Shown one piece after another: positions 1 through 45,111 of a DNA stretch of 45,111 nt (positions within the stretch are counted from its first letter, which is position 1; each line of letters starts with the position of its first letter). Origin of the DNA: Bacteroidales bacterium (GTDB taxonomy: Bacteria; Bacteroidota; Bacteroidia; Bacteroidales; UBA932). The stretch covers positions 1 through 45,111 of the forward strand of contig JAFYUS010000050.1 of the NCBI GenBank assembly GCA_017549505.1, read 5' to 3'. The notes under the pieces are model-generated. The model had not been told where the DNA came from. It did not search any database and worked only from the letters and a program-made list of their open reading frames with translations. A program made the translations under genes and the position numbers.

Positions 1-88
1 AATTTGCAACCTTCTTTTTCCATTGAACGGATTTAAATGATAAATATTCATCAAGACGTAACTCCTGAGGCGGTTACGTACGTTCTGA

Positions 89-223
89 AGTGGCGGTAGG
101 GTAAGTTTGGATGGCGTGGCCGCCCGTGGCCTCGTGAACGGAGGGGCCCGCGACGAAGTCGTGGGAGGGATGTAGTCGGAACAAGTTCCGACGGAACCAA
201 GCCAAACTTACCCTACCGCCACT
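89..223. repeat. Hairpin element with 22-bp inverted arms (family A, copy 1)
   Basis: Perfect 22-bp inverted arms at 89-110 and 202-223 enclose a GC-rich core. The core holds a 27-nt block at 115-141 that is identical to 16251-16277, then a hairpin at 143-169 (GGGGCCCGCG - ACGAAGT - CGTGGGAGGG type) and a small perfect hairpin at 175-192 (GTCGGAAC-aa-GTTCCGAC). It ends 18 nt past the stop codon of the minus-strand gene at 242. There is no T-tract, so a simple terminator is unlikely. The arms are unrelated to those of the copy at 16.2 kb although the core is the same. Confidence 0.85.
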
Positions 224-241
224 GGTGTCATATAAACAGAT

Positions 242-1207
242 TTATGCTTCTTCTTTCTTGCCTTTGAAGAAGCCCAGGATTCCTTTGCCCATAGAGGTGG
301 CGGTACCGGCGAGGACTCCAGGAATGGCCTTGAAGGCATCCTTGAAAGCCTTTATCGAAACCTCGCGCCGCTTGCGGCCGGCGAGGGCATCAGGACCTTC
401 CATCAGGAAGGTCTTCGTCACATAGCCGATCCTGAGGGTAAGAAGGGAGTTTACCGCACCCTGGACTGCAGATTCAGTGACTATACCAGGAATCTTCAGA
501 TTTGACAAGGCTCCGGTAAGGGTGACTTCTCCTGCAAGATCGGAGATAACTTCCGAAGTGCAGTACGAAACCAGAGTCGTTGTCAGGATATTGGCATATA
601 TCCTGAACATCTGTGCCCTGGTAGGACGGAATCCTGTAGCGAGAACAAGGTCTTCGACCTGTCTGTAATTCATCACGAGGACGACGGTAGTATCCACCAG
701 ATTGTTCTGAGATACCGAGGTAATGATGAAGACAGACTTCGCCCACTCCTTCATCTTGGAGTTGATTCCGGAAATGCCCATTTCCTTATTGCCGTCGAAA
801 CGGAGCTGTACCTCCCTGTCGATCATTGCCTTGAGGCCTTCCACATTGTCTGCACATGAAACAATTTCAGCACGAAGGTCAGCCTGATGCCTGGAACGTT
901 GAGTCTCATCTTCGATATAACCGCAGTTGGATGCAAGCCTCTTTGCAAAAGACTGAAGTTTCTTCAGGTCGTCTGTATCATCGCCCTTCCCAAGCGCCGG
1001 GAACTCCGGCGCTGTATGGACCTTTATGATCGGTACCAGCACAAAGATGAATGCAAGCACAAGTACAAGCGCATAGAATGCATATTCGGCGTATGGAGTA
1101 TGACATATCTCACCGAGCTTTTCAGCGACGGTTATGACATTTCCCATAAGCAGGATGACAAGCACCCCGATGAAAACACCGATGATAAGCAGCAGGTTTC
1201 TTTTCAT
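242..1207 (-). CDS. DUF697-like integral membrane protein
   Basis: Protein of 321 residues. Two hydrophobic segments near the N-terminus (about residues 4-24 and 41-62) anchor it in the inner membrane. The remainder is soluble; residues about 200-290 contain a glycine/alanine-rich stretch (around NSLLTLRIGYVTKTF) that resembles the DUF697 domain of YcjF and of some GTPase-associated membrane proteins. No catalytic motif is visible. It starts 9 nt after the aminopeptidase stop and looks like the last gene of the 5039-242 operon. A family-A hairpin element follows its stop codon. The DUF697 link is by eye and moderate; the function is unknown. Confidence 0.7.
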   Translation of the reverse strand: MKRNLLLIIGVFIGVLVILLMGNVITVAEKLGEICHTPYAEYAFYALVLVLAFIFVLVPIIKVHTAPEFPALGKGDDTDDLKKLQSFAKRLASNCGYIEDETQRSRHQADLRAEIVSCADNVEGLKAMIDREVQLRFDGNKEMGISGINSKMKEWAKSVFIITSVSQNNLVDTTVVLVMNYRQVEDLVLATGFRPTRAQMFRIYANILTTTLVSYCTSEVISDLAGEVTLTGALSNLKIPGIVTESAVQGAVNSLLTLRIGYVTKTFLMEGPDALAGRKRREVSIKAFKDAFKAIPGVLAGTATSMGKGILGFFKGKKEEA

Positions 1208-1216
1208 ATCCTTTCT

Positions 1217-3025
1217 TTATATAGGCATGGTCTTTTCACGGAGCCATGAAGCCGTTTCGGTAGGAAGATGAGGAGAAAGGGTGCGGTAAACCCAGTCGTT
1301 GTATTCATTCAGCCAGTCCAATGCTTCAGGGCCCAGGAGTTCCGGTACTACAGCTGATGTATCGAAATGGCAGCATGTCAATGTCTCAAAGTCGAGCCAG
1401 TCTCCGAACTCGCTCATTCCCGCCTCACGGCACAGGATGATGTTCTCATGGCGCACGCCATGCATTCCCTCCCTGTAGAGAGCAGGCTCATTCGAGGTCA
1501 CCATGCCCGGAAGGAGCGGCTGCGGGTTGTACTGATACCTTATCGACTGCGGCCCTTCGTGGACGCAGAGATAGTATCCGACACCATGTCCGGTACCATG
1601 TCCGAAGTTCCTCATCTTCTTCCATAGAGGCATTCTGGCGATGGAATCTATCTGGCAACCGGCAGTTCCTCTAGGAAAAACTGCCATTGACAGGTCGATC
1701 ATACCTTTCAGGACGAGAGTATAATCCTCTCTCTCGAGCGCTGTGCACTCTCCCATCGGTATGGTTCTGGTGATATCTGTCGTGCCTGTAAGATACTGTC
1801 CGCCCGAGTCGACAAGATAAAGACCGAACGGACGGATCACTGCAGAGCCCTCCTTCGGAGTAGAATAATGCGGAAGGGCTGCGCCCGGTCCGTAAGCTGA
1901 GATGTTCTCGAAACTGTTGCCTCGGTATCCCGGAATCTGAGACCGGAACCATGTAAGTTTCTCCGAGGCTTCCCATTCATCCACTTCCCTTCCGGAAGCA
2001 ACTTCTGTTTCCAGCCAATGCAGGAAGCACTCCATGGCGACTCCGTCGTCGACATGTGTCTGACGGAGGTTCTCTATCTCCGAACTGGTCTTGACAGATT
2101 TCTGAAGGATGACAGGAGAAGTTCCGCATACGATCCTCTCTGCAGGATATGAATCCTGGATATATGAGTAGAGGTGATGGTTCAATGTCGAAGGGTCGAC
2201 AAAGAGCTTTACAGGAGACTGTTCTTCTGTAAAGTCGGACAGACCGAAGAAGACTGCATCATAGTCATCGATGACCACATCATCCATCTCAAGTTCAGCA
2301 AAGCTGTCCAAAGTATCGGGATCGTCAGTCATTCCCTTCCTGACAAACCACCTGACACTATCTTGTGACACAAGAAGATAAGATATCACCAACGGGTTAT
2401 ATTCTATATCGTTTCCTCTGACATTGAGCATCCATGCTATCTCGTCAAGAGAGGTCAGAAGGACTCGGTCCACTCCTTCAAGGAGCATCCATTTCCTCAG
2501 CCAGGATATCTTCTCTGCACGAGGTGTACCACCGAAAGTGTCTGTATCAAGGGTAGTTATCGGGGTCATAGGTATCTGCGGACGTGATTCCCATAGTTCT
2601 TCCAGCATGTCAGGGACATCGACTGTCAGGCCTCCTTCTCCCAAGGCGTCTGCAATCTCCTTCACTGCATCCACATTCCAGCAAAGGCCATCGATGGCCA
2701 CGGTCTTAGCCTTATCGGAAAGCCACTCTGGTATGCTTACAGCTCCAGGGATCCTTGTCTTATGGAGCTCTACACCAGTACCTTCGAGCTGAGTCAAGGC
2801 CTGGATGAAATATCTTGAGTCTGTCCATAGGCCGGCATGGTCACGGGTAATGACCAGGTCGCCGGCTTCGCCTGTGAAACCGCTCAGGAAGTTTACCTGC
2901 TGCCATCTTGGAGCAGGATATTCGCTGCTGTGAGGATCGGAACCGCTGACTACCACTGCATCCCAGCCGTTTCTGTCCATCATAGCCCTGAGGGCATCTA
3001 TTCTTTCTGAAAAAATGTTTGCCAT
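1217..3025 (-). CDS. pepP: Xaa-Pro aminopeptidase (peptidase family M24B)
   Basis: A 602-residue metallo-aminopeptidase that removes an N-terminal residue next to proline; expected to be cytoplasmic because no signal peptide is seen. The first ~300 residues fit the creatinase/prolidase N-terminal domains and the rest the pita-bread M24 fold. The five metal ligands are recognisable: Asp in LYLVDSGGQY, Asp in TGTTDITRT, His in GHGTGHGVGYY, Glu in SNEPALY and Glu in GVRHENIIL. Length matches the long (~600 aa) aminopeptidase P form of Bacteroidota and eukaryotes. It starts 3 nt after the hemW stop, so the two are surely cotranscribed; the DUF697-like gene follows. Confidence 0.93.
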   Translation of the reverse strand: MANIFSERIDALRAMMDRNGWDAVVVSGSDPHSSEYPAPRWQQVNFLSGFTGEAGDLVITRDHAGLWTDSRYFIQALTQLEGTGVELHKTRIPGAVSIPEWLSDKAKTVAIDGLCWNVDAVKEIADALGEGGLTVDVPDMLEELWESRPQIPMTPITTLDTDTFGGTPRAEKISWLRKWMLLEGVDRVLLTSLDEIAWMLNVRGNDIEYNPLVISYLLVSQDSVRWFVRKGMTDDPDTLDSFAELEMDDVVIDDYDAVFFGLSDFTEEQSPVKLFVDPSTLNHHLYSYIQDSYPAERIVCGTSPVILQKSVKTSSEIENLRQTHVDDGVAMECFLHWLETEVASGREVDEWEASEKLTWFRSQIPGYRGNSFENISAYGPGAALPHYSTPKEGSAVIRPFGLYLVDSGGQYLTGTTDITRTIPMGECTALEREDYTLVLKGMIDLSMAVFPRGTAGCQIDSIARMPLWKKMRNFGHGTGHGVGYYLCVHEGPQSIRYQYNPQPLLPGMVTSNEPALYREGMHGVRHENIILCREAGMSEFGDWLDFETLTCCHFDTSAVVPELLGPEALDWLNEYNDWVYRTLSPHLPTETASWLREKTMPI

Positions 3026-3028
3026 AAC

Positions 3029-4174
3029 TTATATTATGTCTGATATTATTCTATCTGATATGAAAAAACTGTCTTCCGGGATACGGACATTGCCGTTGGA
3101 AAGGAGCACCAGATTGCCTATGGCGAAGGCGCGGGAGAGTTCATCCAGGTCACAATGTCCGCGCAGATAGGATTCCGGAATTCCGTCTGATGTCCGGAGT
3201 GCCAGCATGATACGCTCCAGCACCAGCTGTTCTTCGGTAAGGTCCTCTCCGTCCTGACATCCGGTCGGATCTTCAAGATACTTACCAAGGTCCGGTTCGT
3301 TCCAATACCTGGAAATACCGGTATAACTATGCGCTCCGGGGCCTAAACCTACGTATGGGATATGTCGCCAATATGCGGAATTATGTTTCGCTTCGTAACC
3401 CGGAAGAGCAAAGTTGGAGATTTCGTAGTGGGTATATCCGGCATCACGCAACGCCTGACAGAGCATATCGTACTGATGCTCACAAAGTTCCTCGGAAGCT
3501 TCCTCCCATCTGCCACGTTCTACCAGTTTTGCGAGCATGCTTCCCGGCTCTACCGACAACTGGTATGAGGATATATGTTTCGGTAGTTTACCGGATGGGG
3601 ATATGGACAGAGCCTTGTCCAACGTAGCCTGCCACTGCTGGTCTGACAGCTGAGGAAGACCGAAGATAAGGTCTAGGCTGATATTCTCTACACCAGAAGC
3701 CTCAAGTATCTCATAGGCCTTACGGGCAGTATCGGCATCATGCCTGCGGTTCATGAACTTGAGTATACCGTCATCAAAAGACTGCACACCCATGCTTATG
3801 CGGTTCACCCCAAGAGCAAGCAATCCCTTGACATAGGACTCTCCCTTCTCCACGATATCTTCAGGGTTCACCTCGACTGTAAATTCTTCGTATGGTCCTC
3901 CGTGGCCGATTTCATGGAGGGATGAAAGTATTCGTTCAAGAACATGAAGAGGCAGCACCGATGGGGTGCCGCCTCCTATATATAATGTATTTACCTCGTC
4001 TGATATCTCGTCCGCACGAAGACTGATCTCATTGACCAGAGCATCTGCAAACTTTTCGAACATAACTTCCTGCTTGAGCGCATCCTCTTTTGAGCGACAT
4101 CTGCCTGCGACTTCAGAATAAAAGTCACAATATGTGCAGAAACTCCTGCAGAAAGGTATGTGGATGTATATCAC
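3029..4174 (-). CDS. hemW: HemW, radical SAM heme chaperone
   Basis: A 381-residue radical SAM protein. The [4Fe-4S] cluster motif is C9-x3-C13-x2-C16 (CRSFCTYC), followed by the SAM-binding GGGTPS and the HemW-type segment GVQSFDDGIL. It lacks the features of genuine coproporphyrinogen dehydrogenase HemN and matches the shorter HemW family, which binds heme and inserts it into respiratory enzymes. Annotated in many genomes as 'HemN-like coproporphyrinogen III oxidase'. It starts 1 nt after the stop of the coiled-coil gene and ends 3 nt before pepP, the middle of a tight four-gene operon. Confidence 0.93.
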   Translation of the reverse strand: MIYIHIPFCRSFCTYCDFYSEVAGRCRSKEDALKQEVMFEKFADALVNEISLRADEISDEVNTLYIGGGTPSVLPLHVLERILSSLHEIGHGGPYEEFTVEVNPEDIVEKGESYVKGLLALGVNRISMGVQSFDDGILKFMNRRHDADTARKAYEILEASGVENISLDLIFGLPQLSDQQWQATLDKALSISPSGKLPKHISSYQLSVEPGSMLAKLVERGRWEEASEELCEHQYDMLCQALRDAGYTHYEISNFALPGYEAKHNSAYWRHIPYVGLGPGAHSYTGISRYWNEPDLGKYLEDPTGCQDGEDLTEEQLVLERIMLALRTSDGIPESYLRGHCDLDELSRAFAIGNLVLLSNGNVRIPEDSFFISDRIISDII

Positions 4175-4175
4175 G

Positions 4176-5039
4176 TTATCGGAGCATCATTTCAGCTGAA
4201 CCGAGCAGGGTCTGCTCAGTATAAGCCTCAACGGTATAGATACCCTTTGTATACTCAGGAATCTCATTGAGATAGATGCTGAGGTCCACCTCCTTGCCCT
4301 GATAATCCACTTCACGGGATGCCGAGCAGATCATAGGCTCACCATTTACCTCGAACGTTCTCTGAGTGCTGTTGGTCAGAAGTATTCCTTCAGGATCCTT
4401 TACTCTGATATATACTCTTACAGGACCCTTTGGTGCGAGGTCGTTCTCCACGAGACTGAGAGAAGTCATGAGTCTCACCACTCTGCTGCTTCTGTCAGTA
4501 ACCTTATCGGATGCATTATATGCCTCAAGTCTTATGCCTCTTGCCTTGATTACAGAACCGGCTGCCACCTGACCTGAAAGGCTTTCCACTGTCTTGTTCA
4601 GAGCCTCTTCCCTCTTTCTGCTTTCAGCAGCCTCGCGGCGTGCTGCAGCTGCATCAGCCTTAAGTTTCTGGTTCAATGTATTGAGGGAGTCGATCTGGAC
4701 GATATAGCTCTTCATGATGGTTCTGAGGGTACCGAGTTCCTTCTCATACTGACGCATCTTGCTTCTGTTGGTAGCCTCAGTCTTCTGGATTCTTGCTATA
4801 AGCTGAGACACTTCTTCTCTTGAAGAATCGAGCTGTGAATTGATCGAATCATAATCAGAAGACAATGAAGCATAGTCATTCTGGAGCTCGACCATCTGGG
4901 CTGTAAGCTCTTCCTTATCTATCGTAAGTTCCTTTACCAGAGATGTCTTCTGATACCAGATGTATGCAAGCGCGCCTGCGAGAAGCACGGCTACAGCTAT
5001 CAGGGCATACATGATTTTTTTCAGAGTGTTGTTTTCCAT
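4176..5039 (-). CDS. Membrane-anchored coiled-coil protein of unknown function
   Basis: I chose the ATG at 5039; an in-frame TTG at 5051 is possible but weaker. The 287-residue product has one transmembrane segment (about residues 9-28), a long acidic/basic heptad region (about 30-165, rich in E, K, Q, S) predicted to be a coiled coil, and a C-terminal beta-rich domain (about 166-287) with a run like VRVYIRVKDPEGILLTNS. Such TM-coil-beta proteins are common in Bacteroidota but have no assigned role. It is first in the operon with hemW and pepP; a TATCTTTG box lies 61 nt upstream. Confidence 0.8.
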   Translation of the reverse strand: MENNTLKKIMYALIAVAVLLAGALAYIWYQKTSLVKELTIDKEELTAQMVELQNDYASLSSDYDSINSQLDSSREEVSQLIARIQKTEATNRSKMRQYEKELGTLRTIMKSYIVQIDSLNTLNQKLKADAAAARREAAESRKREEALNKTVESLSGQVAAGSVIKARGIRLEAYNASDKVTDRSSRVVRLMTSLSLVENDLAPKGPVRVYIRVKDPEGILLTNSTQRTFEVNGEPMICSASREVDYQGKEVDLSIYLNEIPEYTKGIYTVEAYTEQTLLGSAEMMLR

Positions 5040-5099
5040 ACAATATATCAATTAGTTTGTTCGTGGGCATCCTTGGTCCAGGATGGCAATACACATGTG

Positions 5100-5135
5100 C
5101 AAAGATAGTAAAATATCGGATTTTTCGTATATTTG
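5100..5135. promoter_or_regulatory. Divergent Bacteroidota-type -7 boxes
   Basis: On the minus strand TATCTTTG (5107-5100) matches the TAnnTTTG -7 box and would drive the 5039-242 operon. On the plus strand TATATTTG (5128-5135) would drive the gene at 5184. No clear TTTG -33 element is seen for either at 19-21 nt, so these are motif matches only. Confidence 0.5.
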
Positions 5136-5183
5136 TGACCCGTCCGACCAGATGGACCATGTTTTACAAGCAAAAATGACGCC

Positions 5184-5657
5184 ATGAAATATTTTATCAG
5201 ATCCGTTAAGTACTTCTTCTATTTCGCAATACTGACAACCCTCATCATCCTCGCACTTGTTCTGATCGGAGCAGTGGAAGGAAATATCGAAAGCATATTT
5301 GAAGACGGATACAGTTCCCTCTGGAAGATTGCCGCATTCTTTATCATTGTGGCATCCGTATATCCGAAGTTCGGTTTCGTCAGAAGACAACTGGAGACAT
5401 CAGAAGACTGGGACACCGTGAAGGAAAAGGCAAAGGCATATTTCGATGAAAAGCCTTTCGTTGTGGAATCCGAGACCGAGGACTGTCTGACATTCAGACG
5501 CAGAGACGTCATCGGAAGACTGACAAAGATGTGCGAAGACCGCATAACTGTCAGCAGGACCGATGACGGATATTTCATGGAAGGACTAAGGAAGGATGTC
5601 TTCCTTTACTCTTCCGGCTTGTTGAGCATCTTGGCAGCCTCTGACAACGCAGAGTAG
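5184..5657 (+). CDS. Small membrane protein, unknown function
   Basis: 157 residues with two hydrophobic segments (about 10-33 and 46-62) followed by a charged cytoplasmic domain of ~90 residues containing LTFRRRDVIGRLTKMCEDRI. I do not recognise the family. The gene is monocistronic and convergent: its last 52 nt overlap the 3' end of the DUF3109 gene on the other strand. The 3' overlap is real coding on both strands because both reading frames keep full-length proteins. Confidence 0.75.
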   Translation: MKYFIRSVKYFFYFAILTTLIILALVLIGAVEGNIESIFEDGYSSLWKIAAFFIIVASVYPKFGFVRRQLETSEDWDTVKEKAKAYFDEKPFVVESETEDCLTFRRRDVIGRLTKMCEDRITVSRTDDGYFMEGLRKDVFLYSSGLLSILAASDNAE

Positions 5658-6205
5658 AAATCTTCGCCGAAATAACGTTCTATAGGTTCGCGCAGGAATT
5701 CATATACGCGGACCTTATCTTTTTTACCTTTGGCGAACGCATCCTGGCAGATATGCCACCTATGCAGGTTCAGGGCTCTCATTCCATTTCGGAGAGTCGT
5801 TATTCGGATAGGATAAAGCCAGCATGATATCGGCTTGCGGAAATCTCCCTTACCCTGGAACCAACATCTCTCCATCGAACAGAAACAGTTGCCGTCTTCA
5901 TCGAAAATCGTATAGGCACACTCCTCACTTCCCGGCACCAGTGGAGTGACCATATCACCGTCCATGTCGATTTCATAGAATCCTTTACGGGCAACTGCGG
6001 CGCGGCCTTCCTCTGACATTATCGGAGAAAATATATGGTAGTTCTTTTCGATAGCTTCCGCTTCACATTCCTCCATCGGTGCTCCACTGTCTCCTATTAC
6101 ACAGCAGCAGCCCTTGCATTTCTCATAGTCACATGCAAAATACTCGGTCAGAATCTCCTCTGACACAAGACAATCGTCTATTTCTATTATTGTTCCGTGA
6201 TACAT
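5606..6205 (-). CDS. DUF3109 family cysteine-rich protein
   Basis: 199 residues, soluble. Near the N-terminus lies a cysteine cluster (ACDYEKCKGCCCVIGD, residues ~24-39), with further cysteines in NCFCSMERC and WHICQDAF, the pattern of the DUF3109 family, which is related to the YkgJ-type CxxCxxCC proteins thought to bind zinc or an iron-sulfur centre. No enzymatic role is known to me. It starts 2 nt after the M16-like gene's stop, so the two form an operon; its 3' end overlaps the convergent gene at 5184 by 52 nt. Confidence 0.85.
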   Translation of the reverse strand: MYHGTIIEIDDCLVSEEILTEYFACDYEKCKGCCCVIGDSGAPMEECEAEAIEKNYHIFSPIMSEEGRAAVARKGFYEIDMDGDMVTPLVPGSEECAYTIFDEDGNCFCSMERCWFQGKGDFRKPISCWLYPIRITTLRNGMRALNLHRWHICQDAFAKGKKDKVRVYEFLREPIERYFGEDFYSALSEAAKMLNKPEE

Positions 6206-6207
6206 AT

Positions 6208-8835
6208 CTATTTCTTGCTGACAATATATTCTACTCTGGTTCCTTCATTAAGCTTTGAAATGATGGTCTTCACCTTTTCCGGTGTCACCGATTTTATCCT
6301 GGCATCATGGTTTGTAGTGAAATCCTTTCCGGCAAGATGTCTTCTGGAAATTACGTTAAGCCAATAGAAAGGGACCTTCATCTCCATCTCGAGACCGGTC
6401 TTCAACTGAGCCTTGAAGGCTTCTACATCCTCTTTGGTAACCTCCACACCCTGAGTACCCGAAAGTACGGAACGGACTATATTCAAAGCCTCAATTGTTC
6501 CGGTATGCTGCGTGTCCGAGGAGAATCCGTTCTCCGAAACCTCATTCAGTGAAATGTGGATATTCATCCTTTCATTCGGATATATCCTGCATTCATGAGA
6601 CAAGGTCAGGTACATTCCGGTATCCGCTATAGCATCTGAAAGATTCTTCTTAAGCACCATTGCAGCCACTTCAGCTGCCATCAGATTGTCTGCAGTCAGG
6701 GTAAACGGTAAAGAAAGTGCTATATCCACACTGCTACTTTCTCCTTCCACAGTATAAGTAGACCATCCAGAAGCCGGCTGATATCTTACAAGAGGCTTTC
6801 TGAAGGCGATATCTGTAACCTCGAATTCACCGGCATACTTCAGCATCTTCTTCTTGAGGACGGCAGGATCCACATCTCCAAGAATTATCAGCACCCCATC
6901 GTTTGTCTTCTGAAGAATGTTCTGATAGAACCGGTCCGCCTTCTTCGCCAGATCGGGAGACAGCCTGTCAAGCATCCTGTATGAAACATGATCATAATCC
7001 GGACACATTATCTCGTTCACCTTGGCTACCATCTCAGCCGGAGTGCCCTTTCTCAAAGCATTGCGCAAAGGCTCGCATGATTCATAATACTTGACTGCAT
7101 TCTCATCAATCCTCCTGTCGTATAATGCAGAAAGAAGGGAATTCATCATGAAATCCATCTTGTCATCATCGACAGATCCGCTTATCATCGTTGCATTCAG
7201 AGCCGTATGAACATCCAAGGACATACCTTCGGAAGCAAGCACGGCAATGAATTCATCCGCCGGCATACCACATATCCTGCTGAGCAGGAAATAATCAGAG
7301 ACATAACCGCCTTCACCTTTGGCCAGATCAGTGATGGAACTGAATCCTCCGTTGAGAGCAAGCGTATAATACAGTCTCCTTCCTGTCGGCATGCGACGGT
7401 ATACCACCTTGAATCCGTTGGAGAATGTCCATTCCAATCCCTTGGACATATGATCAGGCTTTTCCACCACCTTCAGTTTCGGACCGTCATAAAACTCAAA
7501 CGGCAATATATCATCTGAAGAATATGTCTTTCTCGTGAACTCTTTTGCAGACGACCAGTTTTCCTTCACGATGGCTCTGAGAGAATCCTCCTGCATCGGA
7601 TGGGTATATGACACTTCCAGATTCCTTTCAGGGTCAAGCAAGGCTGACGATATGCTGTTGAACAGACGCAGCTCGGTCGAGTCCGCAAGCACACGACCGG
7701 CCAGAAAATCAACCTTTGTCTTCAAGGTCGCAAGACTTCCGTTGTAAAGAAAAGCCGCCACGCATCTGTCTACATATTCAGAATTACCGACCGAAGGAAC
7801 CAGAACCTGCTCCTTAAGATCATCCATAGCTATCCTCTTCATCCTCATCAGGTCACGAACATCCGTGCGTCCTGCATCTATCCTGCCTATTTCCTGAGAT
7901 ACCAGTCTGACAGCCTTGGCAAAGTCTTTTCCGTCTACCGAAACTGTCACCATAAAGGCCTCATCGCCGGCAGACTGAACGCTCGTCCTATGTCTGCTCA
8001 CAACTTCAGCATATGGGACTCCGTTCTCTCTGAGACTTCTCTTTACATATTCTTCAGCAACCATTCCCAACTCGGACATGAAATTTTCATATATGGCCGG
8101 CTGGACTGTATTCATATACTCCTTCGGGGTCCTTGACGAGTTCCAGACAGCTGTAAAGGTAGACAGACCTTCATGTGAGCTCGGAAGCTGCACATATCTG
8201 GCCGTGTCCCTTTCCTCCCATACGTATTCCTTTCGGGCTGATGAAGGCACATTAGGAGTCATATATGAAATCATCTTCAGCTTGTCGGCTACAGCTGTTG
8301 CGTCCACATCACCGGCTATCACGACAGCCTGATCGGACGGGGCATACCACTTCCTGATGAATTCATCCTCAGTTGTACTTATTCTGTCCACCATGTCAAG
8401 AAGCATCAGCAAGGCAGAATCAAGGACTGCAGGTTTTGAGAGCGTCACATCATGAAAATGGAATTGGGTAGCATTATTGGAAACTGTAACAAAGCCTTCC
8501 TTTCCGGGAGTCACACCATGAGACGAGAAGAATTCCTGTACAGAAATTCCTCCGCTACGAGGCAGGACGGTCAGTGCATCTCTTGCGACCGACACAGCTC
8601 TATACGATGCTGTATCGGCTATATTTTCTGCTCCTGTCTTCTGCACCAATGCAAAGTCTGCCATTCCTTTGATCGTAGGATTGGAAACTATATAGTATGA
8701 TGTACCATTGGGAAGAACCCCTGTCTTCACAGCCTTATCAGGAGAAAGCACCGGAAGATCCTGGGCGGGCATGATTATTGCGGATAAAAGCCCTGCCACA
8801 AATAAAAGCAATCGCTTGCTGTGTGAATTTTTCAT
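6208..8835 (-). CDS. Secreted M16-fold protein lacking the zinc-binding motif
   Basis: About 875 residues from the ATG at 8835 (an upstream in-frame ATG at 8844 is less likely because the signal peptide begins at MKNSHSKRLLLF). Signal peptide to about residue 24, then two tandem pitrilysin/insulinase-like halves; the second starts near GLEWTFSNGFKVVYR. Active M16 peptidases carry HxxEH in the N-terminal half, just after the first beta strand (here LPNGTSYYIV). That segment here reads FALVQKTGAENIADTASYRA and contains no HxxEH; none occurs elsewhere. Most likely a non-catalytic partner subunit or a scaffold, as in the MPP-alpha type. Cotranscribed with DUF3109. Confidence 0.88.
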   Translation of the reverse strand: MKNSHSKRLLLFVAGLLSAIIMPAQDLPVLSPDKAVKTGVLPNGTSYYIVSNPTIKGMADFALVQKTGAENIADTASYRAVSVARDALTVLPRSGGISVQEFFSSHGVTPGKEGFVTVSNNATQFHFHDVTLSKPAVLDSALLMLLDMVDRISTTEDEFIRKWYAPSDQAVVIAGDVDATAVADKLKMISYMTPNVPSSARKEYVWEERDTARYVQLPSSHEGLSTFTAVWNSSRTPKEYMNTVQPAIYENFMSELGMVAEEYVKRSLRENGVPYAEVVSRHRTSVQSAGDEAFMVTVSVDGKDFAKAVRLVSQEIGRIDAGRTDVRDLMRMKRIAMDDLKEQVLVPSVGNSEYVDRCVAAFLYNGSLATLKTKVDFLAGRVLADSTELRLFNSISSALLDPERNLEVSYTHPMQEDSLRAIVKENWSSAKEFTRKTYSSDDILPFEFYDGPKLKVVEKPDHMSKGLEWTFSNGFKVVYRRMPTGRRLYYTLALNGGFSSITDLAKGEGGYVSDYFLLSRICGMPADEFIAVLASEGMSLDVHTALNATMISGSVDDDKMDFMMNSLLSALYDRRIDENAVKYYESCEPLRNALRKGTPAEMVAKVNEIMCPDYDHVSYRMLDRLSPDLAKKADRFYQNILQKTNDGVLIILGDVDPAVLKKKMLKYAGEFEVTDIAFRKPLVRYQPASGWSTYTVEGESSSVDIALSLPFTLTADNLMAAEVAAMVLKKNLSDAIADTGMYLTLSHECRIYPNERMNIHISLNEVSENGFSSDTQHTGTIEALNIVRSVLSGTQGVEVTKEDVEAFKAQLKTGLEMEMKVPFYWLNVISRRHLAGKDFTTNHDARIKSVTPEKVKTIISKLNEGTRVEYIVSKK

Positions 8836-8848
8836 AAAAACCATATCA

Positions 8849-8882
8849 TTTGCAAAATTACGACTTTTTTTTCCTACTTTTG
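8849..8882. promoter_or_regulatory. Overlapping divergent promoters, M16-like gene / TPR gene
   Basis: For the plus-strand TPR gene there is TTTG (about 8849-8852) and TACTTTTG (about 8875-8882), a near ideal -33/-7 pair 22 nt apart. The minus strand carries TAATTTTG at about 8860-8853, placed to drive the M16-like gene. The two promoters interlock within 35 bp, so the two transcription starts may compete. Confidence 0.6.
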
Positions 8883-8931
8883 CAACCTTATGAATTTAAA
8901 GCAATTAATTTATTAACAACAGATCATACTT

Positions 8932-9861
8932 ATGAAGAAGATTTTCCTTTTGTTTACAGCTGCCGTTCTGTCGGCAGGAATGGTGTTCGCTCAGGACATC
9001 AATCAGGCAACAGAAAATTACAACAACGGTGCAATGGAACTCAACATGGGCAACAATGATGCTGCCATCACTTACTTCCAGACCGCACTCGAAATGGCTG
9101 AGGCTCTTGGCGAAGAAGGTGCTGAAGTAGCAGCAAACTGCCGTAACATCATCCCTGCCATCTATCTTTCATCAGCAAAGGAGCAGATCAAGGCTGAAAA
9201 CTATGATGCAGCTGTAGAGCAGCTTAACAAGGCAATCGAAGCTGCCGGCAAATACGAGAATCCAGAGGTTGCAGACGATGCAAACGCACTTATGCCACAG
9301 GTATACCTTTCAAAGGGTAACGGTTTCCTCCAGGCAAAAAACTTCCCTGAAGCAGAGGTTGCATATCAGAAGGCTATCGAGCTCGACGCTACAAACGGAA
9401 TGGCTTACTTCCGTCTCGGACAGGTTCTCGCTTCGCAGAACAAGGTAGCTGAGGCTGAAGCTGCATACGTACAGGCTGCCGCTAACGGTCAGGAGAAGAA
9501 TGCAAACAAGCAGCTTTCTACAATGTTCGTAAAGCTCGCTCAGGCTGCTTCAAAGGCAAAGAAGTATTCTGAAGTAATCGAATACGCAGCAAAGTCAAAC
9601 CAGTATCTTGAGAACGCAAACGCATACCGTTTCGCAGCAAGCGCTTCACAGCAGCTTGGCAAGAACGATGACTGCATCGCAAACTATGTGAAGTATCTTG
9701 AGCTCAGCCCTAATGCAAAGGACGCAGCTGGCGTGAAGTTCACTATCGCAGCTCTTTATCAGCAGGGCGGTGACAAGGCTAAGGCTAAGGAGTACTATCA
9801 GATGGTTTCAACAGACCCTCAGTACGGCCCAAGCGCTCAGGAGCAGCTCAAGACTCTCTAA
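8932..9861 (+). CDS. Periplasmic tetratricopeptide-repeat protein
   Basis: 309 residues with a clear signal peptide (MKKIFLLFTAAVLSAGMVFA, cleavage before QD). The mature part is made of TPR units (for example NYNNGAMELNMGNNDAAITY, AEVAYQKAIELDATNGMAYF and CIANYVKYLELSPNAKDAAG), a fold for protein-protein contact. The codon usage is strongly biased to GCA/GCT, AAG and CTT compared with neighbours, which together with the good promoter suggests high expression. Partner unknown. The U32 gene starts 6 nt downstream, so readthrough is likely. Confidence 0.88.
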   Translation: MKKIFLLFTAAVLSAGMVFAQDINQATENYNNGAMELNMGNNDAAITYFQTALEMAEALGEEGAEVAANCRNIIPAIYLSSAKEQIKAENYDAAVEQLNKAIEAAGKYENPEVADDANALMPQVYLSKGNGFLQAKNFPEAEVAYQKAIELDATNGMAYFRLGQVLASQNKVAEAEAAYVQAAANGQEKNANKQLSTMFVKLAQAASKAKKYSEVIEYAAKSNQYLENANAYRFAASASQQLGKNDDCIANYVKYLELSPNAKDAAGVKFTIAALYQQGGDKAKAKEYYQMVSTDPQYGPSAQEQLKTL

Positions 9862-9867
9862 TCAACG

Positions 9868-11745
9868 ATGAGACAACTCGAACTGCTTGCTCCGGCAAGA
9901 GATATACAGGTCGGCATCGCAGCAATAGACTGCGGTGCCGATGCTGTGTATATAGCCGGTCCACAGTTCGGAGCACGTCAGGCAGCCGGAAATACAGTCG
10001 AAGACATCCGCCAGCTCTGCCTGTACGCGCATAAGTTCGGAGCACGTATCTTTGTAGCTCTGAACACAATATTATATGATGACGAACTGGAGGCGGCATA
10101 CAGGCAGATGCTTGATGTCCAGGATGCAGGAGCGGATGCACTGATCATTCAGGACCTCGCGGTCCTGGAGATGGCCAGAAACGGCATCGGAAACCTGAAG
10201 GAAGACATCCGCATCCCTCTCCATGCATCCACCCAATGCGCCATCAGAACCCCTGAACAGGCCATATTCCTTGAAAGTCTCGGATTCTCGAGACTTATTC
10301 TCGAAAGGGAACTTTCTCTTGAACAGATACGCGCGATCCGCGAAGCAGTCACATGTGAACTGGAGTTCTTCGTACACGGAGCGCTGTGCGTCTGCTACAG
10401 CGGACAATGCTATCTTTCTGAAAAGATAGCAGGACGCAGCGCCAACAGAGGAGCATGCATCCAGGCATGCCGTTCCCGCTACGACTTAACCGATGCATCG
10501 GGAAAGATATTGGTCAAGGACAAGGCACTGCTATCCCTCAAGGACTACAACCTGAAGAACCGTATCGGAGAGCTTGCAGAAGCAGGTATAACCTCGTTCA
10601 AGATAGAAGGCAGGCTCAAGAACATATCCTATGTCAGGAATGTAGTCAGAGACTACTCCCTCTCCTTGGACCAGCTTGTCGACAAAAACCCTGACCTGTA
10701 TGAGCGTGGCTCATACGGAAAGGTTACAGGCGGCTTTGTCCCTGATACAGCCAAGACATTCAACAGAGGATATACAGAACTGTTCCTTGACGGGAAACGT
10801 GGGAAATGGGCTGCCATGGATGCAGCGAAATCCATGGGAGAAGAGATTGGAACAGTAACATCTCTCAACCACGACAAGTCTGTCCTTACCTTACGGTTCT
10901 CGCGTAGAAGTACCGCCATCAACAACGGAGACGGATTTTCATTCGTCTCGAAGAAAGGAGATGTCTGCGGCTTCAGAGGAGATGTCTGCGAAGGGAATGT
11001 CATCAGATGCAAGAGCATACCTGATATATTCCCAGGTGCAGTCATCTACCGCAACATAAGCGCCGCCTTCGAAAGGGAACTGGAAAGGAATTCATGCGTG
11101 AGGATGATTTCCGTCAAGGCGGATATTGAATTCTGTCATCTTGAATCAGGATGGTCTGTCCGGGTGTCGGCAGAAAGCGAAGACGGCCGTATGGTTTCAT
11201 GTACATATGAAGCCGGAGATCAGGTGGCAAACAACCGCGAAAGGATGCTTGAGATGATCAAGGGACAGATAGGCAAGAACACCGGAATGTATGCATTTTC
11301 TGTAAGAAGTGTCGTTGAATCCGATGATCTCCCATTCATGAGTGCATCGTTTCTCAATTCAGTCAGACGCGACCTTGCGGAAAAGCTGGACTTGATGCCA
11401 TGTGCCAGCAAAGATCTCCTCCTGAGGGATATAAGGAAAGTTGACAAGGGCGTATGCTACGTCCCTCAGAAGAAGACCAGCTACAAAAACAACATATCAA
11501 ACCGGTTATCTGAAACCGTTTATCTCTCATGCGGGGCCGGCTCGGCCGAACCCGCATATGAACTGGATCATATCAGCGACGCCGAACTCATGAGGACGAA
11601 ATACTGCGTCAGGTATGAACTCGGAATGTGCCCGAAACATCACGGATGCAGGAATTCAGGCCCTCTTTACCTGCTCAATAACGGGCAGAGGTTCGTGTTG
11701 AACTTCGACTGCCGCAACTGTGAGATGACCTTGAGCGAAGCCTAG
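9868..11745 (+). CDS. U32 family protein, RlhA-type (23S rRNA hydroxylation)
   Basis: 625 residues. Starts with LELLAPARD and the GADAVYIAGP motif of U32 proteins; the family signature is ELEFFVHGALCVCYSGQCYLS (about residues 166-186), followed by more cysteines in GACIQACRSRYDL. The U32 proteins RlhA, TrhP, UbiU/V are iron-sulfur hydroxylases, not proven peptidases. The long C-terminal part (after residue ~330, DUF3656-like) matches RlhA, which hydroxylates C2501 of 23S rRNA in E. coli. An extra C-terminal set of cysteines (CVRYELGMCPKHHGC, CRNC) is visible. Its last 4 nt overlap the end of the convergent lipoprotein gene. Confidence 0.88.
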   Translation: MRQLELLAPARDIQVGIAAIDCGADAVYIAGPQFGARQAAGNTVEDIRQLCLYAHKFGARIFVALNTILYDDELEAAYRQMLDVQDAGADALIIQDLAVLEMARNGIGNLKEDIRIPLHASTQCAIRTPEQAIFLESLGFSRLILERELSLEQIRAIREAVTCELEFFVHGALCVCYSGQCYLSEKIAGRSANRGACIQACRSRYDLTDASGKILVKDKALLSLKDYNLKNRIGELAEAGITSFKIEGRLKNISYVRNVVRDYSLSLDQLVDKNPDLYERGSYGKVTGGFVPDTAKTFNRGYTELFLDGKRGKWAAMDAAKSMGEEIGTVTSLNHDKSVLTLRFSRRSTAINNGDGFSFVSKKGDVCGFRGDVCEGNVIRCKSIPDIFPGAVIYRNISAAFERELERNSCVRMISVKADIEFCHLESGWSVRVSAESEDGRMVSCTYEAGDQVANNRERMLEMIKGQIGKNTGMYAFSVRSVVESDDLPFMSASFLNSVRRDLAEKLDLMPCASKDLLLRDIRKVDKGVCYVPQKKTSYKNNISNRLSETVYLSCGAGSAEPAYELDHISDAELMRTKYCVRYELGMCPKHHGCRNSGPLYLLNNGQRFVLNFDCRNCEMTLSEA

Positions 11746-12947
11746 CTTTCCACAATTTCGAAGGTCAGGTCCACATCACCGAAAGGCCATGACTCACCGT
11801 TACACTCATCAAACCAGTCATAGGCCAGTTTTCCTCTCCACACGATATCATCACGCTCATTCAGCGGCAAGGTTATCTCCACACCATAACTCTTTCCTGC
11901 AACAAATACCTTTGCCTTGCTTGTCCATTCAGTCTTCGTTCCCCCGTCATCTTCGGTTATCATGAGCGCACATGCATCTGCCTTCTCCGACCAGTCAGAC
12001 ATAAGCAGGGCATTGAAATTCTGCGGTACACCGACATGCTTTCTCTTCACCACTATCATGAAATCCGTAACTGTCGGGCTATATAATCTCAGTTCCGCTT
12101 CGGTCGATGCCGTAAAGTCTTCAAGGTATCCTATCTTGACGAAGAACTCCGACGCTCCGGCGAACCATGAATCGTAGTTTCTGTTCATGGTGAAATCCTT
12201 GAGGACCAGGGTTCTGAGTCCTGACCTGGTTTCTCTCCGGGAGGTATTCTTCGGATTGACAATGATGGCACCGCCTCCTTCGCCCCAATCCGGATCTTCC
12301 CGTCTCAACATCTCCAGTGAGGTATAGCCGGCATCATCATTCCTGTTGACGACCCAGACAGGGACCTCTTTTGCCATTTCCTCATCTACCACAATCTCTT
12401 CAACGTGGCGGGAACCATCATCTTCAACCGTTAATCTGTAACCTATGTTTGCGGATGCGCCATCTTCAGGATCGAATGTCACCACAGGCATGGTACTGCC
12501 ATCCCAATCCTCCGAAAACGGCCAATATATCTGTACATCGGAATCTGTCAACGCCTTAAGGAAACTGTCAGGATCCATAGAAAGTGCCTTCGTTGCAGCC
12601 ATTGACCTTACCTGTTCGTCTATCAGTTTCCACAAAGGCTTCACATACGACTTGCCTGAACGGGTTTCGCTGTTGTCACCCACTCCGGTTCCAGGCGCTT
12701 CAAAAAGATTCCTCATGGTGTATTCTTCGTCATACCCGTTCGAAGACGAAGACGTCACCGCATCATGAACCTCCTCCATCTGCATGGTATGCAACGGAAC
12801 CATGGAAAGGATTTCAGCCACCTCATCCAGACGAACCATCGGTATGTCTTCTTCCGGGGGAAACTCCTTTACTTCATTATAAGTAACTTCACAGGAAACT
12901 GCCAGAACTGCCGGCAGCAACATGCATACGAACATTGCCTTCTTCAT
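11742..12947 (-). CDS. Lipoprotein of unknown function
   Basis: The ATG at 12947 gives a 401-residue product with a lipoprotein signal (KKAMFVCMLLPAVLAVSC; acylated Cys at residue 19), so it is exported and membrane-anchored. The mature part is acidic, with a disordered Ser/Glu-rich region (about 55-95) and no motif I recognise; the C-terminal ~150 residues look beta-rich. Its upstream neighbour on the same strand is the broken ORF6N gene, 17 nt away, and its 3' end overlaps the U32 gene by 4 nt. Function not assigned. Confidence 0.75.
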   Translation of the reverse strand: MKKAMFVCMLLPAVLAVSCEVTYNEVKEFPPEEDIPMVRLDEVAEILSMVPLHTMQMEEVHDAVTSSSSNGYDEEYTMRNLFEAPGTGVGDNSETRSGKSYVKPLWKLIDEQVRSMAATKALSMDPDSFLKALTDSDVQIYWPFSEDWDGSTMPVVTFDPEDGASANIGYRLTVEDDGSRHVEEIVVDEEMAKEVPVWVVNRNDDAGYTSLEMLRREDPDWGEGGGAIIVNPKNTSRRETRSGLRTLVLKDFTMNRNYDSWFAGASEFFVKIGYLEDFTASTEAELRLYSPTVTDFMIVVKRKHVGVPQNFNALLMSDWSEKADACALMITEDDGGTKTEWTSKAKVFVAGKSYGVEITLPLNERDDIVWRGKLAYDWFDECNGESWPFGDVDLTFEIVES

Positions 12948-12964
12948 ACTCCAAATCATATTTA

Positions 12965-13458
12965 TTATTTTTTACGCTTTATGGTATGCTTAATTTTCAG
13001 CATAGCAAGATTTACTTCTATTGTAGTTTCGGTATCACTAGCTTCTGTATTTTCAGTAATTATCTGAGATATTATATCTCCACACTTCCTGCCAAGTTGT
13101 TGTTGCTGGACATCATCATCTATTTCAGATAATAAACTGAGATTTCTTGACAGTTCCCTAATTTTAGCAAAAGCTTCTATTATCAATATAGTGGTGCTTG
13201 TTGCTACAGGACTTTTAAGTATAGTGGCCAACATATACAGCCCTTTCTCTGTAAAAACTTTCAGATTATATTTCGTATGCTGTCCCCTACCTAATTTGTC
13301 TAGGGTCGAAAATTTCGACCTTAAACATGACGACTCTTCTGAAGTCAATTCAATAACATAACCGTCAGGAAACTTATCTGGATTATTCCTTTTATGAAAA
13401 TCTTATCTTCAACCTCTGATATCTTCAAACCAGGTTCCAACAAAACAGTTTTTTCCAT
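12965..13458 (-). pseudogene. ORF6N/KilA-N domain gene, degenerate
   Basis: Two reading frames together match one ORF6N protein. The first starts at ATG 13458 (MEKTVLLEPGLKISEVEDKI); at the four-T run at 13390-13393 (AAAA on the coding strand) the homologous frame shifts, continuing as RNNPDKFPDGYVIELT... then FTEKGLYMLATILKSP and ending TIKRKK at 12965. Compared with intact family members, the conserved middle (around VMLDRDLAELYGV) is missing, so a deletion that is not a multiple of three is the simplest explanation. Family members occur in phages and mobile islands and bind DNA. A -1 slip at AAAA would restore the frame but not the lost segment. Confidence 0.75.
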
Positions 13459-13489
13459 ACCCGTAATCTTTTCTGCAAAGTTGAGGAGG

Positions 13490-13522
13490 ATTATCCGCAT
13501 ACCGAAAAAGTATGCGGATAAT
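13490..13522. promoter_or_regulatory. 13-bp perfect inverted repeat upstream of ORF6N remnant
   Basis: ATTATCCGCATAC (13490-13502) pairs perfectly with 13510-13522 around the loop CGAAAAA. It lies 32 nt upstream of the ORF6N start, where the -33 region of a minus-strand promoter would be, so it may be an operator, or a hairpin of mobile origin. Confidence 0.6.
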
Positions 13523-13528
13523 TTCAAA

Positions 13529-13560
13529 AATCGCCCTTCCAGATATCTAGAAAGGCGATT
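13529..13560. repeat. Imperfect 32-nt palindrome
   Basis: AATCGCC at 13529-13535 pairs with GGCGATT at 13554-13560; the inner TTC/GAA and the central GATATC also pair. It follows directly on the 13490-13522 hairpin. The rest of 13459-13665 shows no gene. Confidence 0.55.
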
Positions 13561-13665
13561 CTGCATCAAAAATTTGTTCAATTTTTATAAAAAATCAAAC
13601 AAATTGTTCCACGGATTGTTCTACAAACAGCACAAACTCAGACAGGTTGAGTGCAGGATTTACCC

Positions 13666-13804
13666 AAGCCGTTGAGCGGCGGGAAAGTGTTCTGAAGGGC
13701 CTTCAATGGGGTTATGCCCGCTCAACGGTCGAAATTTCCTGCCGTTGAGCGACGGGGAACCACCTAGAACCAAGTCCAGGGCAATATCTCCCGCTCAACG
13801 GCTT
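13666..13804. repeat. 139-bp composite palindromic repeat (family B, copy 1)
   Basis: Four copies of an 11-mer alternate in orientation: CCGTTGAGCGG at 13669-13679, CCGCTCAACGG at 13718-13728, CCGTTGAGCG at 13742-13751 and CCGCTCAACGG at 13791-13801. The ends are AAGCCG and CGGCTT. The centre (13717-13751) is almost the same as in the copy at 31574-31712, which has the same total length of 139 bp. The segment 13805-13941 up to the prmC stop holds one more degenerate half-site (CCGCTCAGC at 13840) and nothing else I can see. Confidence 0.85.
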
Positions 13805-13941
13805 TGCTTGTAGTATTTTTCAGGGCGATGCTTGGCCTGCCGCTCAGCAAAATGTCATGTTATTTCTTGAGGAATAACCAGAGACAAAGACGGAGACCAA
13901 GGTAATCATTACTGCGGTCAGGCGAGTTGCTGCAGCTGCAG

Positions 13942-14991
13942 CTAGCGGCGGAAGGAGATGAAGCGGTCACGGTCGGAGAGATCGCGGATGATTTCAACGT
14001 CGTGCAGGCCGGCATCTCGGAAGAGGCCGGCCGTCTGAGGGCCGAGAGCCTCATTGATTTCGACTATGCCATATCCGCCAGGTTTCAGCAAGGCAAGCGC
14101 CCACTGAGAGATGGCACGATAGAACACAAGAGGATCATCGTCAGAGACAAAGAGAGCAAGATGTGGTTCATGATCGAGCACATTGGAACGCATGAACTCC
14201 TTCTCCTTATCCATCACATACGGAGGATTGCTGACGAGGATGTCATACTGAAGGGAAGATCCTGCGCTCCGCTCAGGATGACAAAGGGTGCCAAGATGAG
14301 AGATAGAATCAGGACCGGCAAGTACATCAGCCTTGACAAAAACCGGAGGCACAGCACCCGTACGGGCAATATCTTCTGCAAAATCCTGCAAAGAAGCCAC
14401 CCCCAGCGCCCCATCAGATATATCTACAGCCGTAACCTCAACTCCAGGCATCTCCAACGCTAATGTCCACGCTATACACCCACTTCCAGTGCAGAGGTCC
14501 AGAATAGTCTCTGATCTGGAATTTGGTGTCTGGTATTCCTTGCCGTTGACTTCATCGATGGGAGTACGGGTTGCCAAGGATGCGGAAATGGCATTTGGCC
14601 ACCCCCGGCCAGGGGGAGGGGCCCACGAAGTGGGAGGGGGCCATTGGAGCATTTGGCAATTCGTACGATTCGAAAGCACCTCGCGACATAGCAATTCAGT
14701 TTCGGGACGAGGGATGAGGACGTCTGGAGTGACGCGGAACTGACGGCCGTAGAAATCGGCAACGCCTGTAACGTACTGAAGGGGCTCGCCTGCAGCCATC
14801 CTCTCAAAGGCTGTCATGGCAACAGACGCATCAGCATCGTCGACTTCGTACTCGGGTTCGATGATATGCGTATGCCTCTTCGTACCTAGCAGATGCTCCA
14901 GATACGCAAAGACCATCTCCCGTGCCTCCCTTTCAGGATAAACACCAGAAATCACCTCCACTCCTTTACCTATCAACCGCGTCAACAACAT
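13942..14991 (-). CDS. prmC: PrmC, release factor glutamine methyltransferase, with two repeat insertions
   Basis: SAM-dependent enzyme that methylates the GGQ glutamine of release factors RF1/RF2. Clear motifs: IPRPETE (93-99), LDLCTGSG (164-171, SAM site) and NPPYV (255-259, catalytic). At 349 residues it is ~60-70 longer than usual. The excess sits in two loops: residues ~107-162 between PETE and LDLCTG, where residues ~112-133 (proline/tryptophan-rich, PPPTSW, PPPGRG) are encoded by a family-A GC hairpin; and residues ~232-247 (CHPERSAGSS), encoded by the widespread GTCATCCTGAGC repeat. Both insertions keep the frame. Likely functional, since core motifs are intact. Downstream of ddl on the same strand. 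Confidence 0.93.
   Translation of the reverse strand: MLLTRLIGKGVEVISGVYPEREAREMVFAYLEHLLGTKRHTHIIEPEYEVDDADASVAMTAFERMAAGEPLQYVTGVADFYGRQFRVTPDVLIPRPETELLCREVLSNRTNCQMLQWPPPTSWAPPPGRGWPNAISASLATRTPIDEVNGKEYQTPNSRSETILDLCTGSGCIAWTLALEMPGVEVTAVDISDGALGVASLQDFAEDIARTGAVPPVFVKADVLAGPDSISHLGTLCHPERSAGSSLQYDILVSNPPYVMDKEKEFMRSNVLDHEPHLALFVSDDDPLVFYRAISQWALALLKPGGYGIVEINEALGPQTAGLFRDAGLHDVEIIRDLSDRDRFISFRR
14251..14288. repeat. HPERSEGS-type palindromic repeat inside prmC
   Basis: ATCCTG-cgctccgct-CAGGAT at 14259-14279 is the core of the common bacterial palindromic repeat read in the other strand as GTCATCCTGAGCGGAGCGCA. It encodes HPERSAGS in the prmC frame. A related copy lies at 39415-39441. 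Confidence 0.8.
14591..14657. repeat. GC-rich hairpin element in prmC with 9-bp direct repeats (family A, copy 2)
   Basis: GCATTTGGC occurs at 14591-14599 and again at 14649-14657, like a 9-bp target duplication. Between them lie CCACCCCCGG and the hairpin GGGGCCCAC-gaa-GTGGGAGGGG (14618-14639), the same motif as at 143-169 and 16280-16302. The insertion is in frame within prmC. Confidence 0.75.
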
Positions 14992-15024
14992 ATGGACTTC
15001 GTTTTAGACTAATATTTATTACGT

Positions 15025-15167
15025 GAATTGTTGTTTCTGATGAATGGAGGAGACATGCCACCCCCGGGGTCCCCGAAAATCTGTTGATTTTTGGGGTGTT
15101 GATCGGCTAGGGGGGATAGCCCTCGAAGAGGGCAGGGGGTCTCCGGAATTCACGGAAACAACAATTC
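15025..15167. repeat. Hairpin element with 13-bp inverted arms (family A, copy 3)
   Basis: GAATTGTTGTTTC (15025-15037) pairs perfectly with 15155-15167. Inside are GCCACCCCCGG (shared with the prmC copy), a hairpin at 15071-15096 (CCCCGAAAATC-tgtt-GATTTTTGGGG) and GCCCTC-gaa-GAGGGC at 15119-15133 flanked by G runs. The right arm ends 3 nt from the ddl stop codon. It fills nearly the whole gap between ddl and prmC. Confidence 0.8.
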
Positions 15168-15170
15168 TGT

Positions 15171-16190
15171 CTACGAATTTTCTATAATCGTAGTAAGGAA
15201 GTCGGTCATGGAAAGACCTGCGGCACGGACCATCTGAGGTACGAGGGATGCCGAAGTCATGCCCGGTATGGTATTGACTTCAAGGAAGTAGAGTCCTTCC
15301 TCGGAAGCGATGTAGTCTACACGTACAAGACCAGCACATCCAAGATGAGCATAGATCTTCTTCGAAACCTCCTGAATCTCATCACGAAGAGAATCAGGAA
15401 TCTGTGCAGGACAAACCTCGCGGCTGTGGCCATTGTACTTGGCCTCGTAATCGAAGAACTCGTTCTCGGTAATGATCTCGATAACCGGCAGAGCCACATT
15501 CTCATGACCATTGAAATATACGGCACATGTGAGCTCGCGGCCGACAATCGCACTCTCTGCCATAACGGTATTTCCTTCGGCAAAAGCAGCATCAACTGCA
15601 GCATCGAAATCCTCAACCCTCTTCACCTTGGTAACACCGAAACTGCTGCCGCCATCTGTAGGCTTCACGAACATCGGCAGTCCCAAACGTTCTACAGCCT
15701 TCCGGGCAAGTCCTTCTGCTGATTCACCTTTCCTTACAAACATATCTTCTGCACACTTGACGAAATCCACATCCTTCAGATAGCTCTTGCATGAGAACTT
15801 ATCGAATGTGATGGCTGCTACAAAAGCATTACATCCGCTGTGAGGCACTCCGATCATCTCAAGATAACCCTGCATGAGACCGTTCTCACCCGGAGTTCCA
15901 TGCTGCATGATGTAGGCATAATCGAATTTGACCTTCTGTCCTGCAACAACTGCAGAGAAATCTGTCTTATCTACAGACGGACGTTCGCCTTCAGGAATAA
16001 CCACCCTTTCTCCGCCACCACGACGGTAGGCTCTTACTGACCATTCGCCGAAACGGGCGAACATCTCATACACATCATATCTCTCTCCATCTATCTGAGA
16101 TGCAGTAAACTCACCGCTACGCACCGACACTTCCCACTCGGAAGAATCGCTGCCATATATAACTACTACTGACTTTATCATCTTTGCCAT
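15171..16190 (-). CDS. ddl: D-alanine--D-alanine ligase
   Basis: Joins two D-alanines with ATP to make the peptidoglycan precursor dipeptide; cytoplasmic. ATP-grasp protein of ~339 residues. Visible family marks include the N-terminal VVVIYGSDSSEWEVS region, LPMFVKPTDGGSSFGV (ATP loop), AESAIVGRELTCAV, and FLEVNTIPGMT near the C-terminus with the metal-binding Glu and Asn. An upstream in-frame start at 16208 exists, but 16190 (MAKMIKS) or 16181 fits family N-termini better. It sits between the class A PBP gene and prmC; family-A elements occupy both flanking gaps. Confidence 0.93.
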   Translation of the reverse strand: MAKMIKSVVVIYGSDSSEWEVSVRSGEFTASQIDGERYDVYEMFARFGEWSVRAYRRGGGERVVIPEGERPSVDKTDFSAVVAGQKVKFDYAYIMQHGTPGENGLMQGYLEMIGVPHSGCNAFVAAITFDKFSCKSYLKDVDFVKCAEDMFVRKGESAEGLARKAVERLGLPMFVKPTDGGSSFGVTKVKRVEDFDAAVDAAFAEGNTVMAESAIVGRELTCAVYFNGHENVALPVIEIITENEFFDYEAKYNGHSREVCPAQIPDSLRDEIQEVSKKIYAHLGCAGLVRVDYIASEEGLYFLEVNTIPGMTSASLVPQMVRAAGLSMTDFLTTIIENS

Positions 16191-16226
16191 TTGCATTTCT
16201 TCATACACTTAATCTATGATTCACGG

Positions 16227-16331
16227 AGGTCGGGTGGTGGTTCAGAAAACCGTGGCCGCCCGTGGCCTCGTGAACGGTCGGGGCCCACCGCAGGTGGGAG
16301 GGATTCAGTTTTCTGAACCACTACCCGACCT
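16227..16331. repeat. Hairpin element with 24-bp inverted arms (family A, copy 4)
   Basis: Arms at 16227-16250 and 16308-16331 are complementary with one mismatch. The 27-nt block 16251-16277 is identical to 115-141, followed by GGGGCCCACC-gca-GGTGGGAGGG (16280-16302). It lies 13 nt past the PBP stop codon, with no T-tract. Arms differ entirely from those at 89-223. Confidence 0.85.
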
Positions 16332-16344
16332 ACAAAGCACTAGA

Positions 16345-18675
16345 TTAAAAATACTCCTCTTCTTCAGAAGTTGTTTCCACCGCATCCGCATCGCTGCCGT
16401 CGCAGTTGAGATTAAGCTCGATACCCATCGGCTTGACGAAACGGTCCGTCTCATAGACTCCGAGCGTACCGTCCTGAAGCACCTTCTGCATGAAGATACC
16501 CCAGATAGGAAGCGCCATGTTCGAACCTCCTCCGAGGGAGAGCGATTCGAAATGGACCTGACGGTCTTCGGCACCGACCCACACTCCGGCCGTAAGCGAC
16601 GGAGTATATCCTATGAACCATCCGTCAGACTGGTCGTTTGTGGTACCGGTCTTGCCGGCGATCTCGCCTTTAAGACCGTATTTGGTCCTCAGACGCACAC
16701 CTGTACCGCTGTTCACGACTCCCTGCATCAGGTTTGCCATGAGATATGCTGTGTAGTCGCTGATCGCTTCCTTCTTCTTGTTGTTGAATTCTCCGAGCAC
16801 GTTACCCATGCTGTCCTCTATTCTTGTGACGAATATCGGCTCTACATATACACCCTTTGAAGGGAAGGTGTTATATGCAGATACCATCTCATAGACAGAT
16901 ATGTCTGCCGAACCGACGCAAAGAGGATTCACGGCATCAAGATAACAGCCGACTCCCATCTTCCTCATCATCTCCACCATGGCCTCAGGGCCGTACTGCT
17001 TCATCAGATATGCGGAGATATTGTTGGAACTCTTGGTAAGTCCCCATTTGAGAGTCACGGTCTGTCCGATCCATTCGTCCTTGTCGGTACTCTTAGGAGT
17101 CCATGTGGTATCGCCCACCATGAAGGTCTGAGGCACGTTCACGACCTTGTCGCAAGGGCTCATGCCTTCCTGCATCGCAAGGGTATAGAGGAAAGGCTTG
17201 ATGGTCGAACCTACCTGACGCTTTCCCTGACGGACATTGTCATATTTGAAATATCGGTAGTTTGGTCCTCCGACATACGCCTTGATGTGTCCGGTATTCG
17301 GTTCGATAGCCATGAATGCGGCACGAAGGTGGCCTTTGTAATACTTGATAGAATCGTCCGGAGTCATCACGGTATCGATGTAACCTTTCTTGTTCCATGA
17401 GAACAGACGCATCTTCACAGGCTCCGAGAAACTCTTGATGATGTCCTTTTCCGAAGAGCCGTTCTTCTTCATTATGCGGTAACGGTCGCTCCATCTGCGG
17501 GCCTGCTTCATGAGCATGTCAATCTGCTCCTGGCTCACGTCGCTGGCAAAAGGTTTCTTTCGGTTCCACCTCACGTGGCGGTCGAAAGACTTCTGAAGGT
17601 CCTTGCCAAGATGCTCTGCAACAGCTTCTTCCGCATACTGCTGCATCTTGTAGTTGATTGTGGTATAGATTCGGAGACCGTCCTTGTCAAGATTGTATTT
17701 CGAGCCGTCTGCCTTGGTGTTCTTGTTCAGCCATCCATAAAAAGCGTCGTCTGCCCACAGGAGCGAGTCAACTACATAGTCCTCATACTGGTTGTAGGAA
17801 GAACGCTTTGGCTCCTTTGCATTCATCGTGCGACGGAGCATGTCGCGGAAGTATGGTCCGATACCCGCATTATGGTCCTGGACCTGATATGAGAGAGTTA
17901 TAGGAATCTGCTGTATGGAATCACGCTCAGCCTTGGTCAGGAACCCGTTCTGTTCCATTCTTGAGATTACAAGATTCCTTCTCTGAAGAGACCTTTCAGG
18001 ATTGAGCGCAGGGTTGTATCTGGTCGGTTTGTTGACCATTCCCACAAGGGTTGCAGCTTCTTCCACGGTCAGATCTATAGGAGCCTTCGAGAAGAATGTC
18101 TGGGCCGCAGCCTTGATTCCGTATGCATTGCTGCCGAAGAAGACCTGATTCATGTACATGTTCATGATTTCGTTCTTGGTGTAGCTGCGCTCAAGCTTTA
18201 CTGCAGTCACCCACTCCTTGAGCTTGGTCCAGACCATCTTGAACTTGGAACCTCCCATATCTTCACGTGGATAAAGAGTCTTGGCAAGCTGCTGGGTTAT
18301 GGTACTTCCTCCTCCCTGGCTCGAACTTCCTCCAAGAACGGTCTTCACAAGAACTCGTGCCAGACTTTCGAAGTCGATGCCCGAATGCTTGTAGAAACGC
18401 GAATCCTCGGTTGCTACCGCTGCGTTTACAAGATTCGGCGACAGCTCTTCATAGCTGACGTATGACCTGTTCTCGATGTGGAATGTAGTCAGTATCTCGC
18501 CGTCCTCGGCAATCACCTGTGTGGCGAGCTTGCTGTCAGGATTTTCAAGTTCTTCGAAAGACGGAATGTCTGCAAATGCCCATACAAGACCTATGAGCGA
18601 AAGGACAAGAAGTACCGGAACCGCGAAAAGGATCCAGAACCATCTGATTATTTTCTTTTTTGTCGCGTCTGTCAT
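16345..18675 (-). CDS. Class A penicillin-binding protein (PBP1A-type transglycosylase/transpeptidase)
   Basis: Polymerises glycan strands and crosslinks peptides at the outer face of the inner membrane. About 776 residues from ATG 18675 (the TTG at 18681 is less likely). One N-terminal membrane anchor (about residues 12-34), then the GT51 domain with the catalytic EDSRFYKHSGID and QQLAKTLYPRED, then the transpeptidase domain with SxxK in GSTIKPFLY, SSN in KSSNNIS and KTGTT near the C-terminus. All motifs are intact. Divergent from topA; followed by a family-A element and ddl. Confidence 0.95.
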   Translation of the reverse strand: MTDATKKKIIRWFWILFAVPVLLVLSLIGLVWAFADIPSFEELENPDSKLATQVIAEDGEILTTFHIENRSYVSYEELSPNLVNAAVATEDSRFYKHSGIDFESLARVLVKTVLGGSSSQGGGSTITQQLAKTLYPREDMGGSKFKMVWTKLKEWVTAVKLERSYTKNEIMNMYMNQVFFGSNAYGIKAAAQTFFSKAPIDLTVEEAATLVGMVNKPTRYNPALNPERSLQRRNLVISRMEQNGFLTKAERDSIQQIPITLSYQVQDHNAGIGPYFRDMLRRTMNAKEPKRSSYNQYEDYVVDSLLWADDAFYGWLNKNTKADGSKYNLDKDGLRIYTTINYKMQQYAEEAVAEHLGKDLQKSFDRHVRWNRKKPFASDVSQEQIDMLMKQARRWSDRYRIMKKNGSSEKDIIKSFSEPVKMRLFSWNKKGYIDTVMTPDDSIKYYKGHLRAAFMAIEPNTGHIKAYVGGPNYRYFKYDNVRQGKRQVGSTIKPFLYTLAMQEGMSPCDKVVNVPQTFMVGDTTWTPKSTDKDEWIGQTVTLKWGLTKSSNNISAYLMKQYGPEAMVEMMRKMGVGCYLDAVNPLCVGSADISVYEMVSAYNTFPSKGVYVEPIFVTRIEDSMGNVLGEFNNKKKEAISDYTAYLMANLMQGVVNSGTGVRLRTKYGLKGEIAGKTGTTNDQSDGWFIGYTPSLTAGVWVGAEDRQVHFESLSLGGGSNMALPIWGIFMQKVLQDGTLGVYETDRFVKPMGIELNLNCDGSDADAVETTSEEEEYF

Positions 18676-18709
18676 AAACAATATATGTTGAACAGAAATT
18701 TACAATTTT

Positions 18710-18725
18710 GTCACCTTTAGGTGAC
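18710..18725. promoter_or_regulatory. Short palindrome in the PBP/topA divergent region
   Basis: GTCACCT-tt-AGGTGAC, a 7-bp perfect inverted repeat 35 nt upstream of the PBP start. Could be a regulator site; no known consensus is recognised. Confidence 0.4.
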
Positions 18726-18768
18726 CTTTTATATAGAGGTGTTTAAGCAGACAAAAGTAGCAACAAAA

Positions 18769-18801
18769 TTTGGAAAATTGCCCCAAAAGTGGCTTACTTT
18801 G
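18769..18801 (+). promoter_or_regulatory. Probable topA promoter
   Basis: TTTG at 18769-18772 and TTACTTTG at 18794-18801 resemble the -33/-7 pair. Because the box lies inside the 5' extension of the reading frame, translation must start after it, which supports the ATG at 18834. Confidence 0.5.
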
Positions 18802-18833
18802 CACTTTCTTTTGAAAAAACGGAGGAACTGAGC

Positions 18834-21146
18834 ATGAAGGAAGGACAGAATCTTGTAATTGTAGAGTCTCCGGCCAAGGCTGGAACAATTCAGAAATATC
18901 TAGGAAGCGATTATATCGTAAAGTCGAGTTTCGGACATATCAGAGATCTTCAGGACAACGAGCTGAGCATTGATGTAGACAACGGATTTGCGCCTCAGTA
19001 TGTGATACCTTCAGACAAGAAGAAGGTGGTGGCAGAGCTGAAGAAGGCTGCAAAGGAAGCATCCATGGTATGGCTTGCATCCGATGAAGACCGTGAGGGA
19101 GAGGCCATTTCATGGCACCTGTTCGAGACCCTGGGTCTCAAACAGGAAAATACCAGACGTATCGTCTTTCATGAGATCACCAAGCCGGCCATCCTGAATG
19201 CGATTGCAAATCCGCGTGAGATCGACATGAGTCTGGTGAATGCCCAGCAGGCACGCCGTGTCCTGGACCGTCTCGTCGGATTCGAGCTGTCGCCTGTACT
19301 CTGGAGGAAGATACAACCGAAGCTCTCGGCAGGAAGGGTCCAGTCGGTGGCTCTCCGCCTTGTGGTCGACAAGGAAAGGGAAATCCTCGGCTTCAACAGC
19401 GAGCAGTATTACAGGGTGGACGCAATCTTCCATCCGGAAGGAACCCCTGAAAAGACTCTTGTAAAGGCGACCCTCGACAGAAGGTTCCCCGACCTGGAAT
19501 CTGCACAGGAATTCCTCCAGAGGTGCATAGGTGCATCATTCGCCATCTGCGGCATAGAAAAGAAGGAAGGAACACGTTTCCCTGCCGCTCCGTTCACGAC
19601 CTCGACCCTCCAGCAGGAGGCATCAAGGAAGCTGAGAATGTCGGTAAGCCAGACCATGAGCATAGCTCAGAGACTTTACGAGCACGGACTCATCACATAC
19701 ATGCGTACCGACTCGACAAACCTCTCGTCACTCGCCATCAACACCGCAAAGAATTTCATCTGCGACAATTTCGGACCTGAATATTCGAAGGTAAGACAGT
19801 ACAAGACAAAGGCCAAGGGAGCACAGGAAGCCCACGAGGCGATACGTCCGACATACATAGAGAACACTTCCATCGAGGGTACTCCTCAGGAGCAGAAGCT
19901 ATATGAACTTATCTGGAAACGCACCGTGGCCTCACAGATGGCCGACGCACGCGTCCTCAAGACCGACATCAAGGTATCTTCTGACAAAGGAGAGGAGAAG
20001 TTCAATGTACAGGCGACCCAGGTTCTGTTCGACGGATTCCTGAAACTTTACATGGAAGGCACTGACGATCCTCAGCAGGACGACGAGACAGTGATCCTGC
20101 CTCAGATGAACATCGGAGACAGGATGTTCGACAAGGAAATCACTGCAGAAGGCAAATTCACTTCGGCTCCGTCGAGATATTCTGAAGCTACTCTTGTAAA
20201 GAAACTGGAAGAGCTCGGCATCGGCCGACCTTCAACATATGCCCCTACCATTTCAACCCTCACAAAAGGACGAGGATATATCGTCAAGGGAGACAAGACC
20301 GGAGAGAAACACCAGGTGACCAACCTCATCCTGAAGAACGGCACAATCAAGCAGACATCCAAGACCGAGACAGTCGGATCGGAAAAAGGAAGGCTTCTGC
20401 CTCAGGACATCGGAATGATCGTCACAGACTACCTCGTAAAGAACTTCCCGGACGTCCTGGACTACAAGTTCACAGCAAACGTCGAGGAGGAATTCGACAA
20501 GATCGCTGACGGAGACATGGTATGGAACAGCGCCATATCTGCTTTCTACGGACCGTTCCATACAAAAGTACAGGAAACCCTCAGCAACAAGGAATACAGC
20601 AACGTAAGCCGCGAACTCGGCGTCGACCCGAAGGACGGACAGCCGCTGGTGGCACGATTCGGACAGTATGGTCCTTACGTGCAGAAAGGCGATGGCGAGA
20701 ACAAGCAGTATGCAAGCCTTGCACCGGGGCAGCTTATAGAAAGCATCACACTTGAAGAGGCTCTCAAGCTTTTTGAACTTCCTCGCACAGTGGGTCAGTT
20801 GGGCGGTATAGACATCATCTGCACGAAGGGAAGATTCGGTCCATACATCAAATACGGCGACAAGAACATTTCCATGCCTAGAGGCACCGACCCTCTTAAA
20901 ATTGACCTTGATTCATGCATAAAGCTCATTGAGGACAGCCTGAACAAGAAGACAGGAGGAATCATAGCCGAGTACAAGGACAGCGACATCCAGGTGATAG
21001 AAGGAAGCTACGGACCTTATATCAAGCATGGGGGAAGCAACTACAAGATTCCGAAAGGAACTGACCCTTCTACGCTTACAGAAGAAAACTGTAAGGAAAT
21101 AATAGCCTCATCAGAACCTACAGGACGTAAAAAAAGACGTAAGTAA
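18834..21146 (+). CDS. topA: DNA topoisomerase I (type IA)
   Basis: Relaxes negative supercoils through a 5'-phosphotyrosine. Start chosen at 18834 (MKEGQNLVIVESPAKAGTIQKYLG) because the promoter lies between it and the upstream in-frame codons. ~770 residues. Toprim domain with VESPAKA and ASDEDREGEAI; catalytic Tyr in GLITYMRTDSTNLS; central motif HEAIRPT; C-terminal topoisomerase repeats (FGPYIKYGDKNISMPRG, YGPYIKHGGSNYKIPKG) in place of zinc fingers, as usual in Bacteroidota. A lysine/arginine tail ends the protein (GRKKRRK). An inverted repeat follows the stop. Confidence 0.96.
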   Translation: MKEGQNLVIVESPAKAGTIQKYLGSDYIVKSSFGHIRDLQDNELSIDVDNGFAPQYVIPSDKKKVVAELKKAAKEASMVWLASDEDREGEAISWHLFETLGLKQENTRRIVFHEITKPAILNAIANPREIDMSLVNAQQARRVLDRLVGFELSPVLWRKIQPKLSAGRVQSVALRLVVDKEREILGFNSEQYYRVDAIFHPEGTPEKTLVKATLDRRFPDLESAQEFLQRCIGASFAICGIEKKEGTRFPAAPFTTSTLQQEASRKLRMSVSQTMSIAQRLYEHGLITYMRTDSTNLSSLAINTAKNFICDNFGPEYSKVRQYKTKAKGAQEAHEAIRPTYIENTSIEGTPQEQKLYELIWKRTVASQMADARVLKTDIKVSSDKGEEKFNVQATQVLFDGFLKLYMEGTDDPQQDDETVILPQMNIGDRMFDKEITAEGKFTSAPSRYSEATLVKKLEELGIGRPSTYAPTISTLTKGRGYIVKGDKTGEKHQVTNLILKNGTIKQTSKTETVGSEKGRLLPQDIGMIVTDYLVKNFPDVLDYKFTANVEEEFDKIADGDMVWNSAISAFYGPFHTKVQETLSNKEYSNVSRELGVDPKDGQPLVARFGQYGPYVQKGDGENKQYASLAPGQLIESITLEEALKLFELPRTVGQLGGIDIICTKGRFGPYIKYGDKNISMPRGTDPLKIDLDSCIKLIEDSLNKKTGGIIAEYKDSDIQVIEGSYGPYIKHGGSNYKIPKGTDPSTLTEENCKEIIASSEPTGRKKRRK

Positions 21147-21160
21147 TATTAAGAACTGTA

Positions 21161-21220
21161 AATTTTCGACCGCGTTTTTTGACATTTTAATAATTGTCAT
21201 TAAATTCGCGGTCGAATTTT
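21161..21220. promoter_or_regulatory. Inverted repeat between topA and the Lrp gene
   Basis: TTCGACCGCG (about 21165-21174) pairs with CGCGGTCGAA (about 21207-21216), and inside them GACA...TGTC pairs again. The arms are A/T flanked. It may be the topA terminator or an operator bound by the Lrp-type protein encoded 18 nt downstream. Confidence 0.5.
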
Positions 21221-21237
21221 GTTATAAACTGTCAGCT

Positions 21238-21756
21238 ATGTCAAACTATCAGATTGATCAGATCGACCAGAAGATACTTTCTTATCTGGTAAAGAATGCA
21301 AGAATGCCGTTCCTCGAAATCGCACGTGAGTGCAACGTATCGGGAGCAGCCATCCATCAGAGGGTCAAAAGGTTGGAAGCCAACGGTGTCATCACCGGAT
21401 CACGTCTTCTCGTGAAGCCTCAGGCCCTTGGTCTCAACGTATGCGCTTATGTAAGCGTATCTCTTTCGGAAGCCAACAAGTATCCCGAGGTGATTGAGTC
21501 ATTCAAGAAGATCTCAGAAGTTGTGGAATGTCATTTCGTAACCGGAAAGCACAATCTTCTTGTAAAGATCTATTGTTTCGACCATGACCACCTCATGCAG
21601 GTGCTCCTGAACACGATCCAGAAGATACCTTATGTACAGCAGACCGAAACATTGATTTCGCTCGACCAGGCCATCGAGCGTCAGGTATGGGTCAAGGAGT
21701 ATCAGAACACAAGTTTCTCGGCAAGCGTCAAGAAAAAGAAGAAAGAGACAAAATAG
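21238..21756 (+). CDS. Lrp/AsnC family transcriptional regulator
   Basis: 172 residues. N-terminal winged helix-turn-helix (about 1-60: QIDQKILSYLVKNARMPFLEIA, then CNVSGAAIHQRVKRLEANGVI) and C-terminal ligand-binding RAM domain (about 68-150, VCAYVSVSL..., HFVTGKHNLLVKIYC). Such proteins form octamers that sense amino acids. The lysine-rich tail is shared with the overlapping end of ispD: 29 nt are coding on both strands. A palindrome lies in its leader; autoregulation is plausible. The ligand cannot be told. Confidence 0.93.
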   Translation: MSNYQIDQIDQKILSYLVKNARMPFLEIARECNVSGAAIHQRVKRLEANGVITGSRLLVKPQALGLNVCAYVSVSLSEANKYPEVIESFKKISEVVECHFVTGKHNLLVKIYCFDHDHLMQVLLNTIQKIPYVQQTETLISLDQAIERQVWVKEYQNTSFSASVKKKKKETK

Positions 21757-22432
21757 CTCGCGCAAGAAGCAGGTCATCCTGCGTAGTGATCTTTATATTA
21801 AACCTCTCCCCCATGACGTAGGAGAGGTTTTTTCCGTATTTTTCAACCACCGAAGCATCATCCGTAAAGGCCGTATCATATGCCTGAGAATAGGCTTCCT
21901 TGATGATTTCGGAATGAAATATCTGCGGAGTCTGGGCACCGAACAGCACCGAACGGTCGACCGAGGCACCAGGGATGGTCACAAGCTGACCGTCCTTGCT
22001 TTCAAGGACCTTCATTGTATCGACACATGGTATCACAGGGATAAGGGCCTGGATGCTTTCAGCACTCTCGAACATACTTGCAACCAGTCCTTCCGACACA
22101 AGGGGGCGCACTCCGTCATGTACGGCCACGACAGCACCTTCCGGCACCTTGGCGAGAGCGTTCCTTACAGAATGAAAGCGGGTTATTCCACCCTTTACCA
22201 GCACCTGCGGACATGTGAAGTTATGCTGCAGGCAATAGTTCCTCCAATAGGCCATGTGAGCCTCCGGAAGCACCGTGATCACAGACACGTCCGGGCATGC
22301 TTTCAGAAAGGTCTCTATCGTCATCTGCAATATCGCCTTTCCGTCAAGTTCTATAAACTGCTTCGGCAGTTCCGACCCCATTCTGGTACCGCTTCCGGCG
22401 GCCATGACTATCACGTATTTCTTTCTTCCCAT
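21728..22432 (-). CDS. ispD: 2-C-methyl-D-erythritol 4-phosphate cytidylyltransferase
   Basis: Third step of the MEP isoprenoid pathway: MEP + CTP to CDP-ME. 234 residues. Nucleotide-binding loop VMAAGSGTRMGSELPKQF at residues ~9-26; GITRFHSVRNAL; VHDGVRPLV; and GAQTPQIFHSEII, all typical of IspD. Convergent with the Lrp gene (3' overlap 29 nt) and divergent from mreB; the minus-strand box TATTTTTG (22458-22451) would be its promoter. Confidence 0.95.
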   Translation of the reverse strand: MGRKKYVIVMAAGSGTRMGSELPKQFIELDGKAILQMTIETFLKACPDVSVITVLPEAHMAYWRNYCLQHNFTCPQVLVKGGITRFHSVRNALAKVPEGAVVAVHDGVRPLVSEGLVASMFESAESIQALIPVIPCVDTMKVLESKDGQLVTIPGASVDRSVLFGAQTPQIFHSEIIKEAYSQAYDTAFTDDASVVEKYGKNLSYVMGERFNIKITTQDDLLLARAILSLSSFS

Positions 22433-22450
22433 AAGTCAAAAAAGTTTTCG

Positions 22451-22468
22451 CAAAAATAATAATTTTTG
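22451..22468. promoter_or_regulatory. Divergent -7 boxes, ispD / mreB
   Basis: TATTTTTG on the minus strand (22458-22451) for ispD; TAATTTTTG on the plus strand (22460-22468), one base longer than consensus, possibly for the mreB operon. Confidence 0.4.
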
Positions 22469-22514
22469 TAATTTTACGCCCTAATATCGAATTCAGAAAA
22501 AACGGATAAAAAAT

Positions 22515-23537
22515 ATGGCATTTTCATTTTTGACACAGGAACTCGCAATGGACCTCGGAACCGCGAACACAGTCATTTTCCAGAATGACCAGATCGTTCT
22601 CGACGAGCCGAGCATCGTTGCGATCGACAACAATACAGGCAAGGCCCTTGCCCTCGGACAGAAGGCAAAGCTCATGCAGGAAAGGGAGAATCCGGGCATC
22701 AAGACCGTACGTCCGATGAAGGACGGAGTCATCGCAGACTTCAACGCTGCGGAAATGATGATCCGCGGATTCATCAAGCAGGTGAACAGCAAGCGCAGGT
22801 CGATCTTCACTCCGAACATCAAGATGGTCGTAGGTATCCCTTCGGGATCGACAGAAGTCGAGATCCGCGCCGTGCGCGACTCTTCTGAACATGCAGGAGG
22901 CCGCGACGTGTATCTGATCTACGAGCCTATGGCTTCGGCACTCGGAATCGGCCTCGACGTAGAGGCTCCGAAAGGAAACATGGTAGTGGACATAGGAGGT
23001 GGTACTACAGAGATTGCCGTGATCTCTCTCGGAGGTATCGTGGTACAGGATTCGATCAAGGTGGCAGGCGACGTCTTCACAGGAGATATCCAGCAGCACC
23101 TTCGTCAGCAGCACAACATCAGGGTAGGACAGATCACTGCCGAGAAGATCAAGATCGCAATCGGAGCAGTTCTTCCTGAACTCGATGAGGAACCGGAACC
23201 ATACGCAATCACAGGTCCTAACCTCATGACCGCACACCCTGTACACGCGACGATCACATATCAGGAAATCGCACACTGTCTTGACAAGTCCGTAGCAAGA
23301 ATCGAAAGCGGCATCATCCATGTCCTCGAGCAGACCCCACCTGAGCTCTACTCGGACATCGTGGAGAACGGTATCCATCTTGCAGGAGGCGGATCCCTCC
23401 TCAGAGGACTTGCAAAGCGTCTCACAGAGAAGATCAACATTCCGTTCTATGTGGCAAACGACCCGCTCAGGGCAGTAGCAAGAGGAACCTGCCTTGCGCT
23501 CAAGAACACAGAGAACTACACATTCCTCATGAGATAA
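22515..23537 (+). CDS. mreB: Rod shape-determining protein MreB
   Basis: Bacterial actin that organises lateral wall synthesis under the inner membrane. 340 residues, full length. Shows the ATPase motifs MDLGTANT (phosphate 1), VVDIGGGTTEIAVISLGG (phosphate 2) and HLAGGGSLLRGLAKRL (adenosine). First gene of a five-gene elongasome operon mreBCD-mrdA-rodA with gaps of 4 nt or less or overlaps throughout except 11 nt before mrdA. Confidence 0.97.
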   Translation: MAFSFLTQELAMDLGTANTVIFQNDQIVLDEPSIVAIDNNTGKALALGQKAKLMQERENPGIKTVRPMKDGVIADFNAAEMMIRGFIKQVNSKRRSIFTPNIKMVVGIPSGSTEVEIRAVRDSSEHAGGRDVYLIYEPMASALGIGLDVEAPKGNMVVDIGGGTTEIAVISLGGIVVQDSIKVAGDVFTGDIQQHLRQQHNIRVGQITAEKIKIAIGAVLPELDEEPEPYAITGPNLMTAHPVHATITYQEIAHCLDKSVARIESGIIHVLEQTPPELYSDIVENGIHLAGGGSLLRGLAKRLTEKINIPFYVANDPLRAVARGTCLALKNTENYTFLMR

Positions 23538-23541
23538 GGCC

Positions 23542-24360
23542 TTGCGTAAAAACAACCTGATATATCATCTTATCAATGCAGTCATCTTCGTCATTCTGGA
23601 GGTGACTGCATTGAATATGCTCAGACACAACGGAACGATCCAGGGAATATGGATATCAAGGGGATCACAGAACGTGATGGGATTCCTTTGGGGCGGTTCT
23701 CAAAGGATCTCCGACTATTTCTCCCTCAGGGAGAAGAACGACGCCCTCGCTCAGGAAAACTTCGAGTTGAGGATGCGTCTTGAGCAGCTTGAGTCCCTGA
23801 TTCCGGAAGAGACGCGTAACATCGGGTTATCAGGCAACATATCACGCAATTACAGGTTCATACCTGCCGAGATATCCAAGATAAGCAACAACAGCCAGCA
23901 CAACTACATGATCATCGGCAAAGGCTATGAAGACGGAGTGACCGAAGGATCGGGAGTGATAACAGGCAAAGGCGCAGTGGGTATCATCGATGCGGTGAGC
24001 CGCAAACACTCCTATGCCCGTTCTTTCAAGAACCATGAGATGAACATAAGCGCACGTCTGGGAAAGGAAGGAGCCGTAGGCCCTCTTTCATGGGACGGAG
24101 TATCCAGCGACGGAGCTGTCCTCAAGGAGATTCCGCATCATGTGGAATTCGAGAAGGGTGACACGGTCTTTACCAGCGGCTTTTCTTCGATATTCCCGCC
24201 TGACATCCCTCTTGGCGAAGTAGGTGAGGCAAAGATCGTGAACGGAGCCACATACGAAATCAAGGTCCGTCTGTTCGAGGATTTCGGAGCATTGAGATAT
24301 GTTACCGTCGTAGAGAATATGGGCAAGGAAGAAATGAAGGAACTGGAGGGCAGACTATGA
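23542..24360 (+). CDS. mreC: Rod shape-determining protein MreC
   Basis: Elongasome scaffold between MreB and the periplasmic synthases. 272 residues starting at TTG 23542, 4 nt after the mreB stop. One N-terminal membrane helix (about 9-27), a coiled coil (about 55-95, LREKNDALAQENFELRMRLE) and a beta-domain with the MreC-typical VTEGSGVITGKGAVGIID and HVEFEKGDTVFTSGFSSIFP. Overlaps mreD by 4 nt (ATGA), indicating translational coupling. Confidence 0.93.
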   Translation: MRKNNLIYHLINAVIFVILEVTALNMLRHNGTIQGIWISRGSQNVMGFLWGGSQRISDYFSLREKNDALAQENFELRMRLEQLESLIPEETRNIGLSGNISRNYRFIPAEISKISNNSQHNYMIIGKGYEDGVTEGSGVITGKGAVGIIDAVSRKHSYARSFKNHEMNISARLGKEGAVGPLSWDGVSSDGAVLKEIPHHVEFEKGDTVFTSGFSSIFPPDIPLGEVGEAKIVNGATYEIKVRLFEDFGALRYVTVVENMGKEEMKELEGRL

Positions 24361-24869
24361 AGACACAGAATTTCGGACTGATATATTTCCTTATGGTGCT
24401 GGGACAGATGGTGCTCTGCAATTTTGCAGACATAAGCCCTCTGATGCTGCTTACCATGCTTCCGGCAATGGTAATATGCGTACCTCTCACCGTCAGCACT
24501 CCCCTGTGCATGATCCTGGCATTCGCCACAGGCCTGTCTGTCGACTGGCTGTCGGAAGGCCTTGTCGGAATCAATGCCGCCGCATTGGTGCCGGTAGCGA
24601 TGATACGCAAGCCTCTGATCCGTTTTTCCCTCGGAGAGGACATCATAACAAGAAGCGACAGCTTTTCAATCAAAAAGAACGGAATCGGCAAGATATCGTT
24701 TATCATCCTTGTTGCCAACCTTATCTTCCTGGGCATCTATGTCTTTCTTGACGGAGCAGGAACAAGACCGACATGGTTCATTCTTTCGAGGATAGGTATC
24801 TCTCTGGCATGCAACTATATCCTGGCCCTCATCGTGACTAACATTCTTACGGTCGACGACCGCAAATAG
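24357..24869 (+). CDS. mreD: Rod shape-determining protein MreD
   Basis: 170-residue polytopic inner-membrane protein with about five hydrophobic segments. MreD sequences diverge strongly, so the assignment rests on size, topology and its place between mreC (4-nt overlap) and mrdA. Works with MreC to activate PBP2/RodA. Confidence 0.88.
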   Translation: MKTQNFGLIYFLMVLGQMVLCNFADISPLMLLTMLPAMVICVPLTVSTPLCMILAFATGLSVDWLSEGLVGINAAALVPVAMIRKPLIRFSLGEDIITRSDSFSIKKNGIGKISFIILVANLIFLGIYVFLDGAGTRPTWFILSRIGISLACNYILALIVTNILTVDDRK

Positions 24870-24875
24870 GAGGAG
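24868..24875 (+). promoter_or_regulatory. Strong Shine-Dalgarno before mrdA
   Basis: AGGAGGAG ends 5 nt before the mrdA ATG. Such a perfect site is unusual for Bacteroidota, where most starts lack one, and it fixes the mrdA start at 24881. Confidence 0.6.
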
Positions 24876-24880
24876 ATACG

Positions 24881-26731
24881 ATGAAGTTCAACAGGGAAAA
24901 CAAGCTCCTCATAGGTCTCTGCACAGCTGCTGCGATACTGATAGCCAAGCTGTTCACCATCCAGATAATCGACGACAAATACAAGATGTCGGCCGAGAAC
25001 AACACGATGGTCTACACAACCATATACCCTACAAGAGGCATCATACATGACCGTACAGGCAAGATCCTTGTCGGAAACAAGGTCGCGTACGACCTCATGG
25101 TGACTCCTAAGGAGGTCGAGAAGGCCAAAGGCTTCGACACGCTCGCCCTTTGCCGCGTACTGGACATCACACCTGAATTCGTAAGGGAGAAGATGGCGGA
25201 GTTCAGCAGGAACCGCCGAAGGATCGGATGGCAGTCCGTCGTGATGATAAAGCAGATTCCACCCGAGACATACATGAAATTCGCCGAAGTGGCATACAAG
25301 TTCCCCGGCTTCAGAGGACAGGCCAGAAGCATAAGGGAATATCCGTACAATGCCGGAGGAAACCTTCTCGGTTACGTATCAGAAGTCAATGCGAACTACA
25401 TAGCCAAACATCCGGAATACAAGGCGGGCGACTATGCCGGCATGACCGGCATAGAGGCCGCCCGCGAAAATGAGCTGAAGGGAGAGAAGGGACATAACAT
25501 CTGGCTCAGGAACTCAAGGAACCAGATAGAATCAAGATACAGGGATGGAGAGATGGACAAGGAAGCCGTACCGGGAGACGACATCATGACGACCATCGAC
25601 GCCGAGCTCCAGAATTACGGACAGATGCTGATGAACAGGAAGGTAGGAAGTCTTGTCGCCATCGAACCATCCACCGGAGAGATACTTACCCTGGTGTCAA
25701 GCCCGGGAATCGATGTGGACCAGCTGGCAAACATCGGACAGCATTACAAGGAGATCTCTACAGACCCTTACAAGCCGATGTTCAACAGAGCCGTGCAGGC
25801 TTCATACCCTCCCGGATCGGTATTCAAGCTGGTCAATGGTCTGATAGGTCTTCAGGAAGAGGTATTCACCCCGAACACGCATTACCCATGCAGCATGGGT
25901 TACCATTTCGGAAAGAACAAGCTGGGCTGTCACGCCCACAAGTCTCCTCTGAACTTCGAGGAGTCCATCATGATGTCCTGCAATGCGTATTACTGCTATG
26001 TGCTGCGTTCTCTTCTTGAGAATCCGAAATATGATTCGATAGATGAGGCGATGGACAAGTGGAACGAATATGTGAAGAGCTTCGGCTTCGGCCAGAAGCT
26101 CGGCAGCGACTTCCCTTCCGAACTCGGAGGAAACATCCCGAGTTCGAAATACTACAACCGTGTGTACAGAAAAGGCGGATGGAAAGCGACGACAGTCATT
26201 TCCCTGTCCATCGGACAGGGAGAGATCGGATGTACCCCTCTCCACCTTGCCAACCTTTGCGCAACGATCGCCAACCGCGGATTCTATTACACCCCTCATA
26301 TCATCAAGGACTCCGAAAACGTCACGATTGACCAGAAATACAAGGAGAAGAACTATACGATGGTGGACACCACGCACTTCCATAAGGTCATCGGAGGTAT
26401 GTACAGAGCAGTGAACAGCGGATACGGTTCCGGAGGAACAGCGAGCGTAGCAGCCGTCGAAGGCCTCGATATATGCGGAAAGACAGGAACGGCGCAGAAC
26501 CCGCATGGACATGACCATTCGGTATTCATCTGTTTCGCCCCTAGGGACAATCCGAAGATCGCGGTGGCCGCATACGTGGAGAACGGCGGATTCGGCGCCA
26601 CATGGGCGGCGCCGATTGCCTCACTGCTTACTGAGAAATACCTCAACGGAGAGATCAGCAAGGAGAGGAAGGCGCTTGAGGAAAGAATGTTGAACGGAGA
26701 CCTGCTGGACAGGGTAAAGGTAAAGAGATAG
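24881..26731 (+). CDS. mrdA: Penicillin-binding protein 2 (elongasome transpeptidase)
   Basis: Class B PBP that crosslinks peptidoglycan made by RodA. 616 residues: N-terminal anchor (about 9-28), pedestal domain with YPTRGIIHDRTGKIL, then the transpeptidase domain with SxxK in YPPGSVFKLV, SxN in MMSCNAYYC and KTG in CGKTGTAQNPHG. All three motifs are intact. It precedes rodA by 1 nt, the usual functional pair. Confidence 0.96.
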   Translation: MKFNRENKLLIGLCTAAAILIAKLFTIQIIDDKYKMSAENNTMVYTTIYPTRGIIHDRTGKILVGNKVAYDLMVTPKEVEKAKGFDTLALCRVLDITPEFVREKMAEFSRNRRRIGWQSVVMIKQIPPETYMKFAEVAYKFPGFRGQARSIREYPYNAGGNLLGYVSEVNANYIAKHPEYKAGDYAGMTGIEAARENELKGEKGHNIWLRNSRNQIESRYRDGEMDKEAVPGDDIMTTIDAELQNYGQMLMNRKVGSLVAIEPSTGEILTLVSSPGIDVDQLANIGQHYKEISTDPYKPMFNRAVQASYPPGSVFKLVNGLIGLQEEVFTPNTHYPCSMGYHFGKNKLGCHAHKSPLNFEESIMMSCNAYYCYVLRSLLENPKYDSIDEAMDKWNEYVKSFGFGQKLGSDFPSELGGNIPSSKYYNRVYRKGGWKATTVISLSIGQGEIGCTPLHLANLCATIANRGFYYTPHIIKDSENVTIDQKYKEKNYTMVDTTHFHKVIGGMYRAVNSGYGSGGTASVAAVEGLDICGKTGTAQNPHGHDHSVFICFAPRDNPKIAVAAYVENGGFGATWAAPIASLLTEKYLNGEISKERKALEERMLNGDLLDRVKVKR

Positions 26732-26732
26732 G

Positions 26733-28241
26733 ATGAGAAGCGCAGGCGGATATAGGAACAGAAGCTTGGCAAAGACCATCGACTGGAGTCTGGTCTTCTG
26801 CTGGCTTATACTCATATTCATAGGATGGGCGAACATTTATGCTTCGATCCATGCGACCGAACCGTCTTCCATCTTCGACTTTTCAAGTCGAAGCGGAAAG
26901 CAGTTCGTCTGGATGGCAACGGCGCTGGTCATTGCAGTGACGGTACTGTTCGTCTTCCCTGCCCGGTTATATGAGAGTGCGGCATTCCCGATATATGTCT
27001 TCGTCATCATGCTGCTGGTTGCCGTCATATTCCTGGGAATCGAGGTCAAGGGATCGCGGTCATGGTTCGAATTCGGTCCCGTCAGGTTCCAGCCGGCCGA
27101 AATATCCAAGATATCCACTTCCCTGATGCTTGCGGCCGTGATGAGCCAGTCCGGCTACAGGATCGGAAGATGGAAGGATTTCATAACGACCGCTGCAATA
27201 ATACTTCTTCCGATGATGATCATCATCGGTCAGAGCGAGACCGGATCCGCTCTCGTATATGTCGGATTCATATTCATGCTGTACAGGGAAGGACTTTCGG
27301 GATGGCTCATCTTCATGGTGGGAATGGCGATCCTCCTGTTCATTCTGACGCTTACGGCATCGCCTTACACTGCAGTTCTTGTACTTGCAGGCATAGCATC
27401 TCTCTGCATCTGTCTTTATTCGGGAAGATTCAGATGGTGGCTCATCATCTGTGTGCCTCTTGTCGTGCTGTTCGCTTTTGTCCCTGATATCCTGGAATCT
27501 ATTGCCGCTGCAGGACAGGATCCGGCTTTGGTTGAAGAAGCCGTGGAAGAGGCTTCGGCAGGCGGATCATGGGTGACTAAGATCAAGCCTCTCTACATAC
27601 TGCTTGGTGCCATAGGACTGTCGATACCTTTTGTAGCATATCAGGCGTTCAGAGAAAGGAATACCTTCACCCATCTTGCAATAATATCCTCACTCGCCGG
27701 GATAGTTCTCGTATTCTCCGTCAACTTCCTTTTCAACGACGTGCTTCAGGACCACCAGAGAAAGCGTATCGAGGTGCTTCTCGGAATGAAGGAAGACCCT
27801 TCGGGAGTAGGATACAATGTAAATCAGTCCATGATTGCCATCGGATCGGGCGGATTGACAGGAAAAGGATATCTCAATGGTACTCAGACCACATATGGAT
27901 TCGTCCCTGAACAGAGCACGGACTTCATCTTCTGCACCATCGGTGAAGAATGGGGATTTGTCGGATGTACCTTCATCATCCTGCTCTATGTATTCCTGAT
28001 GTGGAGGATAGTCAAGGATGCCGAGCGAAGCAGGGAGGCGTTTACGCGAATATACGGCTACTGTGTCGCCTGCTGTATCTTCATGCACCTTTTCATCAAC
28101 ATCGGCATGACCATAGGTCTTATGCCTGTCATCGGTATCCCTCTGCCATTCATAAGTTATGGCGGCTCATCCCTCTGGGGATTCACCGCCTTGCTCTTCA
28201 TCTTCATCGCGCTCGATCGAAACGAGCGAAAGTATTTCTGA
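26733..28241 (+). CDS. rodA: RodA, SEDS peptidoglycan glycosyltransferase
   Basis: Polymerises lipid II in the elongasome. 502 residues, somewhat longer than the ~370-430 usual in proteobacteria; the extra lies in a periplasmic/cytoplasmic loop around residues 250-290 (DPALVEEAVEEASAGGS). About ten membrane segments. SEDS motifs: EFGPVRFQPAEISKIS, QSETGSALVY and the C-terminal GIPLPFISYGGSSLW. Last gene of the operon; only 4 nt separate it from the convergent ahcY end. Confidence 0.95.
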   Translation: MRSAGGYRNRSLAKTIDWSLVFCWLILIFIGWANIYASIHATEPSSIFDFSSRSGKQFVWMATALVIAVTVLFVFPARLYESAAFPIYVFVIMLLVAVIFLGIEVKGSRSWFEFGPVRFQPAEISKISTSLMLAAVMSQSGYRIGRWKDFITTAAIILLPMMIIIGQSETGSALVYVGFIFMLYREGLSGWLIFMVGMAILLFILTLTASPYTAVLVLAGIASLCICLYSGRFRWWLIICVPLVVLFAFVPDILESIAAAGQDPALVEEAVEEASAGGSWVTKIKPLYILLGAIGLSIPFVAYQAFRERNTFTHLAIISSLAGIVLVFSVNFLFNDVLQDHQRKRIEVLLGMKEDPSGVGYNVNQSMIAIGSGGLTGKGYLNGTQTTYGFVPEQSTDFIFCTIGEEWGFVGCTFIILLYVFLMWRIVKDAERSREAFTRIYGYCVACCIFMHLFINIGMTIGLMPVIGIPLPFISYGGSSLWGFTALLFIFIALDRNERKYF

Positions 28242-28245
28242 TCCG

Positions 28246-29499
28246 TTATTCTCCGAAAAGGTAGCGATGCTGCTCGGGGGTGAGGGTGTCAATCTCGCAG
28301 CCCCAGTATGAGAGCTTGCGGCTGGCTACTTCCTGATCGATTTCGAGAGGAACGTCGTTTACCATCTGGCCAGGTTCGCGGCTTACCTTGTCTGCGTTAT
28401 CGACAAGATATTTTGCGCTGAGGGCCTGGATGGCGAATGACATGTCCATGATCTCGGCCGGATGGCCGTCGCCGGCCGCGAGGTTTACGAGGCGGCCTTC
28501 CGCTATGATGTATATTCTGTTTCCGTTCTCGAGGGTGTAACCGATGATGTTCTTGCGGGCTGGCTTGATTTCCTTAGCAATCTCCTTAAGGCCGGCAACA
28601 TCCACCTCGCAGTCGAAATGACCTGCGTTGCAGCAGATGGCACCGTCCTTCATGTTGAGGAAATGTTCCTTTACAATCACTGCGTCGCATCCGGTTACTG
28701 TAACGAAGATGTCTCCGACCTTTGCAGCCTGCTCCATCTTCATCACCTTGAAGCCGTCCATCACAGCCTCCATTGCCTTGATAGGATCGACCTCGGTCAC
28801 GATCACCTCGGCACCGAGACCCTTGGCACGCATTGCAACGCCTTTTCCGCACCATCCATAGCCTGCAACGACTACATTCTTGCCGGCTACGATGAGGTTG
28901 GTAGTACGGTTGATACCGTCCCAGACAGACTGGCCTGTACCGTAGCGGTTATCGAAGAGGTGCTTGCAGTCAGCATTGTTGACAAGCATCATCGGGAACT
29001 TAAGCGCCTTTGCCTTATTGAGCTGCTGGAGCCTCAGGATGCCTGTAGTCGTCTCCTCGCATCCTCCGATCACGTTCGGAATCAGATCCGTATATTCTGT
29101 ATGCATCAGGTTCACGAGGTCACCTCCATCGTCAATGATGATGTTCGGTCCGACTTCGAGGACTCTGCGGATATGTGCTTCGTATTCCTCAGGGGTCGCG
29201 TCATACCATGCAAAAACGTTCAGGCCTGCATGGACGAGAGCGGCAGCGACATCGTCCTGGGTTGAAAGTGGATTGCTTCCTGTCACATACATTTCAGCAC
29301 CACCGGCTGCAAGGACTTCACACAGATAGGCTGTCTTTGCCTCGAGATGCACTGAGAGTGCAACCTTCTTTCCCTTGAAAGGAAGAGTCTGTCTGAATTC
29401 CTCTTCAAGTCCGTTAAGAAGAGGCATATGATGTCTTACCCAATCTATCTTCAATCGGCCGTCCTGCCAAAGTTCCGCATTTCTGATTTCGCTTGCCAT
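28246..29499 (-). CDS. ahcY: S-adenosylhomocysteinase (short, Thermotoga/archaeal type)
   Basis: Hydrolyses S-adenosylhomocysteine to adenosine and homocysteine, using bound NAD. 417 residues from ATG 29499; upstream in-frame codons overlap the promoter box. Shows HLEAKTAYL, TGSNPLSTQDDVAAAL, NNADCKHLFDNRYGTGQS and the NAD loop VVVAGYGWCGKGVAM. The GYGWCG variant, and the missing C-terminal extension of the ~470-residue form, match the enzymes of Thermotoga and archaea more than the usual Bacteroides one. Convergent with rodA. Confidence 0.93.
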   Translation of the reverse strand: MASEIRNAELWQDGRLKIDWVRHHMPLLNGLEEEFRQTLPFKGKKVALSVHLEAKTAYLCEVLAAGGAEMYVTGSNPLSTQDDVAAALVHAGLNVFAWYDATPEEYEAHIRRVLEVGPNIIIDDGGDLVNLMHTEYTDLIPNVIGGCEETTTGILRLQQLNKAKALKFPMMLVNNADCKHLFDNRYGTGQSVWDGINRTTNLIVAGKNVVVAGYGWCGKGVAMRAKGLGAEVIVTEVDPIKAMEAVMDGFKVMKMEQAAKVGDIFVTVTGCDAVIVKEHFLNMKDGAICCNAGHFDCEVDVAGLKEIAKEIKPARKNIIGYTLENGNRIYIIAEGRLVNLAAGDGHPAEIMDMSFAIQALSAKYLVDNADKVSREPGQMVNDVPLEIDQEVASRKLSYWGCEIDTLTPEQHRYLFGE

Positions 29500-29526
29500 T
29501 ATGTCTGTTTTTTTTGAATTCTGGCG

Positions 29527-29534
29527 CAAAGATA
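29527..29534 (-). promoter_or_regulatory. ahcY -7 box
   Basis: TATCTTTG on the minus strand, 28 nt upstream of the ATG at 29499, a direct match to TAnnTTTG; the -33 region has only a TTTA. Confidence 0.55.
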
Positions 29535-29604
29535 GGATTTTTTAACCACACTAAACTTGTTTTTACCACATTAACGGGTTTTTGACGGCTTGTTGCTGAA
29601 ATAT

Positions 29605-29636
29605 TTTGGCAATTAGGTTGCAAGAGGGTATTTTTG
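29605..29636 (+). promoter_or_regulatory. fabG promoter
   Basis: TTTG (29605-29608), 20-nt spacer and TATTTTTG (29629-29636), an excellent Bacteroidota -33/-7 pair. It fixes the fabG start at the ATG 29657. Confidence 0.65.
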
Positions 29637-29656
29637 CAGAAACAAACGTTGACATC

Positions 29657-30403
29657 ATGGGACTTCTTACAGGAAAAACCGCTCTTGTCACAGGTGCGAC
29701 AAGAGGTATCGGAAGAGCGATTGCTCTAAGATTTGCAGCAGAAGGTGCTGATGTAGCATTCACATACAGATCACAGCATGAGGCTGCACAGGCTCTTGTT
29801 GCCGAACTTGAAGCTGCCGGCGTCAAGGCACTTGCTTTTGCCTCAGATGCATCATCGTTTGAGGACGCGCATAAGGTCGTTGAAGAAGTGAAGGCTGCAT
29901 TCGGACGTATCGATATACTTGTGAACAATGCCGGCATAACCAAGGACGGCCTGATGATGAGGATGGACGAAGCTCAGTGGGATGCAGTGATTGACACAAA
30001 CCTCAAGTCTGCATTCAATTTCATACATGCATGCACACCTGTGATGGCAAGACAGAGAGGCGGAAGCATCATCAACATGTCTTCTGTAGTGGGCATAGCA
30101 GGCAACGCCGGACAGTGCAACTACTCGGCATCAAAGGCAGGACTCATCGGACTGGCAAAGTCGATAGCCAAGGAGATGGGACCACGTGGAATCAGAGCGA
30201 ACTGCATCGCTCCGGGATTCATCGAGACGGATATGACAGGAGCGCTTCCTGAGAACGTGAAGAGCGAATGGGAGAAACAGATTCCTCTCAGACGTTGCGG
30301 CAAGCCGGAAGACGTAGCATCTGTAGCCGTATTCCTGGCAAGCGACCTCTCGGCATATGTTACCGGACAGGTCATCAACTGCTGCGGCGGAATGAACTGC
30401 TGA
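29657..30403 (+). CDS. fabG: 3-oxoacyl-[acyl-carrier-protein] reductase
   Basis: NADPH-dependent reduction of 3-oxoacyl-ACP in type II fatty acid synthesis. 248 residues from ATG 29657. Short-chain dehydrogenase fold: GATRGIGRAIA (cofactor loop), NNAG, catalytic Ser in NMSSVVGIAGNAGQ, Tyr-x3-Lys in NYSASKAGL, and the C-terminal NCCGGMNC in place of the more common VDGGM. Monocistronic by appearance. Confidence 0.94.
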   Translation: MGLLTGKTALVTGATRGIGRAIALRFAAEGADVAFTYRSQHEAAQALVAELEAAGVKALAFASDASSFEDAHKVVEEVKAAFGRIDILVNNAGITKDGLMMRMDEAQWDAVIDTNLKSAFNFIHACTPVMARQRGGSIINMSSVVGIAGNAGQCNYSASKAGLIGLAKSIAKEMGPRGIRANCIAPGFIETDMTGALPENVKSEWEKQIPLRRCGKPEDVASVAVFLASDLSAYVTGQVINCCGGMNC

Positions 30404-30509
30404 TGGATTTTATATCATACACACAATCATAATTTACAAAACCTAAACTCGGCGGCCTGCAGATGTGAATCTTCGGGTCGCTTTCTTTTTGCATGGCACC
30501 CAAAGCGTT

Positions 30510-30569
30510 GGTTTTCAAAACCTTATGTACAGATGCCTGCTGCATTTTGCAGCAGGCATCTGTACATAA
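30510..30569. repeat. 21-bp perfect hairpin downstream of fabG
   Basis: Arms at 30523-30543 and 30549-30569 (TTATGTACAGATGCCTGCTG plus C) are perfectly complementary around ATTTT. A small palindrome GGTTTTCAAAACC (30510-30522) abuts it. There is no T-tract after either arm. The rest of 30404-30672 has no gene. Confidence 0.8.
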
Positions 30570-30672
30570 AACCCTGTTATTCAAACCATTAAGCGCCACA
30601 CCAATTCAAAGATTTTGGATATGATATAGATTTTTGATTACTTTGAAGAAGATTATAATATATTGCTGATGT

Positions 30673-31482
30673 ATGAAAGGAAGTATTTTGAGGGGACTGA
30701 AAGCGGCGGCTGACATACTGCTTCCCCGACAGTGCATTACATGTGGACATAAGCTTCTGCTGAACGAGAAGCATCTTTGTCTTGAATGTCTGGCGGATCT
30801 GCCGCAGACATATTTCTGGACTCTGAGCCATAATCCTATGGCGGATAAATTCAACGAGGTAATACAGAAGGCGCTGGAAGAAGGAAGTTTCTCTGACAAT
30901 GACTGCTCAACAGAAGCGTCCGATGCAGCCAGCGAATCCTGCCATGAACATTATGCATATGCATCAGCATTGTTCTTCTACCACAGTGAGGCTGAATACA
31001 GACTCATACCCTATCAGATAAAATACCATGGGAACATCTCTGCCGGACGGTACTTCGGGGAAATGCTGGGAAGACGCCTTGCAGGATCTTTGCTATATCA
31101 GGATGTCGACATGGTGATCCCTGTACCGCTGCACTGGACAAGAAAATGGAAAAGAGGCTACAATCAGGCAGAAGTGATTGCCAGAGGCATTGCTGAAAGC
31201 CTGGGCGTTCCAGTCAGGACAGATCTGCTGAAGCGTTGCAGACGGACGTCGACCCAGACAAAGATGGGAGTAGACGCCAAAAGGAAGAATGTCGCCGGAG
31301 CATTTGCTGCAACGCCTGAGTTAACAGCCCTGATGGAAGAAGGCGGAATCAGACATCTTCTGCTGGTCGACGATGTTTTCACTACCGGCTCCACCTCCGG
31401 AGCCTGTTTCACTGCCCTGCGTGCCGTCATACCTTCCCCGGTCCGCATCAGTATCGCCACATTGGGCTACGTCGGACATTAG
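30673..31482 (+). CDS. ComF family phosphoribosyltransferase-like protein
   Basis: 269 residues. N-terminal zinc ribbon with CxxC pairs (RQCITCGH, LCLECLADLP), central MVIPVPLHWTRKWKRGYNQAE, and the PRPP loop LLLVDDVFTTGSTSGAC. ComF proteins take part in DNA uptake or recombination; catalytic activity is unproven. It carries ~35 residues of low conservation after the zinc ribbon (EEGSFSDNDCSTEASDAASE). A family-B repeat follows downstream. Confidence 0.92.
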   Translation: MKGSILRGLKAAADILLPRQCITCGHKLLLNEKHLCLECLADLPQTYFWTLSHNPMADKFNEVIQKALEEGSFSDNDCSTEASDAASESCHEHYAYASALFFYHSEAEYRLIPYQIKYHGNISAGRYFGEMLGRRLAGSLLYQDVDMVIPVPLHWTRKWKRGYNQAEVIARGIAESLGVPVRTDLLKRCRRTSTQTKMGVDAKRKNVAGAFAATPELTALMEEGGIRHLLLVDDVFTTGSTSGACFTALRAVIPSPVRISIATLGYVGH

Positions 31483-31573
31483 TGTAGCCTCTATGTCGAT
31501 CATTGACGTAGACTCTTCGACCTCTGCAAATCCTGTTGTCCTTCTTTTGTGACAAATCAATACAAAATGAGCC

Positions 31574-31712
31574 AAGCCGTTGAGCGGTTAACATGGCGCT
31601 AGAAGTTGCCGGGAAGCATAGAGGCCCGCTCAACGGTGGCAATTTCCTGCCGTTGAGCGAACCAGAATGCTTTTCAGAGGCTTCCAAGGCGATTCCTGTC
31701 GCTCAACGGCTT
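31574..31712. repeat. 139-bp composite palindromic repeat (family B, copy 2)
   Basis: CCGTTGAGCGG (31577-31587), CCGCTCAACGG (31626-31636), CCGTTGAGCG (31650-31659) and CGCTCAACGG (31700-31709) alternate exactly as at 13666-13804 and end in AAGCCG/CGGCTT. Length and site spacing are the same; the spacers between sites 1-2 and 3-4 have diverged while the centre is kept. The remainder of 31483-31850 shows no gene. Confidence 0.85.
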
Positions 31713-31850
31713 GGTGTTTTCTATATAGGAGCTTTATACTATGGGGTGGCGAAATTTAAATAGGTGCTGGCTTATTTGCCAGAGGCGGTGCTTTTGAAAG
31801 GGTATTGCAATCAAACAAAAGGGATTTGAAATAGCTCCAATACATACAAA

Positions 31851-31882
31851 AATCCCTCATAATCGTTTGATTATGAGGGATT
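31851..31882 (-). terminator. Rho-independent terminator of tRNA-Leu
   Basis: AATCCCTCATAATC (31851-31864) pairs perfectly with 31869-31882 around GTTT. On the minus strand the stem is followed by TTTTTG. It begins 5 nt after the tRNA-Leu 3' end. Confidence 0.85.
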
Positions 31883-31886
31883 GATG

Positions 31887-32235
31887 TGCCTCGGACGGGA
31901 ATCGAACCCGTACGGCCATTGCTGGCCACGGGATTTTCTTGCTACTCTTGCTTTTACACAAGCCGGCTTCATCCGTAATGCTAAGCCGTTGTAGTCTGGA
32001 CTATTTCTTGACCATGCGCTTACGCGTTTAGGCCCTCCCTGTATAGTCTCTACGCCATTTATCGACAAGATTGTCGAACTTAGTGAGCCATCACCAAAGC
32101 CTGCATTTCTGCAAGCGAGGCTTCTGTTTGTTAGGGGAGTTCTACTCTCAAAGTTTCCTTTGAGGCACTCTTGTACGGTAAGTATGAAACTTACCCTTCA
32201 AAGTCCCGCGTGTCTACCTATTCCACCACCAAGGC
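31887..32235 (-). tRNA. tRNA-Leu(UAA), interrupted by a group I intron
   Basis: Exon 1 is 32235-32201 and exon 2 is 31937-31887; joined they give an 86-nt class II tRNA. The acceptor stem is GCCTTGG/CCGAGGC with discriminator A and no encoded CCA. The anticodon stem is CGGGA/TCCCG with loop CTTAAAA, hence anticodon TAA. The T arm is ACGGGTTCGATTCCCGT. The 263-nt interruption lies between U34 and A35. A TATCTTTG box precedes the gene and a terminator follows it. Confidence 0.93.
31938..32200 (-). ncRNA. Group I intron in tRNA-Leu(UAA)
   Basis: 263 nt with no open reading frame of its own. It ends in G (the omega-G of group I introns) just before the AAAA of exon 2, and exon 1 ends in U, giving the usual U at the 5' splice site. 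Core elements are visible on the minus strand: P7 5' strand in GAGACTATACAGGGAGGGCC, P8 around ACGCGTAAGCGCATGGTC, and AAGAAATAGTCCAGAC carrying the P7 3' strand. Predicted self-splicing. The insertion point is the one used in cyanobacterial and plastid tRNA-Leu(UAA). Confidence 0.88.
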
Positions 32236-32245
32236 GAACCGGATG

Positions 32246-32284
32246 CAAAGATAATTCAAAATTCGGAACAATTCGCTAAATTTG
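32246..32284. promoter_or_regulatory. Divergent -7 boxes: tRNA-Leu and 32304 gene
   Basis: TATCTTTG on the minus strand (32253-32246), 11 nt from the tRNA 5' end; TAAATTTG on the plus strand (32277-32284), 20 nt before the ATG at 32304. Confidence 0.55.
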
Positions 32285-32303
32285 TGGAAAATCAAGAAAA
32301 CTG

Positions 32304-32552
32304 ATGAAATTCAAAAAAAGAAGACATAACGATTACAGGATATCCAAAAGGGTTGTGGAGGTAGATGACCTGAGTTTCCTGAGCGACCGTGACCACCGTT
32401 ACGGATGGTTCAGGAGACACTACCGCCATCACAGGCTTCGCAGGGCATTGAAGAAGGCTGAGAAGATAACAGCCAGCAATCCTAAAGTGGCAACCGACCT
32501 TGTCCGTTATTACTTCATACCTAAAGACCGCATAATCATCAAGACACCATGA
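32304..32552 (+). CDS. Small basic protein of unknown function
   Basis: 82 residues, very rich in Arg, Lys and His in the first half (HRYGWFRRHYRHHRLRRALKK), no signal peptide, no recognised domain. A -7 box sits 20 nt upstream and the frame overlaps the next gene by 4 nt (ATGA), both arguing that it is translated. A nucleic-acid-binding role can only be guessed from charge. Confidence 0.6.
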   Translation: MKFKKRRHNDYRISKRVVEVDDLSFLSDRDHRYGWFRRHYRHHRLRRALKKAEKITASNPKVATDLVRYYFIPKDRIIIKTP

Positions 32553-33649
32553 AAAGACATTCTCTCATCACATGTATCTGCGGAGCAGCTGCTGTAATCC
32601 TTGCAGGATGCGTACTTCTTTACATTCTTCCATCAAAAAGTTCAATCATGAAGATCTGCGTAGGCACATACGGAGAGAATCTGTATGTCTATGACTTCAA
32701 CACCAGAAATCTGGAATTTACCCTGGATAGAAGCGCCCAGGCGGCAAATCCGTCATATGCGCTCATGCATGAGGGACATATATATGCGGTAAGCGAAACC
32801 GGAGAAGAGTCCGGTGCATACTCGTTTGATGCAACCGGTACGACAATAGACAAGACAGCAGACCTCAAGCAGACAGGAGCAGACCCTTGTTTTGTACTCA
32901 TCCATGACGGTCAGATGATGACAGCCGATTACAGCGGAGGATCTGTCAGCGTATTTCCCATTTCTGACGGAAAGATCCTTGACTGCTGCCAGACCCTCGA
33001 GTTCGAGGGTCGCGGCCCTGTCAAGGACAGACAGGAGAGTTCGCATATCCACCAGCTAAAGGCAATTCCAGGTACAGACTGGATACTTGCATCCGATCTT
33101 GGAGCTGACAACATATGGATAATCAGAAAAGACAGTGACGGGCTGACCCCGGTCTGGTCCATCGACTGTCCGGCCGGAAGCGGTCCCAGACACATGGAAT
33201 TCAGCAAAGACGGCAGGATGCTGTACTGCATCGCCGAATTGTCCGGAAACATACTCGTATATTCAATCAATCATGAGAGTTCAATGAGGCCGGAATTCAG
33301 CCTCATCCAGGAAATCCAGGCGGACGAAGTGAATGCCGGAGGAAGTGCAGACATCCACATCCACCCTTCCGGAAAGTACCTTTACACATCTCACCGCCTC
33401 GACAACGACGGAATCGCAGCATTCAGCATCAACGAGGACGGCACTCTTGAAAAGATAGGCTATAGCAGGACCGCCCGTCATCCACGTAACTTCATGATCA
33501 CGCCTGACGGCGGTCTGATGCTCGTCGCCTGCCGGGACGACAAGGTCATCCAGGTCTTCCGTATATCGAAAGACGGCACACTGACTCTCACACCTTCTGT
33601 ATTGCGTTTCGAGTCAGATATGCCGTCCAGCGTTACCGTATCGCGATGA
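32549..33649 (+). CDS. Lactonase-family beta-propeller lipoprotein
   Basis: 366 residues. N-terminal hydrophobic segment with a lipobox-like LAGC at about residues 18-21. The rest matches the seven-bladed lactonase family (6-phosphogluconolactonase YbhE type): CVGTYGENLYVYDF, SHIHQLKAIPGTDWILASDLGAD, GSGPRHMEFSKDGRMLYC, and ADIHIHPSGKYLYTSHR. If exported, a cytoplasmic pentose-phosphate role is unlikely. Overlaps the small basic gene by 4 nt and converges on the plug gene (6 nt). Confidence 0.85.
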   Translation: MKRHSLITCICGAAAVILAGCVLLYILPSKSSIMKICVGTYGENLYVYDFNTRNLEFTLDRSAQAANPSYALMHEGHIYAVSETGEESGAYSFDATGTTIDKTADLKQTGADPCFVLIHDGQMMTADYSGGSVSVFPISDGKILDCCQTLEFEGRGPVKDRQESSHIHQLKAIPGTDWILASDLGADNIWIIRKDSDGLTPVWSIDCPAGSGPRHMEFSKDGRMLYCIAELSGNILVYSINHESSMRPEFSLIQEIQADEVNAGGSADIHIHPSGKYLYTSHRLDNDGIAAFSINEDGTLEKIGYSRTARHPRNFMITPDGGLMLVACRDDKVIQVFRISKDGTLTLTPSVLRFESDMPSSVTVSR

Positions 33650-33655
33650 ATGCCG

Positions 33656-34177
33656 TTACTTTGTTGTAATGAGAATGACTCCGCAGGCTCCTCGGCTTCC
33701 GTAGATTGAAGCCGAGGCGTCCTTGAGGACTTCTACAGACTTTATGTCCTTAGGGTTCAGGTAATCGATATCACTCACTGTATGTCCGTCAACTATCAGC
33801 AGCGGATCCGTAGATGAATTGATCGAATTGATTCCTCTTATGACGAACTTGTAGGAGGCACCGACTTTTCTTACACTCAGACCAGGCACACGTCCCTGAA
33901 GGTATTCAGCAACGTGGGTATAGCCATCCGTTTCGGCATTCTTGGCCTTTACCGAAGATACGGATGTCGTAAGGTTCTTCTTCTTAGTATATCCATAACC
34001 GACATTTATGGAATCGTTTTCCGCCATCATCAGCAGGAGGGAATCCCTTATTGCACGCTCCTGTCTACGGAGTTCCTTACGGGCCTGGCGTTCCTCCTTT
34101 CTGCTCTGAGCCTGTACCGACACGGAAACCGGCAGAAGAATCATGGCGACAATTATAAACAATAATGTCCTTTTCAT
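33656..34177 (-). CDS. Standalone TonB-receptor plug-domain protein
   Basis: 173 residues from ATG 34177. Signal peptide (about 1-22), a short charged linker, then a complete plug domain: VAEYLQGRVPGLSV, FVIRGINSINSSTDPLLIVDG and KSVEVLKDASASIYGSRGA. It ends GVILITTK where a receptor would enter its 22-strand barrel; no barrel follows. Could be a periplasmic decoy, a partner for another receptor, or a remnant under selection. Cotranscribed with the SIMPL gene (7 nt). Confidence 0.85.
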   Translation of the reverse strand: MKRTLLFIIVAMILLPVSVSVQAQSRKEERQARKELRRQERAIRDSLLLMMAENDSINVGYGYTKKKNLTTSVSSVKAKNAETDGYTHVAEYLQGRVPGLSVRKVGASYKFVIRGINSINSSTDPLLIVDGHTVSDIDYLNPKDIKSVEVLKDASASIYGSRGACGVILITTK

Positions 34178-34184
34178 AGTAAAT

Positions 34185-34892
34185 CTAGTTTTTGAGGTAA
34201 TATGTAACTGACGTGACGACACGTACCTTCTTTATATAAGGAGTGTTGCTGTCACGGTTCTCGATAGTGAACGTTCCCTGATTGGCTGTCTTTATCTTGC
34301 CTAACCTGCTGTCTGAATCCTTGGCGAACTTCTGGGCTGCCTCGCGGGCATTACGGGTAGCCTCTTCTATCATCTCAGGCTTTATTCCGTTCAGGCCCTC
34401 GTATTTGAACTCTACAGGATTCTCCCATTGGTTGCCGCCTGCCGTAACGATACCCTTCTTCAACAGCTCCGACTGCCTCGACATCAATGCAAGCACCTCA
34501 TCCACGTCTGATGTACATACAGTAATGACATTCTTGGCAATATAACGGAAGGTCCTGTCGTTGCTGCCGTATTCAGATGCATATTTATCTGATATTTCAG
34601 GAACGGAAACAGTAATCTCGGAGTCAGAGATACCGCCTGACTTGAGGAAGGCGATGATCGCTGCGTTATTGCCGTCAGTCTGGTCGTAGACAGACTGGAT
34701 GTCGTTTGCCATGACCCTGTAGACTACAGGCCATATGACCTTGTCAGCCTTGACCTCCTTCTCGCACAATCCCTTCACATTCACGGTACGGTCATATGAA
34801 CGATATTTTTCGACCGCCCTCGGCATCATCATGCCGAGAACAACCAGTCCCACCATAATGAACAGTCCGCTGTAGAATTTTCCTTTATCCAT
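34185..34892 (-). CDS. SIMPL domain protein (DUF541)
   Basis: 235 residues from ATG 34892; the longer frame upstream is only a shadow of the neighbouring lipoprotein gene. One N-terminal hydrophobic segment (about 6-24), then the SIMPL/DUF541 domain: TVNVKGLCEKEVKADKVIWP, GISDSEITVSVPEISD, and EEATRNAREAAQKFAKD. Members are periplasmic or membrane-bound, with links to oxidative stress and to signalling, but no defined activity. Precedes the standalone plug gene. Confidence 0.88.
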   Translation of the reverse strand: MDKGKFYSGLFIMVGLVVLGMMMPRAVEKYRSYDRTVNVKGLCEKEVKADKVIWPVVYRVMANDIQSVYDQTDGNNAAIIAFLKSGGISDSEITVSVPEISDKYASEYGSNDRTFRYIAKNVITVCTSDVDEVLALMSRQSELLKKGIVTAGGNQWENPVEFKYEGLNGIKPEMIEEATRNAREAAQKFAKDSDSRLGKIKTANQGTFTIENRDSNTPYIKKVRVVTSVTYYLKN

Positions 34893-34971
34893 AACCGTCA
34901 GATTTAAATATCCCGATAAATATAGCAAAAAAAGTGCAAAACACAATACTCTATCAATCAACGTTATACAT

Positions 34972-35005
34972 AAAGTGCGTGCCGCCAATGGGGAGCACGC
35001 ACTTT
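34972..35005 (-). terminator. Hairpin behind the fimbrillin/FISUMP gene
   Basis: AAAGTGCGTGC (34972-34982) pairs with GCACGCACTTT (34995-35005). It starts 21 nt past the stop codon on the minus strand. The arms resemble those at 43386-43416, so the two may be one repeat family serving as terminators. Confidence 0.6.
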
Positions 35006-35026
35006 GCATATTAGATTGATTATCAA

Positions 35027-36604
35027 TTACTTGTTCTTCACGCATCGGAGGGAGGCGCCGGCGAGGAAGTTGCCGTAGGCAACAGCCGCCTTTTCGTTGG
35101 AAGCATTGTAGGTCGGCATAAGGTAGTAGTACTGGACATTCTTCAAAGAGCCGTCTTCGTTTGTGGTCTTCTGGTGCATTGTCGAACCGATGAGGTATGA
35201 CATCACACCGTAGATGTCGTTGTAGCTTGTCACTGTATAGCTGCCCTTTCCTGATGTACTTGTCTTGTTCCTCATGCTTGCGAACTGCCACTCCCAGCCG
35301 GCTTCCTTCAGGGCTGCAAGGCTTGCTCCCTTGATAGAAGCATCATAATATGCACCCTCTGTATTGACATAGGCACTGTTCGGGCAATGGCCTACGAGTC
35401 CGGTAAAATCTGTAACGGTCGGAATATGCCAGCCTGTAGGGCAGATTCCCTGAACACCTTCGAATGTGTCCGCATTATCCAAGGTAACGGCAGAGACACC
35501 GAATGCTGTAGCTGCGTCATAAAGAAGTCCGAGGGTTTCCACAAGTGCAGGATCTGCAACCTTGTCGGCATTTGATGCAGGATACCATATGCCTGCGTCT
35601 TCTGCAGGGTCTCTTGATACGGTGCGTCCGCGAGGTACGAAGCGGAGGTTCTCGGCCATCCATGTGTTGCCGTCGGCAAGTTTCACGGTCTTGTATTCAA
35701 CACCGTCATACTCAAAGTATCCTTCATACTCCGTGAAGGTCACAGGAAGCTCTTCCGAAGTCGAACCGCCTTCGAATCCGATCTCACCTTCATCTGTCCA
35801 GTTCTCGATCTCTCCTGATGCGCTTACGATAACGTTCTCAGGAAGTACGCGCGCATTGATGGTATACTGTCCGCCTGACTTGAGAGTCATAGCTGCGAGA
35901 GACTGGGTCAGAACCTTCTTGCTTGAAAGGGTTATCACGATGCTCATTGCGTTTGAATGAGGAATCACGATTGCCTGCCATGTCTTGCCGGCAACAGCTT
36001 CGTATGCCATAACCGGGCCTGTAACTTCTTCAGGAAGTTCTCCTGCGAATTCTGTCAATGCCATGTTTTCAAGGTCGAATCCTGTAGCTCTCGGAGTGCC
36101 TTCGATACCGATGCTCTCGATCTCTGAGCCAGACTCATTGTCTACATTGACAACAAGCTTTGTCATCATGTGCTTGAAGACCATTGCGACTGAATTTGCG
36201 GTAGGAAGTACTCCTGTCTTCGATGCTGCCATGAAATCGGCAGCACCTATACCTGCTGTCTGGTCGTAGAAAGTATGATATGCTTCAGGAACACCTGCAT
36301 ATGCATAAGGATAATATGCGTAGAGATCTGCCTTTGTGTAGATATCTGCATACCACTCAAGATCTCCGGCAAACACGTCAGAAGCATAGGTAAGGCATGC
36401 ATTTGTCGCATAGTTCTCGGCAGCGCCGTCCGCCACCACTGTAAGACCTATCTTGTCACCGGCCTCGAAGTTCACTTCTGTAGCCTTGGTGATGATCGGC
36501 TCGACTGTCAGCTTGCCTGCAAGGACAGGCTCTGTCGATTCCTTCTGCTGGCAGGATGCTATCGCAAGCGCTGCAAGCACCAATGAAGTCAATGTCTTTT
36601 TCAT
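35027..36604 (-). CDS. Fimbrillin-like lipoprotein with C-terminal FISUMP domain
   Basis: 525 residues. Lipoprotein signal ending AIASC (Cys18). Residues ~30-260 have the fimbrillin/Mfa-like pattern (FEAGDKIGLTV, FKHMMTKLVVNV, KSGGQYTINARV). Residues ~300-525 match the Fibrobacter succinogenes major paralogous domain (TVKLADGNTWMAENLRF, ICPTGWHIPTVTDF, GASLRCVKNK). Surface-exposed; such fusions are common in Bacteroidota surface operons and may act in adhesion or substrate capture. Last gene of the 43246-35027 operon, followed by a hairpin. Confidence 0.88.
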   Translation of the reverse strand: MKKTLTSLVLAALAIASCQQKESTEPVLAGKLTVEPIITKATEVNFEAGDKIGLTVVADGAAENYATNACLTYASDVFAGDLEWYADIYTKADLYAYYPYAYAGVPEAYHTFYDQTAGIGAADFMAASKTGVLPTANSVAMVFKHMMTKLVVNVDNESGSEIESIGIEGTPRATGFDLENMALTEFAGELPEEVTGPVMAYEAVAGKTWQAIVIPHSNAMSIVITLSSKKVLTQSLAAMTLKSGGQYTINARVLPENVIVSASGEIENWTDEGEIGFEGGSTSEELPVTFTEYEGYFEYDGVEYKTVKLADGNTWMAENLRFVPRGRTVSRDPAEDAGIWYPASNADKVADPALVETLGLLYDAATAFGVSAVTLDNADTFEGVQGICPTGWHIPTVTDFTGLVGHCPNSAYVNTEGAYYDASIKGASLAALKEAGWEWQFASMRNKTSTSGKGSYTVTSYNDIYGVMSYLIGSTMHQKTTNEDGSLKNVQYYYLMPTYNASNEKAAVAYGNFLAGASLRCVKNK

Positions 36605-36638
36605 AATTCTTCGTTTTATATTGTTTTAAATATTTCTG

Positions 36639-38177
36639 TTAAAAATTCACTCCGAGCTTCAAAGTCACTTCAAGACGGTATTTTTCCACAGCCTCTACAG
36701 GCACACTTCCTCCCGGTTTCAGAATCGGGTGTATGCGTCCTTGCACTGACGACATATCAAGTCCCAGATAAATGCCTTTGTCAAAATTATATCTTGCCAT
36801 CAGCTGCGAGCGGAACCTTGTTGCAGTCAGGTACTCCACATGCCTGTCATACCAGTCAACCGGTCTGTACGGACTTGTCTGAATTCCTGTATCTTGCTCC
36901 ATGACCTTCACATCTTCTGAGAACCAGCCTCGTCCATATGTCCCCTTCGCGCCCCAGTCGAATCTTCCGAGATGGAAGACCATTCCTACATATGCAGAGG
37001 CCTGCGTCAACGACTGACCGAATACGAAAGGATAGATCTGGGATGAGATTTCCTGTTTCACGTTCAGTTCGGCTCCGGCCTGAACTTCCATGACATGATG
37101 GACAAACTCATACTGCGGCGACAGACTCCATGTCTGGCGCGACAGTATACGGTTCTGTCCGTGGTTCAGGACTGTAACGATACCGTTCTCGGATACTTTC
37201 TCAAGTACAGCCTCATGCATCACAAGCTTCTTCCTGCCTGCAGACAGGCGGAAATAATGGTCTCCATCATATCTTCCCACAATACGATATCTCATGTTGA
37301 GAACCATCTCGTTGCCGGGATATCTGAACCATATATATTCCTTCTCACCGACCTTTCCTGAAGTCTGCATGTACTTGAAATCAGCAAAGAAGTCACGATA
37401 CTGAACCTGAGCCGACGCCCCATACGAGAGTTCATTGACAGGGAATCCGTTCACACCGGACTCCTCGAGGTGCAGTCCGCTTCCATTCCATACGGAATAA
37501 ACTCCACGCATGGTTCCCTTGTCCAGGAATGCATAATATGAAGATTCAGATGTGCCGACCTGCTCGGCTTCGACCCTTTCGGAAACCTTTCCGAAAACGG
37601 CGGATGCGCCTACGGCGAAATCGCCGTCATGGTACATGAAGCCAGGAACGACTGTCATATCAAGCAGCGAGTTGGAGTGACGAAGGTCTTTCCTTTTGGC
37701 GATGTTCGCAGATTCAAAATCCATCATCGCACCTATTCTCCACTTCGAATCAAGGTCATAAGAAAATCCTCCGTCAAACTGATAGGTCTGCAAAGTCTTG
37801 CGACCCGGAGTGAACTCCAGGATATCTACCGGATATAATCCGGGACGTATGAACATGGAACCGCACATGTCATAGCCTTCCGTCTGCTTGAATGAAAACG
37901 ATCCGGCGTATGAGATTCTTTCCATATGGCGCACGCTTGCGGAGCGCGCACCGGCATTCCATCCTTCGGATGCCTGCCATGTGTCGCGGAATTCTCCGCC
38001 TTCATATCCGGCATACAGCTCAGCATATGAAGCGGAAACGGTATCCTGACGTATTCCTGTCACATTGTCCGAAGCACTCCACAGGCTGTTTCTGACCATC
38101 CTTTCATAAGGCTGGGCAGAAACGGCTAAGCCGCATACGAGCATGCTGACAAGCAGTATGAGTCTCTTTCTATTCAT
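36639..38177 (-). CDS. DUF6850-type outer membrane beta-barrel protein
   Basis: 512 residues with a signal peptide (about 1-21, ending VSAQP). Alternating hydrophobic/polar residues and many aromatic strand ends (YAGSFSFKQTEGYD, YQFDGGFSYDLDSKWRIGAMMDF) and a C-terminal LEVTLKLGVNF ending in Phe indicate an outer-membrane barrel. Matches by pattern the DUF6850 proteins found next to DUF4876 lipoproteins and TonB receptors. Its start overlaps the DUF4876 stop by 8 nt. Specific role unknown. Confidence 0.85.
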   Translation of the reverse strand: MNRKRLILLVSMLVCGLAVSAQPYERMVRNSLWSASDNVTGIRQDTVSASYAELYAGYEGGEFRDTWQASEGWNAGARSASVRHMERISYAGSFSFKQTEGYDMCGSMFIRPGLYPVDILEFTPGRKTLQTYQFDGGFSYDLDSKWRIGAMMDFESANIAKRKDLRHSNSLLDMTVVPGFMYHDGDFAVGASAVFGKVSERVEAEQVGTSESSYYAFLDKGTMRGVYSVWNGSGLHLEESGVNGFPVNELSYGASAQVQYRDFFADFKYMQTSGKVGEKEYIWFRYPGNEMVLNMRYRIVGRYDGDHYFRLSAGRKKLVMHEAVLEKVSENGIVTVLNHGQNRILSRQTWSLSPQYEFVHHVMEVQAGAELNVKQEISSQIYPFVFGQSLTQASAYVGMVFHLGRFDWGAKGTYGRGWFSEDVKVMEQDTGIQTSPYRPVDWYDRHVEYLTATRFRSQLMARYNFDKGIYLGLDMSSVQGRIHPILKPGGSVPVEAVEKYRLEVTLKLGVNF

Positions 38178-39390
38178 GCAGCGACTGTTTTTGTGTTTCG
38201 TAGAAATCGTTCAACGAATTATTCGTATCGACCAGGATTTCATAGCCTGATACCTGCGATGCGGTCTCATCCACCTGTCGCATCAGACTTCTTCCCATGT
38301 AAAGGTCGGTCTGGAACACATATCCGGCATCGAGGGACGGCACAAGACGCTTCTGGTTGTTTGAAGATCGTGCATCAAAGACCTCGACAGCATCAAGCAC
38401 CCATTCGAAAGGTATCTTGACAACATTGTCGACAGTACTTCCGGGAACCGGAATGATATTGTCCGTCGCAAGCACATGATCCTGGATTGAAACGCCTTCT
38501 GCGCGGAAGATCACCAATGTTGGCGAAGCGTTGGACAGGGTATATGCATTGGACTTTCCTGTCTTTACCACGACATCAAGGTATCTGTCGACGGATATCT
38601 GGTCGCCTGGAGCAGGATGGTATACGGTATTAGGGAAATATGTCGCATTGTAGCATGCGAAATAACCCGGCTTGTTAAGATTGACGGACAACGGGTACTG
38701 TGCTGCATGGTCGATGGCACCACGAAGGCACACTACAGCGTCTTCTCCCGGCATCAGAGGAAAATCATCGCCGTCTCCAGGGAACTGCCATACAGCCTGG
38801 ATCAGAGGTAAGAAATCAGGAAGCACGCTCTCCCCAGTTTCAGGATGATTGGAAACCCATGGGTTCGCTCCGGTAGAGTTATATGGAGATAAGGTTCCGA
38901 AACAAAGTCCGTCGAGATACTGGACCTCAAAGTGGTTGTTGTGCAGGATGAAATACTGGTCTGCCTGATAATTGCCTTCCTCAGGAAGTTTCTTGCAGCC
39001 TCCGCAATACAGTTCCTTTATGACCACGGAACCGGCCTTGGAAACAGCCAGATCCAGCACCAGGGTCTTGTCCTCTCCGGACACGACCACCTTGTCCGCC
39101 GCCGCATTGAACATGTCATCACCGCTTCTTCCGCTCATGTTCACGCGGTAGAGACCGTTCGGGAGATTGAAGGTCACGATGCCTGCAGCGTCTGTCAATG
39201 CATAGTAGGTGCTGCCCAGGTTCATGTCGTCGACGCGGACTGTGGCCCCTTCGCGGACGAAGTCCGCCGAAGTCGGCCAGTCCGCTGTAACACTGAGCAC
39301 ATTCAGGTTCCCCGCATAAGGATCCACATCCCTTATGTCAGTGCAGGCAGCTGCCAGAACTATCGTGAATATGTATAGTAACTTCTTCAT
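38170..39390 (-). CDS. DUF4876 lipoprotein
   Basis: 406 residues from ATG 39390. Lipoprotein signal LYIFTIVLAAAC (Cys16). Residues ~25-110 look like a small beta-sandwich carboxypeptidase-regulatory-like fold (AGIVTFNLPNGLYRVNMSG). The core (VVIKELYCGGCKKLPEEGNY, QYFILHNNHFEVQYLDGLCF, YNSTGANPW) fits DUF4876. The family occurs with TonB receptors and may play the role of SusD-like ligand binding, but this is inference. Overlaps the DUF6850 gene. Confidence 0.88.
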   Translation of the reverse strand: MKKLLYIFTIVLAAACTDIRDVDPYAGNLNVLSVTADWPTSADFVREGATVRVDDMNLGSTYYALTDAAGIVTFNLPNGLYRVNMSGRSGDDMFNAAADKVVVSGEDKTLVLDLAVSKAGSVVIKELYCGGCKKLPEEGNYQADQYFILHNNHFEVQYLDGLCFGTLSPYNSTGANPWVSNHPETGESVLPDFLPLIQAVWQFPGDGDDFPLMPGEDAVVCLRGAIDHAAQYPLSVNLNKPGYFACYNATYFPNTVYHPAPGDQISVDRYLDVVVKTGKSNAYTLSNASPTLVIFRAEGVSIQDHVLATDNIIPVPGSTVDNVVKIPFEWVLDAVEVFDARSSNNQKRLVPSLDAGYVFQTDLYMGRSLMRQVDETASQVSGYEILVDTNNSLNDFYETQKQSLHE

Positions 39391-39414
39391 TTCATTCATA
39401 ATAAAGATCCTTAC

Positions 39415-39441
39415 GTCGTCCTACGGACTCCTCAGGATGAC
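39415..39441. repeat. GTCATCCTGAG-type palindromic repeat
   Basis: GTCGTCCT (39415-39422) pairs with AGGATGAC (39434-39441) with one mismatch; same type as the repeat in prmC at 14251-14288. It lies between the TonB receptor stop and the DUF4876 start and may modulate the ratio of the two products. Confidence 0.7.
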
Positions 39442-39445
39442 AGGG

Positions 39446-42280
39446 TCAGAATTTCAGACGGCAGGTCAGGCCGTAGTAGAAGGCAGGGGTGAAGATGGCG
39501 CCTACTCCCGTCGCGATGGACCTGACGTATGGTCTTGAATTCGTAAAGTTGTTGGCAAAGAAGGACAGGGACACATGGTCTCCTATCTCCTTGGTTATGC
39601 TCAGGTTGGCGGACATGTACGGTCCGTAACCGTCCCGGGCGAATGTATATGCGTTTGCCGACTTCAATATCAGACTGGCGAAAGCCGGGTCTGCGGCTTG
39701 AGCGTCTGTAAACGGATGAACCTTGCCTTCGAGGTCCATGTATGCCACCGGATATACTGCAGTGTATGAATTTCCGTCGTAGATGTCGCCTCCGGTCGGA
39801 GCCTTGCCGTTCTGGTCGACTGTGAACGCATAGTCCTTTCCATTGTACTGCGAAAGATTCCTGTTCCTTCGGAGAAGGGACATCTCCAGACGGCAGGTAA
39901 TGATCAGACGGACCTGCGGGATATGGGTGATAGCGGTAAGGTTGGCATCCATATTATGGGTCACCTTTCCGTTCATCACGGCATTCGTGCTTCCTCCGTT
40001 GGCATATATTCCGACATACTGGTATGACCTGTCAGGAAGGGAGGTATGAGACCATCCGTTCTGATAGTAGTACGACAGCTGGCCGTTGAGATAGCTGGTA
40101 TATGTATACGACGCATCCAGACGGAAGGTCGTATTCAGAGGGGCGATTTCCGGAAATTCGACGATCAGCTCGGCACCCGCCCTGCGGATGTCCGCACCAT
40201 TGTTCTGCTGGCTCGACTTGACGAAGGTCCGGTCCGTTACCTTAACATCCATCGGAGTCCAGTAATCGTCCTCTCCGCCTCGGAGGTAGACCATTCCGGT
40301 CTGGCTGTCGACCTTGATCTGAGGATCTGAAGGCATGACGAAGCCCTCCGGACGCTGGAGGATATCGTATGAGAACGGGTCGTATACGTCGAGGAAGTTA
40401 TATGGATTCCTGGTGAGGTTGTAGAATCCGACAAGGGAAACCTTGGTATCAAGGAACTCTGCATCGAAACCGAACTCGGAGTTGCTGTTACGCTGCCACT
40501 TCAGGTCAGGATTGTATCTGACGGTATATGGCTGGGTATAGTAGATATAACTCGTTCCCTCGGCATATGAAAAACCGAAGGACTGGATATCCCTGTATTC
40601 CTGCTTCGGATAGAGGATATAGTATGACGGCAGTTTCTCGGTGATTCCCCATCCACCTCTTATCGAAAAGCCTTCTGCAAGCTGCCACTTGGCGTTGAAT
40701 CGCGGGGAGAAGGTAGACTTGTTATTATAAAGGGAGTTTGCGATGTAGACATTCTCCATTCTCAATCCGGCCGTCAGTTCAAGCTTGGTCTGAGCCACAG
40801 GAAGGGTCAGATGCTCCTCAACGTAGGCAGAGAGGTTATGCATGAACGGGTAATCCGTATACGGACGCGGCCTGTAGCCGTTAGCCGCGAGAGACGGATC
40901 CTTGTAATATTCTCCCTGACCGACATTGCCGTTCGCCTTCCACTGGACTCCGGCCTTGAGGGAGCTTTTCTTGTCGTCCCATCTCTTGTGCCAGTTGTAT
41001 TTGAGGGATGCTGAAAAATCCATCTCCTTGGAGTCTGTGACCTGGTCTGAGAAATATGTCAGAGGCAGACGGTCAGCAAGGAAGTATCCTTCCTTCTGGG
41101 AATGGACTGCAGGCTGCTGCGAGCCGTATGATTCATACTTATGGTAGGTGGAGATATTGTCGTTGAAACTTGCGGAGGCGTCAAACTTCAGGTTGGTGAT
41201 CCATGACCTGTTCAGAAGCCAGGTAAGGGATGTGTTTGCGCGGAATACGTTGTCCTTTGCCTTTTGATATTGACCTGTGAATGCATCAGGGTCGTCCTTT
41301 GTGTCCATTCCGCCAATGTTTCCTGTAAATCCTGCCTCGAAACGGAGGACTTTCGCAAAGGTGTTGCTGTAATTCAGGGTTATGCCGCTTCTGGTGTAGG
41401 ACTCGTAAGGAGAAATCAGCTTCTTCACAGCCCTCGCCCACTCGGCGCTGACATTGAGGATGCCGTTATCCTCCTGAAGGTCTATACCCTTGGAGACTGA
41501 GGTCTGGTATGTACGTGGATTTACTGAAAAGGACACATTGACAGGAGTGCGGCCTTTTCTGGTATTTATCTTTACCATACCGCTGTTCAGGTCTCCGTAT
41601 TCAGCTGAAGGAACGCCGGTGATGACTTCCACCGATTCGATATTGTCGACGGCAACGCTTCTGGTATCCACTCCCTGCATTCCGCCGAAAGAGGCGTTAT
41701 TGCCCAATCTTACACCATCGACCTCTACAGCCGTTCCGAAAGCTGAGTTTCCGAGGTCCGAGCCACCTTGTCTGAGCGAGAATGTGTTTTCGGTCGTCAG
41801 GTCCGGATTTACTGTCTTACCTCCCGGAAGAAGGGAGACAACGTCTGTCATGTTCGAGAGCTGAAGATGGTTCAGGGCATCGCGTCCCAGGTTGTGGGAA
41901 GTACTGAGACCGTCCTTCGCTTTCTGCGCAGTTACGACCACCTCATCCAGAGCCAAGGAACTCTCGTGGAGAGTTATCTTCAGATTCTCTATGTCTTTGT
42001 CAAGATTGACCTCGACCGTTGCCGTCACATATCCCAGACAGGCAACTTCAAGAACGTATGTACCGGGCTGGATTTTATTCAGACTGAATTTACCGTCAAG
42101 GTCGGTTGTTGTCCAGAGATAATCTTCACCAAGTCTTACTGCTGCACCTATGACGGGCGTATCTGTCCCCTGCTCGGTCACTATTCCGGTCAGCGAGACA
42201 TTCCTGCCGGGCTCTGCAGCAAAAACTTCTGCAAAACCCAGCATCAGCAGCATCAACGATATGAAGATTCTCCTTGACAC
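39446..42280 (-). CDS. TonB-dependent outer membrane receptor
   Basis: 944 residues, start codon GTG at 42280. Signal peptide (about 1-22), carboxypeptidase-like regulatory domain (about 28-110: GTDTPVIGAAVRLGEDYLW, GTYVLEVACLGYVTATVEV), plug (about 115-235: MTDVVSLLPGG, VEVITGVPSAEYGDLNSGMV), then the 22-strand barrel ending YGLTCRLKF. It is not the SusC subtype: the SusC signature and a SusD partner are absent. Starts 9 nt after the GH43 gene. Imports an unknown ligand with TonB energy. Confidence 0.94.
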   Translation of the reverse strand: MSRRIFISLMLLMLGFAEVFAAEPGRNVSLTGIVTEQGTDTPVIGAAVRLGEDYLWTTTDLDGKFSLNKIQPGTYVLEVACLGYVTATVEVNLDKDIENLKITLHESSLALDEVVVTAQKAKDGLSTSHNLGRDALNHLQLSNMTDVVSLLPGGKTVNPDLTTENTFSLRQGGSDLGNSAFGTAVEVDGVRLGNNASFGGMQGVDTRSVAVDNIESVEVITGVPSAEYGDLNSGMVKINTRKGRTPVNVSFSVNPRTYQTSVSKGIDLQEDNGILNVSAEWARAVKKLISPYESYTRSGITLNYSNTFAKVLRFEAGFTGNIGGMDTKDDPDAFTGQYQKAKDNVFRANTSLTWLLNRSWITNLKFDASASFNDNISTYHKYESYGSQQPAVHSQKEGYFLADRLPLTYFSDQVTDSKEMDFSASLKYNWHKRWDDKKSSLKAGVQWKANGNVGQGEYYKDPSLAANGYRPRPYTDYPFMHNLSAYVEEHLTLPVAQTKLELTAGLRMENVYIANSLYNNKSTFSPRFNAKWQLAEGFSIRGGWGITEKLPSYYILYPKQEYRDIQSFGFSYAEGTSYIYYTQPYTVRYNPDLKWQRNSNSEFGFDAEFLDTKVSLVGFYNLTRNPYNFLDVYDPFSYDILQRPEGFVMPSDPQIKVDSQTGMVYLRGGEDDYWTPMDVKVTDRTFVKSSQQNNGADIRRAGAELIVEFPEIAPLNTTFRLDASYTYTSYLNGQLSYYYQNGWSHTSLPDRSYQYVGIYANGGSTNAVMNGKVTHNMDANLTAITHIPQVRLIITCRLEMSLLRRNRNLSQYNGKDYAFTVDQNGKAPTGGDIYDGNSYTAVYPVAYMDLEGKVHPFTDAQAADPAFASLILKSANAYTFARDGYGPYMSANLSITKEIGDHVSLSFFANNFTNSRPYVRSIATGVGAIFTPAFYYGLTCRLKF

Positions 42281-42289
42281 AACAAGTCT

Positions 42290-43246
42290 TTATTTCCAGA
42301 TTCCGTCTGTTGTCACATCACACTTCTGCATGGTGCCGTCAGGATTGTAGACAACCTCTTCGACACAGACAGAACGGCTGTAGCTTGTTCCTTCGGGAAG
42401 CGTACCGTTGTGGGTGAAGAAGTATGTCTTACCGTTGAGCTCCACTATTGAAGGATGGGTTGTGTTGCAGTTTCCTGCACACTCCGAAAGTAGACCCTTG
42501 AATTCCCAAGGGCCGTGGATGCTGTCCGCCATCGCGTATGCTATCTTCTCCGGCCATGTGCATGCATATGTGAGATAATACTTTCCGTTAGCCTTGTGAA
42601 CCCACGCAGCCTCGGTGAAAGGCCAGCGCTCATCAAACTCAAGCTTTGTTATCTCACCTTCGATTTCAATCATGTTTTCTTTCAGCTTCGCATAATAGCA
42701 GTAGCGGTTTCCCCAGAAGATGTATGCCTGACCGTCGTCGTCGATGAACACTGCAGGATCTATGCACACCCAGCCATGATCTGCACCTTCGCAGTCTTCC
42801 TTGGTAAGAAGCGGCTTTCCAAGGGCATCCTTGTATGGACCTTCAGGACGGTCGCTGACTGCAACGCCTATGCCGGCACCGCTCGTGCTTATGTAATAGT
42901 AATATTTGCCATTGCGTTCAGTGACATGGGCAGCCCATGCATCATTGGTCACATTCCATTTGAAATCAGTACTCTTCAGAGGGGTCGGATGCTCTGTCCA
43001 GTTCACCATATCGGTAGTTGAGAAAGCACACCAGTCGGTAAGATGATATCCTGTCTGGTTTCCTGCCACATCCTGGCCTGTGAAGAGCCAGAGAGTGTTT
43101 CCCTCGACCATTGCTGCAGGGTCACAGGTATACTTATGTCTGAAAATAGGATTGCTATCTGCCTGGTATACAGGCTTTGCGGACTGTGCACATCCGGCAA
43201 GGGCTGTAACCGCCAGAAGAATTGTGGTGAAGAATGTTTTTCGCAT
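42290..43246 (-). CDS. Glycoside hydrolase family 43 lipoprotein
   Basis: 318 residues. Lipoprotein signal LLAVTALAGC (Cys19). Five-bladed propeller with the three GH43 acids: base Asp in KYTCDPAAMV, pKa-modulating Asp in CIDPAVFIDDDG, acid Glu in WPFTEAAWV. Family members release arabinose or xylose from plant or host glycans; substrate not predictable. No C-terminal beta-sandwich. First gene of the surface operon; a -7 box TATCTTTG lies 35 nt upstream. Confidence 0.93.
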   Translation of the reverse strand: MRKTFFTTILLAVTALAGCAQSAKPVYQADSNPIFRHKYTCDPAAMVEGNTLWLFTGQDVAGNQTGYHLTDWCAFSTTDMVNWTEHPTPLKSTDFKWNVTNDAWAAHVTERNGKYYYYISTSGAGIGVAVSDRPEGPYKDALGKPLLTKEDCEGADHGWVCIDPAVFIDDDGQAYIFWGNRYCYYAKLKENMIEIEGEITKLEFDERWPFTEAAWVHKANGKYYLTYACTWPEKIAYAMADSIHGPWEFKGLLSECAGNCNTTHPSIVELNGKTYFFTHNGTLPEGTSYSRSVCVEEVVYNPDGTMQKCDVTTDGIWK

Positions 43247-43280
43247 GATATTTCAGTTTATTGCATTATGACACAATAAG

Positions 43281-43305
43281 CAAAGATAAAAAATTCTCAG
43301 AATTT
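43281..43305 (-). promoter_or_regulatory. GH43 operon promoter with palindrome
   Basis: TATCTTTG on the minus strand (43288-43281). Directly upstream is AAATTCT-C-AGAATTT (43291-43305), a perfect 7-bp inverted repeat that would overlap the spacer, hence a candidate operator. Confidence 0.5.
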
Positions 43306-43385
43306 CTGGTGTGATGCCCTGGAGATTTTTGAAAGCTTCAAGAAAACGACAAACGTATCCGTCTGGCTACTAATATTTTACGCAA

Positions 43386-43416
43386 AATGCGTGCTGCCTT
43401 TCGGCAGCACGCACTT
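43386..43416 (-). terminator. Hairpin behind the GH18 gene
   Basis: TGCGTGCTGCC (43388-43398) pairs with GGCAGCACGCA (43403-43413) around TTTC; on the minus strand it is followed by TTTTGCG. 43 nt past the GH18 stop. Arms resemble those at 34972-35005. Confidence 0.65.
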
Positions 43417-43458
43417 CCCATAAAACATTAACTGATAAGTAGTTACAATCTACCCTAT

Positions 43459-44547
43459 TTATTCCTGAGTTGGAAGCAGACGTGTAGAAATCGCCTTTGA
43501 CAAAGTCCAGTTCTTGTCGTCAGCCTCGATATTCCAGTACATTGCGCCTCTGAGACCCTTGCTCTTTACAAAATCTGCCTTGAGTGCGATGGATTCCTCA
43601 TCGTCATATGTGAGGACCATTTTGCCTTCGCTGTTGACAAGGTAAGGTACTTTGGCCTTATCGTCCCACTTCTTTGTAAACTTCTCGAGATATTTGCCGA
43701 GGTCTCTGTAGTCAACGCTTTCCGGTACGTCAGATCCGTTTCCGTGTCCATAGAAAGGCATTCCGAGAACGATCTTGTTGTATGGCACACCCTTGTCCTT
43801 GTGGAACTTCACTGATTCCTCACAGCTTCTTGATGACATTGATGACGGATGAAGAGCCGCATTGTGTTTAGGTGGGTCACCCATATCGTAAGTCATGATG
43901 TTTACAAAATCAAGATACTGGATAGCGCTCTTGAAATCCACATACTTTGCACTTGACGAAGATGCCATGGTGATAAGGAGATCGTCACCGAGGACCTCAC
44001 GAAGGTCCTTGAGAAGGAGAGTGAAGTTCTTTGTATCGTTAGGAGAAGCTGAGATACCTGCAGAAGAGCTGGTAGGATACTCCCAGTCAAGATCGATACC
44101 TGCAAATCCATACTGCTCAACTGCCTTGAGACAGTTCTTGCAGAAGTTCTTGCGGTGGGTCTCGTCAGCCGCCATTTCACTGAAGTTTCCTGCGCCCCAT
44201 CCTCCGATAGAAAGCATTATCTGAAGATCAGGATTCTTTTCCTTAAGGGCTACTATCTTCTTGAGTCTGCTAGGAGTCTTGATGTCAAGAGTCTCGAAGT
44301 CGTTCTTTATATGCGCAAAAGCGTAGTTGATATGCGTAAGCAGAGTAGGATCCGGCATTACAGAGTCCCAATAAGTCGCATAACCTACTATTACCATAGG
44401 AAGCGCTCCTTCCTCCTGGTCCTGGCTTCCATTATCAGGCTTCTGGTCTTCCGGAGCTGCTACAGGAGGGGTGATAGGTTCACTTGTATCCGGCTTATCA
44501 CAGCAGCAAAGCATGATAAGGGAAATCAATAAACAGATTCTTTTCAT
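43459..44547 (-). CDS. Glycoside hydrolase family 18 lipoprotein
   Basis: 362 residues. Lipoprotein signal LLISLIMLCC, then a Pro/Asp/Gln-rich spacer (about 17-48) and the GH18 barrel. Motifs: QIMLSIGGWG, GFAGIDLDWEYP with the catalytic Glu, and VNIMTYDMGD. The family DxxDxDxE reads AGIDLDWE here: the first Asp is Ala, while the second, third and the catalytic Glu are kept. Cleaves beta-1,4-GlcNAc linkages in chitin or N-glycans (chitinase or ENGase type). Monocistronic, upstream of the GH43 operon. Confidence 0.92.
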   Translation of the reverse strand: MKRICLLISLIMLCCCDKPDTSEPITPPVAAPEDQKPDNGSQDQEEGALPMVIVGYATYWDSVMPDPTLLTHINYAFAHIKNDFETLDIKTPSRLKKIVALKEKNPDLQIMLSIGGWGAGNFSEMAADETHRKNFCKNCLKAVEQYGFAGIDLDWEYPTSSSAGISASPNDTKNFTLLLKDLREVLGDDLLITMASSSSAKYVDFKSAIQYLDFVNIMTYDMGDPPKHNAALHPSSMSSRSCEESVKFHKDKGVPYNKIVLGMPFYGHGNGSDVPESVDYRDLGKYLEKFTKKWDDKAKVPYLVNSEGKMVLTYDDEESIALKADFVKSKGLRGAMYWNIEADDKNWTLSKAISTRLLPTQE

Positions 44548-44577
44548 TTGCGGGAAGTTTAAGTGTTCTTATGCATA

Positions 44578-44585
44578 CAAAGATA
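44578..44585 (-). promoter_or_regulatory. GH18 -7 box
   Basis: TATCTTTG on the minus strand, 31 nt upstream of the ATG at 44547. Confidence 0.5.
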
Positions 44586-44626
44586 GATTTATGCAGATAA
44601 AAGTGTTACGCAATTTGCATAAAGCG

Positions 44627-44643
44627 ATACGCATATTGCGTAT
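44627..44643. promoter_or_regulatory. 17-bp palindrome between GH18 and tRNA-Gly
   Basis: ATACGCA-TAT-TGCGTAT, perfect 7-bp arms; a degenerate relative TTACGCAATTTGCATAA lies ~20 nt to the left. Likely regulator sites for GH18 or the tRNA. Confidence 0.45.
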
Positions 44644-44676
44644 ATTTAAATAAATTTCAAAAAAATGCGAAAAAAA

Positions 44677-44707
44677 TTTGCATGTTTAAAAATTCTTCGT
44701 ACCTTTG
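44677..44707 (+). promoter_or_regulatory. tRNA-Gly promoter
   Basis: TTTG (44677-44680), 19-nt spacer and TACCTTTG (44700-44707): an ideal Bacteroidota promoter 32 nt before the tRNA. Confidence 0.7.
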
Positions 44708-44739
44708 CAATCCCAAACGAAAACAACACGTTTGAAAAT

Positions 44740-44815
44740 GCGGAAATAGCTCAGTTGGTAGAGCATAACCTTGCCAAGGTTAGGGTCGCGAGTTCGAGTC
44801 TCGTTTTCCGCTCCA
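44740..44815 (+). tRNA. tRNA-Gly(GCC)
   Basis: Acceptor GCGGAAA/TTTCCGC, D arm GCTCAGTTGGTAGAGC, anticodon stem TAACC/GGTTA with loop TTGCCAA (anticodon GCC), T arm with GGTTCGAGTC-like sequence (CGAGTTCGAGTCTCG). Mature body ends at 44812; CCA is encoded at 44813-44815. Confidence 0.96.
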
Positions 44816-44819
44816 AAAC

Positions 44820-44847
44820 AGGTCATCTTCGGATGACCTTAAATTTT
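44820..44847 (+). terminator. UUCG-loop hairpin after tRNA-Gly
   Basis: AGGTCATC-ttcg-GATGACCT (44820-44839) followed by TAAATTTT. Weak T-tract, but extra-stable UUCG tetraloop and placement fit a terminator. Confidence 0.65.
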
Positions 44848-44900
44848 GAAAAGAGCTTCGGCTCAAGAATATTCACCCGACGGGGTTCAATCATATGCCA

Positions 44901-44932
44901 GTCGTCCTTGTGTACAAGGGACGGCTTTTTTG
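44901..44932 (+). terminator. Second hairpin with T-tract
   Basis: GTCGTCCTTGT pairs with ACAAGGGACGGC (one bulge), followed by TTTTTT. A regular rho-independent terminator backing up the first. Nothing else is seen in 44848-45016. Confidence 0.75.
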
Positions 44933-45037
44933 CATATTATCCTGATTGTCAAAACAGATAGCCAAAATCGCGATATAATTGACATTTTTGGTTGGTAAAA
45001 CCCTTGTAACTTGATTATATTTAGAGACTTACATAAA

Positions 45038-45061
45038 TTAGATGAAAACAGTTTCATCTAA
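45038..45061. promoter_or_regulatory. 10-bp hairpin ending on the start codon
   Basis: TTAGATGAAA (45038-45047), loop ACAG, TTTCATCTAA (45052-45061). Its last base is the A of the ATG at 45061. Either an operator, an RNA hairpin that hides the start, or the end of a mobile element. Confidence 0.55.
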
Positions 45062-45111
45062 TGAGTGATAATCCAAAAATAAGAAGGCGTTTACGCTGCC
45101 CCAATTGTGGA
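45061..45111 (+). CDS. Start of a zinc-ribbon protein (cut by window edge)
   Basis: Only 17 residues are present: MSDNPKIRRRLRCPNCG. A basic start followed by CPNC suggests a zinc ribbon at the N-terminus, as found in some transposases and in some regulators. The family cannot be told. A weak -7-like TATATTTA lies at about 45017-45024. Confidence 0.4.
   Translation, partial: MSDNPKIRRRLRCPNCG

Follow-up and report, generated by a model that had tools for sequence, protein, structure and literature searches.

The window, by which we mean the whole 45,111-nt stretch of Bacteroidales DNA analyzed here, carries on its minus strand a tRNA-Leu(UAA) gene that is split after U34 by an insert of 263 nt (Table 1). 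The insert begins with TGAAGGG and ends with AGCAAG, and the two exons that flank it, when joined, give an RNA of 86 nt. The fold of this RNA is a cloverleaf with a long variable arm, and its anticodon is UAA. The insertion point is set at U34/A35 because a genome of the same genus, G031, carries the exact empty site; its exons are 98% identical to those of the window and are joined as ...GGGACTT followed directly by AAAATCCC.... With default settings, ARAGORN missed the gene, and with introns allowed it proposed a tRNA-Ser(UGA). This assignment was rejected as a slip of the boundary to positions 37/38, caused by the TGA with which the intron starts, since the empty allele fixes the boundary at 34/35. 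The initial annotation had described a complete tRNA-Leu(UAA) in a Bacteroidales host, interrupted after U34 by 263 nt that end in G, at the insertion point of the cyanobacterial tRNA-Leu(UAA) intron; each of these statements is borne out, the last by the same gene and the same U34/A35 site.

Table 1. Features of the split tRNA-Leu(UAA) gene and its predicted intron structure (positions in the window)
Feature	Position	Strand	Basis
tRNA-Leu(UAA) gene with intron, whole	31887..32235	-	cloverleaf from exons; empty allele in G031
5' exon, ends ...GGGACUU (U34)	32201..32235	-	sequence and intronless allele L031
Group I intron, 263 nt, terminal G	31938..32200	-	R1 match at 31998-32142; covariation; empty-allele boundary
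P1-loop apical hairpin; place of the HNH gene in ORF-bearing relatives	32177..32195	-	folds
Internal guide sequence GAGU, pairs with exon ACUU (P1)	32167..32170	-	18/18 folds; GAGTGC in 23 introns
P2 hairpin, GAAA loop	32147..32164	-	both-side changes at 6/7 pairs
P3 5' strand	32135..32139	-	both-side changes at 5/5 pairs, 100% paired
P5 and extension	32093..32121	-	distal 7/7 pairs change on both sides; 1 of 3 basal pairs unpaired by the standard rule in 15/19 rows
P6a hairpin (predicted)	32062..32077	-	4 inner pairs, all with both-side changes, 87% paired
P7 5' strand GACUA (guanosine-binding helix)	32044..32048	-	invariant in 21/21 rows
P3 3' strand	32035..32039	-	kind-A alignment
P8	32010..32034	-	kind-A alignment
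P7 3' strand UAGUC	31999..32003	-	invariant in 21/21 rows
P9 domain: invariant outer stem and two covarying hairpins	31942..31994	-	kind-A alignment
3' exon, begins AAAAUCCC..., to discriminator A73, no encoded CCA	31887..31937	-	sequence
Terminator-like inverted repeat directly behind the tRNA	31845..31886	-	palindrome, aligned; putative function

The genome to which the window belongs is assembled in 69 contigs (2.1 Mb, 78% complete), and neither a DNA search of this assembly nor the tRNAs found in it yielded a second tRNA-Leu(UAA). The remaining tRNA-Leu genes found have the anticodons UAG, CAG, and GAG, and the codons UUA and UUG are in use, together accounting for 25 of the 2940 codons in eight ORFs of the window; the decoding of UUA and UUG therefore probably depends on the split gene, as judged from this incomplete assembly.

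Taking the host genus as Cryptobacteroides, a genus of gut and rumen, we searched 400 of its genomes, which are incomplete metagenome assemblies, and found both the intron-plus and the intron-minus alleles for which a search of related genomes had been suggested. An intronless tRNA-Leu(UAA) is observed in 181 of the 400 genomes (79 of 150 among those of high quality). Two kinds of intron occupy the gene in others. The kind found in the window, with its subkinds, is referred to as kind A and is present in 26 genomes, the window's own included (22 at E<1e-30 plus the diverged G127, G202, G163, and G265; other weak rows are cross-hits and are not counted). A second kind, kind B, is present in about 125 genomes, counted as match rows at E<1e-30 in a list that extends to about E 1e-20; among them, G199 may hold only a relic. 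The rest showed neither allele type by these searches. Six assemblies (G046, G121, G192, G255, G261, and G280; contamination 1-5%) seem to contain the gene in two versions, with and without the intron, which would reflect either contamination or true second copies, and three more (G036, G199, and G263) contain an intronless gene plus an intron fragment. A pattern search of three kind-A genomes that are 94-99% complete (G038, G051, and G178) found no intronless copy.

In several relatives, some intron-bearing and some intronless, the tRNA gene lies within about 2-7 kb of the adenosylhomocysteinase (AHCY) gene, which suggests a single chromosomal locus for the alleles. A host tree built from AHCY comprises 28 of the 43 genomes tried, the other 15 having no AHCY match. 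In this tree, kinds A and B follow host clades, the six intronless genomes are scattered such that six changes are needed, and the nearest row to the window is the intronless G007 (98/94). Because the intron kind follows host clades, as seen with this one host gene, old inheritance combined with loss could explain much of the distribution.

Some loci in the genus carry duplicated or decayed remains of the gene. In G036 (contig 6, 28552-28631; L266:8538-8632), a decayed relic consisting of part of the core and the first 26 bases of exon 2 lies at a distance of ~7 kb from an intact tRNA-Leu(UAA) that has no intron, and a similar pair is seen on contig 7 of G199. The arrangement in G036 suggests that an intron-bearing copy was replaced by an intronless one. 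An integrative element in the tRNA-Leu of G036 was also considered and rejected, as no integrase-like ORF was recognized by eye among the 19 listed and the relic looks like a decayed second copy. In G280 (contig 56; L272, 1251-1298), 48 bases of exon 2 are repeated directly behind the intron-bearing tRNA-Leu(UAA).

The insert of the window is, as judged from its sequence and predicted fold, a group I intron. The kind-A cores were aligned for 21 of 23 distinct introns, the near-copies L212 and L223 being left out. In this alignment, 34 of 55 pairs change on both sides, compared with a mean of 17.8 +/- 2.2 in shuffled alignments, none of which reached 34 in 500 trials, and with at most 11 when the partner strand was slid. 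Similarly, 95.5% of the cells are paired versus 84.4% after shuffling. The number of further pair types is a less telling measure (59 versus 54.2; 25 of 500 shuffles reach 59). Compensatory changes keep P2, P3, distal P5, P6a, P8, and the P9 hairpins across all 21 cores, including those of the diverged subkinds; every pair of P3 varies with zero broken cells, the pairs of P8 are kept with changes, and P7 is invariant. The GAGTGC stretch that contains the guide is likewise invariant in the alignment, by construction, because all rows were cut to begin there; it is present in all 23 distinct kind-A introns examined. In the 5' ends of ORF-less kind-A introns that were folded, the guide pairs with the exon and places a U.G pair at the splice site, and most of the 18 P1 helices are topped by an apical hairpin whose letters vary while its stem stays. 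The last intron base reads as G in the introns inspected.

The P4-P6 domain is the weakest part of the kind-A model. Two clear pairs are found in P4, one of which covaries (A-U/G-C), P6 proper lies outside the pair count, and the non-standard basal pair of P5 reads as A.C. A full P4 is present in kind B and in the wider relatives.

Scoring with covariance models, a check proposed in the initial annotation, gave a divided result. The Rfam model RF00028 did not score the window at its gathering cut-off or at E<=1, and it also left unmatched two loci of the window's kind (L206 and L228) and the phage introns L291 and L276. The same library matches the kind-B locus L040 at 55.9 bits (cut-off 50) and a cyanobacterial intron at 91.3 bits; the miss is therefore read as divergence of kind A, and since RF00028 provides a library score and not a defining biochemical feature, the group I assignment rests on structure. 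A second model, R1, was built from the P3-P7 cores of 24 nearer introns (10 of kind B, six cyanobacterial, and eight from other phyla or domains), with no kind-A row in the training set. R1 does find the core in the window, at 38.7 bits (E 1.1e-5 in 385 kb searched), and this is the only R1 match reported in the 2.1-Mb genome (E 6e-5). Across 247 Bacteroidales genomes, R1 matched in two, only one of them, G663, a member of another family outside the genus; these genome searches used stricter filters, by which weak matches may be lost. By eye, the G663 intron resembles the subkind of G163 and G265. The P7/P8 core that the annotation had named is thus upheld by the R1 match, the covariation of P3 and P8, and the invariant P7.

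The intron of the window contains neither an HNH motif nor an endonuclease frame. The claim that this intron has no homing endonuclease frame thus stands for the window, but it does not extend to its relatives. When 92 distinct introns were read by a motif rule, 18 contained a full HNH ORF, six a remnant or broken one, three another insert, and 65 none. The full ORFs, 14 in kind B and four in kind A, span about 160-206 codons and occupy the P1 loop, after the 5' splice site and before the guide; the kind-B frame continues into the ribozyme core. The encoded proteins match PF01844/PF13392, and the phage family phrog_10822 matches both bacterial HNH proteins over nearly their whole length (E 4e-47 and 4e-45). 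A PDB search with the kind-A protein returned nothing at E<=0.1. Four of 66 pairs among 12 kind-B genes have dS below 1.5, with dN/dS of 0.055, 0.079, 0.086, and 0.209, and 56 pairs are saturated; the HNH genes show signs of purifying selection. Full HNH genes, remnants, ORF-less introns, and empty sites, the stages of what we infer to be a homing cycle, are all displayed in a single genus.

Further observations concern the P1 loop. In L037, L097, and L162, the place of the HNH gene is taken by a non-HNH insert of ~170 bases with a repeated TTGTCAACGTGGCAAA-like motif. TAnnTTTG-like letters precede the HNH ATG in several P1 loops; TAnnTTTG is a -7 motif of Bacteroidota, which would make these letters a candidate internal promoter of the HNH gene.

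Relatives of the HNH proteins are also found in phages. A scan of IMG/VR returned 80 viral loci with HNH relatives of 38-60% identity, of which 25 contain an R1 core at E<1e-4. The core follows the HNH gene in most of the 25; in L322, L325, and L353, it precedes the HNH gene, which is located behind the tRNA, and the near-identical loci of the L312 group seem to have the HNH gene inside the core rather than in P1. For 21 of the 80 loci, several of them near-identical, the ARAGORN call is a tRNA-Leu(UAA) with an interrupted anticodon loop; further 'taa' calls in L282 and L305 have implausible anticodon positions and are not counted. The intron lies between CUU and AAAAU in 19 of the 20 viral loci inspected, L337 being different. 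Extra tRNA genes are near by in 13 of 17 viral loci scanned, and a terminase-like match occurs in eight of 20 viral records, one of them the 244,784-bp record of L291 (E 8e-39). The terminase match is supportive only, because the same family also matches 11 of 14 bacterial and archaeal control genomes. Among deposited phage records with HNH relatives, one of the five examined contains an intron, a 595-kb uncultured phage. In Rhodococcus phage Francesca (L389, 1341-1899), the HNH relative is free-standing right behind an intact tRNA-Leu(UAA), and Synechococcus phage S-CRM01 (L387, 1852-2441) has another HNH relative; in these two phages, the HNH relatives lie directly behind or overlap tRNA-Leu genes at which no R1 core was detected. 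The Francesca arrangement would fit an HNH family that was aimed at the tRNA-Leu gene before it joined an intron. In addition to the HNH gene in P1, the phage introns L274, L276, and L278 seem to have another coding insert, in P8, and the tRNA cluster of L291 that holds the kind-A intron also contains a permuted tmRNA (1384-1639; RF04321, 69.3 bits).

The phylogenetic placement of the introns and of the HNH proteins was assessed in three trees, each built from selected rows. A tree of 47 introns (50 rows were tried; L087, L145, and L275 were left out, as their P7 3' motif could not be located) places the window's kind with phage L291 (100/99), the G163/G265 subkind with phages L351, L283, and L300 (90/80), and, with moderate support, kind B with phages L274, L276, L278, and L287 (84/96); a long-branch warning applies to this tree. 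The cyanobacterial introns stand apart in it (100/100). In a tree of 59 cores, for which the bootstrap was incompletely settled, the 23 cyanobacterial introns form one clade (99/96), and neither Bacteroidales kind falls inside it. The tree of HNH proteins (91 of 97, six viral ones of <110 aa to the first stop being left out) contains two separate bacterial clades among the phage proteins, with SH-aLRT as the sole support (kind B 100, kind A 99), and kind A adjoins phages L282, L289, L290, L292, and L330 (SH-aLRT 96).

We consider it probable that the window holds an endonuclease-free group I intron at U34/A35 that belongs to a mobile family common to Cryptobacteroides and tRNA-bearing phages. 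Given its structure, the intron is most likely a self-splicing group I ribozyme: the guide GAGU would pair with the exon ACUU to form P1, an external G bound in P7 would attack after U34, and the exons would be joined at the terminal G to restore an intact UAA anticodon. Family members whose P1 loop encodes an HNH enzyme presumably cleave tRNA-Leu(UAA) genes that lack the intron, the repair of which would copy it in. The copy in the window may have lost this gene or may never have had it, and it is probably kept by descent, because splicing would keep the tRNA functional. The best candidate vehicles for the movement of the intron between hosts are phages with a tRNA-Leu(UAA) gene. More tentatively, it is possible that the tRNA genes of large phages are both the reservoir from which homing group I introns invade the tRNA genes of bacteria and the vehicle that brings them there; a phage-borne endonuclease would then cut the intronless tRNA-Leu(UAA) of a host or of a rival phage, and repair would plant the intron.

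Three other explanations bear on this reading. The most plausible of them, which we nonetheless regard as unlikely, holds that the intron is an old vertical resident of the genus with many losses and no recent homing, and that phages took it from their hosts. The AHCY tree, in which kind A is restricted to a single host clade and kind B to different ones, and the preponderance of introns read without an endonuclease (65/92) are in keeping with such a history. However, the low dN/dS of full HNH genes speaks for ongoing mobility, the bacterial HNH genes fall into two distinct clades amid those of phages (by SH-aLRT), and a similar intron occurs in another Bacteroidales family (G663). A lateral transfer of the cyanobacterial/plastid tRNA-Leu(UAA) intron into Bacteroidales would account for the shared gene, the identical insertion point, and the core motifs that fall under one pattern, but it is very improbable, as both trees keep the cyanobacterial introns in a clade of their own with kinds A and B outside, grouping with phage introns, and the P7-P9 letters of kind B (AGACUAGAC..AUAGUCCAGACCACAAAC) are those common to proteobacterial and phage introns rather than cyanobacterial ones. 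Descent from within the cyanobacterial clade is accordingly disfavoured. The initial annotation had left open whether the intron was a lateral acquisition or an independent insertion; this choice is narrowed, with the separate cyanobacterial clade speaking against one donor and the grouping with the phage L291 intron speaking for exchange. Because the cyanobacterial introns stand apart and the Bacteroidales kinds group with phage tRNA-Leu(UAA) introns, exchange with phages is likelier than acquisition from cyanobacteria.

Equally improbable is a dead or pseudogene tRNA with a decaying insert, UUA and UUG being read by a second gene that was not assembled. The assembly is indeed only 78% complete, and a decaying relic does exist beside an intact intronless copy in the relative G036. 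Yet the exons of the window keep full pairing, the core helices are kept with compensatory changes, the nearly complete kind-A genomes described above show no intronless copy by pattern, and UUA and UUG remain in use.

The tRNA-Leu(UAA) intron serves in textbooks as an example of the antiquity of introns, from cyanobacteria to plastids. Similar to the Bacteroidales introns, the cyanobacterial intron interrupts this gene at U34/A35, has the P1-P9 order, terminal G, and core motifs; unlike it, the Bacteroidales introns fall in a separate clade, some carry an HNH gene in P1, and kind A has a diverged P4-P6 that RF00028 misses. A tRNA-fMet intron endonuclease of cyanobacteria was reportedly described by Bonocora and Shub in 2001, and this enzyme is reported to be of the PD-(D/E)XK class. 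It shares with the relatives of the window's intron that it is intron-encoded and aimed at a tRNA anticodon region, but the tRNA is another one and the Bacteroidales relatives' enzyme is HNH. Proteobacterial tRNA introns are known from Azoarcus and Agrobacterium, and a gammaproteobacterial tRNA-Leu(UAA) intron is said to have been found by Vepritskiy et al. in 2002. Proteobacterial introns, including the gammaproteobacterial L125, L143, and L151, have a similar core and P7-P9 letters near those of kind B, and differ in lying in other tRNA genes or positions, as called by ARAGORN, some of the calls being doubtful. The bacterial HNH proteins match the phrog_10822 phage endonucleases, some of which, as in Francesca, are free beside a tRNA-Leu gene.

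I-PfoP3I is a phage HNH endonuclease inside a group I intron of a DNA polymerase gene (PMC3428280), whereas the phage relatives described here interrupt tRNA-Leu(UAA). A table in a 2014 review lists tRNA group I introns in cyanobacteria and in alpha- and beta-proteobacteria (PMC4033280), and according to the tRNAscan-SE 2.0 paper, group I introns are the reason why fMet or Ile2 genes are missing in 36 genomes (PMC8450103). Excerpts of four further papers (PMC11835236, PMC7886860, PMC11878797, and PMC5733544) mention no Bacteroidota or phage tRNA intron. Searches of the open-access literature gave no report of tRNA-Leu introns in Bacteroidota, of tRNA introns in phages, or of HNH genes in tRNA introns. 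A group I intron at U34/A35 of tRNA-Leu(UAA) is known; its occurrence in Bacteroidales, the link to phages, and the HNH-bearing relatives are, as far as these searches show, new.

In this gut and rumen genus, extra intron kinds occupy the same nucleotide, and full HNH genes, remnants, ORF-less copies, and empty sites coexist, which makes the homing cycle directly testable in bacteria. A route into bacterial chromosomes is suggested by phages whose tRNA-Leu(UAA) genes contain the same kind of intron and endonuclease. If phage tRNA genes are indeed the reservoir, the classic cyanobacterial/plastid intron position would be a hot spot that is hit repeatedly through phages. Because default ARAGORN and RF00028 both miss the window's kind, split tRNAs of the kind-A type may be recorded as absent.

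A core pattern shared by kind B and the cyanobacterial introns is found in at least 119 stretches of named genomes. Among the 80 matches listed are those of Bacteroidales and Cyanobacteria, mostly called as tRNA-Leu(UAA) split in the anticodon loop, and others from Omnitrophota, Pacearchaeota/Nanoarchaeota, Kiritimatiellia, Abditibacterium, and Gammaproteobacteria, mostly in other tRNAs by ARAGORN calls, some of which are doubtful. In L094, L145, and L148, from Omnitrophota and Nanoarchaeota, tRNA-Asn introns have HNH-like coding letters before the core, at the position of the P1 loop; because of this likeness, the HNH-in-P1 arrangement may not be limited to Bacteroidales.
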